From NCBI GenBank assembly GCA_013368325.1, contig JAACJK010000229.1:124001-188000 (forward strand): DNA of 64,000 nt, written 5' to 3'. The notes beneath the pieces were generated by a model. The model ran no database searches and was not told the DNA's origin. It worked only from the letters and a program-made list of their open reading frames with translations. This document shows positions 1 through 64,000 of the stretch, one piece after another. The stretch comes from Ephemerocybe angulata (Eukaryota; Basidiomycota; Agaricomycetes; Agaricales; Psathyrellaceae). Each line of letters opens with the position of its first letter. The first letter of the stretch is position 1. Position numbers and translations under genes: made by a program.

Positions 1-643
1 CCAAGTACCTAGGCACTAGGTGCTCAAGTCGTGTTTGACAGGAGCCCTGCTCAACCACGATAACGTTTCTTCCCATCCCCCCCAATATGTTGCCCTCTCA
101 AGGTTTCAACGCTCCCGAGCTCGAGCTTATTGTGCTCCTTATCGTGCTCTGCTCGCAGCCGACGTGTTCCAGATAAGTTACAGCGATAAAACTCCCTCAA
201 ACGACACTAAATCAACTCAAAATTCCAGGTCAGTTTAAACTTTGTACGCCTGGATATCGTTCGATATAGTCGCGCTTTATGGCTCACTCAGGTACAGAAT
301 ACAGAGGAATACAGGTATGTAGCCCTTGATCTCTCCGGGAACCAAATGAGCAACAAGCGCTCAAAGCTCGGGACCAATACCGTTCGGATATTCCTAGTGG
401 GGAATCATCCGATCAGAGTTTGGCATGTTGTTTGTACTCGGTTCGGTTCCCGAGGTGCGTTCCCTGACAGCGCCTCTCATTGCTGTTTTCAAGCCATTTT
501 TGTCCTCCACGCTCATACAGGATTCTATACCAAGGACGCTGGACGTACGAATTCACGAACTCTACGAATTGGACGAAATACCCGGAGGAACGCACACGAA
601 AACAGAGGATAGAAGGAAGGATTGGATTTGACGACACGGCACG
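1..643. other. 5' flank of the coiled-coil gene, no gene seen
   Basis: No convincing coding region or RNA gene is visible. The open frames here are short, lack splice-supported continuation and overlap each other. The stretch probably carries the promoter and 5' leader of the gene starting at 644. Confidence 0.5.
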
Positions 644-3600
644 ATGTTCCATGAAGATTTCGACCGATCCACACACAACAGGTACGGTTTGCGTGTGTGC
701 GTATCTGTTCATAACTAACGGATATCACACTTTTCCCAGCTTCTTCTCCAACTCTGCCCACGGGCACCAGCCCTCTCTCTCTTTCGCGCTCCCCCAACAC
801 GGACAGAGGCACACCGGGCACGGACTCTCAGCACATCAACAGACGCAACAGCTACTTCGTGACCGCTTACCCCCCATCCAGACCCAACTACTCGGCGAGT
901 TCAACCCCAATGCCGCTGCTGGACCGTCCCGGCATCGGCACCCGGCCGCTGCACACCCACCACCTGTCGCGAGTCCAACTGGTCGTTCGAGCACGACCAG
1001 TCCAGACTCCTACTTTGCGGACGTCGTCATTCGGAAGTACAACGAGCGAAAAGAGAGGGAGAAGTCGAGGTCTGCTCATCCAACAGGCGACCGTCCGAGC
1101 CTCGCGGAGCTAGCAGGGCTCGTCGACTATCATCCAAACTCTGCTGCACCAGGTCCCAGTCGCGTCCTGGTACCGCCAGCTGGGTTTGCGCCGGTGAAAA
1201 CGAACACGAGTAGCGCGCTTGGCGCTGTGGGTTCGAGCGGAGTCGGGGTGCTGAGTGACATAGGCGTTGACAAGGAGCGCGAGCGGAAGGACAAGGAGGA
1301 GAGGAGGCGAGAGAGGAGGGAGAAGAAGGAACGGAAGGAGAGGAAGGTGAAGGAGAGGGAGGGTGATGAAAAGGGGAAGGAGCGCGAGCGGAAGAAGAGT
1401 AAACGGAAGCACAGGGAGAAGAGCCGGGAGAAGGATATATCGAAGGGCGTGTCGAACGAGCCATCGCGGCCTCCAACACCCCCAACGAAACTTGCACATG
1501 GTTCGGGACCCCTGCACCCTGCATTGAACCCATCATCCCCACACGCCATGTTCGCTCCATCTCCCGGGTACCCGCTCGCGACCTCCACTCCTGTCGACGG
1601 GCTCGGTGCGCCCATTCCCGACTTTGACTCGCGAACGCCGACCCCCACGAGTGCCTTCCCCCATCCGAGACCGGGCTCGTACGCACCGGAGGCGACACGC
1701 ACGCCACTGCTGAGCAACCTGGCACCAGACCTCCCTCCCGCTCTCCCTACGGCAACGGCATCTGAGTTCACGTTCCTTCCCCCAGGCCAGATCACCGAGT
1801 CGCCGCAGGTCATTCCACAAGGTGAGCTTGCAGAGGAGCAACCGGTGAGACCACCGCTCGCTGCAAGGACGGGGTCGTTACCTGCGTACAGTGCTCTCGA
1901 CCCGTATGCGACCTTCGGGTCTCGCTCCACGGATGGTCCGGGGTACGGGGTTGGGCTCTCGGGTGTTCCACCTACCATCACGGAGAAGACCGAGAGTATG
2001 CTCGAAGAAGAGACGGGGAGCGAGGGCAGTTCGAGCAGGGATTACGGTACGTCCTTCCGTTCGCGTGTCGAGGAGGGAGACCTTGAGCGCGAGATGGGCG
2101 GTGGTGGGGATGGAGAGGACGTGTCGATCATTGGGAGTGGGGCGGATGACCTACGACCGAACGGCGTACCACTTGGGGAGGTCGATGTCGACGGCGGTGG
2201 GATGGTCAATCCTGCAAGGAAGCCCGGGATATCGCTTGATCACAATGTCGTCGAGAGTCTTCATCTCCCGAATCCGCACGAGGCGTCTTTCACACTCGAA
2301 GTTCCACGTAGCGAACCTGCATCTGCAAACCGCAGTTTGGCACAGGCTCCTAGTCCAGCTGCCCCGTCGCCTGCCGCGAACCCTGCGAATGACGCCAACT
2401 GGCCATCGTCGCGGAACAGTGCTCTTCTCAAGGTGCCCCCACAGACGCTCGTGTCGCTCCTCGTTCGTTCTGAACAGGAGTACGATTCGATGCAGTCGCT
2501 TTATACCCAAGCCGTCGCTGAAGCCGGCGTCGCGCGTCACCAGCTTGGTTTGGAGAAGCAGAAGTGGGAAAACAAGGTCCGGGACGCCGAGGATCGCTTC
2601 AAGGATAGCGAGGAGAGGCGGAAGGAAGCGGAGGCGAAGAGTCGGGAGCGAGGTGAGGTGATCGTCAGTTTGGAGAAGCAGAAAAAGGACAGGGATCGCG
2701 ATATTCGGAGCCTCAAAAAGTCCCTGGCGGAGACGGAGCGAATGGTCGAGAAGGAGAGGGAACTGAGAAAGGTACGTGAGTCCGAGGGGAAGCGGCTGGA
2801 GACTGTTCTGGAGGGTGTGAGGGGACAGGTTGGCCGGTTGGAGGGTGTGGTAAGAGAGAGGGAGGAGAGGATACGGGAGGTGGAATTTGAGAGGGATGAT
2901 GTTCGCGCTATGCTCACGGAGGAACTCGAGCTGTCGAAGAAGGCGATGAACGACCTCGCCTCGGAGCATACGAAGTTGAAGCTCGAGACCGAGCAGGAGC
3001 GTTCGGAGTTTGCGAGAGCCAAGGCTGAGGTGCGGGAACTTGAAGAGCAGTTGCAGGAGGCGAAGGAGGAGGCGGCGAAGGCGAGGAGCAGTGCGAGGAG
3101 GATGAGGGCGGAGGTCCTGGGTCACCTTGCGAAGGAGGAAGGCAGACGGGAGGGATGGGAGGAGGGTATGAAGCGCGGAAAGGGTATGGCTGAGGCTCTG
3201 GCGTTTGGCGTTGGTATCGGAGCCGGTGTTGGTCAGCAGAGGCTTGTCGGGGACGGGATGGCGTATATTGAGGAGGTGTCGCCAGTAGATCGGGATCGGG
3301 GGTTGGGCGAAGATGAAGAGGAGAGAAGAAGGCGCGAGAAGAAGCGCAAGGGGAAGGAACGTGAGAAGCAGAAGGAGCGCGAGAGGCAGCTGGAGCTCGA
3401 GAAGACGAGGGAGGAGGAGGAGCATTTGAGGGAGAAGTCGGAGCTTCTGGCGCGTTTGGCGGAATTGGAGAACAGCATCGCGGCTGAACGGTCCAAATCT
3501 ATGAATCTCCTTGCACAGAAAGACCGAGCTACGTCTGAGATTGGGTCGGTCGTCGAGAGGGTGTATGAGCTTGAAGGACGGTTGGAGCGGGAGAGGGCGG

Positions 3601-6600
3601 AGCGGCAGCGGGAGTTGGATAGGGAGAGGTCAGCGAGGGAAATGGAATTGGAGAGGCTAAAGGAGGAGGAGCGTCGGAAGGAGGAGAGATTAGAAAGGGA
3701 GAAGGAGAGGGAGGTCGATCGTGTTCGGGAAGAAGAGAAGAAGAGGGCTGAGGAAGAGATCTCGAAGGTGAAGAGGGAAAAGGATAAAGAGCGCGAGGAG
3801 GAGGAAGAACGGGAGAGGAGGCGTAGACGCGAACGCGATCGGGAAGTTGAGGAGGAAGAAGAGCGCCTGAGGAGGCGGAGGAGGGAGCTCGAAGAGGAAG
3901 ATATGGAACGCACTCGGAGGGCTGCAGAGGAGGGTAACGAGGCGGCTAAGAAGGAGCGCGAGCAGCGGGAGGAGAAGGAGAAAGAGGCGAAGGCTCTCAG
4001 GGAAGAACTCGAGAAGGCAAAGGAGGAGAGAGAGAGGCTCAAGGGTGAATTGGCGACCGCGAAGACACCTCAGATCACACTTTCGTACCTCCCAATGCCG
4101 CCGCCGCCGCAGCCAGCTGCATCCACATCCAATGCTGGTTTCATACCACCTGGAGTTCCATCGAGTTTGGGTTCGAGTCGACGAGGAAAGGGGAAGAGAC
4201 GGGATAGAGTCGATAGTGGAAGTGATACAGCCTCCGACCTCGGTGCTCTGGATATTCTCAATATGCCAGGCTTCGATAACGACCGCGATCGGGATCGCGA
4301 CTATCGTAACTCGGATAGAGATCGTCGCAGGAGGGAGAGGGAGCGCGAGCGGGAGAGGGTGGCGGGGTTAGGGACGATTCATGAGATGCCGTCATTCTCT
4401 GCGTCGCCGTCGATGGGTGGTCCCATGAGGATGCCCAGTCCGAGCATGGGAGGGGGCATGAGGATGCCTAGTCCTGGTGGTGGTGCGCCACCGAGTTGGG
4501 TTAATGCTCCTCCACCGAACTTGGCGCATGGTGGATCGAGCTATGGCAACCCGATGATGCAGATGCCGCAGCCTGACCTTTTGAGCCCTCCAGACGGACG
4601 ACCAGCATTGAAGAAGATGGGAAGTGGGAGTACCAGCGGGAGTAGCTATGGTTTCCACGTCGAACCTCCGGTGAGTGTCGAATTTTAAGCTCTCGTCTCT
4701 CGCTCGCTCGTTCTTTCATGGACCCATGAAAAACGGGTGCATTATGATGCGAAATTTCTGAATCTACCGGCGACGCATGCGTTGTCGGGATGTTGGTTCG
4801 CTTTACCATCTGATATTCCCCATATCTTTCACGTCAAGTATAACGAATGAATATTAACGACTTCAAACTTTCGTACAGTCACGACCTGGGTCTTCGATGC
4901 AACAGGGTCCCACTATGCCCCAGCCCTACGGCCAACCTCAAACCTTTCTAAGTCCGACCGCTCACGGCGGTTCCGCCCTCCCACACCAGCCACGGAACCA
5001 AGGCTTCTACGGCCGCCCTCCATCCGCCGCAGGGGGAGATACCCGACCCAACAGCCCCTACAGCGTCCCTGGGGGACTTCCCGCAGGATTCATTCCGCAG
5101 AACATGACGCCGAGCGCTCCAAGTGGGATCGGGATGCCTGCTCCTATCGTAAATGGGGAGAACATGGAGGAGAAGGCTGCGAGGCGAGCCAGGAGGGATC
5201 GAGAGAGATACGGAGGAGCGACGTCGAGTATGAGGCCGGACGCAGGGCGCGGTATGCCGCAACCTGAGAGCTCGATACGGCCTGGAGGAGGCGTTGGGAT
5301 GCCTGAACCGCCGAGTTCGAGCATGAGGCCGGATGCGGGACGTGGGATGCCACAGCCCGAGAGCTCGATGCGACCTGGAGCTGGGTATGGGATGCCAGAC
5401 CCGAATAGCGCTGGTGCTGTGACGAGTCCACTCTCTGGCGGAGTTGGAGGCGTTTCGTTCCCTGAGCCGACAGTCCCGATGTACACGGGTGTTCCTAGAA
5501 CCCAGTCATCCCTCGGTACGAGGACGCCTGGTGGATATGGATCTGCGAGGCAAACGCCCGCCAGCGCGGTTGGTGGGGGCGTGCTGAGTATGCCCGAGCC
5601 GACTGTACCTGGAGGACGGACGCCGAGGAGTGGAGGAGCCACGCCAGCCATTGGATTCCCGGAGCCAAGCGTACCCAACATCGTGCCGCAAGGATCGAGG
5701 ACTCCAGCTAGCGGCGCACCGATGAGCTTCCCAGAGCCGGGTGTACCGCAGATCATCCCGAGTGCGGGGATTCGAACACCTGGCGGGCACGCACCTATCA
5801 CTTTCCCTGAACCCAACGTACCGAGCTTCGCGCCCTCGCCTGGACCTGCACCTTCCGCTGTTCTAGGCGGGCGGACAAGGAAAACGACTATGCGGAAGGA
5901 TAAGACTACGAAGAAGGGCGGTATGTCGATGCCCGAGCCTTCGGTCCCCAGCTTCGCACCGAGCCCTGGACCCGGAGCGCCGCTGAGCATGCCTGAGCCG
6001 AGCGTGCTGAACTATACGGGCGTTGGGGGTGCAGGAACGGGGCCGAGTGGACTCGAGACGCCGCCTAGTGGGTTCCCGCCGGTTATACCCCCCATGCCAA
6101 GTATGCCAGGCGGAATGGGCGCGTCGCCCATGATGGGGAGCGTCGGGATGCCGCAGCCTACGGTCGTGGACTATACGGGGGGTAGCAGGACGCCTATCTC
6201 CGCTGGGGTGGGTATGCCGACGCCGACGGTTAGCGGAGTTCCGCTTGGTGCAGAGAGGCCAGTCATTCCGGGTGTCACGACGACTATGGGTGGACGGGAT
6301 GGCGATGAGGGGCCGTTCATTCCGCCGAGCGATGTTTTGTCGCGGGCTGAATCGAGGACGTCGAATGGGCCTGGTGGGAGTAACGGTGGTGGACTCTTCG
6401 GATCGCTTGGGAGCGCGATTGGTGGAGGATGGGGCTGGGGAGGCTCGTCGTCGAACGTGAACAACGGGAATGGGAATGGGAATGACGACAGAGATGATGA
6501 TGGGGGTGGAGACGATGGGTTTGGAGGTGGGGGAGGAGGCTTTATACCGCCGAGTATGAGGGATGCGGAGGAAGATGATGATTTGGATAGTACGACGATG

Positions 6601-6681
6601 CGGAATACGAGGGCGAATGCGAACCTCGTTGCGAATGAGGCGCCTGGGAAGAAGAAGAAGAAGGGTACGAAGAAGCGGTAG
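644..6681 (+). CDS. Large coiled-coil protein with C-terminal PEP-motif repeats (unknown function)
   Basis: Spliced model: exons 644-681, 740-4670 and 4879-6681, about 1923 aa. Intron 1 (58 bp) starts GTACGG, has CTAAC near its end and finishes TTTCCCAG. Intron 2 (208 bp) starts GTGAGT and ends TACAG. Both joins keep frame. ATG 644 is preferred because splicing places it in the long frame; the unspliced frame could also start at 480, and the region 740-1010 reads plausibly in a second frame, so the N-terminus is uncertain. Visible features: a Lys/Glu/Arg-rich stretch near residues 187-246, a long charged heptad-like coiled coil near 590-1120, a DRDRDR-type stretch near 1193-1222, then from about residue 1390 some 13 degenerate (M/F)P(E/Q)P units, a Gly/Asn/Asp-rich segment and a Lys-rich tail. 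No catalytic motif is seen. A scaffold or cytoskeletal role is only a guess. Confidence 0.8.
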
Positions 6682-8376
6682 AGGGATGCCATGATATGAT
6701 TCGTTATGATACTTATGATTCTGTTTTATTCGTTCTCGTTATGATGCTGGACTTGCCTGATTGGCGCATTTTCTTTAGCTTGGTTTTACGCTCACTTTAC
6801 ATTTAGGATACTGTTGTTTATTCTCCACATTATACCACGATTACATTAGATTCCCTAACTACCCTGCTATTCAATGACATGTGGGTTTTCCTCTCCTCGA
6901 GGGGTGTCGATTGCAAGTCGGACCTGTGTCATGGTCGTTATAATCAGCGTGTGTTCACATGGTGCAGTAAGTGAGAACAGAGTCAGATCAAAGTCTTAGT
7001 GTGTATTCACCACGTCGACGGTTGGTCGGTATGTAACAAAACGAGAATAATTTCGCATCCTGAAATGGAGGGGAAGGGAAGGAGCTCAGAGACGTACTTT
7101 TTCGTCGAAAGGGAATCGCGTTGCGCTCCAATAAATGAGTTGGAGGCCTGTAGCATGGGTTGACGGTCAGTTCAGGTAGAGGGGAAGAATTCAGACGAAG
7201 GTCAGATCAAAGTCTCAGTTAGATCACCACGTCGACTGTTGGCCAGTATGTGTGACAATAAATGAGAATAGTGTCGCATCACGAAAGGGGGAAGAGAGTC
7301 CACAAGGAGGATCTAGAAACATACCTATCCACCCAAGACGTCGGACGACTCAAGCACCAACATGCCTATGTTGCTGAGGTTGTATATGAGGGTAAACTAT
7401 GGGACCGTGAGTCAGGACAGTGGCACGTTCCCTTCTTTGATGAGTGAGGGACATTCAGAATGGTATGCAAACAACATTCAAACGAGTGTACTCGTGTGTC
7501 TGTTAAATCCCTTGAAACCATCGTGGATAATGGGATGGCTCGGACGAGATACACTCACCTAGTCGCATCGCACGCATCCAAGACTTGAGTAACTGAATGA
7601 CTGAAAAGTGTGTCAGTCTCGTCTGTGAAGAGTCACAACCGATGCATCAGAACGAAGGTTAGGTTTGGAGTTTATCACCACGGCGACGACTGTCTTAAGG
7701 TCGTCGGTCGGGAGGATGTAGATGTTGATCATCGTACGACTAAGTGCGGAACTGGGCTTACTCTTCATCGATGCCGACGATTAGCGGGGTGATTGACCCA
7801 TATTCCTCTTCGAAATTGATTTAAGCGCCCACTCAGACGCCAAGCCAGCGTTTGGTCGACAGCGATATGGAGGGGCCGCTATGCAGAGCCAGTGTTGAAG
7901 ACGGGTGAGTGGGTTGCATGCCGTACGATGTGGAAGAAAGACAAGAAAGGAACGTATGGCAGTCGTGTGATACTGGGCCAGGGTTCGACTTCTGCCAGTT
8001 GAATTCGCATGGGTCAGCAGGACAAGTTGGTGTACAAATAGAGTGCCAAACTTTGATGGGAATCGGCCGACAGATTTCCTCGGATGCAAGCACCCAACCT
8101 GGGATACCTCGTCTTGATTCCTGACTCTCTTGTCACCTGCAGAAATATGCTACGACGAATCTTCGAGCCGCGCTAGCTTCAAAGCTTCAAGATAAGTACT
8201 GCCGCAACTCTATTGCCAGAAGATGACGATGGCATCGACCCTCTCCTGGTGAGCGCTTATTCGCGTGGGCACTGCCTCGTGGTCAGAGGCTGTTCAGAAC
8301 TGCTGTAAAGGCATAAAAATGCGTCAAAACCACTCGCACCTAACTTTCTGACCTTCTTCGACCCCCAACGGCAACG
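6682..8376. other. Gene-poor interval with a diverged duplicated segment
   Basis: No complete gene was recognised. Two segments of about 115 bp, at 6981-7105 and 7201-7325, resemble each other: both open with the GTCAGATCAAAGTCT block, then a CACCACGTCGAC block and a GAGAATA...TCGCATC block. On the minus strand each looks like a short exon bordered by splice-like sites (for example ACAG before 7150 and GTACGT/GTATGT donors). This may be a decayed minus-strand gene with a duplicated exon. It could equally be a dispersed repeat. Confidence 0.35.
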
Positions 8377-11300
8377 ATGAACTCTCACCAGGGATTCGAT
8401 ACCGCGGCCTACCTGGCGCTTCAAGATAAAGGGGATCGCAATCTCTACCTGTTCAAAAACAGCGAAGACTCCAACAGGCTCGAAGACGCCATCACTGCGT
8501 ACTGGGAGGCACTGAGGTTGATACCATCTGTGGACCCTGATGCTCATGCGCTGCGAATTATCTTGACCGAGGCAATCTTCTACCGCCAGGAAAGGACGAA
8601 GGACCTTGGGGACCTTGATGCAATCGCCGATATCTGGGACGGTGCAATTGCAGCTAGAGGAGGATGTAGTCGGGTCGCAGCGAAGGCATATGAGATTTTG
8701 GGGTGGACGTTTTTGGTCCGATTCGAGAAATATGGGATGGTCCTCACGAATCTGGACACGTCGATCGCATACCTCCAGCGAGCGATCAGCACAGCCTACA
8801 TGCCACGCCGACCTTCCGATCGAATGGAACATGGAAGCGTGGACCTTGCCCTTTGCTATTCCAACCTTTCAACCGCACTTCATCTTCGCTTCAGCCACGG
8901 GGAAGCAAGAGACTCTAACGATATCGAAAACGCGATCATACATGCATCCAAAGCGATCTGTCACACGCCCGAGGCTCACGATCGACGGGAGAGAAGGCTC
9001 GCAGAGCTGGGGAAACTCTATTGCGCACGATTCATGATGTCGAATGACCACCGGAGGGAGGATATCAATACCGCATTATTCTGGCAGACGAAAGCCCTCG
9101 AGAAATGCAATCAGAAGAACCCATATCGGCCGGAATGCCTTCACAACCTGTCATTCTCGTACAACCAACTCTTTCTTCACACCGGAGAGGATGCATTCCT
9201 GGAAGCCGCCATCAGACACTCTGTCGAAGCTGCAGGCCTCCACACCGCCGCTCCACACATTTTCGCGGGGCTCGGTAAGCTATACTGTACCCTCTCGAAT
9301 GCTCGGGGGACTATCGAAGACCTTGATCGAGGTATTACATTCCTCGAACGCTCAAGTCAGATGGTCGAACTGGCACTGGCAGCCAAATCTGGCGGCGGAG
9401 TGCCTGACTGGGAAACAGTTCAGTCGATGGGGTTGGCATATCACCGGAGATTCAAGCTTGGAGGCCATTACGACGACCTTGAAAAGTCCATTAAGAACAT
9501 CGAAGCCGCGCAGGCCTCGCTTCCGGAACACCTCGACAGTGTGGATCGTGCCAACCTGCTCTCGACAATGGGAAATGCACTTATCTCCAAGTTCCACTTG
9601 TCGGGTGAGAAGTACGACTTAGAGAAGGCGGTTCTCTCTCACCGAGAAGCTGCCCGAATGATCTCCCTTGCTTCCAGCTCACAAACCGCGGGGATCCTCC
9701 ATGACTTCAGTCGAGCTTTGCTGACACAATTCGAGTGGGGGCGGCGTGAGGAACCTGTTATCACCGAAGCAGTCGCATACGCTCGGCTCGCAATAGCGCA
9801 GTTGGATCCGACTCACCACCTACTTCCAATTCTCAATGCCACGCTAGCGGAGGCCCTCGCTGCTCGGTATGACTCTGAGGGATCTCCAGTCGATATCGAC
9901 GGATCGATTAAGGCAAGCAACACAGCCGTTGAAAGAACTTCACCATCCGACCCAAGATATCACTCGTTTCGCAACATTCTTGCGACCTCCCTCCTTCACC
10001 GCTTCACGAGGTTCAACAAGGAGTGCGATCTCAACCGCGCCATTGTCATTCTGAGGGGAGTTGTCCAAGGCACGCCTATGGACAACGCGAACCGACTTTC
10101 CTTCGCCTCCCACCTCGCTTCGGCGCTGCAGACCCGATTCGAATCTAGCAGCTCCAAAACGACCGTGGATCTCGACGAGTGCATCACAGCACTGGAAGAG
10201 TTCGGAGACCTCCCAAACGAGCCAAATGTTATGTCCAGACTGGGGTACGTGTACCTTCTTCGTTCAAGGGATGACGACGACAGGAGGAACGGTCATAAAT
10301 GCTATCGCCTGGCCGCACTTGCTTCCTCTGGTTCCGCCTCCATACGATTCCGGGCCGCGGGGGCGTGGGCCAACCTGTCTAGCTCTCCAGAGAACCTTGA
10401 GGCGTTCGAAAGAGCGATTGATCTCATCGCACAGATGGTCGGATTAGAACACCCTATCGAGAGGCGACACGATATACTTGGAGTAGACTTACTCGAGGTT
10501 CCACTATCTGCGGCCGCGGCGGCGTTCAGCTCCGGGAATGTTGGCAAGGCAATCGAGTGGTTGGAGCAAGGACGCGGCCTCGTCTGGAGTCAGCTGCGAG
10601 CCTTACGATCACCACTGAAGAATTTGGAAGACGTGGACCTACAGCTTGCCGATGAGGTTCGTCGCATATCGAACGAGCTCGACCGAATGGGTACCAAGGA
10701 ATGGCGAGCGGGGACAGACGATACAATGGAGGAGAGGATCATCGTCCAAAGGGAGGGAGCCAGGCAAGCCGAATTAGCGAAGGATTGGGACCGTCTTGTC
10801 AGGACTGTTCGCTGCATGCCCGGATTCGAAGATTTCCTGGAGCCACCGAGGTTTCAGAGGCTTCGTAAAACCCTCCCTCAGTCGGGCTATGTGGTGGTAA
10901 TCAACGCGTCCAGAAGAACCATGCCGCTGGATTCTTTCGATCGCTGCGACGCGGCGATATTTGTACCTGGGAACGAAGAGCTCATCCATATTCACCTCGA
11001 AGCGTTCCCCCCAGAGAAGGCCAAGAAACTTCAGGATGAACTCCATTCATTGCTGAGAGAATCTGGTCTCATACACCGCGGTAATTCGGGAGATCCAACG
11101 TGGTTTGGAGCGGTCACGAGAGCCCTGAAACCTTTAACTGGGAAAGGTCGCCCCGTTTCCCTTCATTCCACTCGCGTTTGCAGAATATTGGCGGATCTTT
11201 GGAACTACCTGGCGAAGCCCATCGTCGAAGTCCTGGACTTGAAGGTAATTTCTCCCACTCACCCTCACCCTCCGAGAGGCCTTGCTGATATCATCACTTG

Positions 11301-12129
11301 GAAGCGTTCTGACTCACCTACGAGGATATGGTGGTGCCTGACCGGCGCGCTCTCCACTCTCCCCATCCATGCTGCAGGGATATACGGAGATTCATACCCA
11401 GTGTCCATGATGGACTACGCTGTGTCTTCGTACATCCCCAGTTTAAGCTCGTTCGCCCTCTTTGCGAGCCAGGGGCAAGTGGAGTCCAAGAACCAGAATA
11501 GCCTGTTGGTGCTGTCGCAGCCGAACTCACCTGGTCGAAATCCAATACCCGGCGCGACAAGAGAGGCGAAGCTGGTCCGTCAGGCCGCGAGCGACGGCGG
11601 AGTACTCACGTCTGAGATCCAGTCAGCCGATTCTTCTACAGAAGGTGTTCGCAGGGCCATGACGCACTTTAACTGTGTCCACTTCGCATGCCACGCATCG
11701 CAAGATCCAACTGCGCCCCTCAAGAGCGGATTCCATCTTGAGAACGGAGATACTCTAACACTATCGTCAATAATGGGACTGAACCTTGGGTCGAGAGATC
11801 TTGCGTTCCTTTCCGCCTGTCAGACAAGCACAGGTGATGAGAAACTCTCGGAAGAATCGGTGCACCTCGCAGCAGGGATGTTGGCATGCGGGTATCGCAC
11901 TGTCGTTGCCACTATGTGGTCGATCCACGACGAGACTGCCCCTGAGCTCGCGGAATCTTTCTACAAATACCTATTGGAAGGCAGTCGTAAAGGCGGCGTT
12001 CATTCGCGGGTCGATGGGTCACGGTCTGCCATGGCTCTTCATTTCGCGATCACGAATTTGAGGAGGAGTACGGGTGATTCAGTTTCGTCTTTGCTTGATT
12101 GGGTTCCGTATGTTCATTTCGGTACTTGA
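8377..12129 (+). CDS. TPR-repeat CHAT-domain protein (caspase/separase-like fold)
   Basis: Single uninterrupted frame of 1250 aa from ATG 8377. The N-terminal two thirds is an alpha-helical tetratricopeptide-like array: repeated blocks of the type D-L-(D/E)-x-A-I-x-x-x-x-x-A, for example around residues 35-50, 335-360 and 370-385. The C-terminal roughly 350 aa matches the CHAT family (Caspase HetF Associated with TPRs). The expected catalytic pair is visible: His in the HFACHA motif (residues 1102 or 1106) and Cys1148 in LSACQT. The downstream ATMWSIHDE motif is also typical. CHAT proteins are predicted cysteine peptidases of clan CD; TPR-CHAT paralogues are expanded in agaricomycetes, where their substrates are unknown. 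Lack of introns over 3.7 kb contrasts with its intron-rich neighbours. Family assignment is strong; activity is inferred. Confidence 0.9.
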   Translation: MNSHQGFDTAAYLALQDKGDRNLYLFKNSEDSNRLEDAITAYWEALRLIPSVDPDAHALRIILTEAIFYRQERTKDLGDLDAIADIWDGAIAARGGCSRVAAKAYEILGWTFLVRFEKYGMVLTNLDTSIAYLQRAISTAYMPRRPSDRMEHGSVDLALCYSNLSTALHLRFSHGEARDSNDIENAIIHASKAICHTPEAHDRRERRLAELGKLYCARFMMSNDHRREDINTALFWQTKALEKCNQKNPYRPECLHNLSFSYNQLFLHTGEDAFLEAAIRHSVEAAGLHTAAPHIFAGLGKLYCTLSNARGTIEDLDRGITFLERSSQMVELALAAKSGGGVPDWETVQSMGLAYHRRFKLGGHYDDLEKSIKNIEAAQASLPEHLDSVDRANLLSTMGNALISKFHLSGEKYDLEKAVLSHREAARMISLASSSQTAGILHDFSRALLTQFEWGRREEPVITEAVAYARLAIAQLDPTHHLLPILNATLAEALAARYDSEGSPVDIDGSIKASNTAVERTSPSDPRYHSFRNILATSLLHRFTRFNKECDLNRAIVILRGVVQGTPMDNANRLSFASHLASALQTRFESSSSKTTVDLDECITALEEFGDLPNEPNVMSRLGYVYLLRSRDDDDRRNGHKCYRLAALASSGSASIRFRAAGAWANLSSSPENLEAFERAIDLIAQMVGLEHPIERRHDILGVDLLEVPLSAAAAAFSSGNVGKAIEWLEQGRGLVWSQLRALRSPLKNLEDVDLQLADEVRRISNELDRMGTKEWRAGTDDTMEERIIVQREGARQAELAKDWDRLVRTVRCMPGFEDFLEPPRFQRLRKTLPQSGYVVVINASRRTMPLDSFDRCDAAIFVPGNEELIHIHLEAFPPEKAKKLQDELHSLLRESGLIHRGNSGDPTWFGAVTRALKPLTGKGRPVSLHSTRVCRILADLWNYLAKPIVEVLDLKVISPTHPHPPRGLADIITWKRSDSPTRIWWCLTGALSTLPIHAAGIYGDSYPVSMMDYAVSSYIPSLSSFALFASQGQVESKNQNSLLVLSQPNSPGRNPIPGATREAKLVRQAASDGGVLTSEIQSADSSTEGVRRAMTHFNCVHFACHASQDPTAPLKSGFHLENGDTLTLSSIMGLNLGSRDLAFLSACQTSTGDEKLSEESVHLAAGMLACGYRTVVATMWSIHDETAPELAESFYKYLLEGSRKGGVHSRVDGSRSAMALHFAITNLRRSTGDSVSSLLDWVPYVHFGT

Positions 12130-13400
12130 TTGCGATGTATTCCTGTCTTGTTTTTTCTCCATTAAAGATATTTTCCTTCCTGTGGACCTCAACCAGTAAA
12201 ACATCAACGGCCAAGTAGCCCACCGATTTGTGACCGCCTTGTTTTGCATTGTTTGCCACGTACCACTGGCACGGAGGCTTAACCTTCAACACGAGTGGGA
12301 AGTGAGCAACCTTCGAGAGTTAAGCTATTGTGACGAGAAGTCCGGCAGGTGATTGGGTTCGAATGGGGTGGGCGGTGGTTCAGGTTGACGTTAACACACT
12401 GCCAACAGGACCCCCCTATATGCGGTCTGATGTCCGATCCTAAAACCCCAAAATCGTCAAAATTCGTCGCAAGCCCTTCCGGCCGTTTTCGGCGCATAAA
12501 TCTCGGCCAGACCCCATTTGGGTCCATTTTCGTCGCATACTGGATCGGACCTCCAGGAGGGCGCCTTTCGTCGCATAACGGCTGAAATCACGGAAAATGA
12601 GCTTTAGAGCTCTAAAATCTTCATTAACGGATGCTACTGTAGTGAAATTATGGTTAAAACAATAAGGGAGTCTTGCAGAAGTAAGAGAAAGAATGATATC
12701 AGTCATCGAGCTCGGACTCAGAGCTTTCCCCTCCTCCTGCTTCTCCTGAACGGCCACTACAGCTTTCCCGGCCACAAGGGCCTTCAGTGTCTTCACTAGT
12801 CCAAACAAAACAGTTGCGCACTTGGTAAGATCACCAAAGAGAGAACTGCCCTGCGAACATATGTTGGCGAGTTGGAACGGAAAGCCTTGGGAAAGCCGTC
12901 AACAGGGATAGATTGGGATGTATCGACGGCGTAAGAGGCGAGCGAGAAAAGGACGTGAGTGCGCGGAACCTGAACGTAGGTCGATGTTAACAGTTTTTCG
13001 CATGCCATGGAGCTGAAAAGCGATGCTCCCGCAAGAGGAACATACTTGCGCACGTAGACATATGACGCCGCTCCCAAATTGTCGATTGAACGCGCAAAAT
13101 CGTGTTTGGCGTTCTTTCCGTTGCCCCGCGAGTACATGGTCATCACTATAGAAAAGGCGATTTTGACAATATGAAGCACTTCCTGGTCTCAGAATCGTGT
13201 TGAAAGACGAGAAACGGGAGGTGGTCATTGACTACATGGTGGTTCAAGAGAGAGATTAACTGCATCTCGATTTTTGATGATCGCGTCACAAATCCACGCG
13301 CCTCAAAGATCGGGGACCCTCCTCTTTCACAAAAAGACAATGGTGTACCTGACTCTAACCTACTGTAGACACTGCTAGCACTATACCTAAGAACCGAGCT
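12130..13400. other. Gene-poor interval; possible decayed minus-strand sequence
   Basis: No complete gene. At 12421-12600 a motif CGTCGCA or GGCGCAT recurs at 12465, 12491, 12531 and 12569, next to repeated CC-rich words, which looks like a diverged interspersed repeat. On the minus strand between about 12440 and 13230 two long overlapping frames are open, with splice-like sites between them, but no joined model or recognisable domain emerged. This may be the remains of a gene or mobile element. Confidence 0.3.
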
Positions 13401-13407
13401 GTCGTTA

Positions 13408-13847
13408 GATGGGTAGAACTCGATTTGGTAAAAGGCCCCGGAAAAGTACCGTCACGCGTCACGCAACTGCATCAGCTCGTTGCTTTCCCGCCTCCTATGC
13501 CCGCCCCTCCCCCCACAGACCCTCCGACTGTCTAATTCGAGGCCCTTGGGCCGAGCCTGAGATGAGCGGCAAGGAGGCTGGCCGTGGGACCCACGTATTG
13601 CGAAGCGGTCTTGCATCGGGGGGCAGTGGGACCCTCCCCGAAGCATTGCGGGGCCCCCCCGAAGGGAGGGGTGCGATGCTGAGCGGGAGGGAGCTATCCA
13701 TGTGAGAATGTGGGGTTGTCGCGAATGAAAAGGACCTGTACTCACCGATAACCCTACCACAGGGCTCCATTTACGGTGAGAAGCGCCCACCATCCTCGCT
13801 TGATGTGACCGTGACCGGGGCTTTTCCGAATCGAGTTCTACCCATCG
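13408..13847. mobile_element. MITE-like element with about 42-bp terminal inverted repeats
   Basis: The left end reads GATGGGTAGAACTCGATT, followed by GGTAAAAGGCCCCGG and a GTCACG-rich block. The right end (about 13806-13847), read in reverse complement, gives the same GATGGGTAGAACTCGATT, then CGGAAAAGCCCCGGTCACG. The roughly 440-bp interior is GC-rich and has no convincing coding frame. No clear target-site duplication could be settled by eye. Size and structure fit a non-autonomous DNA transposon. Confidence 0.65.
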
Positions 13848-14715
13848 TATGTAGTCTACGTGTGTATCGTAGCGCGTAGGTTAGAACGAGGGAGGGAATC
13901 GGCTTGGTGTCGATTGGGTATCGGCTAATACCCGATGCTCCATCTCCCAGTCGGTAGAGTACAGCTCCAGTCGGGCTGCACTGCATGCATATTTCTAGGG
14001 ACTATAACGCAGCCTCGCACTAGCATCTGGAAGAGACCTATGTAAGCCTAGCATTCGGAACATACTTATGAGTCCCATCTGTGTTTCATAGTAGTGTGTC
14101 CGGTAGTAATAATAGTCTATGAATGGTCGACCCACAACCCATGAGGTCGGCACTTGGTCGGCGCCTTCAAATTGGCGAACGGATATTCTGTGAGTGAAAT
14201 GTGGTGTATTATAAGACCTACGCGGGCTCTGCTGCCCGTTGTCTGACGGCACCTTGTAGTTAGGAATGGAAGGTAATGGCAGTATGCAGCAGTTCCTTTT
14301 TGTGTACTCTTCAAATACAGGACGAGTCGACGACTGGCAATCTTCTTGTGGAGGTCGCGGCCGGCTCACTTAATTATTATTGAGCAGTCCTCTGCATATT
14401 TGACTCCATATGGATGACCATGATCCGCAGAATCAGACCGAGGAGGCATGGACTCGGCTTGAAGGGGTCGAGTACTAGACCCACCTGGCACCATTGCAGA
14501 GTGTGATTATGATCATCTCCAGCCGCCTATCCGCGACTGGCTTCTCTGATGTCATGCGAGCCTGAGCGTGTATTTCTGGCACTGTCGTCTCAGCTGAGCC
14601 AGTCTCCACTGATTGATCGTCGACGCGATATTTATATAAGAGAGGACAATTCTCGCTTACTCGCCAGCCCATCCACACAGCGGTTCACCTCGCTATCTGA
14701 CAAGATCAAGACAAG
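13848..14715. other. Upstream region of the thaumatin/ricin-B gene
   Basis: No gene recognised. A TATA-like ATATTTATATAA lies at about 14629-14640, some 75-85 bp before the ATG at 14716, and would serve as a core promoter for that secreted protein gene. Confidence 0.4.
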
Positions 14716-15907
14716 ATGATACTTACCACCATTCACTCCATTTCTCTACTCCTTCTCTCGAGCATCTCTCTTACGAGTGCCATCATCGAGAAGCGTCAAA
14801 GTGGATATGCCACGCAGTTTATAATACGCAACTCCTGTCCTGGACCAATCCAGCTCTACGTGGGATCGTCAATGGAAGCAACGCTACAACCTGGAGATAC
14901 TCACACCCGCTTTGGCTACAACTATACGGACCTTTTCTTTACGGACGCCAACGGTGGCAATGCGAATGGTGCTGGAACCACACGGGCGGGATTCTTCGAT
15001 GTGAGTGTGACAATTGACGTTCATGACTTATTGGGCGCTTAAAGGGCGCTCTCCATAGAATGGATACTACTACATTACGAAAGACGATACTGGACCGCTT
15101 AACACCGGAATGAGCATCGTCCCACGTGCAGAACCTGTGAGTATTCAATGCCCAGCGCAGATCCCTTTCTCAACTTCTTGCCAGCATGACGGTTTCTGCG
15201 TCCCAATCACCTGTGACGCTTCCAACTGTACGACTGCTTTCAACTACGTTCCCTACAAGTTCCCCCCGGTCCTTGACACTGCCCCGACTCCCCCCTATTA
15301 CCGCTGCCCGACTCTCAATACCACTTATGAGGTAACCTTCTGCCCAAGTGGAGCATGGCCTCCTTCCGACTCGACTTGGACTATCCACCCAGGATACTCT
15401 GGACAAAACACCAAGTGTCTTGACGTCCGGGGAGGGACGCTCGAGAATGGAACGCCAGTCCAGATCTACGAATGTAATGGAAGCGCTGCGCAAAATTGGC
15501 AATTGGTAAAAGGAAGCACGAAGGTGAAGCTAGGTGGAACGAATTTCTGCTTGGATGCAGGGTCGAGTAAGTCACACATTTCTTTGGGCTATCCCTATTT
15601 ACGAGCATATGCTCTATTAACTGACACAATCTCTCTCTGCCTCAAATAGGTCCAGCGAACGGCGTTGGGCTGAAGATCTGGCAATGTTACGACAACCTTC
15701 CTGCCCAGCAATGGTACTTCACAGACGATAATAGAATCGCGCTGGAAGGACAAGGTATGCAGTGTCGAACATGATAGAACTGCACTGCGAACTAATTTGC
15801 GTATAGGCCAATGTTTGGATTTACCCAACGGTTCCCTCGTAGACTCAACCCAAGTGCAGACCTGGGAATGTACGAGCAACAACTACAACCAGGTTTGGTC
15901 AATTTGA
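14716..15907 (+). CDS. Secreted thaumatin-like / ricin B-type lectin fusion protein
   Basis: Exons 14716-15000, 15059-15566, 15650-15754 and 15807-15907; 332 aa. All introns are GT-AG (GTGAGT, GTAAGT, GTATGC donors) and keep frame. Residues 1-22 form a signal peptide, followed by a Lys-Arg (EKR) site. The next roughly 190 aa are Cys- and Asn-glycosylation-rich and resemble the osmotin/thaumatin-like fold (FIIRNSCPGPIQLYVG at the mature N-terminus). The C-terminal roughly 120 aa is a ricin B-type beta-trefoil: three CLD...Q.W-type repeats ending QNW, QQW and QVW. It is expected to be secreted and to bind carbohydrate. No A-chain-like catalytic domain is present. Domain order is clear; biological role (wall remodelling, defence) is inference. 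Confidence 0.85.
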
Positions 15908-16107
15908 GTTCCATCCGGAATTCAGCTTCGCTTCGCTACTTAGGACTATTTTGGACTTCCTATATTCTACGTGGACTCACAGACGATACTCGGAACAATG
16001 TGTAGTACGTTCAATTCATGATCAACGGACATTACCCAGTACAGAGTACATCGAAATTGCAAGTAGGAGGAGTTATAGTATGCTGTGAGTCGGAAAGTCT
16101 GTACGAT

Positions 16108-17089
16108 CTAGGTGAAGACAATTCCTCCGTCGATTGACACAGTCTGTCCAGTTATAAATCCGGCCCCTTCGCTGGCCAGGAACGAGACCAACTGTGCGAC
16201 GTCTTCAGGTTCTCCTATCCTCCCAACTGCCTGAGACTTGATAACCGTGTTCATGAGCTCCGCTGCTTGAGGCGATGATGCCATGTATTGCTGTGCGAGC
16301 TCAGAGTTAATGAGACCCGGTGCATAACAGTTGACGGTGATATTGTGCTTCCCGAGCTCGTACGCTGTGGAAATACGGCAGCGTGTGTTAGTGGTAAAAC
16401 TAAGTAAAGGTAAGCTAGGACGAACCAGCTTGTTGGGTCAACCCACGAATGGCCCACTTCGTGGCGCTGTACGTCATTCTTCCGGGCTCAGCTAGGTCAA
16501 GGGTGAGCTTGGAGTTGGGATAACGCCTTTTTTAGTGCTCACGTTTGCGACCGACGATGGAAGATGCACCGATTATTCTTCCACCCCATCCTTGAGCAAT
16601 CATTTTGATAGCGGCAAATCTGCCCCAAATATTAGTCGTGGAAGATATAGCGAGGAAGATCCCCGTACTTATAGCAGAGCAGGTGACCCTTGAGGTTGAC
16701 GTCGAAAGTCTTCTGCCACCCATCAATATGGTCGTCGGTAATGAAATCAACAGGAGCGACGACGGCTGCATTTGCGACCATCTATATCTCGCATAAGCTC
16801 AGGGCTCAAAAGAATAAGGATCGAGACGCACAACATCTAATCTTTCCAACGAATTGACCATGCTCTTTACTTGTTCAAAGTCAGACACGTCAGCGAATAA
16901 CACGCTGGCTTCGTGGCCTTGCGCCTTCAGCTCCTCAGCGAATGCTTCTGCCTTCTCTTTGTTGAACTCCAAGTCATTGATGACGACTGCGTAGCCATCC
17001 GAGGCGAGTTTGCGAACGATGGCTTTGCCAATTCCATTCGCGGAACCGGTGACGAGAGCGACTTTCTTCGTGTTCGAATCTGTAGCCAT
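16108..17089 (-). CDS. Short-chain dehydrogenase/reductase, acetoin/diacetyl reductase-like
   Basis: Exons (minus) 17089-16832, 16781-16669, 16619-16543, 16491-16426 and 16364-16108; 256 aa, the usual classical SDR length. The four introns are 49-61 bp; the last donor, GTTCGT, is weak. The Rossmann motif TGSANGIG lies at residues 14-21; Asp39 ends beta-2, favouring NAD(H). The catalytic tetrad is complete: Asn115, Ser144, Tyr157 and Lys161 in YSATK. The usual NAG motif is replaced by NAA at 90-92. The C-terminal TGQTVSIDGG is family-typical. The closest recognisable group is fungal and bacterial (S)-acetoin-forming diacetyl reductases and butanediol dehydrogenases, but the substrate cannot be fixed from sequence alone. 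It converges tail to tail with the lectin gene, 200 bp apart. Confidence 0.88.
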
Positions 17090-18534
17090 GATGATGAGAT
17101 GGTGTCCAGTGACCGAACAGACTGGCCTAAGCCGGTATATAAGCCTACTATCCAGATGCCGTTGACAATGGGATGGTGGGGTATATCCGCGGCCGCCAGC
17201 GCGGAAAAATAGGTGGTGCTGGCTAGAAAGCAACTTGAGATGGTTTTGAGTATGCTATTACGCTGTCTGACGGATATGCATTGGAATACCTGGGTCTATT
17301 GGCCAAATTTTGGAAAGCATAGGCCTTACTGGCATTGTGAAATGAGGATTGGCGCATGGCGGGTCGATGCTAAATCCAGGGGCCTTTGCAGTAAGGAGGC
17401 AAGTTTCAATATGAAGGAGTCGGCTGGAGCTCAAGAGGCCCACTACTGTAGTATTACGGGCTTTATATCGTTATCCGTGGACTCATCTTTGCTTGAGGAG
17501 TACAAACAGGTTGAAGCTGCGAATGCATTGCGACCAGGGCTGGTGGTGTAGGTTTCCCACGGATGTTAATGGTTATCTTATCTTATCTTTCCACGGCTCC
17601 GATCGCCCTCGTACAGGGTCAGTGACAGGCGACGGCGATGTTAGCACTGGCGGTAGTATAACTGATTATCCCAGCATTATCCGCAGTATATACTGGAACT
17701 AAACCGTTCTAAGCACATAAAGGAGCGCTATAATGTTCCTGTATCTTCGCAGGCTCCAAGGGTTGCGAAGCGTCTTTCAAGGAGCGTCGACTTGAATGGA
17801 ATTATTGAACGGGAAGGTGTTTAGCCGGTAAAAGTGGGTCTGAGTGAAATTAAAGTACCTATTAGTTCATGGACACCTCAACCAAAGCTTCCTCTATGGT
17901 GATCATGTTTTGAAAATCGCAAGCCAGCGGAACCGCGATGAGCGCTTCGGCGGGCGCTTAATATGTCATAGCTGTGCGGTTCTCCCCCGGTTTGTATGTG
18001 AGGCTACTGGAAGATAACCCGAGTCTTTAATTTGGAGCCATATGAAGAGGGATCCGAGCTGGCAGCCCTCAGACCTCCATTTTTACCTTGTCGAACGAAT
18101 GACGGCCGTTTACAATCACACCAAACTTGGGTTTATGGTAGGATGTGATGGCAGCTAGTCAGACTACTACAAAAACACTCTGAATCAGAATGAGCAGGCA
18201 AAGGGCTAAACGCCCAGAGACCTTGTGCATGATCACAAATCCCAAACATAGTATCTAAGGTCGTAACCGACCATCAGGCCGCTCTTCCATTGGCATGGAC
18301 TGCACCACTCATTTCCCGCGACGCACAACATGTACAGAAATGCCCAAGACTACATAGTGCTTTCTCATCTCCTTCACCCGATCTCCCTTGCCGTGGGCCT
18401 ATTCTGTGTTTAGCATTTCGGCACTGTCGCGGCTTCACTTCGGCATTGTGAGCAGTTCCCACGATATGTCATCGCGACATTCCGCAGAATCGGCGTGTGG
18501 CTGAGCGAGACTCCTGCTTTTCACCACAATCTTC
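17090..18534. other. Intergenic region, no gene seen
   Basis: Only short, unsupported frames were found. It contains the divergent upstream sequences of the dehydrogenase (minus) and the F-box gene (plus). A TATA-like TATATAAG on the minus strand lies at about 17136-17143, some 50 bp before the dehydrogenase ATG. Confidence 0.4.
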
Positions 18535-20694
18535 ATGGAATCGACTCCTCCTTCCACATTTTTGAGTCTCCCAGCGGAAATTCTTATCAATGTCCTTGAC
18601 AAACTCGACCTCAAATCCGTGATATCGAGCACACAAACGTGCCACAAGATCAAGCAGATCTTCGAAGACTCCAGCCGTCTCCAATATGCCGCTGAACTCG
18701 AGCTCGCAGGGATGAAGGACAACCCGTACTGTGCGATGCCCATCGCCGAGCGCCTCGATAGGCTGCGTCGCAGGGAGGACGCCTGGAGAGAACTGCAGCC
18801 CGACTTCCTCGCGACCCTCCCCGTCCCACGGGCGCCTTCGTCCATCTACGACGTGACGCCGAACGTCTACCTGCTGGGGGTTGCGGTGGCCCCAGATATT
18901 CCGCTCACGAGGGGGATACAGAGCATGCGACTACCGTCGGAGATGGGGGATACGACGACGCCGTTCTTGGAGCTGCAGATGACGAAGCCTATCGTCGATT
19001 TTGGGACGAGTATCGAGGAGCACGACCTCCTTGCCGTCGTTACCATGTGCGCCACTCCATTTCTTTCTTTTAATGTGCGGCTCACCTTTCTGTAGGGCAT
19101 CGGCACCTGACACTGAAAGCATGTTCGCCCTCGAAGTCGCTTTGATTCGCCACTCCACGGGGATGATGCACGACGAGGCCCAGAAACCGCTCCTCCTCCT
19201 CGGCGGCGTGAACGACATTCCGAGCATCAGCATCGAGGTCTCCGGGGAAAATCTCGCCGTCATCGTCGTCAACCACCGCGAGCTCGACACCCCCACGCTG
19301 TTCCACCTCTTCAACTGGCGCACAGGAGCGCGAAAGGGCGCCGTGCGGCAAATGCACAATGCAGGCCTCGCGTTCCTGCGCGAGGACATCCTCTTCAATC
19401 CGGATACGGACGCCAACACCTTCAACCTCTACCACATCCCGTTCTCCACCCCCGGCGTTGACGACAAGGATCTCGAGATGCAGCGCATCCTGTCGCTGTC
19501 GCTCCCTGAGCTTTCGGAGAACCACCGCATCGTCACCCTCCAATGCCGTTGCGACCCGAGCCCCACGTCCGGCGACGCCTATCCGCGCTACTCGTCGCAC
19601 AAGCGGCCGTTCTCGAACGACCCTGCGCATGCGATCATGATCGTGGAGATGCGCGTGCGCGACCTTGCGAGTGGTCGTGAGCTGCCAGACGCTTTCGTGA
19701 TGTTTGTGCATCGGAGGAAGCTTTTGGACCTTCTACCCGAAGGCTGGGAGAGGAACCTGAAAGCCAGCCAAACGAGGGAGGAGGCGTCGATGGATGTGGA
19801 GGGTGAAGACGCAGAGGCAGGGCAAGAGGGTGCTCCACAGCCTCCCCCGAGTCTGTCGCCTAGCAGCGAGGTAGATGATGCCGATGCAGCATCCGTCCCT
19901 GGAGCCTATCCCACCTCCTCCGAGATGGATGCAGACGCCCCCACCGAATCAGACGACACTGCGCCCTCGACCTCTGCCCCTGGACCCTCGATCCCGGGCG
20001 CTTACCCCACTCCCGATCTCGACGAGCACGACTCCAGCTCAGAAGCCGTGAAGCGCATCCCCTGGGACTCCTGGGGCCCCGCGAACACGCGGTGGCTCGA
20101 CGCAGACAAGTTCAGCAGCGTGTACATCACCAGCACGGCAGGTCAGCGCTTTGTCAGCATCTCGAAAAGCGCACGGGTGGAGGCAAGTAAGCTTCGGGTG
20201 ATTGATTTCAATGGATATCATGTCAGGAAGGCGGCGCAAGCGCTGGGGAAGGGGATATGGAAGGGGTCGAGGATAGTGGGGGTGGAGGTGCCGAGGGTAC
20301 AGCAGGAGAGCCAAGCTGCAAATCAGAGTGCGGAAGGTGATGGTGAGGCGGAGGAAGAGGCCGAAGGAGAGGCAGACGACGATGAGGAAGGGGCGGAAGG
20401 AGCGGATGAGGATGAGGATGAGGCTAGAGAGGAGCAAGACCAGGGGCTCATGGGGTGCAAGGGCGCGTTCAAGCAGGATCCACTGGAGAGCAGGTTGCCA
20501 TATCTCGAGATGAAGACGAAAACGAAGCATAATTATAATGCCGTTTTGGTGGACGAGCAAAGGATCTTGGGTATCAGGGTATGTCCGATCCTTTGACGAT
20601 TTTATCGCTCACCATTGACGCCTCTGTGTTACAGAATATATCTGGGGAGGAGTGGAATGTCGTGAGGGAGGTTGAGATCATTCACTACGGTTGA
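18535..20694 (+). CDS. F-box protein (substrate adaptor type)
   Basis: Exons 18535-19046, 19096-20578 and 20635-20694; 684 aa. Introns of 49 and 56 bp (GTGCGC...TGTAG and GTATGT...TTACAG) preserve frame. Residues about 10-55 form an F-box-like helix set (LSLPAEILINVLDKLDLKSV, then a conserved TCHKIK helix), the typical agaricomycete F-box start, which would dock on Skp1 of an SCF ubiquitin ligase. The rest lacks obvious WD40 or LRR repeats. A Ser/Pro/Asp-rich disordered region follows and a very acidic Glu/Asp run sits near the C-terminus, just before the last intron. The target is unknown. Confidence 0.85.
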
Positions 20695-21014
20695 CCATGC
20701 ATGTGCACGGAAGGCTAGGTCGTCCTTACGCTGAAGAATGCAATGTGGCTTTTCACAATGGATGGAGAGAGCAGTCGCAAGAACCTCGTTGTATCTCCCG
20801 TCGCAAACCACCCTTCACGTGAGCTGGGTTCTTTTGCGATGACTGTGCACGGCCCTTTCAAGTTGATCGGCCATGCACAATCTCCCTCGGTTCTCTTTAC
20901 CACCGTGCGCGCTCTCTATCCTACAGTATACACTTGTGAGATGGTTCGGCTTGAACCCAGCCACGTTACTGAAAATGACCATCATTGTCGCAATTCAACG
21001 TCGAGATCCTACTA
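20695..21014. other. Short intergenic interval, no gene seen
   Basis: Convergent 3' ends of the F-box gene and the minus-strand gene ending at 21015. Nothing further recognised. Confidence 0.4.
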
Positions 21015-21853
21015 CTACACAAGAATCTGATACTTAGATCCCAATATCTTGATCGTCTTAACCGGCACCCCAGCCCACCACGTCCAGAAGCCCATCGGCT
21101 CCTCTTTGATTTCACCAAACATCTTCCACAAAAGTACGACTATGACAGCGAGGATGAGGCTGAGCTTGAGGAATTCCCCCCACAGGATGAGTAGTTTCTC
21201 CCATAGAACCCATACAATGTCAGTCGTGTCTGCGACCAAGAGGTAAGCATCGGTTCGTGAGCCGCGGATATAAATGAAAGGCGAGTAACGCACAAATAAA
21301 TCCACTTTGGAAAGCCTCCCATGACTCTGTGGTCTCGTAGCCCAACTTCCGATGAATTACTTCGACCTGACATAGGGATAGTGGATCAGTCATGCAACAT
21401 CGTCTGTAGATAACCCCGAAACTCACAAACGTTAAAGACGTATCGACGCCCTCCCCCTCGGTGTTCATGATGGGTCCAGGCTGCGTGTTTGAAAGGAATG
21501 CGTCGCGGTCCTCATGATCCTTTCGTTTGAGAAAGGAAGTAGATGTTGGGAGTCAGTCGAGGACTTCCCAACGAAACATCAAAGGAAGCGTACTTCAAAG
21601 CTCGTCTGGCTTCCACCAGAAGCCCATGTTTCATCGTCAAGGTACGCGTTGTGGTACTTCTTTATTTCTACCATGACTGAAGCCCATTCCACGTAAGTTC
21701 CTTTGATCATGGACGTCGACCCGGGGGTAGAACAGGCGCACCTGATCTCGGTTGTAAAGGGGGGGAACTAGGTCGTCAGACTCTGCTACGGCTATGTTGT
21801 TCAGAACGAAGTAACGTGCGTCAATGTCGTGCTCGGAGAGAACAAATGTCGAC
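21015..21853 (-). pseudogene. Hypothetical membrane-anchored protein gene with an apparent frameshift
   Basis: Minus-strand exons that join in frame: about 21708-21594, 21519-21427, 21366-21294 and 21229-21015. The C-terminus carries a hydrophobic helix (FLKLSLILAVIVVLLW) and ends ...GSKYQILV. An upstream exon starting near 21853 reads well (ARYFVLNNI, DDLVPPLYNRDQ) but runs into the next coding stretch (IKGTYVEWASVMVEIKKYHN) in a different frame across the CCCCCGGG run at about 21719-21727. No splice pair tried by eye repairs this. It may be a true frameshift, a sequencing error in the homopolymer, or an unusual intron. Earlier exons, perhaps to about 22010, were not resolved. The family is not recognised. 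Confidence 0.5.
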
Positions 21854-22244
21854 CTGTATGTTGGATGTGGGGTCTCAATGAGAGTATGGAATCGGAGGGT
21901 CTTTCAGCGATGTCGACTTTAAATCGGCTGCAGAACAAAGAAAGAGGAAATTGCCGATATGAACATCTCGAGGAGGCCATGAGGCATTTCGATGTACGTA
22001 GCGTGTTCATAATACTGCAGCATCGGGAAATGGTACATAATTGTACAGCGTCGATTTGACCCTAATATCTCCGGGAATGAACGAGGAAAGGCCACAGTGC
22101 ATACTTAAATAGCCGCAAGGTGTACGCGGGCGCCTATTCCGAAAGTGATGGTAGCTGTAGGACTCGACCGGTCCCACTGACCTTCAAATAACATGCGCCG
22201 GCGTGCCTCTCTGGAAACAATATCGTTTGGTTCATCTCTCTTTT

Positions 22245-24623
22245 TTAGACATTTAGGCCTAGTAATCGTAACATCGCGCCTCGGCATTGGCGAATCAAGA
22301 CTTCTGGACAGGATCCGGCCACAGTAACCCAGGTTTCGGCTTCCTACAGGATCGAAGGATTGAGTTGGATTGCTCATAATACCGCAAAAGGCGAACTCAC
22401 GTTGTATGAGCAAAACTACTCACGACAGTGTACCTCCCACCTTCTGGCCCGCGATGATCATAACGGAACTTTATGAAGGTGGCCATATCCTTTCGTTCGT
22501 CGAGGCGGAATATACCCTCCACCAGCAGAATATTGTCGCGATCTGCCTCCATATCGCGTATGTATTGCTGAATACGGGGTATCCAAGGACTTTTCCCCTG
22601 GCTGGGGCCCCATGTCGTGGCGTAGTACGAGTTCAGAGGGTAAGTCTTGTTGACTTCATAAATGGCGCGCGTGACTCCATAGTCGAATTGACTGAGGAAC
22701 AGGCTGGCTTCGTAGTCATCTGCCGACTGAATGGCCGATGATGGGTCTTTGGGGTCTTGGTGATGCACCGTCTCAGACGCTGGGTGCGTTAGGTCAGGTA
22801 GGATAGGCAATTCCAGATTGACACCAGCTTCCAGCGATCGTAGCTGGTCCCGTCTGATTCTTACTGATGGCCAGGACTTGTCGTGCTTCTGGGCTTTTGG
22901 TTGTTGCTCGGAGTTAGTGCCCATGCTCCACGGTACTTGAGAAGCTACGTACCATAATACTCGAGAGATAATACTGGACACTCCTTCGAGTGAAAGGCCA
23001 GCCAATCCTCTCTCTGACATTCCTTCGAGCAGTATGTTACTGAGTGACATCGCTGACAGGTCTTCAGGGTGCTGAAATAGCCGTCGAGATCGTGCCCCTC
23101 GTCCTCCCTCGGGTGCTACCAAAATGATGTTAGGCACTGCGGCAGATCGACTGGGACGCCTCTCACCTTCATGTTGTTACACATGTTAATCTTACACTTC
23201 TGCCTGTCGATGTATACGGAACGGCCGCGGGAAAGTACCTCCTGACAGTTTCTGCGAATCTCCTGGCCGCATTCATCTCCACACTCCAAACGATCCACCC
23301 AGAGCGACCTTTGCCCCCGTGCCACTGCCGATACGAAGACCTGAGAAAGATACAGGTACGGCTGAAGTGATTCCAATGCTTGGTATGCGGTGCTCTCCTT
23401 AACGCCAAATAGGGCGAGGGTGGTATGCGATAGACAGATATACGAACATTCCAGGATCCCTCCTTCTATCATCTTCGGTAGGTCAGCGCTAGGATTTGGC
23501 GACAGCGCCTGGAGGATAACCCTGACAAGAGTAGCGATGGACCTCGAGATGTGCGCCCAAAGGAATTTGTCGGTGACGCCAAGGTGGTGTGCCTTTTCTG
23601 TGAGATCGTAAAGGGCAGACGTGTATCTGAGAATAAAATCCTCCTTCTGGAAAGCGTCCCAGAGAGTCCTATCCATCAGGAAGGTGGAAGTTGCTTCCGT
23701 GAGGGACATATAGGTCTTGGCTGCAGAGAGAATGTTGGTTTGATCCGAGTCCGATACGATCTCCTCGATCCGTACAGTGATGAAGCGGACGACAGTGCGT
23801 CGGGTGGAGAGCTTGGCCGTGCGTAGTCGTGTGTGCATGACGTGCCAGCTCACTGGGGATTCCATATAGAGGCGGAGAACCTGAATAATAAGACAGGCCT
23901 CGTTGCCGGACTCGGATATAGGTAGATAGAAGTGTCGCTTTGTTTGGGGGTGGACCTGGCACAGAAGGAGGATTACGAAGTCCGCTGTGCATGGCATCGC
24001 CATCAGTTCTAGTTTGAGGGGATAGATCTCCGCCCCCAAGAGGATGATCATCAGCGTAACGGCGCAGAGACCTGCACCCTCTGCTGTGGTGACCCAGCTC
24101 CTTCCGTCGGCAAGTAGCCTCGCCGATAGGAAGAGAACACCTTTCATCCAGCCGATAATGGCGGGCCAGAAGTCAATGAGGACTCGCAGGCAGTCATCCG
24201 TGAACGACCGGACCATTGGTATGTTGTATCCGTCGAACAGCGCCTGAAGCACGATCATGAGGTCTTGAATAGCCCTATTCCCTGCCTTGAACCTATCGTA
24301 TTGATACGTGAGATCATCCTCGTAGTCGAGATGCTCTGGGGATGCCGAGTAGGAGATCGGGGCGAGTAAGGATTGGAAATATATCGTGTCTCCTTCCGCG
24401 CTAAGAAACTCGGCCAGGGCTTGCGATTCGTCAAGCGTCCCCGAGCGCTTCGCTCGCGCGCTTTCTATCAACTGTCATCGATGCCCTTGTCAGCACGAGT
24501 TTGAGTTCAGTGTGCTAGGGGAACGGAAACCTTTTTGCGGTGCTCATGTACGACGAGAGCCTGAGGAGCCCCCGGTGCAGGACGACGGCGTGTACCGGAA
24601 GTCCCAGTCCTGGGGCTTGACAT
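22245..24623 (-). CDS. MYND-type zinc finger protein
   Basis: Exons (minus) 24623-24531, 24471-23167, 23115-22953, 22893-22424 and 22343-22245; 709 aa. Joins are in frame with introns of 51-80 bp; the first donor, GTTTCC, is weak, so the N-terminal exon is least certain. The long exon 2 encodes about 435 helical residues without a recognised domain. Exons 2 and 3 together complete a MYND finger: Cys457 and Cys462, then Cys486, Cys489, Cys495, Cys499, His508 and Cys512 ([20 protein letters not shown]). The first pair is C-x4-C instead of C-x2-C. MYND fingers bind proline-rich peptides in transcription factors and regulators; agaricomycetes carry many such uncharacterised MYND proteins. The finger is visible only after removing a 51-bp intron. 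Confidence 0.85.
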
Positions 24624-25872
24624 GGGTGAGGGAACGGAGGAACGCGTTCAATCTGATATCATGCGACTGCACTGGTTGCCTCCCATCAGATCCGGTGAGT
24701 TTGACGCGCGGCCGATTTGAGCACCGGCGCATGCTCTCGACTCCAGAAAGCCAGCGAAGGGTCCAAAACCACGGGTTATACTTGCTATGTGAGTGTATCC
24801 CATTTGATTTTAGTCTTCAGTGGTGCTGATGCTCTTCGTCGTTTCTCCGAATTCGGTATCGATAGGATTTCAAAGATATGCACATGTACAAGATATGCCT
24901 GAATTTCTCTTTCTGCCAATGGCCCTGGAATCCACCCTTCCCGCCATATTGACCAATGCCAATTGTTTCCTCACTTACTGGGTACCAATTGATTTCTGGC
25001 ATACACACAATCGGTAAAACACACGAGACAGAAATAAGCGCCCATCATTGTGCCAGCGACCGGGCGACGCCTGACGAGTTTGGGAGCGGTTGTGGAGAGA
25101 TCCAAAAGATACACCAGTGCTTATGTTACTCGCAGATGGTGCAAGGACAAGCACAGGCAGCCAGCCATCCCTACTATATTATCCATATGTCCCCATTTCG
25201 TTTGCGCATGTTTGCTCGTAACCACTTGGACCTCTCGATACCGTTTTCCGCTTTTCTTCGTTTCGCTTTATATTGAGCCTCTCTCTTAGTCCTCAATCTG
25301 GATGTAATTGTTATGTGTGCTTGGACGCTCCTCTGTTCATGACCACAGTACGCGTGCATTTCCAATTGTTGCGTTTCTCACCTTTTGTCGCCTCTCGGAC
25401 CATGGTCCCTCCGCTGGTGTTGCAATTGTTCTTTGCCCGTGCTTAAATAGAACGCGATTCTCTTACTATTTTGCCCAGATTACTAGTCAGTTTCCTGTTT
25501 CATCTCCTTCACTGCAGCCGGTTCTTCACCGATATCGTGATCCTCGCCTACGCTGTTGGTCTGCACGGCAGTGACGCTCAAATATTTCCATGGAAGATTA
25601 AGCAGGCTCTATTTTCGAGGGCCGTTGATAGTAGTAGATACACACCTGGGATATCTCATCCCGGAGCGGAGCCCGGACATCTTGTGCGTATCTAACAAAC
25701 ATGGCCGAACTCCACGGACCTTGCAAGGGATCACCCGAAGGGAGGACGATGACTTCAGGATCATACAAGTCCAAATTGATAGAACGATCTGTCAAAATTC
25801 GGCGTTGAACTCTTTCCTCCACACCACCAATCCACTCGATCCGGTCGATATATACTTTTATATCGGCCCTCG
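24624..25872. other. Intergenic region between two divergent genes
   Basis: No gene recognised. Contains the upstream regions of the MYND gene (minus) and of the F-box gene (plus). A TATA-like TATATACTTTTATAT is at 25849-25863, about 10-25 bp before the chosen F-box ATG at 25873, so transcription may start very close to that codon or the start codon may lie further in. Confidence 0.4.
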
Positions 25873-27998
25873 ATGCGCTCGAGTATCACATCTGAAGCTA
25901 GTCCAGCGAGTATAGCGCATCTTCCCATCGAATTGCACATCTTGATTGTGCGTTACCTCGCCACCAGGCCTCGAAGCCTCTTTTCACTGATCCAGGTCCG
26001 CCATTTCTCGTTGATTCCTATCCGTACCCTACTTTTATCTCCCCGTGAACAATTTCTAACTTCTTCGAGATAGACATGTCACGCGCTTCATACCATCTAC
26101 ACCTCTAAACCTCTCTGGACCGCCGCTCTGCACGTAGTATGTGAGCGCGATGCATTGTTCTTCCCCTCGTACCCCATCGAGACAATGAGCGTGCATCAAA
26201 TCATGCGCGCATGTCTGTCCCCGGACCTGTGGAACGAACGGGTGCGCCGTGGTGATGGGATGAAACCGACAGGAGTAAGACCGTTGGTCGATGCCCATCG
26301 AGCCTCCGACGAGCAATCGAAGACGGACGACTACAACCGAGTGTACTTCGTCCCGGGTGGCCGATATCTTCTAGAACACGCGTACGGGGTTCTGCGTCTC
26401 TGGGACCTTGGGCTCCCCTCCATCCTCCAGCCATCCCGCTCGGATCAAAGGGACGAACTAAGGGTCGTCGACTCAGTCATTACCTCCGATGGTAAAGTCG
26501 GAAGTGTACCGGGCGAGGAGTCTGACGGGGAAGTTGAATTCGTTGTTCATCCGTCGCCAAACGAGATGCGATTCAGGGTGTGGATTGTACCTAGCCCCGT
26601 GAAGGCGCGCGGAGGTGTGAGGTGCGTTATCATAAGCATTGGTATATATACGCGGCTAATTGTGATCCCTACATACGTCGCGCGGTATCTAAGATGCACA
26701 TCCTCAATCTACGAAATCGACCTCTCTGTAGCAGAGCCCAGATTCGAGCTGCTGGCATCCCTAACACTCCTCACACCAGCGGGCTACACCGCAACTTGGT
26801 ATTGGGGGGACCTCAGTATGCTTGGGAACACGGCCGTATTTCACTCCCGCAACGTCGTCATTGTGTGGAATTTTGTTCTGAATCGTGCAAGGGTATGGAG
26901 TGTGCAAGGTTGGACTGCGGGACCTGATCTGGTAACTTGGCCATATCCACGTTTGGCGAATGTACTGACTCTTTGATGCAGCTCTTTCGGTCAGAATCAT
27001 GGATATACATCATTCGACCCAGAAGTGCTCTTGCGTGGCCCGTCCCACCTACCTCTGCTCTCATACCCATAGGCAGTCATACCCTCGACCTAAGGTCTTC
27101 CGACACAATCCATAACCCACCGCCATGCTATGCCGTACTATACGAGTCCCTCCCCACACCCTCCAGTGCTCACACCCCTATCCCGTCGAAGAAGCCTCTC
27201 GGCCGTACGCTCTCGCATTGGTATAACAGCCATACCGGCATTCCTGCTTTGTGGGACGTCCTGAAGGGCATTCCCCCAAGCGCAATCAGGGCGGTAGGAA
27301 ACGTCGAACGCTACACCTTGGATCTCCCCGTCCAAGGGGCGCGAGAGTGGGTAGACTGGGCGGAGAAGACGCCCGTGGAACTCGAAGATGAGAATATGCA
27401 GCGCTTGAGTGACCTGCGCCGAGAACTCCATGGCGAGACCGGAGGGGCTGGGGGGTCCGACTCGGAGCCACGGGCTAAGCTAAGGAGGGTTGCGGAGTTC
27501 GAGGTGCCTGGCCTGAATCGGAACACGTACTGCCTCTACAGGCTTTCGGGCGATATGCTGTTCACGCTTTATCTTGGGTGCCTGCCTGGATGGCAGCTGG
27601 GCGTCGTATGGTCGGATTTCGCTTCCAATTCTTCGCTCGACACTCCGACCTCAGCATCCCTCCCACTCCATCAGCCAAACGACTCAGACCGCGAAGCTTC
27701 GATCGCCGGCGGGGGTAATGGGACGCCTACAACACCGAAGGTGGATAAGGGAAAGAGGCGCGCTGATCCCGAGCCTGTTGAAATCGAGGAAGTCCTTAGT
27801 GGTCGAAGTGGAGTTACGGGGCTAAACTTTACGGACCATGAGCTAGATAGGGATAGCATTTGCTCCTTCACGTTCTGCTCCGCGAGCGGCCGCGTCGCGT
27901 ACTCCTACATCGAGAACCAGGATGGCCGAGGGCGTGGTCGGGCAAGGGTGCAGGTTTTGGACTTCTGGGAAGGAGTGCGGGTGGGGCCTGCGCCGTGA
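25873..27998 (+). CDS. F-box protein, paralogue 1 of the 62.3-kb gene
   Basis: Exons 25873-25995, 26074-26621, 26694-26931 and 26982-27998; 641 aa. The 72-bp intron 2 is a multiple of three and open, so it can be mistaken for coding sequence; the paralogue at 62.3 kb lacks it and confirms the splice (GGV joined to RCTSSIYEIDL). The N-terminus is F-box-like: AHLPIELHILIVRYLATRP, then an intron, then TCHALHTIYTSK. Conserved middle motifs include FFPSYPIETMSVHQIMRACL and RVYFVPGGRYLLEH...LRLWDLGLPSI. The C-terminal half has a disordered Ser/Glu-rich part and ends in GRVAYSYIENQ. It is likely an SCF adaptor with beta-strand-rich substrate region; target unknown. Confidence 0.85.
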
Positions 27999-28640
27999 AA
28001 GGATACGATCGACTTAACTAACTCGTTTTTAGTTTCTCCATACAGTTTATCTCAGAGGCGCTGCTTTCCGGTGAGAGTGGTGGTTGCATCTTACCCTCAA
28101 CCTAGATCAGCGTCTGAACTATGTAATTTGGCGTACAAGTTGCAAGTCAGGAACTATACTTGAGCAAAAGCAGGCCAAACAATACGATAAAATTAAGCGG
28201 TCGGTAGAAGGTAAGATAGACTCCAAACCCGGAGTCTAGGCCAAAGGCAGGGGAGAAAGCTTGGGCAGACATGATGGTAAAGTTGCTTTGATATGGTGGT
28301 CCACAGCGATGAAGGAGGCAGGAAAATCGCCATCTCGTCTTTCAGGCTCGGGGAAACTGTAGTTAGAAGTAGGTCAAAAGGGATATGATAACATTGAACG
28401 CTAGGTAACGGGTAAGGCACGAGAGAGAAGAACATAATGGAAATATAAAAGGAAAATATAGTGGGATAGAAACGGGGCTCCGTGGCTCCGTTGGCAGTAG
28501 CCGCCGCGGGAGGTATAGTACAAAGTGAGATAGGGAGGGGAATTCTTCGGTAAGAGGTAGCTGCGTCGTGGTCGACTGAAGAATGTATGGGCAATGCACC
28601 TTCGAAGAGTCAGCTCAAAAACCATAGCCGAGCAAAAATC
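27999..28640 (-). repeat. 3' module of the repeated small-protein locus (copy A)
   Basis: Read on the minus strand, 28380-28640 shares blocks with the downstream parts of the loci at 31.7-32.1, 33.3-33.55, 38.3-38.7, 39.15-39.55 and 45.75-46.14 kb. The shared blocks are GACTCTTCGAA with a following splice-like TGCAG, GAGGCGGCTACYGCCAA, and CTACCGAGCGTTTAAT-like words near TATCATATCCC. No coding frame is credible. 27999-28190 is the 3' flank of the F-box gene. Confidence 0.6.
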
Positions 28641-28776
28641 CACTTACAGCTCGCCTCGATAACTTATCGAGAGAGGATTACTTGGTCTTCCCATCCAAAG
28701 TAAGTTCACAAAGCTATATCCCAGAAAATCGTACAACGCACGTTCAGTTCTTGCCAGGAATAAAGACCCCAAGGTC

Positions 28777-28976
28777 TCATGGGGAGGGCCGAGTGATGGA
28801 TGTAGGGCGGGGTGCCTCGACATAAGGCGCCGAGCAGAGAGCCTTCGCAACTAGGACTTTTGCACCAGTCGCGGCAGGGCAGGTAGCGCTGGTGATGACC
28901 ACAAACTCCAAGCCGAGGTCAATTGCAAGAGCGAAAGCATAAAGTCTTGCGAAAGCCTGGGGGGACATAGTGCGAC
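28777..28976 (-). pseudogene. Copy A of the HE(F/Y)LGVE small-protein gene, frame-shifted
   Basis: The minus-strand ATG at about 28968 and its core promoter (CTATATATGGGGGG near 29028-29041, then AGGCAATACCCATATTTCTC) align with copy B at 31.3-31.7 kb. The coding part is diverged and shifted: the end of the motif region is recognisable as nucleotides (TGGGGTCTTTATTCCTGGCAAGAACTGA versus TGGGTCTTCATCCCTGACGAGAACTGA in copy B), but the open frame from the ATG now gives a 63-aa unrelated peptide. It is interpreted as a decayed or neofunctionalised copy. Confidence 0.55.
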
Positions 28977-29374
28977 GACGGGAGTTAGAAGGGGAGAAAT
29001 ATGGGTATTGCCTCCCGCGTCCCCCCATATATAGCTTCAGAAAGCTGGACAAAGGATTGGACGGCCAATTACAATTGATCGCGGTTCATACACAGTGACC
29101 TGACGTCACGCGCATGATGCCACCGACGCGACGCGTTTTTCTCTTTCACTTTCAGGAAACGTCTTTTCCTTTGTCTCTGGCGCTTATATACGCCATTTCG
29201 CTTCACTCATACTTACGGCTCGATAGCGAGCCCATTTTTTCGTTGCCCACCCTTGCCACTTTCCCCGTACTCGCACTTATATTCTCCTCGTGCCGGCTTG
29301 AGGTTCGCCCCATCTACCACAGGTTCGCGCATTGCCGCATCAAGCACGCAGCGAGCACCAATACATAGGCAATA

Positions 29375-29787
29375 AATAGTCGCTGAAACCCCTATACCCG
29401 GTTCGAGGGTCATTCAATGGGTGACTTTCCATAACGCTAAATAAAATCTGGGATAGCTTTCAGGGTTGGCGGAGTTTAAATCACGGCATTTTCTATTTTT
29501 CCAAACCACAGCTGCTTTTGCGCCTCCAAGGTTGGCCCATCATTCATATCCGGACTTCCATCCACATAAGTGCATACTGCCCCTGTCGCGGACTATGGCC
29601 ATCCCTCATTCCCGAGGCGATTTTGTATACAGACCTTAGACCGTCGACTAAATAGGCAATAAGTTCGAAAAGTTCTACCCTCGAAGCTTTCTTGCACAAA
29701 GAAGACGACCAGATCCAAGGTGAGAAGATGACAATGGCTGTGGTCATTGAATGACTCTCGAACCGGGTATAGGGGTTTCGGCGCCCA
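29375..29787. mobile_element. About 0.4-kb TIR element (MITE-like)
   Basis: A 38-bp inverted repeat frames the segment: left arm 29382-29419 and right arm 29745-29782. They share CATTGAATGA and CTCGAACCGGGTATAGGGG, with 36 of 38 positions matching. The ends resemble those of the 1.38-kb elements nearby (AAATAG...CCC...GGTTCGAGGGT), so it is probably a deletion derivative of the same family. The interior has no credible coding frame. Confidence 0.65.
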
Positions 29788-29846
29788 TCGCGTCTTGCAA
29801 GCCGGCTCGGGTTCGAACCCCGCCGCTTGGTTCCGAACCAGCGACT

Positions 29847-31225
29847 AAATAGGCGCCGAGATCCCCTGACTTGGTCCATGGGAGGTTGAATGGTCAGACC
29901 CACTTTTCGATGAGCACCCAAATTTCCTTATACTACACGACCTTTATGCACAGAATTTCGATTGTAGGCCCAGTAGAACCGGGGTTACGAAGCAAGAGTC
30001 AGTCGAACCACCCGCCGACTCGGAGTTTGAACTGAACTCGCGAAATTAAAAGCTTCCGCGACCTGGCGCATGCTCTGCGCCCGGCATGCTAGGCCCTTTA
30101 TCCATGTCTGAGCATAGGTAATTACGAGCCACCGAGCGTCCAAGTGTCGGGAGGGTCGAGTCGCCCAACTTGCTGAAGAAGTGCGAGAAGACTACCATCA
30201 TGGGAGATCTCGTTTCTTTCAGTTCGACTTGGCGGGACTTCTGTGGAAGGTATGGCATAGCAGGCTCCAGCAGGCCCAACCTTGCACGCCATTTGCGGAT
30301 AGCGCAGAGCGATTCTGACCGGGATTTCGACGATAGGGCGGGGAAGACGTCGGCAATTCGCGGCGGGCGCTGCACTGACCTCCGAACCCCCTTCTTAGAA
30401 TTCCAAGAAGCTACAGGACAAAGGTTGCTAATAACGAGTCACAACGGATCTAAAGATATATTCTGGAACACCAGCTACTGTGGAGGTAAGGAGTTACGAG
30501 TCCGGTGGTCACATTCACGGTTGCCGTCACTACATAAGCGGGAACGAGGCGCGTTCGGGTGTCCTGCTAAAACGGGACACGGCCGGCTCGTCAAGACTCA
30601 GGAGGGCACCTCAGGGCATGCGATCTGCTAAAATTAATCCGTTTGTCTGGACCAGCAGTCGGGGAATTCGCAGATGGTCACCGGCAGAGTTCCCGCGCTC
30701 CCCAGTTGCTTTGCTTTGATTTCCAGTTTCGTGTTGAATATTAAATTCAATGCAGACTGGCCGACGGCCGTGCGACGGCGCGCTATTTGGTGCGCGCTTT
30801 ACCTGGATCTTGGCATTTAAATTGAAGTAGACGATCTCAGTTCACTCTCATGACCCCAGTTTGGTTGACTCCAGGAATAGCACTACACACACAGGTCGGG
30901 CACTGCCGTGATATTGTATCGAACACTTTTTCTTGGGCCCTCTGCGGAAGGTTCCACGGAGGACTGATGCTCCACCACTGACAGGAGCACACGCCGGGCG
31001 GGCGTGTGACAGGCATGCGCAGTGGCTCACTTCGATGCGTCTTTCGAAAATCGGGGTGCGGTGTGATTTAATCTTGACTCGGGACCCCGATTCTAGTCGC
31101 TCTACAATCGAAACGTTTCAAGCCCGAAGGATTGTGATTATCAAAAGGTTCATGGGGCACAGAGGACAATGAATTTGGTGGTTGAACCACCCTCGAACCG
31201 GGTCGAGGGTCCTCGGCGCCTATTT
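29847..31225. mobile_element. 1.38-kb non-autonomous TIR element, copy B
   Basis: The ends AAATAGGCGCCGAG (29847) and its inverse CTCGGCGCCTATTT (to 31225) frame a segment without a convincing transposase. Beyond the first 14 bases the arms stay partly similar for about 42 bp. The same element lies inverted at 40069-41443, with matching internal blocks (for example ACCCGCCGACTCGGAGTTTGAA, the GGCGCATGCTCTGCGCCCGG region and the TCCGTGGAACCTTCCG region). Both copies sit directly upstream of an intact small-protein gene. Confidence 0.7.
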
Positions 31226-31346
31226 CCGTCCCCGCTCGCTGCGTGGTCATGCGGCGATGCCCGAACCCGATCTGGTTTGCCATGGGCTTTGGTCTCAAGA
31301 ACCCCGCTTTGGACGATCAGATATATCCTTTGTGCATTGTCGTGAG

Positions 31347-31360
31347 GCTATATAAGGGGG
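31347..31360 (+). promoter_or_regulatory. TATA-type core promoter of the copy B small-protein gene
   Basis: GCTATATAAGGGGG lies about 80 bp before the ATG at 31430. The same box is kept at copy C (39934-39947, minus) and, with changes, at copy A, which supports a real core promoter. Confidence 0.6.
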
Positions 31361-31429
31361 GGCACAGGAGAGACAATGCCCATTTTCTTTCCCCCCTTCC
31401 GACTCCCCCCTCGTCGCCTTTGCCCAATC

Positions 31430-31696
31430 ATGTCCGTGTCACAGGCTTTTGCATCTGCTCCCGTCACTGGCACGGCAGGACCGGCCAACCACGAGTTTCT
31501 TGGGGTCGAGGCTTGGGTCGCCATCCCCGACAACGCTGGAGTCGACGATTCTACCGGCGCTGCCTCCACTTCTGCGACTGTTGTCGCTGCGCAGGCTGGG
31601 AACTCTGGACTCAATGTCGAGTTCAACTGGACCATGGACCCCTGCCACGAGTACCTCGGTGTCGAGGAATGGGTCTTCATCCCTGACGAGAACTGA
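31430..31696 (+). CDS. Small protein with two HE(F/Y)LGVE motifs, copy B
   Basis: 88 aa, no intron within the coding part. The protein has an internal duplication: NHEFLGVEAWVAIPDN near residues 23-38 and CHEYLGVEEWVFIPDE near the C-terminus, separated by an Ala/Ser/Thr-rich linker. There is no signal peptide, transmembrane segment, CaaX end or dibasic site. An intron-like segment follows the stop codon (GTACGTT...GGATTGACAG), conserved in copy C, suggesting a spliced 3' UTR. Copy C (39642-39866, minus) encodes the same protein with indels of 6, 15 and 21 nt, all multiples of three. That indicates selection on the protein. The family is not recognised. Confidence 0.7.
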   Translation: MSVSQAFASAPVTGTAGPANHEFLGVEAWVAIPDNAGVDDSTGAASTSATVVAAQAGNSGLNVEFNWTMDPCHEYLGVEEWVFIPDEN

Positions 31697-32110
31697 TGGT
31701 ACGTTGTACAATTTGACGGGCTATAGCATTGTGAACTTACTTTGGATTGACAGACGAAGTCGTCTCCTCTCTCTCGATAAATTATCGAGAAGCTGAGTGA
31801 CGATAATGGCGAGCTGTAAGTCGATTTCTGGTTGGAGATGATTCTTGAGCTGACTCTTCGAATGTGCAGGACAAGCCTCCGGACGAGGATTCCTGTTCTT
31901 ATTGCACTTTGTATCATAATTTGTTGTATTTTCTCTTGCGCATTTGACCTTATATTCTACCTTCCGAGGCGGCTACCGCCAAGGGGGCCCCGTTTCCTAT
32001 TTTACTGTGTTTTCCCTTTCTATTTCTATTAAGCTCCTTTCTCTCGTACCTTACCCTCTACCGAGCGTTTGATGGTATCATATCCCTTTTGACCCACTTC
32101 TAACTATTAG
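31697..32110 (+). repeat. 3' module of copy B
   Basis: Contains the 3'-UTR-like intron, the TTATCGAGA blocks, ACTCTTCGAATGTGCAG, GAGGCGGCTACCGCCAAGG and ACCGAGCGTTTGATGGTATCATATCCC. These words recur at each of the other copies, always in the same order. Confidence 0.6.
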
Positions 32111-32139
32111 TTGGGCCGAGACGACTCGCCCGCCTTGCG

Positions 32140-32420
32140 TGATGCAGACCCCAATTGAATCCCGCGCCACCATAAAATATCAAGATACCGTGCAAGTGAA
32201 GTGCATGGTAAATGGTAGACTCGTGACCACCCAGCTTCGAGGATTCCTGTTCTCATTCCCCTGTGTATTACTTAGACTCTCTGTAACTCCCGTGTTCATG
32301 TTCATCGCATTTTCTCTTGCATCTTTTATTTTATATCTCAATTATGTTCTTCTATATCGTACCTTGCCTTCCACCAATTCAAGAATGTCGACGCATTCTT
32401 TGGCAAAAATAACGGATAAT
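32140..32420 (+). repeat. Partial 3' module resembling the 38.5-38.7 kb copy
   Basis: TTCGAGGAT, CCCTGTGTATTA, AGACTCTCTGT, GTTCATGTTC and CTCAATTATGT match, in inverted order, the segment 38520-38660. No gene recognised. Confidence 0.5.
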
Positions 32421-32859
32421 GAGGGTGAAGCTGCCGCTGTGACCGGCTCAAGTCCCGGCTGGACGCGAGCCTACTTACCTTGGCTCAGCAGAATGCGTGA
32501 GTCAGTTCAATCTCCTTTGTCATTCTGGCACGCGATGTCACCGCCTGGCGCAGCGCACTCTTCTCTCTTGCTCTCAAACCAGAAGCCATCCATCTAAATG
32601 CCTGAAGTACGCTGTCTACCCTAGAATACGTGAGTATATGGTTCACTACTTCCCCACCGCATCCGAACTCTGATCTCAGTGCTTCAAGTTTTTGACAGAT
32701 GTCGATCGACTTCGACCTCCAATCCTTTTGATCGATTAGATGGCGATGAGGACCAGTGAGCTCGAGGGAAACAGTACGGTCGGTACATACTTACGTCTCT
32801 CAAAGCTCGCAGTCTTATAGCGGCTTGCTTGCCTCTTATCTTCCTTTAAGCAGGCGCTG

Positions 32860-33560
32860 GCTTTGTTGTCTTTACGAGGTTATACGATGCTGTTTCCAGG
32901 TCACAGAGCACGGTGGGGATTTTCGAATTCGGTAGGCATGGGGCCGTGGATGGGGCGGATGCGCATCAGAGACGAGCTAGTTAGCGCTGGTAGAAATGTT
33001 GAAGCCAACAATGCTACCAGCGCTACCTGCACTGCGACTGGTGTCGCTGCGAAGGCTCTGGACTCAGGGCTCAATGTCGAGCTCGCCAAGCGTCAAGTTC
33101 ACATCTGTCCCTGGGGCGGGCAGGGACGCTGGCCATGAGCTCCTTTGTGTTGAAGATGATAAGTTATCGAGAGCGCCAAGGTTTATGGGAGAGAGAGGTA
33201 GATGGATTTCTGGTTGGAGATGAGTTCAGAGTCTTGGGCTGACTGTTGGAATGTACAGCGCCTAGGCAGTCTTTAGTCGACCACGAGACCGCTGCCGCCT
33301 GCCGAGGGATTCCTGTTCCTATTCCACTTCGTATTATAATTTGTTGCTTTTGCCTCGGAAGGTAGAAGGTAATATGCAATGCGCGAGAGCAGCCCTCTTG
33401 CGCATTCTATATTTCCTTCTGCCTTCTGAGGCGGCTACAGCCAAGGGAACCCCTTTCCTATTTCGCTTTGCCCTTTCCATTCCCATTATGTTCTTCTCCA
33501 ACGCATCTTATCCTCTACCGAGCGTTTAATGCTATCATATCCCTTTTAACGTACGTACTT
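32860..33560 (+). pseudogene. Copy D of the small-protein locus, degenerate
   Basis: Coding remnants (ACCAGCGCTACCTGCACTGCGACTG...GTCGCTGCG and CTCAATGTCGAG) align with the middle of copy B, but both HE(F/Y)LGVE motifs are lost. The following 3' module (33150-33560) is well preserved, including GAGGCGGCTACAGCCAAGG and ACCGAGCGTTTAATGCTATCATATCCC. Confidence 0.5.
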
Positions 33561-33740
33561 CTAAGTTCTAACTATCAGTTTGCCCGCGAGACGTATCGCC
33601 CGGCTTACATGATTCAAACGCCCAGTTAATTGGTGTTACCTTGTTAGGACAGACGGCTTCGTGCGTGATACATTATCTCCCTCCCAAATCTATTACAGTG
33701 ACTTTCAAGATATACAGATACGAAGAAAATGAGTTGCATG

Positions 33741-34613
33741 TTATTGCTGTTTGCACCTAACCTGGCACTGGGTCCCGCGCGTGTGATGCGCGCGCATTTG
33801 GGCTCCAATCTTCCGATGTCGAGATCTCCACAACCAGAGCAGCTACAGACATGATTTTATGTGTGTTGAAAAGGTATTAGTGAGTTGTACACCCGGTTCC
33901 ATTTAGATTTACAAAATATGTGTTTTTGTCTTCGACCCAGAAATGGGTACCATTTCAGACTAATGTGCTACCTCTGCAAAAGGGACAGCATTTATCGTTT
34001 GGAAAAGTATATACAGATGTTTAGACTACCATAATACAATGCGCCATGTAGTTTATTTGCCATCTGGAGAGGTTTGAAGTATCAGACCAAGGGTACAAGG
34101 GTGAGCAGGCCGAAGGAAAACAGCCGGACCTCAATCAACGTACCGGGCCACCCACATGAGAGTTTCGGGCCAAGTAAATTGAGAATCGCACATTAAAGCA
34201 CGTTGCGCATTGCGTAGTGCAGAAATTTTTACAGTTTCCTTCGGCCTGCTCACCCTTGTACCCTTGGTCTGATACTTCAAACCTCTCCAGATGGCAAATA
34301 AACTACATGGCGCATTGTATTATGGTAGTCTAAACATCTGTATATACTTTTCCAAACGATAAATGCTGTCCCTTTTGCAGAGGTAGCACATTAGTCTGAA
34401 ATGGTACCCATTTCTGGGTCGAAGACAAAAACACATATTTTGTAAATCTAAATGGAACCGGGTGTACAACTCACTAATACCTTTTCAACACACATAAAAT
34501 CATGTCTGTAGCTGCTCTGGTTGTGGAGATCTCGACATCGGAAGATTGGAGCCCAAATGCGCGCGCATCACACGCGCGGGACCCAGTGCCAGGTTAGGTG
34601 CAAACAGCAATAA
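33741..34613. mobile_element. 873-bp hairpin: 379-bp inverted repeat with 115-bp spacer
   Basis: Left arm 33741-34119 and right arm 34235-34613 are exact reverse complements as far as can be read by eye. The outer end is TTATTGCTGTTTGCACC. The trinucleotide ATG flanks both sides (CATG before, ATGG after), consistent with a 3-bp target duplication. A related locus at about 39018 on the minus strand has the same flanks (ATGAG...then GGTACACTCC) without the insertion. No coding frame of note. It is a foldback-type insertion; transcripts through it would form a long double-stranded RNA. Confidence 0.8.
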
Positions 34614-34615
34614 AT

Positions 34616-35069
34616 GGTACACTCCTACGCCCGCAACAGGATGCCGCTGCCATAGTGACGACTAATCCATCGCTCAAGCTCTCAAGGGACGCCCGTCTGG
34701 CCATCCTCAATCACGCTCGCAGCAGCCTGCACCGTCCTCCGAGTCCTCCATATTCGTACTCAACCAGAAATTCGAATCATGCTTCCTCTCCGTCCGTCCC
34801 ATCCTTAGTATCCGGCCGCCGCCCTCGACCCAAAAGCCCACCGATACCAACTGCTTTTCAGTGTTGACATTGTCGGCATGACTAGTTGGCGCTGGTACAT
34901 GTGCTGTACGCTTATCTCGGATAGTATGTCCTCGATGGCAGCTTGGGATAGTTGGAGAGGGTGTCCTATATCTCGGTCGTGGGCGTTGCCGCTGGCTCGA
35001 GTGGGTGGGGAGGCGTCTGAATACGGTTGGTCGTTGAGTTCAACCAGGAGTCGCTCAGGATGTGCGCTG
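34616..35069. other. Tail segment shared with 38.8-39.02 kb; no gene confirmed
   Basis: Reads GGTACACTCCTACGCCCGCAACAGG onward and matches the inverse of 39018-38815 in several blocks. A plus-strand frame (…KLSRDARLAILNHA…, ending 34867) is open in this arm only and is not supported by the other copy. Confidence 0.35.
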
Positions 35070-35494
35070 CTAGAGGGTTGATCGCGCTGGAGTACGTCCG
35101 CGTCCTTGATATCTACTCCTAAGAACGCGGGTGAGAATTCTAGCTCGAGTCGCCTGGTAAGACGACGATATACCTTGTTCTCCTGAGCCTTTCTTTTGCT
35201 GCTGCTGTTTGTCTATTCGTGCTCTTGCACAGGTAGTGGCTGGACGGGGGGTAGGCCTTGACGTGGGATTTGCGCCGCGCAGGGAAGATTGGAGCTCCTC
35301 CGAGATGTTGGAAGTGTCCATCGCTCCGTTGAGTTTGGTGATATACCCAGAGACGGGGTTATCTTGGGTACACACGGTACTACCATTCAACGTCAACCAC
35401 CCCAGTGCTCGATTTGGTGGTGGTTGTAGGTGAGCGCTTCGCGTGTTTCTTCGTTTGCAAGGACTCTTTGCTAGGTATACGTGGGAAGTTAGGT

Positions 35495-35782
35495 CTAAGT
35501 ACGGATTTTTGCTTTGGGGGAAAGGAATGGATCGATCTCACCTTCTGTTCCTTGAACGGAGTCGGACTGCCCACTGGACCGCAATTCAGGTCCAGGACCG
35601 ATATTTCTTGATGTAGCGACACGGGGATCCCGGATAGTAGAAGAAAGCCGGTCGACTGCTAAGGACTCTGAGTCGGACATCTCGAGGTTCCGCTTCGCGG
35701 GTGAAGGTACAGTGGTATAGTGTGTACTGATGGCGAAAGTCAAAGCAACGGCCACCGTCGTTGTCACGACGCCTGGCCTCAT
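35495..35782 (-). CDS. Small hypothetical protein divergent from QCR6
   Basis: 95-aa open frame on the minus strand with an N-terminal hydrophobic segment (VVTTTVAVALTFAIS) that could be a membrane or mitochondrial presequence, then a hydrophilic Ser/Pro-rich part. Its ATG is about 270 bp from that of QCR6, so the two could share a bidirectional promoter. A second open frame continues at 35380-35622 and another at 35070-35396, so the C-terminus may be longer through unresolved introns. The family is not recognised. Confidence 0.4.
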   Translation of the reverse strand: MRPGVVTTTVAVALTFAISTHYTTVPSPAKRNLEMSDSESLAVDRLSSTIRDPRVATSRNIGPGPELRSSGQSDSVQGTEGEIDPFLSPKAKIRT

Positions 35783-36055
35783 GTTCGAGAGACATGCACT
35801 GCCTCACGCCAGTTAGGTAGATCTCCAGAATGGGCATGTGAAGTAGATCGAGAAGAGCTAAGCCAAATTGTAAGTTGTGCGGCGCCCCTATTAGCAGCCG
35901 GAAGTCCCCGGGGCACATCAGCAATTGCCGCCGTCCACCCATACGGCAGTCCATTCCCACGGGTCCAGAATTCCGGAAGAGCCCGTGACCGCGACTTTTC
36001 GTCTTGCTCGTCACCGTCACCGTCCCCGCCGCCGTCGCCCACCACCACCACCACC

Positions 36056-36741
36056 ATGAGCAGCATTGTGTCCTTCCTCTCGTCCTTTGTGTCGACCGTG
36101 CACAACGACGCTGCTGAGGAGAAGCCTGAGGAGCAGAAGGAGGAGCAGAAGGAGGAGCCCGAGCAGAAGGAGGAAGAGGAAGAGGAGGAGCCTGAGGATG
36201 TACGTTGGGGGTTTTCGGTTTCTTTTATTACTACGTTTCTGGGAGGTTTGAGTGGGTTTGGAGTATGGAAGGGGTGTTGTGCTTTCTTGTTCTCCGAACA
36301 TCCCAGTTGTGCTGGCGTGAAGCAACTTGTGCTGAACTGACGAACGGACGAATGTAGGTCCACCCCGCCATCCGTGAATCCTGCAAGACGACGCGCTGCG
36401 CCAAGCTCGCTGAGCACTTTGAGCACTGCCAGGAGAAGGTCCAAAGCGGAAAAGGATTCCCGCACGAGGACTGTGTTGAGGAGCTGTATGTCGCCATCTT
36501 TTCTTCTCTTCCTACCTGATACTGACCTTAACCTCTCTAGCTGTAAGTTATGCAGTGCGATACTGTGTATGTCTATGGACCCAGGCTAACCGCGACACCC
36601 TCTACTTGTGAATTGAAACGACAGTCCAGTGCGTATTAGGCTGCTCTATTTGACGTAGACGCGTTCTGACATTCTATATCCAGCATGATGCACTGTATCG
36701 ACGACTGCGCCGCACCAACCCTCTTCGAAAAGCTCGTCTAA
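36056..36741 (+). CDS. QCR6: Cytochrome bc1 complex hinge subunit (subunit 6)
   Basis: The hinge protein of mitochondrial complex III, which supports cytochrome c binding to cytochrome c1. Model: exons 36056-36199, 36358-36485, 36541-36542, 36625-36628 and 36684-36741; 111 aa. The N-terminal region is extremely acidic (Glu/Lys-rich, including a run of seven Glu), as expected. The C-terminal part carries the family's conserved cysteines: RESCKTTRCAKLAEHFEHCQ, HEDCVEEL and HCIDDCAAPTLFEKLV. Getting from DCVEEL to MMHCIDDC requires two tiny exons, CT (2 nt) and TCCA (4 nt). Each is flanked by GT/AG signals, and together they restore the expected EELFHMMHC. The ATG is chosen as the first in frame after CACCACCACC. 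Identity is certain; the microexons are inferred. Confidence 0.88.
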
Positions 36742-38280
36742 CCGTTCTCGGCACATTTGGGCCCACCCCTACACGTCGAGGTGCGTACCCTTCCCACCCA
36801 CCCTGCCTTCCCCACGTCGGGATACAAGCTCACTTCCCTCCTCCCTCTCCTCCTTCTACTCCGTGAACAGCTCGAGATACCAATGGCGCCCCTTCCATGG
36901 GAAGAACAGACTACATGGATATAGATAGACAGAGCGGACGTCCCCCGGAGGACCGAGTCTTACAATGCACCTTTTTTTCTGCGTTAACTCTCCGACAGGT
37001 ATGCATGCTCTTCCGACTGACTTCGCAGGTGAGTCCGTCCACCATTTCCCATATACTCTTTGGAGTGGGGTACCGCACCCACCCCCCAAGGAGAGTGATG
37101 GGAGATATCCACGCGGGCGGGGCGTCCTCCTATCTGGGTGGACCTCGTGGACATTCACTACCGGCGTTCGCTAGCGGGTCCAACATACGCTTGGCTCTTC
37201 ATCCGCCGGAGCGTTTATCCTGGGCCAAAAACGCTCTCATCGGCCGTGCGTCGATCCTGAGCCTACCTAAAATATCCATCCATCCTAGTTGCCTTGCAAT
37301 GCCCAAACTGCGGGTTCGCGCAGCGCGTTGACTTGGGGGTGTGCACACCGCCGGGGGTGGTTTGGATTCACCGCAGTCAGTAAGTAATTATGGGATTTGC
37401 TGGCTGTCTGCCCCGACTGAGGTTCGGTCACTTGCTGCTGGACGTTCCTTTCAGGGTCGGCTTCATTCGACACCTGCAGTCTGGTGCCGCTGCGATGGTG
37501 CACTGGGACGGGCGCTTAAGTTTGTTCTCACCGTTATTGGATGTGCTAAACGGAGAGTCTTCTTGGCTGGGTATGGACGGCTGAGTTCACGTTTTGTATT
37601 CTGGTGGGGATTTGAATCTGCCATGGCGTGAGATGCGCCACCTGGTATCTACATGTATGTAGGAAAGAGATTGGTGCTAACGGGGCAGTCGGCTCGGTAA
37701 CTGATAGGGCATAGGTTCAGGTCGTACTCGGAGCTGGATGGACTCGGAGTGCACGAGACTCTCCCATTACTCGTCGAGAGGATGCGGAGCCTGCGCGACC
37801 GATCTACTTACCTCCCGACTGCCTGCGCTATAGGGGATGTGGCCCATGTTGGGTGTGCAGTCGACTGGTCGACCCCGGGCGTATCGCCGATTCAGACTGG
37901 CTATTCTGCGCCTTTAAGTTTGAGGACGATTTTCACTCAATACGGCCTACACCACCTGGACGAGTCGGACGGACACCTTTGAACGACGACTCTCATTTTG
38001 TTTTCACTGTTGTTTCATTTCGCTGACGCTGACCGTTGACGCTACTCAAGTGTACACGAACCACGTCTTCCATATCCGAAGAATCGCTTCTACTCGACTG
38101 CTTCACGATGTTATTGTCGATCTAGACGAACGGGACGACCCTGTCACTACCGCCGTGAAAATTCTGATTGAACACCACACCTTGTGTTGCCGCTAGCGCG
38201 CTTCAAGACGGCGGTCCTCCTGGCTTCTGAATCCAGCATCGGAAGCCCTGTGATACCTTTGTGATGATTCCGCAGCGGAA
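36742..38280. other. Gene-poor interval, no gene confirmed
   Basis: 3' flank of QCR6 followed by sequence with several unsupported short frames on both strands. No domain, splice-consistent chain or repeat was recognised. Confidence 0.35.
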
Positions 38281-38740
38281 GCTTCACCCTCATTATCCAT
38301 TATTCCATTATCTTCGCCAAACAATGCTTTGAAGTTCTTGAGCCGATTTTGAGAGGGGGAAGGAGAGGAGTGGTACGCACGATGGCGGCAGACCTTGGAC
38401 GAGAAAACAAATTGTGGCGTGTTGTCTGAGTTGTATAAGCCGCCTGGCAAAGTTGAGTCTGATGACGTCCCCAAGAAAGCAGGTGCAAAAGGATATAATA
38501 ACATTAAGTCTCTCTCGGTAGAAGGTAATGTACGATACAGAAGGACATAATTGAGGTAGAGAAATATAAGATCGAGATGCTAGAGGGTAGTCGGAACATG
38601 AACAGAGAGTCTGATTAATACACAGGGAAATAAGAACAGTGATCCTCGAAGGGTGGTCTGAATGCTGCATGGTACTGCACTTTCGAACATTCAGCTTACC
38701 GACGAGAAATCCACTTAGAGCTCGCTACAGAGATGCGCGC
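38281..38740 (-). repeat. Partial 3' module of the small-protein locus (copy E)
   Basis: On the minus strand: a GAGCTC...GTAAGTGG-like start, CGAAAGTGCAG, CTTCGAGGATCACTG, CCTGTGTATTA, CTCAATTATGTCCTTC and CTACCGAGAGAGACTTAATG followed by TATATCC. No coding remnant of the small protein is left. Confidence 0.5.
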
Positions 38741-39641
38741 GACACACAGGTATAGACTGACAATGGACATTGAGGAGATAATTCCCGAAACTTGAATAAG
38801 CGTATAGCACATGTACCAGCGCCAACCGATGACACAGAAAGGCGGTTTAGGTATCGGCGGGCCTTTTGGGTGTGGACAGTCTCCTTTACATCCGTTATGT
38901 GAGTGGGGGCATGACTATGGTCAAGTGTGGATATGTAGGACTCGGAGGATGATGACCTTGAATGATGGGTTAGTCGTCAGTGGGGCGGCGGCATCCTGTT
39001 GCGGGCCTTAGGAGTGTACCGTTTAAAATGCCCTCATTACCTGTATATCTTAAAAGACGCTGCTATCGACTTGGGAGGAAGGTGGGGGGTAACACGCACG
39101 ACGCAGTCCTAACACGATAACGCCCATTGTGGCGCGGGATTAAAGTGGCGTATCAATCACGCAAGCCAGGCAATTCCTCACGCGGGCCAACTGATATTTG
39201 GGAGTAGGGAAAAAGAGATAGGATAACTATTGAAGACTCGGTCGAGGGTAAGATACGATGCAGGAAATAGGATTGAAATAGAAAGGGAATATGAAAGTGA
39301 ATTAGGAACGGGGCTCGCTTGGCGTTATCCACCTCGGCGGAAGGTAAGGTAAAAAAGTGCACAAGAGAAAATGGAATGCAATGAACAAGTAATAGTAAAA
39401 AGTGGGATAAGAACACATATCCCTCCATGGGCGGTAGTAGCCTCAAGGTAGACCGAAAGCTGCATGGGCACTGCACATTCGAAGAGAGTCAGCTCAAGAA
39501 TCATCTGAGAGAGGGACTCCGCTTACAGCTCGCTCCCATAAACCTTGGCGCTCTCGATAACTCATCGAGAGAGGATGACTTCGTCTGCCAATCCGAAGTA
39601 AGTTCACAATGCTATAGCCCGTCAAATTGTACAACGTACCA

Positions 39642-39866
39642 TCAGTTCTCGTCAGGGATGAAGACCCATTCCTCGACGCCGAGGTACTCATGACAGGGGT
39701 CCATGGTCCATGAGTCCCAAGCCTGCGCAGCGACAACAGTCGCAGAAGTGGAGGTAGCGCTGCCAGCGTTGTCGGGGATGGCGACCCAATCCTCGACCCC
39801 AAGAAACTCGTGGTTGGCCGGTCCTGGCGTGCCAGTGACGGTAGCAGATGTAACAGGCACTGACAT
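39642..39866 (-). CDS. Small protein with two HE(F/Y)LGVE motifs, copy C
   Basis: 74 aa, the shorter of the two intact copies. It keeps GPANHEFLGVEDWVAIPDN and DPCHEYLGVEEWVFIPDE with a shortened linker. Compared with copy B it lacks 2, 5 and 7 codons at three places, always in frame, and it shares the promoter (TATA box at 39934-39947) and the intron-like segment after the stop (39637 downward). Function unknown. It may act inside the cell, as no secretion signal is present. Confidence 0.7.
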   Translation of the reverse strand: MSVPVTSATVTGTPGPANHEFLGVEDWVAIPDNAGSATSTSATVVAAQAWDSWTMDPCHEYLGVEEWVFIPDEN

Positions 39867-40068
39867 GATTAGGCAACGGCGACGAGGGTGGAGTCGGAAG
39901 GGGGGAAAGAAATGGGCATTGTCTCCCCTGTGCCCCCTTATATAGCCTCAGGACAATGCACAAAGGATATCTTCGATCGTCCAAACCGGGGTTCTTGAGA
40001 TCAAAGCCCATTACAGAACCAGATCGGGTTCCCGCATCGCCGCATCAACGACGCAGCGAGCGCGACGG

Positions 40069-41443
40069 AAATAGGCGCCGAGAACCCTCGACCCGGTTCG
40101 AGGGTGGTTCAACCACCAAATCCATTGTCCTCTGTGCCCCATGAACCTTTTGATAATCACAATGCTTAGCGCGTGAAAAATTTCGATTGTAGAGCGACTA
40201 GAATCGGGGTCCCGAGTCAAGATTAAATCGCACCGCACCCCGATTTTCGAGAGACGCGTTGAAGCGAGCCACTGCCTGTCACAGCCTGTCACACGCCCGC
40301 CCGGCGTGGGCACCTGTCAGTGGTGGAGCATCAGTCCTCCGTGGAACCTTCCGCTGCGGGCCCAAGGAGAAGTATTCGTTGCAGTATCAGGGTGCCCGAC
40401 CTGTGTAGGACTATTCATGAAGTCAACCAGAAGTGCAGCGAAACTAATATTATTAGAGTGAAGTAGAATCGTCTACTTCAATCTAAATCGCGGTCTAGGG
40501 GAAGCACGCCGTAGCACGAACCAAATCGCGCCAGGCCAGTCTGAATCAAACCAAAGCAACTGGGAAGCGCGGGGGCTCCCCGAATGACCGCCTGCGATTT
40601 TCATGTCCAGACAAACGGATCAAGTTTATACATCCCCTGAGATGCCCGACGAGTCGAACGCGTCCCGTTTTGGCAGGCCAGCCGAACGCGCCTCGTTGCG
40701 GGCTTGGTCCTTTGGAACACCACTTAGTAACGGCAACAGCGCAGCCCACTCCACCGTGAATGTGACCATCGGACTCGGTAACTCCTTCTCTCTATAGCAG
40801 CTGGTGTTCCAGAATATATCTCTACATCTGTTATGACTCGTTATTAGCAACCTTTGTCCTGTCGCTTCTTGGAATTCTAAGAAGGGGGCCCGGAGGCCAG
40901 GGCACCGTCCGCAGCTAACGGTGCTAACCGACGCCATCATCGTCCCGCCCTATCGTCGGAGTCGCGATCGGAATCGCCCTGCGCTATTCACAGAAGGCCT
41001 ACGAGGCCGGGCCTGCTGGAGCCCGCTACGCCATACCTTCCCGAAGTCCCGCCGACTCGAACCGCAAGAAACAAGATCCCATGTTGGTGGTCTTCTCGCA
41101 CTTCTTCAACAGGTTGGGCGCCTTGGCCTCCCGATCATTCTTGGGCGCTCGGCAACATGGCTCGTAATTATTTGATGCTCCGACATGGATAAAGGACCTG
41201 GCAAGCCGGGCGCTGAGCGTGCGCCAGGTCGCGGAAGCTTTTAATTTCGCGAGTCCAGTTCAAACTCCGAGTCGGCGGGTGGTTCGCCTGACTCTTGCCT
41301 CGTAACCCCGGTTCTACTGGGCCTACAATCGAAATTCTATGCATAAAGGTCGTGTAGTATGATAAGATCTGTGCTCTTATCGAAAAGTGGGTCTGACCTG
41401 AGAACCACCCTTGAACCAAGTCAGGGGTTCTCGGCGCCTATTT
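40069..41443. mobile_element. 1.38-kb non-autonomous TIR element, copy C
   Basis: Inverted relative to copy B. The TIRs are better kept here: AAATAGGCGCCGAGAACCC at both ends, then TGAC..GGTTC.AGGGTGGTTC over about 42 bp. No transposase frame. The flank at 41444-41501 contains a palindromic GGTTCGAACCC. Confidence 0.7.
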
Positions 41444-41501
41444 AGTCGCTGGTTGCCGGGTCGGAACCAAGCGGCGGGGTTCGAACCCGAGCCGGCTTGC
41501 A

Positions 41502-42134
41502 TCTCCATAATCTCCTCTTTCCATCTACGCTGCTCACCACTGCGATCGATCCACTTCTGAACGGTCCCTGGCTTCAAGGTGCCAAAAAGCTTCTGGCCAC
41601 CAAGCCCAAGCGTTAACAGCCTCACGGTCTCGACGGCAGAGAAATGTGCTCGACGTGCCGCGGCGTCAATTGCTGGCCAGTACTTGGGGTCGCACCAATT
41701 GCGACGCGGGGCACGGCACCGTGGCTTTCCTTTGTTACGTCCACGCTGTATCGTGGCAATGGCTTTATTGAGGGCGCTAAAGTTCTTGACGCGCATGGTC
41801 GCAGCCTGTCTAAATTGGACGGTGGCAGGCTAGAGAAGTTCTCATCAATGCCGTTGTTAGTACATGTGGCTCTTCGATGGCCTACCTTGGTCAGCTTTCC
41901 ATCCGCATTACGGAGGCCAGCTTCCATCTCTATCTCATAAATGCGCTTGCGGTGCTTCTTCTGTCGGTTCTTTGCGTTCTCGCGCTTCCTTTCGAGAGCG
42001 CTCTCTTGCTGAGCGACATTGCGGGCCTTCTCGAGGGCGGTACGCTGCTTGATGCTTTGAAAAGCTTGACTTCGTTGCTCTTCATACTCCTCCTGCGGCA
42101 CTTTGGAGAAATATGATGTTATCTTCGGAGGCAT
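41502..42134 (-). pseudogene. Truncated transposon-encoded protein (N-terminal part)
   Basis: Exons 42134-41886 and 41829 to about 41502 (intron 56 bp, GTAGGC...CTCTAG, in frame). The protein begins MPPKITSYFSKVPQEEYEEQ, continues with a Lys/Arg-rich helix, then a NWCDPKYWPAIDAAARR segment and TLKPGTVQKWIDRSG, a pattern I associate with DDE-transposon genes of agaricomycetes. The frame breaks where the inverted duplication begins near 41501, so the catalytic half is missing. Upstream, 42230-42325 holds repeated (C/G)(A/T)TATAAC words, such as GTATAACAATCGGGG and GTATAACTATTTGGGG in reverse, likely subterminal repeats of this element. Confidence 0.55.
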
Positions 42135-42702
42135 CTCAGAATACAGGCAGGTCGGGGTATACAGAACTTGAGAGAAACTGAGAATACAGAGCTCTACGTG
42201 GCTCGCCTGGCGGAACTACGACGATGTTTGCCGACGCCTACCCCAAATAGTTATACCCCCGCGGCTGTCACACCCAATCCTGACCAAATTGTTATGCCAG
42301 ACCCCGATTGTTATACTTAATTGAGGTCTCCGAGAAACGAGATCACCGGGCGTCATGGCCAGATTGCGCAGTAAGTACCGCTGCGATACATCAGAACACT
42401 AAGGCATTTGACAAAGCAACTCGGAGCAAAGTTCGGGTTTCATGGTTCAAGGACGGGTATTCAGGTATTCAATACCATGAATCCCGTGAGTAACGCAAGC
42501 CGCGTTCTTGAAGAGCCGGGGAACTCATATCATTCAACTCACGAGTCTGGCCTCACATAAGCTCGACGGATCGTGGCCCTACTCGGCAGATCGGATATGT
42601 ACGGGTATGAAGGCTCTTCCGGCCTATGTAGATTGCTGAGAATGTGCATGTACGTAAATGTTCGGTTAGATGGGCTGATCCGGAAAAATCTGTCTTTGGT
42701 CG

Positions 42703-42742
42703 CATATATATAAGGCATGGGGCCAGTGCCAGCAAGTGGTAG
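42703..42742 (+). promoter_or_regulatory. Core promoter block shared by the secreted-finger family
   Basis: CATATATATAAGGCATGGGG followed by CCAGTGCCAGCAAGTGG. Copies 2 and 3 have the same block at 48107-48139 and 49386-49418 (TTATAAGACACGGGGCCAGG in copy 3). It sits 60-100 bp before the coding start. Confidence 0.55.
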
Positions 42743-42799
42743 ACATAGACCATATCCATTCCCTCCCCCATTTCCCCAACGCCCAGTCCAGACCCCATT

Positions 42800-43232
42800 A
42801 TGCGCCTCTCGTTGATTGCCCTCATACCCCTTACTGCTTTCTGTTCCGCGGTACACGCTCATACCCACGAAGCGAGAGAACACATCGACGAACTCGCAAC
42901 GAGGGCTTTCAAAAACTCTCTAATCACAACACGACAAGACCTGGCCGACCTCTCAACCAGGGACCTCCTAAACGAACTTGAAGACCGCCTTCAGCGCAGG
43001 AAGAATCGCTGGGTCTGTGTGATTTGCGGGAACCCTTATTTCACCCTACAATCAGTACGTTTGTCGCCGAGGAGTGCATCGCCTTATGATTGACTCAATT
43101 TTGTAGGCGGAAGCCCACGTCAAAACGAGTCCAACACATAAGAAGGGGAAATGGACTCTCAATGGAAACCACTGGAACCCCCCTTGGCCCCCGTACGACC
43201 CTACTAAAGACAAGGGGGAATTTTGGACCTGA
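42800..43232 (+). CDS. Secreted precursor with dibasic site and C2H2-like finger, copy 1
   Basis: Exons 42800-43054 and 43107-43232; 126 aa. Residues 1-20 are a signal peptide (MRLSLIALIPLTAFCSAVHA). The conserved pro-region follows (EAREHIDELATRAF, then DLADLSTRDLLNELEDRLQ) and ends in Arg-Arg, a Kex2-type site. The remaining part holds C-x2-C-x12-H-x6-H (CVICGNPY...AEAHVKTSPTH), close to a C2H2 zinc finger, then a Trp/Pro-rich tail. The intron (GTACGT...TTGTAG, 52 bp) lies nine residues after the second Cys, the same place as in the 46.7-kb paralogue. Secretion and cleavage are predictions. A small extracellular or vacuolar zinc-binding peptide is the simplest reading. Confidence 0.75.
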
Positions 43233-43311
43233 GGTCGAAAATCTCGAGATTGGCGCCCTAGCTACTACCTACCTGCGGGAATATATGTCTATATATGGTA
43301 ATATTATGTCA

Positions 43312-43880
43312 TCATCGCCGCGACCGTTTCGAGCCCCTGCATGAACTACACTTCCAAGTCTTATCCTGAGGCGCATAGTCTGTGCAGCGCTTATGGTACT
43401 ATTAAGCCAGTAAGTGAAACGAAATATATGCCCATAGGATGTTAAATAACTCACCCATTCCGTCTCGCACCCCTTTCCTCTACATCTCACCGTGTCTGCG
43501 CTGTTGGGTATGGCAATAATGCCACAGTCGCACAAACAAGAATTTACGAGTGCAGCCACGGTGCGTTTCTTTATCCGACGCCCTCTCCCTGTCTCTTCTT
43601 CAGTTGCAGGTGCCCCGCCCGAAACAACCGCCAAATCCGCCTGTGCTTCAACCGCTTTGGCGCTTGTGCTGACGCCGTGGGACATGCTTGGGTCATCGCC
43701 GTTGCCATCGCCGAGCAACCCGCTGTTCTCCTCAGCTCCTTCTTGATAACGACGGCCATCCCCCGCACCCTGGCCACCACTGGGATCGTCACCATCGCCA
43801 AGCACGTTCTCGTCAGCCCCTTCCTGACAACTATCCTCGCCCTCTTCGATCTCGCCTCTTCCCTCGGGTTCTGTCGCCGC
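43312..43880 (-). CDS. Cys-rich zinc-binding (PHD-like) C-terminus, partial model
   Basis: The last two exons are clear: about 43880-43455 and 43398-43312 (intron 56 bp, GTGAG...TTAATAG). The protein has an acidic, Gly/Asp/Glu-rich stretch with a repeated L(G)DG..DDPS unit, a short basic RGRRIKKR, then CLCDCG...VRCRGKGCETEW, joined to YHKRC...WKCSSCRG. The Cys/His spacing looks like a PHD/RING-type finger and resembles the C-termini of transposon-associated agaricomycete proteins. The upstream part is not resolved. The plus strand at 44.1-44.66 kb has competing frames. A host gene is not excluded. Confidence 0.45.
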
Positions 43881-44099
43881 ACGACGACGCCCCGCTACCG
43901 ACTACGACACGCCGCGTCTCGACTCGCTCTGGCGCCAAGCGCACACCCTCACTCAATGCACTCCCGTTCACTACTGACATAGCACACACTCTAGTCTACT
44001 CGGGTCTAATCCAATCCAGCCCAAAGCATAACCGCAAGCCGCACCTCTCGCGCTACCCGCCGCCGTGCACACTGTCCCCTGAAGTCGATACTTGAGGTC

Positions 44100-44660
44100 G
44101 TACGCATGGACACGCTGCAATGCCGCACTCACAGACGCTTCGCTCGACGTTCTGGGCACTCTTGTCTCCATGTGCGATGTCCTCTGGCTTCCTATGGCTC
44201 TGCGCATGCCGTCAGTGCAGAACGACGATCACATGCGACGCACGACGTACCTGGCTATCGAAACCCCAACCCTGCCATCTCGTGGCCGCACTCCAACGAC
44301 GACGGCTACATCCGCGACAGGCTGCGCAAGCCTTCGTTCTTGTCAGACCACGACGACAGAGACAACGCGAGCTACTCACCGAGCATCACAACAGCTATGA
44401 CCAGTTGGCGCGGCACAACAAGCTCTTATCCACCGAATTTCCGACCTGTATGGATGGAGGCGTGAGTGCACGACGTAGGCAGGGCCTGGCGTCGATGATG
44501 TGGCCAGCACTGGGGATGCAAGTCAGTCGTCGTCTACAGCGAGAATCGACCTTGACTCACGACCTTGTGCCGCACTCTCCCCACCATCGGCATCGTCGCT
44601 CCACGACCAGCAGCACTCCCGACGAGCTCAACCCTGGCCCAACTCGTCTGTGAACATTGG
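44100..44660 (+). pseudogene. Degenerate coding-like sequence, unassigned
   Basis: Two overlapping plus-strand frames each read protein-like in turn (ISWPHSNDDGYIRDRLRKPS, then ELLTEHHNSYDQLARHNKLL), switching frame near 44360-44380. This suggests an old coding region broken by an indel. No homologue recognised. Confidence 0.3.
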
Positions 44661-45146
44661 AGACATGTCAGTGAACGGTATGGTAATCGGGAAAGATCAA
44701 TCACTGACCCAGACACCGAGTTGGTCGTTGAAATGTAAGCCGTCGGATGTTGCGCGTCATGGTGGTGTCCGTCCTTCGCTGCTACTGAGAAAGGTCAGTG
44801 GATTCTTCTACGATGAAATAAGTACCACTCACGAACTATAGAACCCCTGGCCACCATCGTTGCTGTTTTCCACGACCCGCAGAGTTCCCGAGCATGAAGT
44901 CCGCCGTGTAGCACGACGAACTCGACTGTTTCCAACGTCGGTCAGCCTGGGTAGACGTGAGTACACGAGCAAGAAAATACCAGCATTGACCAGCGCGTCG
45001 CCGAGAATGACCAAGTCGGAGGTTCAAGCATGATGTGGTGAGCTGAAAGGTGTGAGCCAGCGTTCGGAAAGTGGGAAACATGGTGCTCACCGTGCAAGAC
45101 GACGAGTTCCCCAGAGGCGCGGTGACGGGACAGTTCTGCAGACACA

Positions 45147-45660
45147 AAAGGTCAGTAAAAGGGTTATAGCAAAGTTATAAAACTCACAGACTTCGACATG
45201 CTCGAGCTCGTCGCCTGCAATGACGAGCACAACTCTAGCGAAGCTTGTCAGAACAATACCCCAGCGTGAAAAATGGACTCGAGCTCACCGTGACTCCTCG
45301 ACATGAATGACGACGAAGGAGGGTAGAACAGGGGAGGAACAGAAAAGATGAGAAGGGAAGGTTGTGGTTGGGTGTCGACGAATCGATTCTACAGAAAAAC
45401 CAAGGTCAGTAGAAGGCTTGTAGCGAAGTAAGAAAAAGCTCACTGACGTCGAGGTCCTCGCGCTCGCTGTCCACGGCGACGAGCACGACTCTAGCAACGC
45501 TCGTCAGAATAACATCCCAGCGCGTACAAATGAAGTCGAGCTCACCGTGAGCACCCGTCTTGCTCGACATGGGCGACGGCGGCGGAGGATAGAAAAAGGG
45601 AGGAAGAAGGTTGTGGTTGGGTGGCAAGAAGGGAGCGTGCGATTCTAAACGAAAAGAAGG
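45147..45660. repeat. Two imperfect tandem units of about 255 bp
   Basis: Unit 1 (about 45147-45400) and unit 2 (about 45400-45660) share AAAGGTCAGTA, GACGAGCACRACTCTAGCRA, the GTCAGAAYAAYACCCCAGCG word, CGAGCTCACCGTGA and GAAGGTTGTGGTTGGGTG in the same order. On the minus strand each unit looks like an ATG exon (MSSKTGAH or MSRSH), a GTGAGC...GCTAG intron and a VVLV-rich exon. This may be a duplicated gene start. Weaker echoes lie at 44910 and 45090. Confidence 0.5.
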
Positions 45661-45689
45661 CGGGAAGTGACATGTATCACTGGGCCCAC

Positions 45690-46240
45690 CAGCTATGAGT
45701 ACCTCAGTGGCGGCTACGATCTGGATATCTATACCTTGTTCTGCCTTTTGGATTGGCAGACCAAGTCATACTCTCTCGAAAAGTCTTGAGAAGCTGAATC
45801 CTGATAACGGCGTTCTGGTCAGAGGTGAACCTTGAGCTGACTCTTCGAATGTGCAGTGTCCGGGCTGTTTTATTAGTCGAGCTCGGGGCAAATACCACCC
45901 CTGGATAGACTGCCCTTTTTATTCTTGCATTATTGTCGATGAATTTGTTGTGATCTCGCGCATTTTATAGTACCTTTAAATTCTATACCTTCTACCTTCC
46001 CAGGCGGCTCCCGCCAAGGGAGCCCCGCCCATGTTTCACTTTCTTTTCTCTTTGGACTTGCTATCTCAATTTCGCTCTTCAACTCCATCGTATCGTACTC
46101 TCCACCAAGCGTTTAATCCTATCATCTTTTGACCTACTTTTCCTTATCGGTTGGCCCGAGAGAAGAATCGCCTAGGTTGCGTGATTCCGAGGCCCATTTA
46201 ATCCCGCGCCACAATGGGTCTATGGTTTGTCGTGTTAGGG
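45690..46240 (+). repeat. 3' module of the small-protein locus (copy F)
   Basis: GCTATGAGTACCTC resembles the final HEYL region of copy B, followed by GATTGGCAGAC, TGACTCTTCGAATGTGCAG, AGGCGGCTCCCGCCAAGG and ACCAAGCGTTTAATCCTATCAT, then the tail words TTTAATCCCGCGCCACAATGGG. The coding part is essentially lost. Confidence 0.5.
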
Positions 46241-46654
46241 CTTCGTTGCGTATCTCGGACATAATACTTGGTACCAAAAGACGAGGGTCAGTGTCGTGGA
46301 TCTGCTTATGTCCCACTGACGGGGGGCATTGACATGGTAACTGCACTTACAAAGCTGAGCAATAAACGTGGGTCTGACCGTCTGATGGATGAATGGGGCG
46401 ATTCCAAACGGGAACCTCAAGGTATAACTCCGCGGTTTGTTACATTTAAGCAAAGCAAAGTTTATACCTAGTATAAAGTAGACGTGATACTACAATAGGA
46501 TTAATTGACACGACACCCAGCTAGGGCTTGCGATGATTTTCGTCGATTTGAAAGATAGCATAGTGAGGGAAATTGTTGATTGGCTCGCGGGTTGGCTCGC
46601 AGGTGCGGCCTTCTGCTCGTCCGTTGGGGTGTGGTACAAGGGTTTCCCCCAGGT

Positions 46655-47052
46655 TCATGGCTTACACTGGTGGTCCCCTGTCAAGTGGGCGTTGTACTGC
46701 AACCAATGTGAGAGTGTGCGAGTAATCGTGGATGGATAGAAATGGAGGGCTTACGTAGTTAGGGACGACGAACTGTCTGGGGCAGAAGGGGCACTTCATT
46801 AGACTCTGACGGCGCTCCAAACGCTCGGAGAGGTCGCTAATTAGGTCACGGGTAGAGATGCTGGCCAGAGCATCTCCAATGTCTCGTACGCTCAGTTCAT
46901 CGATGTATTCCCTGGCGTGAAGGGTATCCTAGTGACAGGCGCATTGTAATTAGTACAGTTAGCGGAAGAGGAGAAGATTTACCCACATCCGAATGAGCAT
47001 ACACGAAGTTTGCAAGTGCGAGAGCGAGGGAGGTAATGATGGAGACACGCAT
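46655..47052 (-). CDS. Secreted precursor with dibasic site and canonical C2H2 finger, copy 4
   Basis: Exons (minus) 47052-46987, 46928-46755 and 46696-46655; 93 aa. The signal peptide is MRVSIITSLALALANFVYA. The pro-region (AREYIDELSVRD, DLISDLSERLE) ends in Arg-Arg. The last 30 residues hold C-x2-C-x3-F-x5-Y-x2-H-x4-H (CPFCPRQF...NAHLTGDH), matching the C2H2 consensus with Tyr in the usual Leu position. Introns are 58 bp (GTGGGT...CACTAG) and 58 bp (GTAAGC...TTGCAG); the second splits the finger at the same position as in copy 1, and the first matches the first intron of copy 2. It is the most diverged but best-formed finger of the family. Confidence 0.78.
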
Positions 47053-48056
47053 TTCAGAGGTTGCCTTGAGATGATGTCGGTTGGTAAGGTGAAGGGACTT
47101 TGAGGCGTCCGAGTTCAATGTGGAAGCGGTTTCGAGGTTAAAGTGCACAAGGGTGCGTTGAAATGCGAGAATATAGTGGATCTTTGGGAGCAGTGGCTCC
47201 TCGCCTCGTGCAGGTATATAGAGGAAACAGGGCGGGTGATGCCAAATCGTTCGCCCGCATGCAGAGGCATAGCCTTGGCATCGCCCAGACCGTCTGAAGG
47301 CAATGCGCGATGCATGGCTGAAGTCGCCGGATCACTCCTATCAATGCTATCGCGTGCTAAAGCATCAAACGAGTCTTGAGGCTAAACCATTATCTGGCGC
47401 CTAAGCGCGGGCGCGCCTCAATCGCCGGACCAGAAAGAAAGTGAAACTACGGGAACAGCGGGGATACTTAAACTGCTGAAACATGTAAGGGCCACTCCAG
47501 TGCACCAAAAAAGGGCGGGTCTTGCGACTGTCCGTAACGCAATGCCAGACTACCGACGAGCGGGCCCAAGGAGACGCCTGTCCAATGGATACCGTACTTG
47601 ATCGAGATGGTTCGGGATCTTCATGGTGGGTTAACAAGTGTCCCCTTGACAGTTCTTGAAGCCACTGATGGAAGATCCATCAGGGGCTATACGGCTTCGC
47701 GAACGTGCGCGGGCCATGAGACTCATCGGGCGGGATGCCGATCTATGCCGATGGTGGGCTATTACGCGTGACAGCACGCGGTGGACCGTTTCGTCCGACC
47801 TGATTTCGATACCCATACTAGCCTATACTGTTATCACGACTTGGAAACTCCTTCTTATTAGTACTAACCAGTGTAATCGGCTATAGGGAATTTTACTTCA
47901 ATTCTCTTTGTGAGGATGGCATCGCCCCTTGCGCTACAACGATGCGGCGGAGGCGCGAGACCGGAGACGCATCAGGACGCATCTCGTGGTTCCACTGGAT
48001 CCGGATGCAATCCGGCGACAAGGCGAGACGAGGTCTCAAATCCACGCGGCGTGTCG
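47053..48056. other. Intergenic region, no gene seen
   Basis: Upstream region of copy 4 (minus; TATATAC at about 47214-47220) and of copy 2 (plus). No credible gene. Confidence 0.4.
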
Positions 48057-48200
48057 CTGATAGGTAAAAGATCTGCATGCCGTCTACGACGATCCGTGCA
48101 TAATTACTTAAAAGACACGGGGCCAGGGCCAGAAAGTGGCAGCATCCGTCCCCGCCCCCAGTTCCTTGCCAGTTCCCCAACGCCAAGTCCAGACCCCATT

Positions 48201-48737
48201 ATGCGCCTCTCATTGATTGCCCTCGTACCCCTTACTGCCCTCTTAAGTTCCGTGGTACACGCTCGCAGCGACGTATGTATACGTATATTCTCAAAAGGTC
48301 CCCTCGTGACTAACCCCGAATCTGTCAAGTATACGTACGAAGCAAGAGAACACATCGACGAACTTGCAACACGTGCCTTCGACGACTCTCTACTCACAAC
48401 ACGGCAAGACCTGGCCGACCTCTCAACTAGAGACCTCCTGAATGAACTCCAAGACCGCCTTCAGCGCAGGGAATCCACATTGGAGCGCCTGAAGCGCTGG
48501 CTCAAAATGAAATGGCCAAGCGGTAAATACTACTGTGTAGAATGTGGCGGTACCTACGCACGGCCTTACACGAAAAGCGAAGTACGTTTGTCGTCGCCGA
48601 ACGCTGTGCTGCCGCTTATGATTGACTCGATTTTGTAGGCTATAAAACATATCAAGGAATCTGGGTCAAAACATATCCTATGGATTAAGAATGGAAAGAA
48701 TGGAGAACCAATCGACTTTATCTGGAAGCCACAATGA
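48201..48737 (+). CDS. Secreted precursor with dibasic site and finger, copy 2
   Basis: Exons 48201-48272, 48330-48581 and 48639-48737; 140 aa. The signal peptide is MRLSLIALVPLTALLSSVVH plus Ala; the pro-region (YEAREHIDELATRAF, DLADLSTRDLLNELQDRLQ) ends in Arg-Arg, then a basic linker (RLKRWLKMKWPSG) absent from copy 1. The finger is C-x2-C-x15-H-x7-H (CVECGGTY...AIKHIKESGSKH), three residues longer than a standard C2H2 loop. Intron 1 (GTATGT...GTCAAG) passes through frame as open sequence. Promoter words GTAGGTAAAAGATCTGC-like (48061) and AAAGACACGGGGCCAGGGCC are shared with copy 3. Confidence 0.75.
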
Positions 48738-49320
48738 GCCATCAGCCCGTTGCTCTCCCCCGGGTGACTCCTGGGTGGTCTCGGGCGACTGCCGGCACTC
48801 CTGGGCAACTCCTGGGTGATGCTTGGCTGATGCTGGTTACCGGGTGGGGGCTCTGGGGCATACTCCGGGTGGGGTTTAGCGGGAGGTGCCTCCTGGTTCT
48901 GCGGGCGCTTCAGGGAGTGCTAGAGGGCCGGAAACTGTACACATTGATTTGGGGGGAGTACGAGATAAAGCATGTTCATATTACCCTTGAAAATTAGTGG
49001 GCATATGTATGATGGGGTCAGGATGAGCCTCTCCAGCTCGTGATTTTTGTGAGATCGCCCAATGGTTGGACACATTTGTGAGTACCGGGCGCGGGGATAT
49101 GGGAGACAATATGTCGTGAAAAGTCAGCCCCATTGCCCATTCCGCAATGTCCTTGTACTAACATTTAGCTCGGTCACAGACCAATCACAGACCCGAGCTA
49201 GCCGTGCCGCCGCTCGCGCCCGATATCCAGGGCATACAAGAATATCAAGCGCGCACTTGCTGCTCCCTGGGGCTCCGTCGTCGTTGGCTTGGGGATTGTC
49301 GATGTGGTTGGTATTACCCG
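48738..49320. other. Interval between copies 2 and 3
   Basis: Holds short imperfect CTCCTGGGTGA-type repeats at about 48760-48850; otherwise no gene seen. Confidence 0.35.
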
Positions 49321-49330
49321 ACCCTGCGAG

Positions 49331-49952
49331 TAGGTAAAAGATCTGCAAGCCGTCTACGACGATCCTTGGCACTTGCATAGAGATACTTATAAGACACGGG
49401 GCCAGGGCCAGCAAGTGGCAGATATCGACCACATCTGTCCCCGCCCCCAGTTCCCCAAGCCAACGCTCACAGCGACGTATGGATACATATATTCTCAAAC
49501 GGTCCCCATCGTGACTAACGCTCCCGTCCACCCCGAATCTGTCAAGTATACGTACGAAGCAAGAGAACATATCGACGAACTCGCAACGCGTGCCTTCGAT
49601 GGCTCACTACTCACAACACGGCATGACCTGGCCGACCTCTCAAGTTTCAACTAGAGACCTCCTAAATGAACTCGAAGACCGCCTTCAGCACACGGAGGAA
49701 TCCAAATCGGACCGCCTGAAGCGCTGGATCAAAATGAGATGGCCAAGCGGTAAATACCAGTGTGTGCAATGTGGCATTGATACTGCATGGATTCACAAGG
49801 AAAACGACGTACATTTGTCGTCGCCGAACACTGTGCTGCCGCTTATGATTGACTCGATTTTGTAGGTTATGAAACATATCAAGGAAAAAGGTACAAACCA
49901 TGACCTATGGCGTAAGATTGGAAAGGATGGAAAGCCGAGTACTAGGAGGTAG
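49331..49952 (+). pseudogene. Secreted-finger precursor copy 3, broken
   Basis: The promoter block (49386-49418) and the region from CGCTCACAGCGACGTATG onward closely follow copy 2. Two lesions are visible: the segment coding for the ATG and signal peptide is deleted between CCCCAAG and CGCTCACAGCGACG, and about 7 nt (AGTTTCA) are inserted within the DLADLS-TRDLL region, shifting frame to a stop at about 49652. The downstream finger (CVQCGIDT...VMKHIKEKGTNH, intron GTACAT...TTGTAG) is still well preserved, so the loss is recent. The dibasic Arg-Arg is replaced by His-Thr. Confidence 0.7.
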
Positions 49953-50494
49953 TGCCGGGTCTAAGTCCTCTATCTCCTCGATTGGCGATATAAATACTGT
50001 ATATATTTTACGGTACGGGTCAGTTACGGGTAGAACGAATAAAACTTTGAAGGAGGTACTCGCATCGCGGTCGCGGTACCTGACTGAGGTTGAGGCTGGC
50101 AATAATTTTCTCTTCGTAAAGGCACGCTAAATAAATAAATATAACGAGCATCGGATGGGGACAATGGGGAGAACATGGTGTACACGGTTTAACACAGCGT
50201 ACTACTTATTTGGGCCGGTACGGATATATTTCTATTTCTTCAGTTGAGGACCGATCTGCTGAAATCACACTCGGAGTATCTAAGACAGGAGTGCCTTCAG
50301 TACGAGGCATCATTCATTCAGATTATGCGCTGGCCTGCTCGCTGAGTAGGAATCGGAATCCTATGAATTCGATGGGCGCTTATTTCACGATCAAGTTCGT
50401 GATTGATGGTACCTGGCCAGCGGGCTTCCAGAAGGCCTTGCCAAACAGCACCAACTTGCTGCGTAAAGTTGCCAGCGCGCTCCGAGCAGCTCGT

Positions 50495-50712
50495 CTACTG
50501 TACTTCTTGTCTACTTCGCACTTGGATTCTTTCCAGCTCTTCAGCCTGTTTCCACCGCTCGTTCAGCGCTCGAAGGACGGCATGACGATGGAGTCGGAAC
50601 CGAGTCACCCAATCGAAAGGCGTATATACGAGCCCGAAATCGCATCCCGACGTAGTTTTGTTCTCGAGCGTGGACAGCACGTCGGAGTATATGGAGCGCA
50701 CGGACGCTTGAC
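50495..50712 (-). pseudogene. Fragment of the F-box gene family
   Basis: The minus-strand sequence CTCCGACGTGCTGTCCACGC and the peptide CDFGLVYTPFD match the F-box paralogue at 62.3-64 kb (SSDMLSTLY and WDFGLVYTPFD). The fragment ends abruptly at about 50710, where a plus-strand piece of the ubiquitin-like family begins. Confidence 0.6.
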
Positions 50713-51320
50713 AGGAGCTCGAATGGGTCGTCGACGCGGCGCCGAATGGGGTCTTGAAGGAAGTGGCTAGCGGGATGGAGATGTCGTACCTTTATTGGGA
50801 GGCGGAGATGACTGCGCAGGGACTCCTTTCGCCCCCCGCGTCACCTCAGCTCAGTGCCGTCGCTGAGGAGACCTTCGTTCCGAACCGTCCGACCCTCGAC
50901 GCGTCCAACTCTGTCGTGCTCGAGGTCGCGAAGATGACTCCATACCTCGACAGCTCTCTCAAGGCGCTAGGTCTCCACGTCGAAGTTCGCACATCGTTCA
51001 TCACGTACGTCCCATTTCCCCTCCCCATTGATCTCGTATACTAACACCACATCGATAGGCACTGGCTCCCTTCGCTCCTCAAGCACAAACACATCGCGCT
51101 CCGCTTCCTCCCCCAATCAGCCTACGAGCGCGCCGCGCCTCTCACCGTCGAGCCGACCCCCTCGGATGTGGTGGCGCGGATCTTCATGCTCTTCAAGGGG
51201 ATCGAGCGGTCGGCGGTGGACGTGAGCCGATGGGCGGGGGCGGTTGGTGTAGATTCAGAGAGGATGAATGACGCGGGGCTGTTCAGGGTCATTGAATGGG
51301 GTGGAAGGGAGGTTGTGTAG
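50713..51320 (+). pseudogene. 5'-truncated member of the ubiquitin-like fusion family
   Basis: Begins within the family's C-terminal domain (ELEWVVDAAPNGVLKEVASG), then MEMSYLYWEAEMT and YLDSSLKALGLHVEVRTSFIT. After the intron 51005-51058 (GTACGT...GATAG) comes [20 protein letters not shown] to the stop at 51320. All joins are in frame, but the N-terminal part and ubiquitin-like domain are missing, replaced by the inverted F-box fragment. Confidence 0.65.
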
Positions 51321-51592
51321 GCGGCGGGCATCCCACGAGGTCCACGTGGAAAAGTTGAAGTGTATCTGTACATATCGAAGTACCTTTTCTTACCACTCAA
51401 GTCAATTGACCTTTTGCTATCCGCCATGTTCTATGTTTTCCAGGATCCTTCAGGCCTCCCCTCTTACCCGAACTGCACCCCGAATGCCGAGAACAACTGT
51501 AAGCACCAAGCTCCCCAATAGTGAAGTACGTATTATGCCCCCGTATCTCGACCTCTATCTCTGGATATCCAGATTCAATCATCGACTACTGG

Positions 51593-52412
51593 CTAGTTAA
51601 ACACCTCCATGCCACCCCACTCGATAACCCTGAACAACCCAGCATCGCGAACCTTCTTCAAATCGACGCCAACCAGGTCCGTCCAACGCCCAACATCCTC
51701 GCTCACCAGCTCGCGCGCCTCCGACCACACTGCAAGCTCGTTCGCCTTGACACCCTTGAAGAGAATGAAGATCCTCGCGACAGCGTCAGGGACGGGTTCG
51801 ACAATGAGAGGCGCGCCGCGCTCGTACAGCGACTGGGGGAGGAATCGAAGCGCCACATACTCGTACTTGAGCAAGGACGGCAGCCAGTATCTGCAGCCAC
51901 ATAGAGTTCAGCATAGGCCGAAGAGAGAGGGTGAGAGAGACGTACGTGATGAAAGAGGTGCGAGCTTCGACGTGTAGTCCCAATGCCTTGAGCGCGCCGT
52001 CCAAGTACGGAGTGATCTTCGCAACGGCGAGCAGGACGGTGTTCTTAGAATCCATACTCGCCTGATTCGGAGTGAAATGCGCGCCATCCACAGGAGAAGG
52101 CAACAGAGGTGGGGACACCAGCTCCTTTGGCGTCGTTTTGGCTTCCCAATAGAGGTACGAAACCTCTAGTCCGGTACCAACCTCGGTGAGGGTTCCGCTT
52201 GGCTCCGCGTCGACAACCCACTTCAGCTCCTGGCCGGTCTCGATGGTCCTCGCTGGCACGACGGGGTAGATGGCGGAGAACTTCCATCCATGGACGAGCG
52301 AGAAGGTGGTAGAGATGCGCATGGCACTCTGTGGGTACAGGTAGATCACAGGCTTATCGAAGTTCGAACCCCATGTTTTCATCCATACGGAGGGTGTCGT
52401 TGTTCCGAACAC
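51593..52412 (-). CDS. Ubiquitin-fusion family C-terminal domain, 5' end uncertain
   Basis: Minus-strand exons about 52412-51946 and 51890-51593 (intron 55 bp, GTACGT...CTGCAG). Encodes [86 protein letters not shown] and the end [13 protein letters not shown]. All motifs of the family's C-terminal domain are intact, but no ubiquitin-like segment is found upstream; a short open stretch in another frame (DTLSGLRVRNNDTL) near 52400-52470 hints at a shifted remnant. It could be expressed from an ATG near 52412 or be a 5'-broken gene. Confidence 0.6.
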
Positions 52413-52439
52413 GAAGGCCTGACAAGGTGTCGCCAGCCA

Positions 52440-52771
52440 ATACCTCCTTACCTTTGGCTCCCCTCACTATCCACCAATACGTCGCGCTTCACCTCTTACC
52501 TCAGACAGCGTATGAGCATGCTGCACCCTTCAAGATTGAACCGACGCCAGACGTGGTGACCTGAGTATTCATGCTTTTTCAAGGGAATTGAAGAGAGCGA
52601 GTTAGGGGTGTGGGGTGAAGGATCTGAGCGAGCGACTCGGAAGGAGGAGGTCGAGCGATGGACGACTGTGGTTGGGATTGATTTGGAGAGGTTAAAAATC
52701 CCTGCGTTGTTCAGGTTGCTCGAATGGGGCGAGATGGAGGTTAAAAGGCGAGGGATTACACTCTCGGTGTA
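52440..52771 (+). pseudogene. Degenerate C-terminal fragment of the same family
   Basis: HQYVALHLLPQTAYEHAAPF, then a stop codon right after PTPDVV, then FMLFQG and an ending like FRLLEWGEMEV. It lies between the 51.6-kb gene and the intact 53-kb gene, in the latter's orientation. Confidence 0.65.
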
Positions 52772-52969
52772 ATTCTCTTTCGTGTTTCCCAACGATGGCG
52801 ACTGGAAACGAGTCTAGCACTTTGACTGTGAACCGAATATGGCCTCGGATCATTATGTGGGGTATTTGCCGCTGTTGTTGATACATGAGGTCTCCGCGAG
52901 GCCTTGGGCGCTTATCTACTTTGCTCTCAAACATCATCGTCCCGCATCGAAGCCAGACCATATTTCAAG

Positions 52970-54540
52970 ATGGCAGAACCTGGGAAAGGCCCATCGAGCG
53001 ACAGTATGATCGTTCTGCAACATAAGCAAAACAAAGTTCTCGTCAACATCCCCGCCGCTGTGACAGCCCAGTCAGACTTATTCCACACTGTGAGTGCGCC
53101 AGAACCACCTGTGCTTGATCCCTTTGAGAAATCGTACATCAAATTTTCCGTGAGGACTACTAACAGAGGTAGATCTGTAGTACCTCCAGAACGAAGCGGT
53201 CAAACGCTTCCCCGATGTAGGGCCTGATAACACCAAGGTTACGTTCTGGACGACCGACCTCCTTGGGTTTGAGGGCGATGAGGTTGAAGTTTCCGATGGA
53301 GTTCTACTTAACTTAAGTAAAGAGGTCCGTAAGCTGATTGTGAAGGGGCCATTGAATGTACCGTGAGTGAAATTCTCAACGATGTTGTTCCATCCATACT
53401 CACACTCCTCAATCGAGGACATTCTACAGGGCTTTGGAACCGCCTGTCCCAATCGACAACATGCAGATATGTGTCAGGACCCTCACCGGAAAGACCTTTG
53501 GACTAGTCTGCAAATCTAGTGACTGCGTCAAGGACATCAAATCAAAGATCCAGGACAAAGAAGGCATCCCCGCTGACCAGCAGCGCTTGCTTTTCGCCGA
53601 ACGTCACCTGCAGGACGATTTAACTCTGTCAGACTATCATATAACAAACGGAAGTCCGATACTCCTCATACTAAAGCTCAGAGGCGACAAGCCGGTCATA
53701 TACCTCTTTCCTCCCATTGCGACCCGTGTCACGACAAGGCTCTCGCTCGTACCGGAGTGGAAGTTCTCGGCTTTGTATCCTATCGCACCTGTCACCAAGG
53801 AAAGCACAGGTGCTGGACAAAGGGTAGAGTGGATTGTGGATGCCGAACCAAGTGGTATCTTGAACGAAGTATCCACAGGACTGGAGGTTTCGTATCTCTA
53901 CTGGGAAGCGAAGTAAGTCCTAAGTCCCGTGGCGTCGACTCATCCCAATCATGACGGTGGCTCATGTGTTTCATAGGACTACTTCCAAAGGACTCTTAAC
54001 ACCGCCAGCTTCTCCTCGATCTTCGACTGTTGGGTTAGATACGTCGGTTGAGCGTGTCTTCGTCCCCAATCGGCCGATTATTGAACCTACGAACGCTATC
54101 GTACTCGAGGTCAGAAAGGTTGCTTCCTACTTGGACCGTGCCCTAAGGGCTTTGGGCCTCCACGTCGAGGCCCGGACGTCATTCATCACGTATGTCCTCC
54201 GCCTTTAATATTTATCGACACTGACCCGAGTATCTTCTGGTATAGCTACTGGCTTCCCTCGCTCCTCAACCATCAACATGTTGCCCTTCGCTTCCTTCCC
54301 CAATCCACCTATGAACATGCTGCGCCTCTTGAGGTCGACCCCGCTCCCGACGTTGTAGCGCGCATCTTCATGCTATTCAAGGGAGTTCAAGAGAAGGAGC
54401 TTGGGCCCTGGGCTGGCGCGTGCGAACGGGCAGAGGAAGGCGGTGATCGGTGGGTTGATGTGGTTGGGGTCGACGTTGGGAAGCTTCAGGATAAAGCCTT
54501 GTTCAGGGTCATTGAATGGGGAGGTATGGAGGTTCTATAG
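52970..54540 (+). CDS. Ubiquitin-like domain fused to an unknown C-terminal domain (intact)
   Basis: Exons 52970-53089, 53181-53362, 53430-53912, 53977-54189 and 54246-54540; 430 aa; introns 56-91 bp, all in frame. Residues 1-111 are a family-specific N-terminal region ([27 protein letters not shown]). Residues 112-187 align without gaps to the 76 residues of ubiquitin, about 44 identical by my count, but end LRGD instead of LRGG, so release by deubiquitinases is not expected; the Lys48 and Lys63 positions are Arg and Asn, while Lys11, 27, 29 and 33 are kept. The remaining 240 aa ([49 protein letters not shown]) form an unrecognised conserved domain. It may target proteins to ubiquitin or proteasome pathways; this is inference. 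Confidence 0.85.
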
Positions 54541-55285
54541 GGTGCCTTGTTTCATACGCAAACGGAAATGTTTTGTAATTGATAGTCTGAGTGGTTTCAA
54601 GCCTTTATTCCGTTCGACGCAGGGAGCGTTCTCTTCAAGGATCCGAACACAAGATCGGATTGAGGCTTGGGAGAGGAAGAGCTACCTTTTGATACTAGTA
54701 TATCTCCGTCCGCGACCTGATTGCCTTCGCCTTCGAGTTAGCGAAATTCCACAATACATCGCGCATCGATAAGTTACCCTATACGAACACTCCAGGCAGG
54801 AGTTAGGACGGTTAACGAGGCTGTCAATGTGAAATCGGACCTTTGAATGCCTTACCTTCAACGCCGGCCGCTCTCTATCCCCGACCCACTCTAAGTACAT
54901 ACTAGCGCAACACGAGGCACCAACGAGGCACCGGGGATGTAAAATAGGCCGACCTGGCCATATGCGTGCTTCTTCCTTTTCAGTGACAGTGCACAGGCGC
55001 CAGCGAAAGCGTTTCTGGTAAGAATCTTACCGCCGAGGGATGCGGTGAACTTACCCCCATCTTTATTCATTTGCCAATGGCGAAGGTTAGTAGGCTTCTC
55101 CAATGCTTTGCAGCATCGCCCTCCTTGCTATAGCAGCCAATAAAAGTGTCATGGAGCGGCCATGGAAATCTCCGTCTACGTAAGCCCGCATGAAGTCAAT
55201 CTGAATGAGAAGTTTGGTTCGCTTATATTGCGAGATGTTGAGGACACCAGAGCAGAAAGACCGCATTCCTCACCCCCACCCCAGA
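54541..55285. other. Intergenic region, no gene confirmed
   Basis: A minus-strand frame at 54891-55103 (starting MEKPTNLRHW) is open, but has no supporting domain or splice chain. Otherwise nothing recognised. Confidence 0.35.
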
Positions 55286-56523
55286 ATGGCGACGAAATAC
55301 GACCTCACTCATGTCGGCAATGTAATTGCTCGCGCTATGGCTGGGTCCATGACGGTTTCTCTTGTTGTTCTTGGTATGTTGATCTTCCGGGATATGCTGG
55401 CTCCGACTACTGGAGGCTCATCTCATGTCTGAATTTCAGGTATCCAACTCTTCATGTGCATCTATGGCTTGACGGTGTTCTTGGAGACGCCTCGCACAGC
55501 ACGGAAGGGTCGAGTGCCATACATCATTATCAATTTTGTCCTATTTTTCCTGCTTAGCATCTCGGCCCTCATGGACGTCAGATTCCTGTTCCGCCTTCTC
55601 TTTGAATCCACTTCTCCGAAAGATTTCATCGTACGAAGGCAGAATATGAGTGACGAACTGGTGTTCGCCAGTCAAGTTCTCAACTTGATAGTTATCTTTA
55701 TTGGGGACGCTGTGATGGTGAGTCAGACTATCGGGCCAGGAAATGCAAATCCTAACGCGAAGCCCATAGCTATGGCGATGCTACATGGTCTGGGCAGAGA
55801 AGCGATGGGTAATCATCCTACCGTGTCTTACATACGTCGCTTCCTTGAGTAAGTTCACGAATTTTGTATTGGATTCCGCTAACGCTATCACTCTCGCCAG
55901 TACTTGGCATCCTCGGTGCCGTTCCAATCCTCCGAGACCTCGCCACAAGTGACGGGAACTTGACCTTTATATCCATCTTCGTCTTCCTATCAGTCACCAC
56001 GAACATCCTGGTCACCATTCTCATATCTTCCCGCCTCGTTCACGCACGGCGCAGGCTATCCGGTATGCTCGGGGACTCCAACAAAACCCTCGGCCACTTC
56101 ACAGGGATCGTAGCTATCCTCATCGAGTCCGCCGTCCCTCTCTCAGTATTCGGGCTCGGATACGCGATCATCCTCGCTGTCACGAAGAACGGGGACCCGA
56201 AGCTCTTGCAGAAGGAAGTCGCAAACTACGTCTTCTCAGTTCTGTACTATTCCTTCGCGGTACGTCTGCATACCCTCTATGAATTGACGCTGATACTTAC
56301 CTTGGACTTTCGATAGGCGCTATCTCCACAAATGATCATCTTCCGTGTAACAACCGGAAGGTCGTGGGTAGGGTACCTGCACAAGTCCATATCGGGCACG
56401 AGCTGGGATGGTAACACTAAAAGCATTGCCTTCGCCCATACGGCGTCGTGTGGCTCGATTGCTGAGGAGCAATCTTTCTCTCCCCGGGAGTCAGGAGATG
56501 GGGAGGGTTCTATAAAAGTTTAG
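55286..56523 (+). CDS. Seven-helix integral membrane protein, uncharacterised fungal family
   Basis: Exons 55286-55373, 55440-55717, 55770-55848, 55901-56259 and 56317-56523; 336 aa; five exons with 52-66-bp introns, all in frame. About seven hydrophobic helices are visible: around MTVSLVVLGIQLFMCIYGL, YIIINFVLFFLLSIS, FASQVLNLIVIFIGDAVM, WVIILPCLTYVASL, FISIFVFLSVTTNILVTI, TGIVAILIESAVPLSVFGLG and VFSVLYYSF. After the fourth helix-like segment it has LWRCYMVWAEKRW, typical of basidiomycete receptor-like membrane proteins of unknown ligand. The C-terminal tail is Ser-rich and cytosolic-looking. A G-protein-coupled receptor role is possible but unproven. Confidence 0.8.
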
Positions 56524-56760
56524 TTTAAGCTGTAGTATAGATTGTCCTATCAGTACCCGCCGGGGACCGCGCTCGCAGAGTAAGCTGAGAATGCGAGTGT
56601 CGGTGTTACATTAGAGATACTAGACCCCAGACGCGATGACGCCCATTGATACATGAATATGATACAAATGAGTATGAAACCCAGGAACGAAAGCTAGTTG
56701 AAAGCGATATAGTACATCAAAGCGAGGGAGGGACAGAACGGATGAGCGTTCGGATGGGGA

Positions 56761-57466
56761 TCACCAGTGTAAACGGTGGGTAGGGCATTGGTATCCCATG
56801 GGATTCTTGAACAGGTAGAGTTGGTGGTAGTCTTCCGCGTCCCACCACTTCCCGGCGGGCACGATTTCGGTGACGATTTTCTTGCCAATAGGGTCGAAGT
56901 GCTTCTTCTGGACTTCTTCTGTGACACGCTTGGCGACGGTCTCTTGCTCTGGGGTGTTGTAGAAGATGGCTGAGCGGTACTCTGTTCCGGTGGACGAGGT
57001 AGGTTAGATGAGAGCGAGGTTCAAAAATAGCGCGGGACATACGGGTACCCTGGTCCGCCCCCTGCCTGTTCGATGTCGTTGGGTCATGGGTACGATAGAA
57101 GAACTCTGTTAAGTGAATCAGCAAAGTACCAGAGCGCGAACTTTCGATGGTGACGTACCGACGAGCTCATCGTACGACACGACCGCAGGGTCAAACTCAA
57201 TCCGCACCGCCTCAGCGTGGTTGGTCTGCCCAGAACAGACCTGCTCATAACTCGGGTCCTGGACGTCTTCCTTCCCGCCGGTGTATCCCACCGCCGTGTT
57301 AAGAATACCCTTGTTCTCCGTGGGTGGGAAGTGCTTCAAGAAGATGTGTTGAACGCCCCAGAAACATCCTGATGCGAAGGTGGCGACCTGAGGCTGAGAA
57401 GTAGCTGTGTAACTGTATCAGTATTCGAGCCAGGGCTGGCGAAAACGTTCACTGACAAGTAGACAT
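56761..57466 (-). CDS. msrA: Peptide methionine sulfoxide reductase A
   Basis: Reduces methionine-S-sulfoxide in proteins, repairing oxidative damage, recycled by thioredoxin. Exons (minus) 57466-57457, 57404-57159, 57105-57043 and 56981-56761; 179 aa, the usual length. The first exon is only 10 nt (M-S-T plus one base); the donor is GTCAGT and the acceptor ACACAG. The catalytic motif GCFWG is at residues 16-20 with Cys17 as nucleophile. Family motifs VGYTGG, SGQTNHAEAVRIEFDP, FFYRTHDPTTSNRQGADQG and QYRSAIF are present. The stop follows THRLHW. No targeting sequence is obvious, so it is likely cytosolic. Confidence 0.93.
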
Positions 57467-58023
57467 GGTGGCCCGAAAAGCTGATGGGTTAATGGGAGTG
57501 CCGAGTGATAGCAGAGCCTTCAAACGACCAAGCATACCACGCTGGGAAGGATAAGGCGGAGTTCAACGAAGTATCAAGGACTTCAGCTGGGGCGGGGAGG
57601 GCGGTGGTGGTGGTGAAGAATATAGAAGAATATAGAGTAGATATCGGCTGTCTTGCTCAGCAAGAAGCCGCAAGCGGCAATGATGACAGGATGTCGACAA
57701 AAAACGTGATATGACTGATCAAATCAAGGGTGCCTCACGGACTCCAAGTGAGAACTTGGAGTATAGCACAAAGAAGGACTGAACCTCTATTCGACGATGT
57801 CCATGAGATATCGAGAATGAGAAGGTACCACACTATATCTCAAAAACGTAGTCAGAGTCAAGTCAGAGTAAGAGTCAGAAGCGCGCTACCACCTTACCCT
57901 CCTAATACTGTATACGTATTGCTGAATATGAATTGTAATTTGAGAAACCCGGGTTCAAGATGCGATGAAAACCAAAAATTGTGACTACGCCTGCTGCACA
58001 TCAGGATAAGATGCAAAAGGTTA
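57467..58023. other. Upstream region of MsrA, no gene seen
   Basis: Contains the msrA promoter (minus; TATATTCT-like words near 57615-57640) and nothing else recognised. Confidence 0.35.
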
Positions 58024-58096
58024 GTCCCCACCGTGGTTCGAACACGGGACCTCGCGATTTGCAATCGCACGCTCTAATCCACTGAGCTATGGAGAC
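58024..58096 (-). tRNA. tRNA-Cys(GCA): tRNA-Cys (GCA)
   Basis: 73-nt cloverleaf on the minus strand without an intron. The acceptor stem GTCTCCA pairs with TGGGGAC (one G-T). The D-arm GCTC...GAGC, anticodon stem TGCGA/TCGCG with loop TTGCAAA (anticodon GCA, cysteine), and T-arm CCGTG TTCGAAC CACGG are all present. A T-run terminator downstream was not clear by eye. Confidence 0.93.
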
Positions 58097-59560
58097 ATGT
58101 GGAGAGGCCCAAACCAACGATTAATTCCGACCTAAAGCTCCGGTGAGATAGTCACCTCAAAACCGAAAATATGTGAGCCCCAAGCATCCGTCGAGTTGGG
58201 GTGAAGGCTGGCATTGGGCGCTAATATCTGTCCAGCAGTGCATCTTGCGTTTTGACTAGCTTTGGCAGGTGCCGCCGAACGGGACCGGCGTTTGCCGATG
58301 GCCAAACGTTTTTCAATTCCGCCAGGCTGATTCTTGTCTTCTACCACAACATCGTTTCCCTCGCACAACTGAAAGATGGCGCTCATGGACCAAACACCAA
58401 CCGAACTTCTGCATCAACGTAACACAGTGGCCTAATCGCGCCTTTCGACCTTTAACTTAACTCGAAGTTAGCGATTTGGTCCAACTTCTTGCGACAACGA
58501 TGCACCAACGCGTTGCCAACGCGGTCGAAGGACACGGGAACCCTCCATCGTATGGGAGCTGCCCTCTGAGAAGCTCGTCAGGGCCGGTGAAAAGCGCTTT
58601 GAATTTGTGATCTTGTGCAACACCAACTTCTATCGCCCGGGTTCTGAGCCCGAAACCGTCCGCATGGTCAATATCGACGAACTCAGCGTGGACACGCTGC
58701 TGGGCAATCCGGCTGAACTTTGAAGCATCCTCAAGCATCCCAGCGGGGTCCCGTACGCTCAGGACCGACGTTGACTTGGCGCCTCTCCATGCCGTCCAAA
58801 CCATATGGTATGATGCGTATGGCGAAGACAGTCTGACCTGGTACCGCAAGGACAGAGACGCTTCGACGAAGCTCTGCTATCAATATCGTCACTATTGCCT
58901 CATTCTCAGAGCCTTCGAGAACGAATTAAGGTGAATGAGGACCACGAGAGGTTCGTCTTCTTTCTTGTTATCATTGAGTATGGAAAGAACTGACACACGC
59001 TTCCACGCCTTATCTTAGTTGACAGAATACGCACTCAGCACGACACGCGCGACAGCTAACGATGTCCTCGGTAAGTCAGGACGCAATTGCAAATCACCCT
59101 GCCGGTGTTCAACTGATAATCGTACGCTTAAGTGAAGTTTGCCACTAACTGATCACCGTACTGAAGTCTATTTATCTCTGATTTCGCTCCAAGGCTTCAG
59201 CCAGCGCTTAGCATTTGTCGGAAAATCATCACGGTAATTGGTAATTGGGTGCATCTCGAAGCCCCACCAAGCAGGTGACGACGCCATTTGGGTACGATCA
59301 TATGTACGGTGAGCTTGTTGCCACATGGGGCACCCTGGCGCCCTGGTTCCTAATTCGACCGTTGCAGGGCGTTGCCCTTTGCTTCTTTTCTATCTGCGTG
59401 GGGAACCACGAACCTGACTCTGGGCACCCAACAAATCTGCCGCGCTGTCGTATTCCCGGATGTTTCTGGAGATGTTTAAAAGGACTCCCGTCCCGTCCTG
59501 GTTCAGTATCTTCGAGCTCCTTCGTAGATTCCTCCCCGTTCCTCTCTCGCAGTTGCCAGA
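58097..59560. other. Gene-poor interval with coding-like remnants
   Basis: At 58555-58722 a plus-strand stretch reads FEFVILCNTNFYRPGSEPET and VRMVNIDELSVDTLLGNPAE before a stop, suggesting an old exon. The minus strand is also open over 58457-58849. No complete gene. The promoter of the protease gene includes TTTAAAAGG at 59475-59483. Confidence 0.35.
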
Positions 59561-60973
59561 ATGCGCTTCTTCACCACCATCGCTGGTCTCTTGACCCTCT
59601 CCCTCGCTGGCACTGTCCTCGCTGCACCTGCGCCCCCTGCTCTCAAGTCCGTTGAGAAATTCCAGGGCCAGGCCAACGGGAAGTACATCATCAAGCTCAA
59701 GTCCGGCGTCTCCCGCAAGGGCTGGGTCGGTAAGCTCAAGAACCAGAAGACCGCCGTCGACTGGGCTCTCATCAACGGCATTGGCGGTAAGTCCGCTTGA
59801 GCGTGTAATGCCGTTCTCCAACTGACGACACGCAGCCCACCTCGACGACGATGAGCTCGAGACTCTCCGTGCCTCCCCCGATGTCGAGTCTATTGCCGAG
59901 GATGGCATCATGTCCATCTTCGCTACCGCGACCCAAACAAATGCTCCCTGGGGTCTCCAGCGTATCTCCCAGGCCGGTGCCCTCAGCAACACCAACACCG
60001 CCGCCTTGAACTTCACTTACACCTACGACACCACCGCGGGTGCTGGCGTTGACATCTACATCGTCGACACCGGCGTCCTGACCACCCACACCGAGTTCGG
60101 CGGGCGTGCCAGGTGGGGAACCTCCTTCGTTGGCACCACCACTGACGGCCACGGGCACGGAACTCACTGTGCTGGTACCGCTGCTGGTTCCACCTACGGT
60201 GTCGCCAAGAAGGCCAACATCATCGCTGTCCAGGTCCTCGACTCCTCCGGCTCCGGTGCTACTTCTGGCATGTGAGTATACAATCCTCTCGTACCCCTTG
60301 GAACACGCGCTTATTCGTTCCTTCCGATAGTATCTCCGGCCTCAACTGGGTTCTCACCCAGGCTAGGGCTAGCGGACGCCCCTCTGTTGTGTCCATGTCG
60401 CTCGGAGGAAGTGCTTCCAGCTCCCTGGACAGCGCCGTCGCTTCGGTAAGCATTAACCAGTCATTTATCCACATCCTCGGTGTATTGATGTGTCCTTCTC
60501 GGCTGCTAGCTGACTGCTGGTGGTGTCCACGTCGTCGTCGCTGCCGGAAACTCCAACGTCAATGCCGCCAACACCTCCCCCGCTCGCTCTCCCTCTGCCA
60601 TCACCGTCGCCGCCTCCACCATCGCCGACGCCAAGGCCTCCTACTCCAACTACGGTGCCATCATCGACGTCTGGGGCCCTGGCAGTAACATCATCTCGGC
60701 TTGGATCGGCAGCAGCAACACCGCCACGAACAGCATCTCCGGCACTTCCATGGCTACCCCCCACGTCGCTGGTGTCGTCGCCTACCTCCTCGGCAAGGAT
60801 GGAAGTATCACCCCCGCAGCGATGGAGACGAAGATCAAGAGCCTGTCTTCGAAGAACGTGCTTTCTGGCGTTCGTGAGTATCCGAATTCTTGGCTTTTAC
60901 CGCTATTCACCCGCTTACCTTCTTCGCATGACTTTTAGCTTCGGGAACTGTCAACCAGGTCGTCCATATTTAA
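59561..60973 (+). CDS. Secreted subtilisin-like serine protease (S8, proteinase K type)
   Basis: Exons 59561-59786, 59836-60271, 60331-60445, 60510-60873 and 60939-60973; 391 aa. A signal peptide (MRFFTTIAGLLTLSLAGTVL plus AA) is followed by an I9-type propeptide inhibitor (GKYIIKLKSGV ... VESIAEDGIM) and the mature domain from about residue 105 (TQTNAPWGLQRISQ). The catalytic triad is complete: Asp153 in IVDTGV, His183 in GHGTHCAGT and Ser339 in GTSMATPHVAG; the oxyanion Asn is in AAGNSN. Length and motif spacing match proteinase K-like secreted proteases. The last exon codes for only 11 residues. It is expected to act outside the cell on bulk protein. Confidence 0.93.
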
Positions 60974-61241
60974 ACAAGCTCAGCTTCGCTAGACTCGTCG
61001 ATAAGATAACGATTGTGCCGCTTTTTGTGCGGCTCAAATGATTAGGACGAATTGTATATGTATTGTTATGTAGTTTTCTGTAGGAGAGGACGACAAGGAT
61101 CATTCCTGATCTCTCCATGCTGTATCATGTATTGCTCGCTTATAGACTGGAATGAAGGCTTGAAATCTCTCTACAGCATCGTCACGGTAGCGATAGGAAG
61201 AAAGAGGTATAGTAAATGACTGGCTTGTCGTCTCAGAGGTT

Positions 61242-61918
61242 CTAGAAGAGGTACAAAGTACTTGTAGTTAATATGTTGTAATTTGAGAGCATTCGGCCAT
61301 TCTCCAGCAAGCGCCCGGCGAAGACCAAATGCCCCTGATTAGGTGGTATGCCATCGCCCAACCGGACCTTCTTCTTAATCTCCTCAATTCGGTCACTAGA
61401 TTTGCAGTATATCTTGAGGGCTTTACCGGCCACTGTTTGAACATAGATCTCCATATTGTCGAATGGGACAGGCGATGCTACAACCCTGGAGAAGGTCCTC
61501 GATCGAGGACTGTGAATATGAATGGAGTGACGTCCCTAAGAACTTCACTCACGGCGGTGCATTTAATTCCAACCCCTTGACAACCAGCCGATGAACTTTG
61601 CTACAGAAGTCACGCAGAACCTCATCCGAAAGTTCGACCTCTTCACCCTCAAACCCAGGCAGCTCGATCGTCCAGAACGTAACCTTGGTGCTATTGGGCC
61701 GTACTGCAAATAATTAGTATTCCCGTTATGAGCCCCCACAGAGACATTGATGTTGTATATCTCAATGAGATCAGCACAGATGACTCTGAACCACTCACGG
61801 TATGGAATAGGTCAGACCGTGCTGTCACGCGAACGGGGATGTTTACCAGTACTTTGCGTTGTTCATATTGCGGAACGAGGGTACCGCTGTTAGAAGGGCC
61901 TGCCCCGGGCTCTTGCAT
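61242..61918 (-). pseudogene. Broken ubiquitin-like family member
   Basis: Minus-strand exons 61918-61799, 61703 to about 61548 and about 61484-61242. The first (QRKVLVNIPVRVTARSDLFH) is the same 40 codons long as in the intact 53-kb gene. The second exon (STKVTFWTIELPGFEGEEVE) is out of frame with it by 1-2 nt because about 40 nt are missing at its start. The third gives a ubiquitin-like segment ([20 protein letters not shown] ... [19 protein letters not shown]) that stops at ubiquitin position 70. The 240-aa C-terminal domain is absent. It may still give a short product if translated from the later ATG, but it looks like a pseudogene. Confidence 0.65.
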
Positions 61919-62100
61919 CTTGAGATACGACACGGCTTCGGTGCAGGACGAGGATGTTGATGAGCTGCGAGCAAGAGCAGATAAGCGCCCAAGGCCTCGC
62001 TTGGGGCACGTGTATCAACAACAACGGCAAATAGCCCACCCGATGATGAGAGACCATATTCGGGCCACAGGGAAAGTACCTGTGCAGCTGAAGCGGAGAA
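61919..62100 (-). promoter_or_regulatory. Upstream block shared with the intact ubiquitin-like gene
   Basis: On the minus strand GAATATGG.CTC, TATTTGCCG.TGTTGTTGAT, then GCGAGGCCTTGGGCGCTTATCT occur in the same order as at 52815-52920 before the intact gene, showing that the duplication included at least 150 bp of 5' flank. Confidence 0.6.
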
Positions 62101-62302
62101 AGCTTCGAGAACCCTGCCCTAGTTTCAATACGACCAGATACGGGGAATAATCGGATTCTTGTGTGGTGAGCGTACTCCGCGTCAAACTCGGGGATCATTG
62201 TCGTTAGAATGCTACAGATGCAAATTGAGTACGTGCACTGTGTCAGCGTCCCTGCGGCCTGCCAGGAGCGTCTTTCACCTTCATCGCCATTCACGCACAC
62301 AC

Positions 62303-64000
62303 ATGGCTCCAACTATCGAAGAGCGAGGTCGAGCAGCAATGATCGATCTCCCCTTCGAGCTTCACATATCTATCGCACGGTATTTGGCCAACTCACCTCG
62401 GGATCTATTCTCTCTTCTCAAGGTAAGACCTAGTCAGCCCCAATGCGAATTTGAATGCCCACACCCAGTTCTCCAAAGATATCCCGCTCTCTTCACGAGC
62501 TATACACCTCCAAGACTGTGTGGACCATAACCCTGCGCGAAATATGTATTCGAGATGCACTCTTCTTCCCCTCATACCCCGTAGAAGAGATGAGTGTCAA
62601 GCAGCTCATGCGCGCTTGTCTGGCACCTGACCTTTGGAACGAGAGGATAAGGACTGGACCTGGCCTAAAGGACTCCGGAGTACAGACTCTCAGCTCAGAG
62701 CCACTGGAGTCTGATCCGCTCGAGGGGGCGCAGAGAGACAGCTACAATCGCGTGTACTTCGTCCCCGGAGGGCGTTATCTCATCGACCATGCCGGTGGGA
62801 GACTGAGGCTGTGGGACCTTGGGCTTCCCTCAATCTTCCGAGAAGAGGAAGCCAACGCTCAAGAGCCGAGGATAGTGACGTCTATTCTGATCACGGATCC
62901 AAGCCAGGTGTCGGATGATGAGGGAGGCATGGAGTTGGACACAGACGGCGGTGGACAGGCAACGATTGAGTTTGTGGTGTGTCCGTCGCGCGATGGAATG
63001 CGATTACGGGTCTGGGTGGTGCCTGGGCCGTCAACGGTAAAAGGGGGAGTCTCCATGAGTTGCACCTCCTCGGTATACGAGATCGACCTTGGGTCCCATC
63101 AGCCTGATTTCACACTGATGTCCTCGTTGACGGTCCTAACCCCTGTCTGGAGTGTCTTATGGGGTGACCTTTCGATGCGCGATGACACTGCAATATTCCA
63201 CTCACTCGACTACATCATTGTGTGGGACTTCTGTGACTCGAAAGCGAAGGCATGGAGAGTACGGTCCCGGACGGACAACACCGATATGGTGAGCCTTCAA
63301 TCCGTTGTGGCAACCACGGGACGCATGAAATATACTAACGAAAGATAGCTCTTCCTCTCCCAAGCCTCGATTTATCTGGTGAAATCAACGGGCGTACTTG
63401 TTTGGTCAATCCCGCTTCGCTCAGAGCTCAAACCCATCCAAAACGACCAGCTTGACCTCCGGGTCCCGAGCGCCATGCCTGCACCCGAGCCCCGACACTC
63501 ATACTTCTACCGCCAGCCTGAGGAAGGCTCGAATGTGGAGGCCGCCTCTCCGTATTATCCTCCACTCGGGCGAACGCTGAGCCACTGGTATAGCGGGAAC
63601 GACGGATTTCCCGCATTATGGGATGCATTGGAGGACTGGGGAATGGGAAAGGTCGGGAGGTACACGCTTCAGCAGACGAATGCCTCGACGGGTGGAGAGG
63701 TGTCTAGGCACAATGGAGCTGCCGGCGATGCGCTGCAAGCGAGGGCCAATAAGGAAGATAGTCCAACGCGGGTGCCATCACTGCAACATTTGGAACAGGC
63801 GCATCTCAGGCAGACAAACAGCTTTACGCTCCCAGGTCTCCGCCCGAATGCGTATTGTCTCCACCGGATATCCTCCGACATGCTGTCCACGCTCTATAAC
63901 GGAACCACGCCAGGGTGGGATTTCGGTCTCGTATATACGCCCTTCGACCGGGGCGACTCGGATCTGACTCCATCCCCACGCCGTACTTCGAGCGCCGGTG
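62303..64000 (+). CDS. F-box protein, paralogue 2 (runs off the window)
   Basis: Exons 62303-62422, 62479-63288 and 63349 to beyond 64000; introns 56 bp (GTAAGA...CCAAAG) and 60 bp (GTGAGC...AGATAG). The F-box-like start is MIDLPFELHISIARYLANSP, then ISRSLHELYTSKTVW. It shares FFPSYPVEEMSVKQLMRACL, RVYFVPGGRYLI, LRLWDLGLPSI and CTSSVYEIDL with the 25.9-kb gene. It lacks that gene's 72-bp second intron, and its linker regions differ. The C-terminus is cut by the window end after residue about 527. Confidence 0.85.

Follow-up and report, generated by a model that had tools for sequence, protein, structure and literature searches.

Precursors with a conserved pro-region and a hypervariable, zinc-finger-like Cys/His domain form a large, putatively secreted family in Ephemerocybe angulata

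The genes described here lie in a stretch of 64,000 nucleotides of Ephemerocybe angulata (contig JAACJK010000229.1, forward-strand positions 124,001 to 188,000; 'the window') and belong to a large family whose key property is the combination of a conserved prepro part with a hypervariable finger, a combination that the initial annotation of this DNA had missed. We consider it rather probable that they encode precursors from which Kex2 processing releases secreted, diversifying peptides stapled by zinc, with antagonism or recognition as the probable role. The encoded proteins share a fixed order: a signal peptide (read from sequence and hydropathy only), an acidic and almost Cys-free pro-region with a terminal LxRR, and a short cationic domain in which a C-x2-C pair is followed by two more Cys/His residues and which is interrupted by a phase-0 intron.

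The window contains three intact genes and one broken copy (Table 1), as had been proposed initially. Copies A, B and C yield open translations after removal of GT-AG introns of 52-58 nt, and in each the last intron is in phase 0 and interrupts the finger. Copies A and C are identical, letter for letter, to NCBI models P0007 (D9611_012278) and P0022 (D9611_012281), respectively; copy B is absent among the NCBI matches listed, where its paralogue P0001 (71% identical) is present. Copy D is without a signal-peptide exon, has an altered donor site and, compared with copy C, carries an insertion in the pro-region that breaks the frame, and its finger is still recognisable. The claims that an intron splits the finger and that two intact copies have a C-x2-C-x12-H spacing were both borne out, the latter for A and B. 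Chance ORFs were ruled out by the family size and the agreement with the NCBI models. A location of copy A next to a high-copy transposon gene was rejected too: the flanking ORF (41622-42134) has three genome matches including itself.

Table 1. Features of the four family copies; positions are counted from the first letter of the window.
Feature	Position	Strand	Description
Copy A	42800..43232	+	exons 42800-43054, 43107-43232; 126 aa
Copy A finger			C-x2-C-x12-H-x6-H; mature part begins after RLQRR
Copy A finger intron	43055..43106	+	phase 0, 52 nt, GTACGT...TTGTAG; same junction needed by the NCBI protein
Copy B	46655..47052	-	exons 47052-46987, 46928-46755, 46696-46655; 93 aa
Copy B finger			C-x2-C-x12-H-x4-H, downstream of RLERR; NCBI-modelled paralogues P0001, P0004, P0005
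Copy B finger intron	46697..46754	-	phase 0, 58 nt
Copy B first intron	46929..46986	-	58 nt, between signal-peptide exon and pro-region; same junction in paralogue proteins
Copy C	48201..48737	+	exons 48201-48272, 48330-48581, 48639-48737; 140 aa
Copy C finger			C-x2-C-x15-H-x7-H, after RLQRR and a linker
Copy C finger intron	48582..48638	+	phase 0, 57 nt
Copy D (broken)	49331..49952	+	genome search row C150:173544-173648

A search of the E. angulata genome returned 147 exon-level matches at E<=0.001 (copy A accounting for two rows), 13 of which fell outside the stretches examined for pro-cores. Within the stretches retrieved the pro-core pattern gave 92 entries, which after removal of one chance match and of shared cores left at least 84 distinct sequences. 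A leader model together with an in-frame CxxC-type pair was found for 75 of the 84, and a hydrophobic leader, according to a simple hydropathy-and-splice score, at 80 of the 84 loci. Two locus models, L126 and L121, match the database models P0059 and P0081, respectively. Further relatives among the matches listed came from a second strain and from Candolleomyces and Coprinellus. We rejected the idea that these are intracellular regulators whose leader was mispredicted, since the NCBI models repeatedly show the leader, the pro-region and the cleavage site. Some family members are labelled 'ectomycorrhizas-regulated small secreted protein' by NCBI; the transfer of this name onto a mushroom that is not known as mycorrhizal could mislead comparative work.

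The pro-region spans about 44 residues and the mature part has a median length of 47 (shortest 27). Among the database relatives in the matches listed, the pro-region ends in LERR in 88 of 117 and in LQRR in 15 of 117 (103 together), and Cys accounts in these 117 proteins for 2 of 5009 pro-region residues vs 366 of 6232 mature residues. The mean charge of the 91 relatives that carry a four-ligand pattern is -5.8 for the pro-region and +4.6 for the mature part, the latter being positive in 90 of the 91. One relative, P0027, carries a 37-residue core in three identical copies separated by KR and LERR sites; the core copies differ pairwise in 5, 8 and 5 codons, all synonymously. Such identical tandem cores between Kex2 sites recall alpha-pheromone precursors, as far as the accessible text describes these, and the family occurs in both strains, its members among the matches listed differing in part. 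The peptides could thus be autocrine or inter-mycelial signals (pheromone-like or for allorecognition) rather than weapons, a reading that we consider unlikely in view of the at least 84 copies, which are many for signals.

The initial annotation had proposed a secreted C2H2-like finger that is freed at a dibasic site and had staked this on homologues retaining the Cys/His residues. The LxRR terminus, the three-core precursor and the retention of ligands speak for the proposal: 91 of the 117 pro-region relatives keep a four-ligand pattern (as defined after the sequences were seen), vs a mean of 5.7 and a maximum of 11 in 200 shuffles, and 110 have a CxxC in the mature part. The other 26 are without the pattern, many being fragments or odd models, and P0008 has lost the second Cys. 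What did not stand is the generality of the C2H2 type. It makes up 37 of the 91 patterned relatives, or 30 of 88 once six rows had been relabelled by eye, and C2-CH and C2-C2 members together make up 54 of the 91, C2-CH being the largest class with just over half of the patterned relatives. The framework consists of two to three Cys plus His in the C2H2 and C2-CH classes and of four Cys in the C2-C2 class.

The latter class bears on the question of metal vs disulfides. Cys residues of secreted proteins usually oxidise, six Candolleomyces proteins among the matches listed have four mature Cys each (C2-C2), and a structural model of a C2-CH member gave no match in the fold search. The Cys residues might accordingly be engaged in disulfides, the His being incidental and the family an ordinary secreted Cys-rich one that resembles fingers. 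For the family as a whole we judge this quite improbable, as the only disulfide open to C2H2 members would be a strained one within CxxC, the His is retained where a ligand is expected, the zf-C2H2 cutoff is exceeded by two members, and identity is 71% at the C/H columns vs 50% at other columns (17 pairs). The C2-CH and C2-C2 members could nonetheless be disulfide-bonded.

The gathering score of Pfam zf-C2H2 (PF00096; 25.2 bits) was passed by P0034 (30.0) and P0006 (36.6), and 8 of the 10 family proteins scanned were below the cutoff or without match. Copies A and C showed no PF00096 match, and copy B, queried in a 94-aa form with one extra residue, scored a sub-threshold 15.8 bits. At E<=0.01, 10 of 23 C2H2-class members matched PF00096. 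Scanning of 24 C2-CH members yielded one match to zf-C2HC_2 (E 1.2e-4) and one to zf-CHCC (0.011), and no zinc-finger family for the remainder. The last 20 residues of P0059 are predicted to adopt a bba layout (pLDDT 84-86), and zinc fingers constituted nearly all of the best 50 Foldseek rows for this model, with E-values short of significance (best 0.24); in VIA the fingers reached a Z of only 2.0-2.5 and three non-finger rows ranked higher.

A second alternative is that the same precursors release peptides that reach the inside of host or prey cells and target nucleic acid in the nucleus, like MoHTR1/2. The presence of C2H2 members, the basic mature parts, the NCBI label of some members and the published precedent would fit, yet 54 of the 91 patterned members are C2-CH or C2-C2. 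Moreover, specific DNA binding is rare for single fingers lacking strong basic arms, and E. angulata is not known as a plant or other pathogen or as mycorrhizal. In the accessible main text of the MoHTR paper (PMC7672089) 'Kex2' does not occur. Taken together, a nuclear action seems very unlikely.

The finger contrasts with its surroundings. Over 17 disjoint pairs the mature dN was 0.419, vs 0.106 for intron 2, 0.101 for intron 1 and a pro-region dN of 0.060, and the mature dN exceeded the intron-2 divergence in 15 of the 17. The mature dS was high too (0.427), so that part of the contrast may stem from misalignment, recombination or local hypermutation. In eight well-aligned pairs the mature dN/dS was 1.29, not significantly above 1 (Fisher p 0.12); the three youngest pairs, chosen post hoc, showed 53.5 non-synonymous vs 2.5 synonymous differences (p 7.8e-5). 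For these comparisons 47 of the 92 pro-core entries gave usable models and 45 entered the pairs, the others being excluded, partly by eye, for weak or odd models. In 33 non-independent pairs the mean identity was 0.924 for the pro-region, 0.625 for the first finger exon and 0.839 for the finger intron, intron 2 being closer than the finger codons in 29 of the 33, and the 3' flank had diverged as well (0.63).

The diverged 3' flank and the raised mature dS would suit a scenario in which gene conversion homogenises the 5' part and 3' cassettes are exchanged, with no selection on the finger. We think this improbable, because the diverged first finger exon sits between a conserved pro-region and a conserved intron, and because ligand class tracks the prepro tree, needing 4 changes vs 31 when shuffled (88 of the 91 rows; P0063, P0092 and P0094 left out, six relabelled by eye). 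Ligands are retained above the remaining residues, as would also hold for zincophores or metal buffers, in which the finger merely carries zinc and the rest drifts freely. Under relaxed drift, however, dN should not rise much beyond the intron rate, and the mature dN is about four times that rate; in addition, the P0027 cores are kept identical by purifying selection. A role in zinc scavenging is therefore highly improbable.

In our preferred reading of processed, diversifying peptides, the signal peptide would route the preproprotein to the secretory pathway and the acidic pro-region would hold the chain inert, until a Kex2-type protease cuts at LxRR and sets the cationic peptide free. A metal ion, most probably Zn2+ acquired in the Golgi, would be gripped by the C-x2-C pair and the two further Cys/His residues and may staple the peptide in a way comparable to the disulfides of defensins. 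In at least 84 gene copies the scaffold is preserved while the other residues outpace the intron within the domain, a pattern that may mark an arsenal or a repertoire for recognition outside the cell; candidate targets are bacteria, animals and rival fungi, or else recognition could take place from mycelium to mycelium. More tentatively, and with rather less confidence, we propose that a mushroom lineage has made the zinc finger an extracellular weapon or recognition scaffold, with around a hundred Kex2-released, zinc-stapled mini-proteins in one genome that are hypervariable outside the ligands and whose ligand sets switch between C2H2, C2-CH and C2-C2. Zn2+ would then play the part that disulfides have in defensins and conotoxins.

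Since the extracellular milieu is oxidising and contains little free zinc, zinc fingers are regarded as intracellular. Their use outside the cell, if confirmed, would be unusual, and no description of such a secreted finger-peptide family was found in the literature searched. A large, diversifying secreted repertoire would, if real, represent a natural solution to this exterior and supply small scaffolds whose variable surface is tolerant, and the tandem precursor, together with a mushroom that is not known as a pathogen, would provide a tractable system to approach the purpose of the very large fungal families of small secreted proteins.

The family resembles several known systems in part. 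Precursors of defensins and conotoxins combine a conserved prepro part and an acidic pro-region with a hypervariable, cationic mature part in a fixed Cys frame. All of this is shared, except that the frame here includes His and reads as metal-binding rather than as disulfides. Unlike the proteins of Pfam zf-C2H2 the precursors bear a leader that reads as a signal peptide, and intracellular C2H2 regulators are leaderless, in contrast to most loci described above. As far as the accessible text goes, Kex2-processed pro-domain (K2PP) effectors (SnTox3, ToxA, SIX1/4/6) consist of a signal peptide, an N-terminal pro-domain, a Kex2 motif (RR or LxxR) and the mature protein (PMC8528282). The present family has the same build, with the signal peptide assigned by sequence reading and the processing predicted, and differs in its short, metal-finger-like mature part and its copy number. 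Kex2-processed repeat proteins (KEPs), the subject also of PMC6339444 and PMC7329392, are built, in the text available of PMC9769878, from several cores that are identical or nearly so and lie between Kex2 sites; this is matched by P0027, whereas copies A, B and C have one core each and thus lack the repeat feature. The words zinc and cysteine are absent from the accessible main text of the paper on KEPs in Agaricomycetes (PMC9769878). Finally, MoHTR1 and MoHTR2 of the rice blast fungus Magnaporthe oryzae, described in the available text as secreted C2H2 nuclear effectors (PMC7672089), share the signal peptide and the C2H2 finger, and are set apart by that description as two studied proteins vs the hypervariable family found here.

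As the initial annotation had proposed, the window copies A, B and C are intact: splicing of GT-AG introns 52-58 nt long leaves an uninterrupted reading frame in each. For A and C the models made here agree letter for letter with those of NCBI (D9611_012278 and D9611_012281, respectively). Copy D is indeed broken, as it lacks the signal-peptide exon and carries a frame-breaking insertion in its pro-region. The four family copies are clustered within 7 kb.

Other features of the window are listed in the table. The ORF upstream of copy A has a second, partial copy (69% identical) at C114:27226-27447 of the same genome, with family matches on either side (26812-27024 and 27435-27581), and protein P0019 of strain DFP72 is a family member fused to a stretch resembling this ORF, which seems to duplicate along with the family. 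The three matching pieces of the imperfect repeat are offset by about 255-266, and the tandem repeat finder did not list the pair. Purine-rich short repeats are found at 3353-3404 and 3650-3710, inside the asymmetric region.

Other features of the window, with positions and strand
Feature	Position	Strand	Remarks
ORF beginning MPPKITSYFSKV	41622-42134	(-)	upstream of copy A
Imperfect repeat pair, unit ~190 bases	45148-45339 and 45402-45605		74-83% alike in three pieces
Strong strand asymmetry	2001-4000		GC skew 0.385, AT skew 0.260
tRNA-Cys (gca)	58023-58096	(-)	ARAGORN

A search of the E. angulata assembly (58.7 Mb, 232 contigs) with copy A recovered at least 147 exon-level matches at E<=0.001, a lower bound because 150 of the 211 candidates were scored, and one in which a single gene can account for more than one match. 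The fetched stretches, including the window, cover 134 of the 147 and contain 92 entries with the pro-core pattern, or 84 distinct pro-cores after removal of one chance entry and merging of identical cores. Gene models were picked by splice-site and leader scores, the presence of a finger being no criterion; a leader model was obtained for 80 of the 84 loci, an in-frame CxxC-type pair for 78 and both for 75. The recurrent layout comprises a signal peptide, the pro-region, LxRR, CxxC, a phase-0 intron and then more Cys/His. The shortest type of mature part, the finger peptide downstream of LxRR, is represented by loci L126 (27 residues) and L121 (28 residues), both with a C2H2 pattern and identical to the NCBI proteins P0059 and P0081. 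A profile search (7993 candidates scored) retrieved relatives outside the window genome as well; the matches listed come at least from another E. angulata strain (DFP72DRAFT_), from Candolleomyces eurysporus, C. aberdarensis and C. efflorescens, from Coprinellus aureogranulatus and C. micaceus, and from a small number of metagenome fragments, and the family may be spread more widely. According to PMC3595290, a Volvariella volvacea gene called 'ectomycorrhiza-regulated small secreted protein', a label similar to the one NCBI gives some family members, has TPM values of 0.01, 747.5 and 1.23 in strains PYd21, PYd15 and H1521, respectively.

The pro-core was present in 117 of the 121 database proteins returned by the searches. 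Of these 117 relatives, 88 carry LERR as the cleavage-site motif and 15 carry LQRR; CxxC occurs in 110, and Cys is nearly confined to the mature part (366 of 6232 residues vs 2 of 5009 in the pro-region), the median length of which is 47 residues (range 27 to 139). A four-ligand pattern, drawn up only after the sequences had been seen, was found in 91 relatives (37 C2H2, 47 C2-CH and 7 C2-C2) and was absent from 26, whereas shuffled mature parts gave a mean of 5.7 and a maximum of 11 (200 shuffles). The mean charge of the patterned relatives is -5.8 for the pro-region and +4.6 for the mature part, which is net positive in 90 of the 91. We consider this precursor architecture close to certain. 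In 15 of the 117 the C-terminus reads GRR, KRR or RRR, as if a terminal basic pair were also trimmed.

The strongest sequence evidence that the core would be cut out is provided by P0027 (D9611_013020), which has three 37-residue cores of identical protein sequence, each with its own intron and preceded by LERR, with DKR plus a short spacer behind the first two. At the DNA level these cores differ pairwise in 5, 8 and 5 codons, and all differences are synonymous. The core has been kept by selection, and its repetition does not merely reflect duplication in the recent past. In P0001 and in P0002, a dibasic site separates two fingers. Cleavage of the precursors, as predicted from such sites, is very probable. 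In P0049, P0052, P0064, P0070, P0073 and P0083 two or more C2-CH units occur in tandem and the first two CxxC pairs have no dibasic KR/RR between them, so that some of these members may act as multi-finger proteins.

Among 33 close, non-independent pairs, mean DNA identity is 0.924 for the pro exon, 0.625 and 0.587 for the first and second finger exon, 0.839 for the intron inside the finger and 0.63 for the 3' flank (shuffled-sequence baseline 0.48-0.53); in 29 of the 33, this intron shows closer similarity than the finger codons do. For the 17 disjoint pairs, dN of the mature part is 0.419, vs 0.106 for the finger intron and 0.101 for the first intron, and exceeds finger-intron divergence in 15; pro dN is 0.060. 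Cys/His columns are 71% identical and other columns 50%. Mature dS is likewise high (0.427), which counts against a simple selection account. Mature dN/dS in the eight best-aligned pairs is 1.29, not significantly above 1 (p 0.12), with 0.24 for the pro-region, and the three youngest pairs, chosen post hoc, show 53.5 non-synonymous vs 2.5 synonymous changes (p 7.8e-5). On the prepro tree, which was built from 88 rows and 72 columns and leaves many forks unresolved, the distribution of ligand classes can be explained by 4 changes, vs 31 when shuffled, and wholesale exchange of mature cassettes between classes is therefore not the rule.

The Pfam zf-C2H2 cutoff was passed by P0034 and P0006, the other eight of ten scanned proteins falling short, and was reached by none of the window copies; at E<=0.01, 10 of 23 C2H2-class members match. 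Among 24 scanned C2-CH members, zf-C2HC_2 is matched by one protein at E 1.2e-4 and zf-CHCC by another at E 0.011, and no zinc family covers the class. AlphaFold2 gave the last 20 residues of P0059 a bba layout at pLDDT 84-86, in a model that is poor elsewhere (mean over the model 64.7). Zinc fingers made up nearly all of the best 50 Foldseek rows for this model, including Miz-1 finger 8 (TM 0.77 by target, rmsd 1.3, 27 columns), none with a significant E-value (best 0.24); the VIA Z against fingers is 2.0-2.5, and three non-finger rows score higher. The C-terminal 30 residues of a C2-CH model reached pLDDT 81-87, and structure comparison of this model yielded no convincing match. Given the Pfam, AlphaFold2 and fold-match results, metal binding by the C2H2 class is a well-motivated and probable prediction; for the remaining classes it is plausible.

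A conserved leader, acidic pro-region, Kex2 site, cationic hypervariable core, kept ligand frame and clustering together are, by analogy, the organisation of a peptide arsenal. Defensins and conotoxins are arsenals with such precursors, but have disulfides where this family has a predicted metal site. The chances of a role in antagonism or recognition are about even. No system uniting a finger core with Kex2-type processing in a large variable family was found in searches of open-licence papers. Kex2 pro-domain effectors (PMC8528282) and Kex2-processed repeat proteins (PMC9769878; see also PMC6339444, PMC7329392) have in common with the family the processing, here predicted from sequence, and MoHTR1/2 of Magnaporthe oryzae (PMC7672089) the general concept of a C2H2 finger that is secreted.
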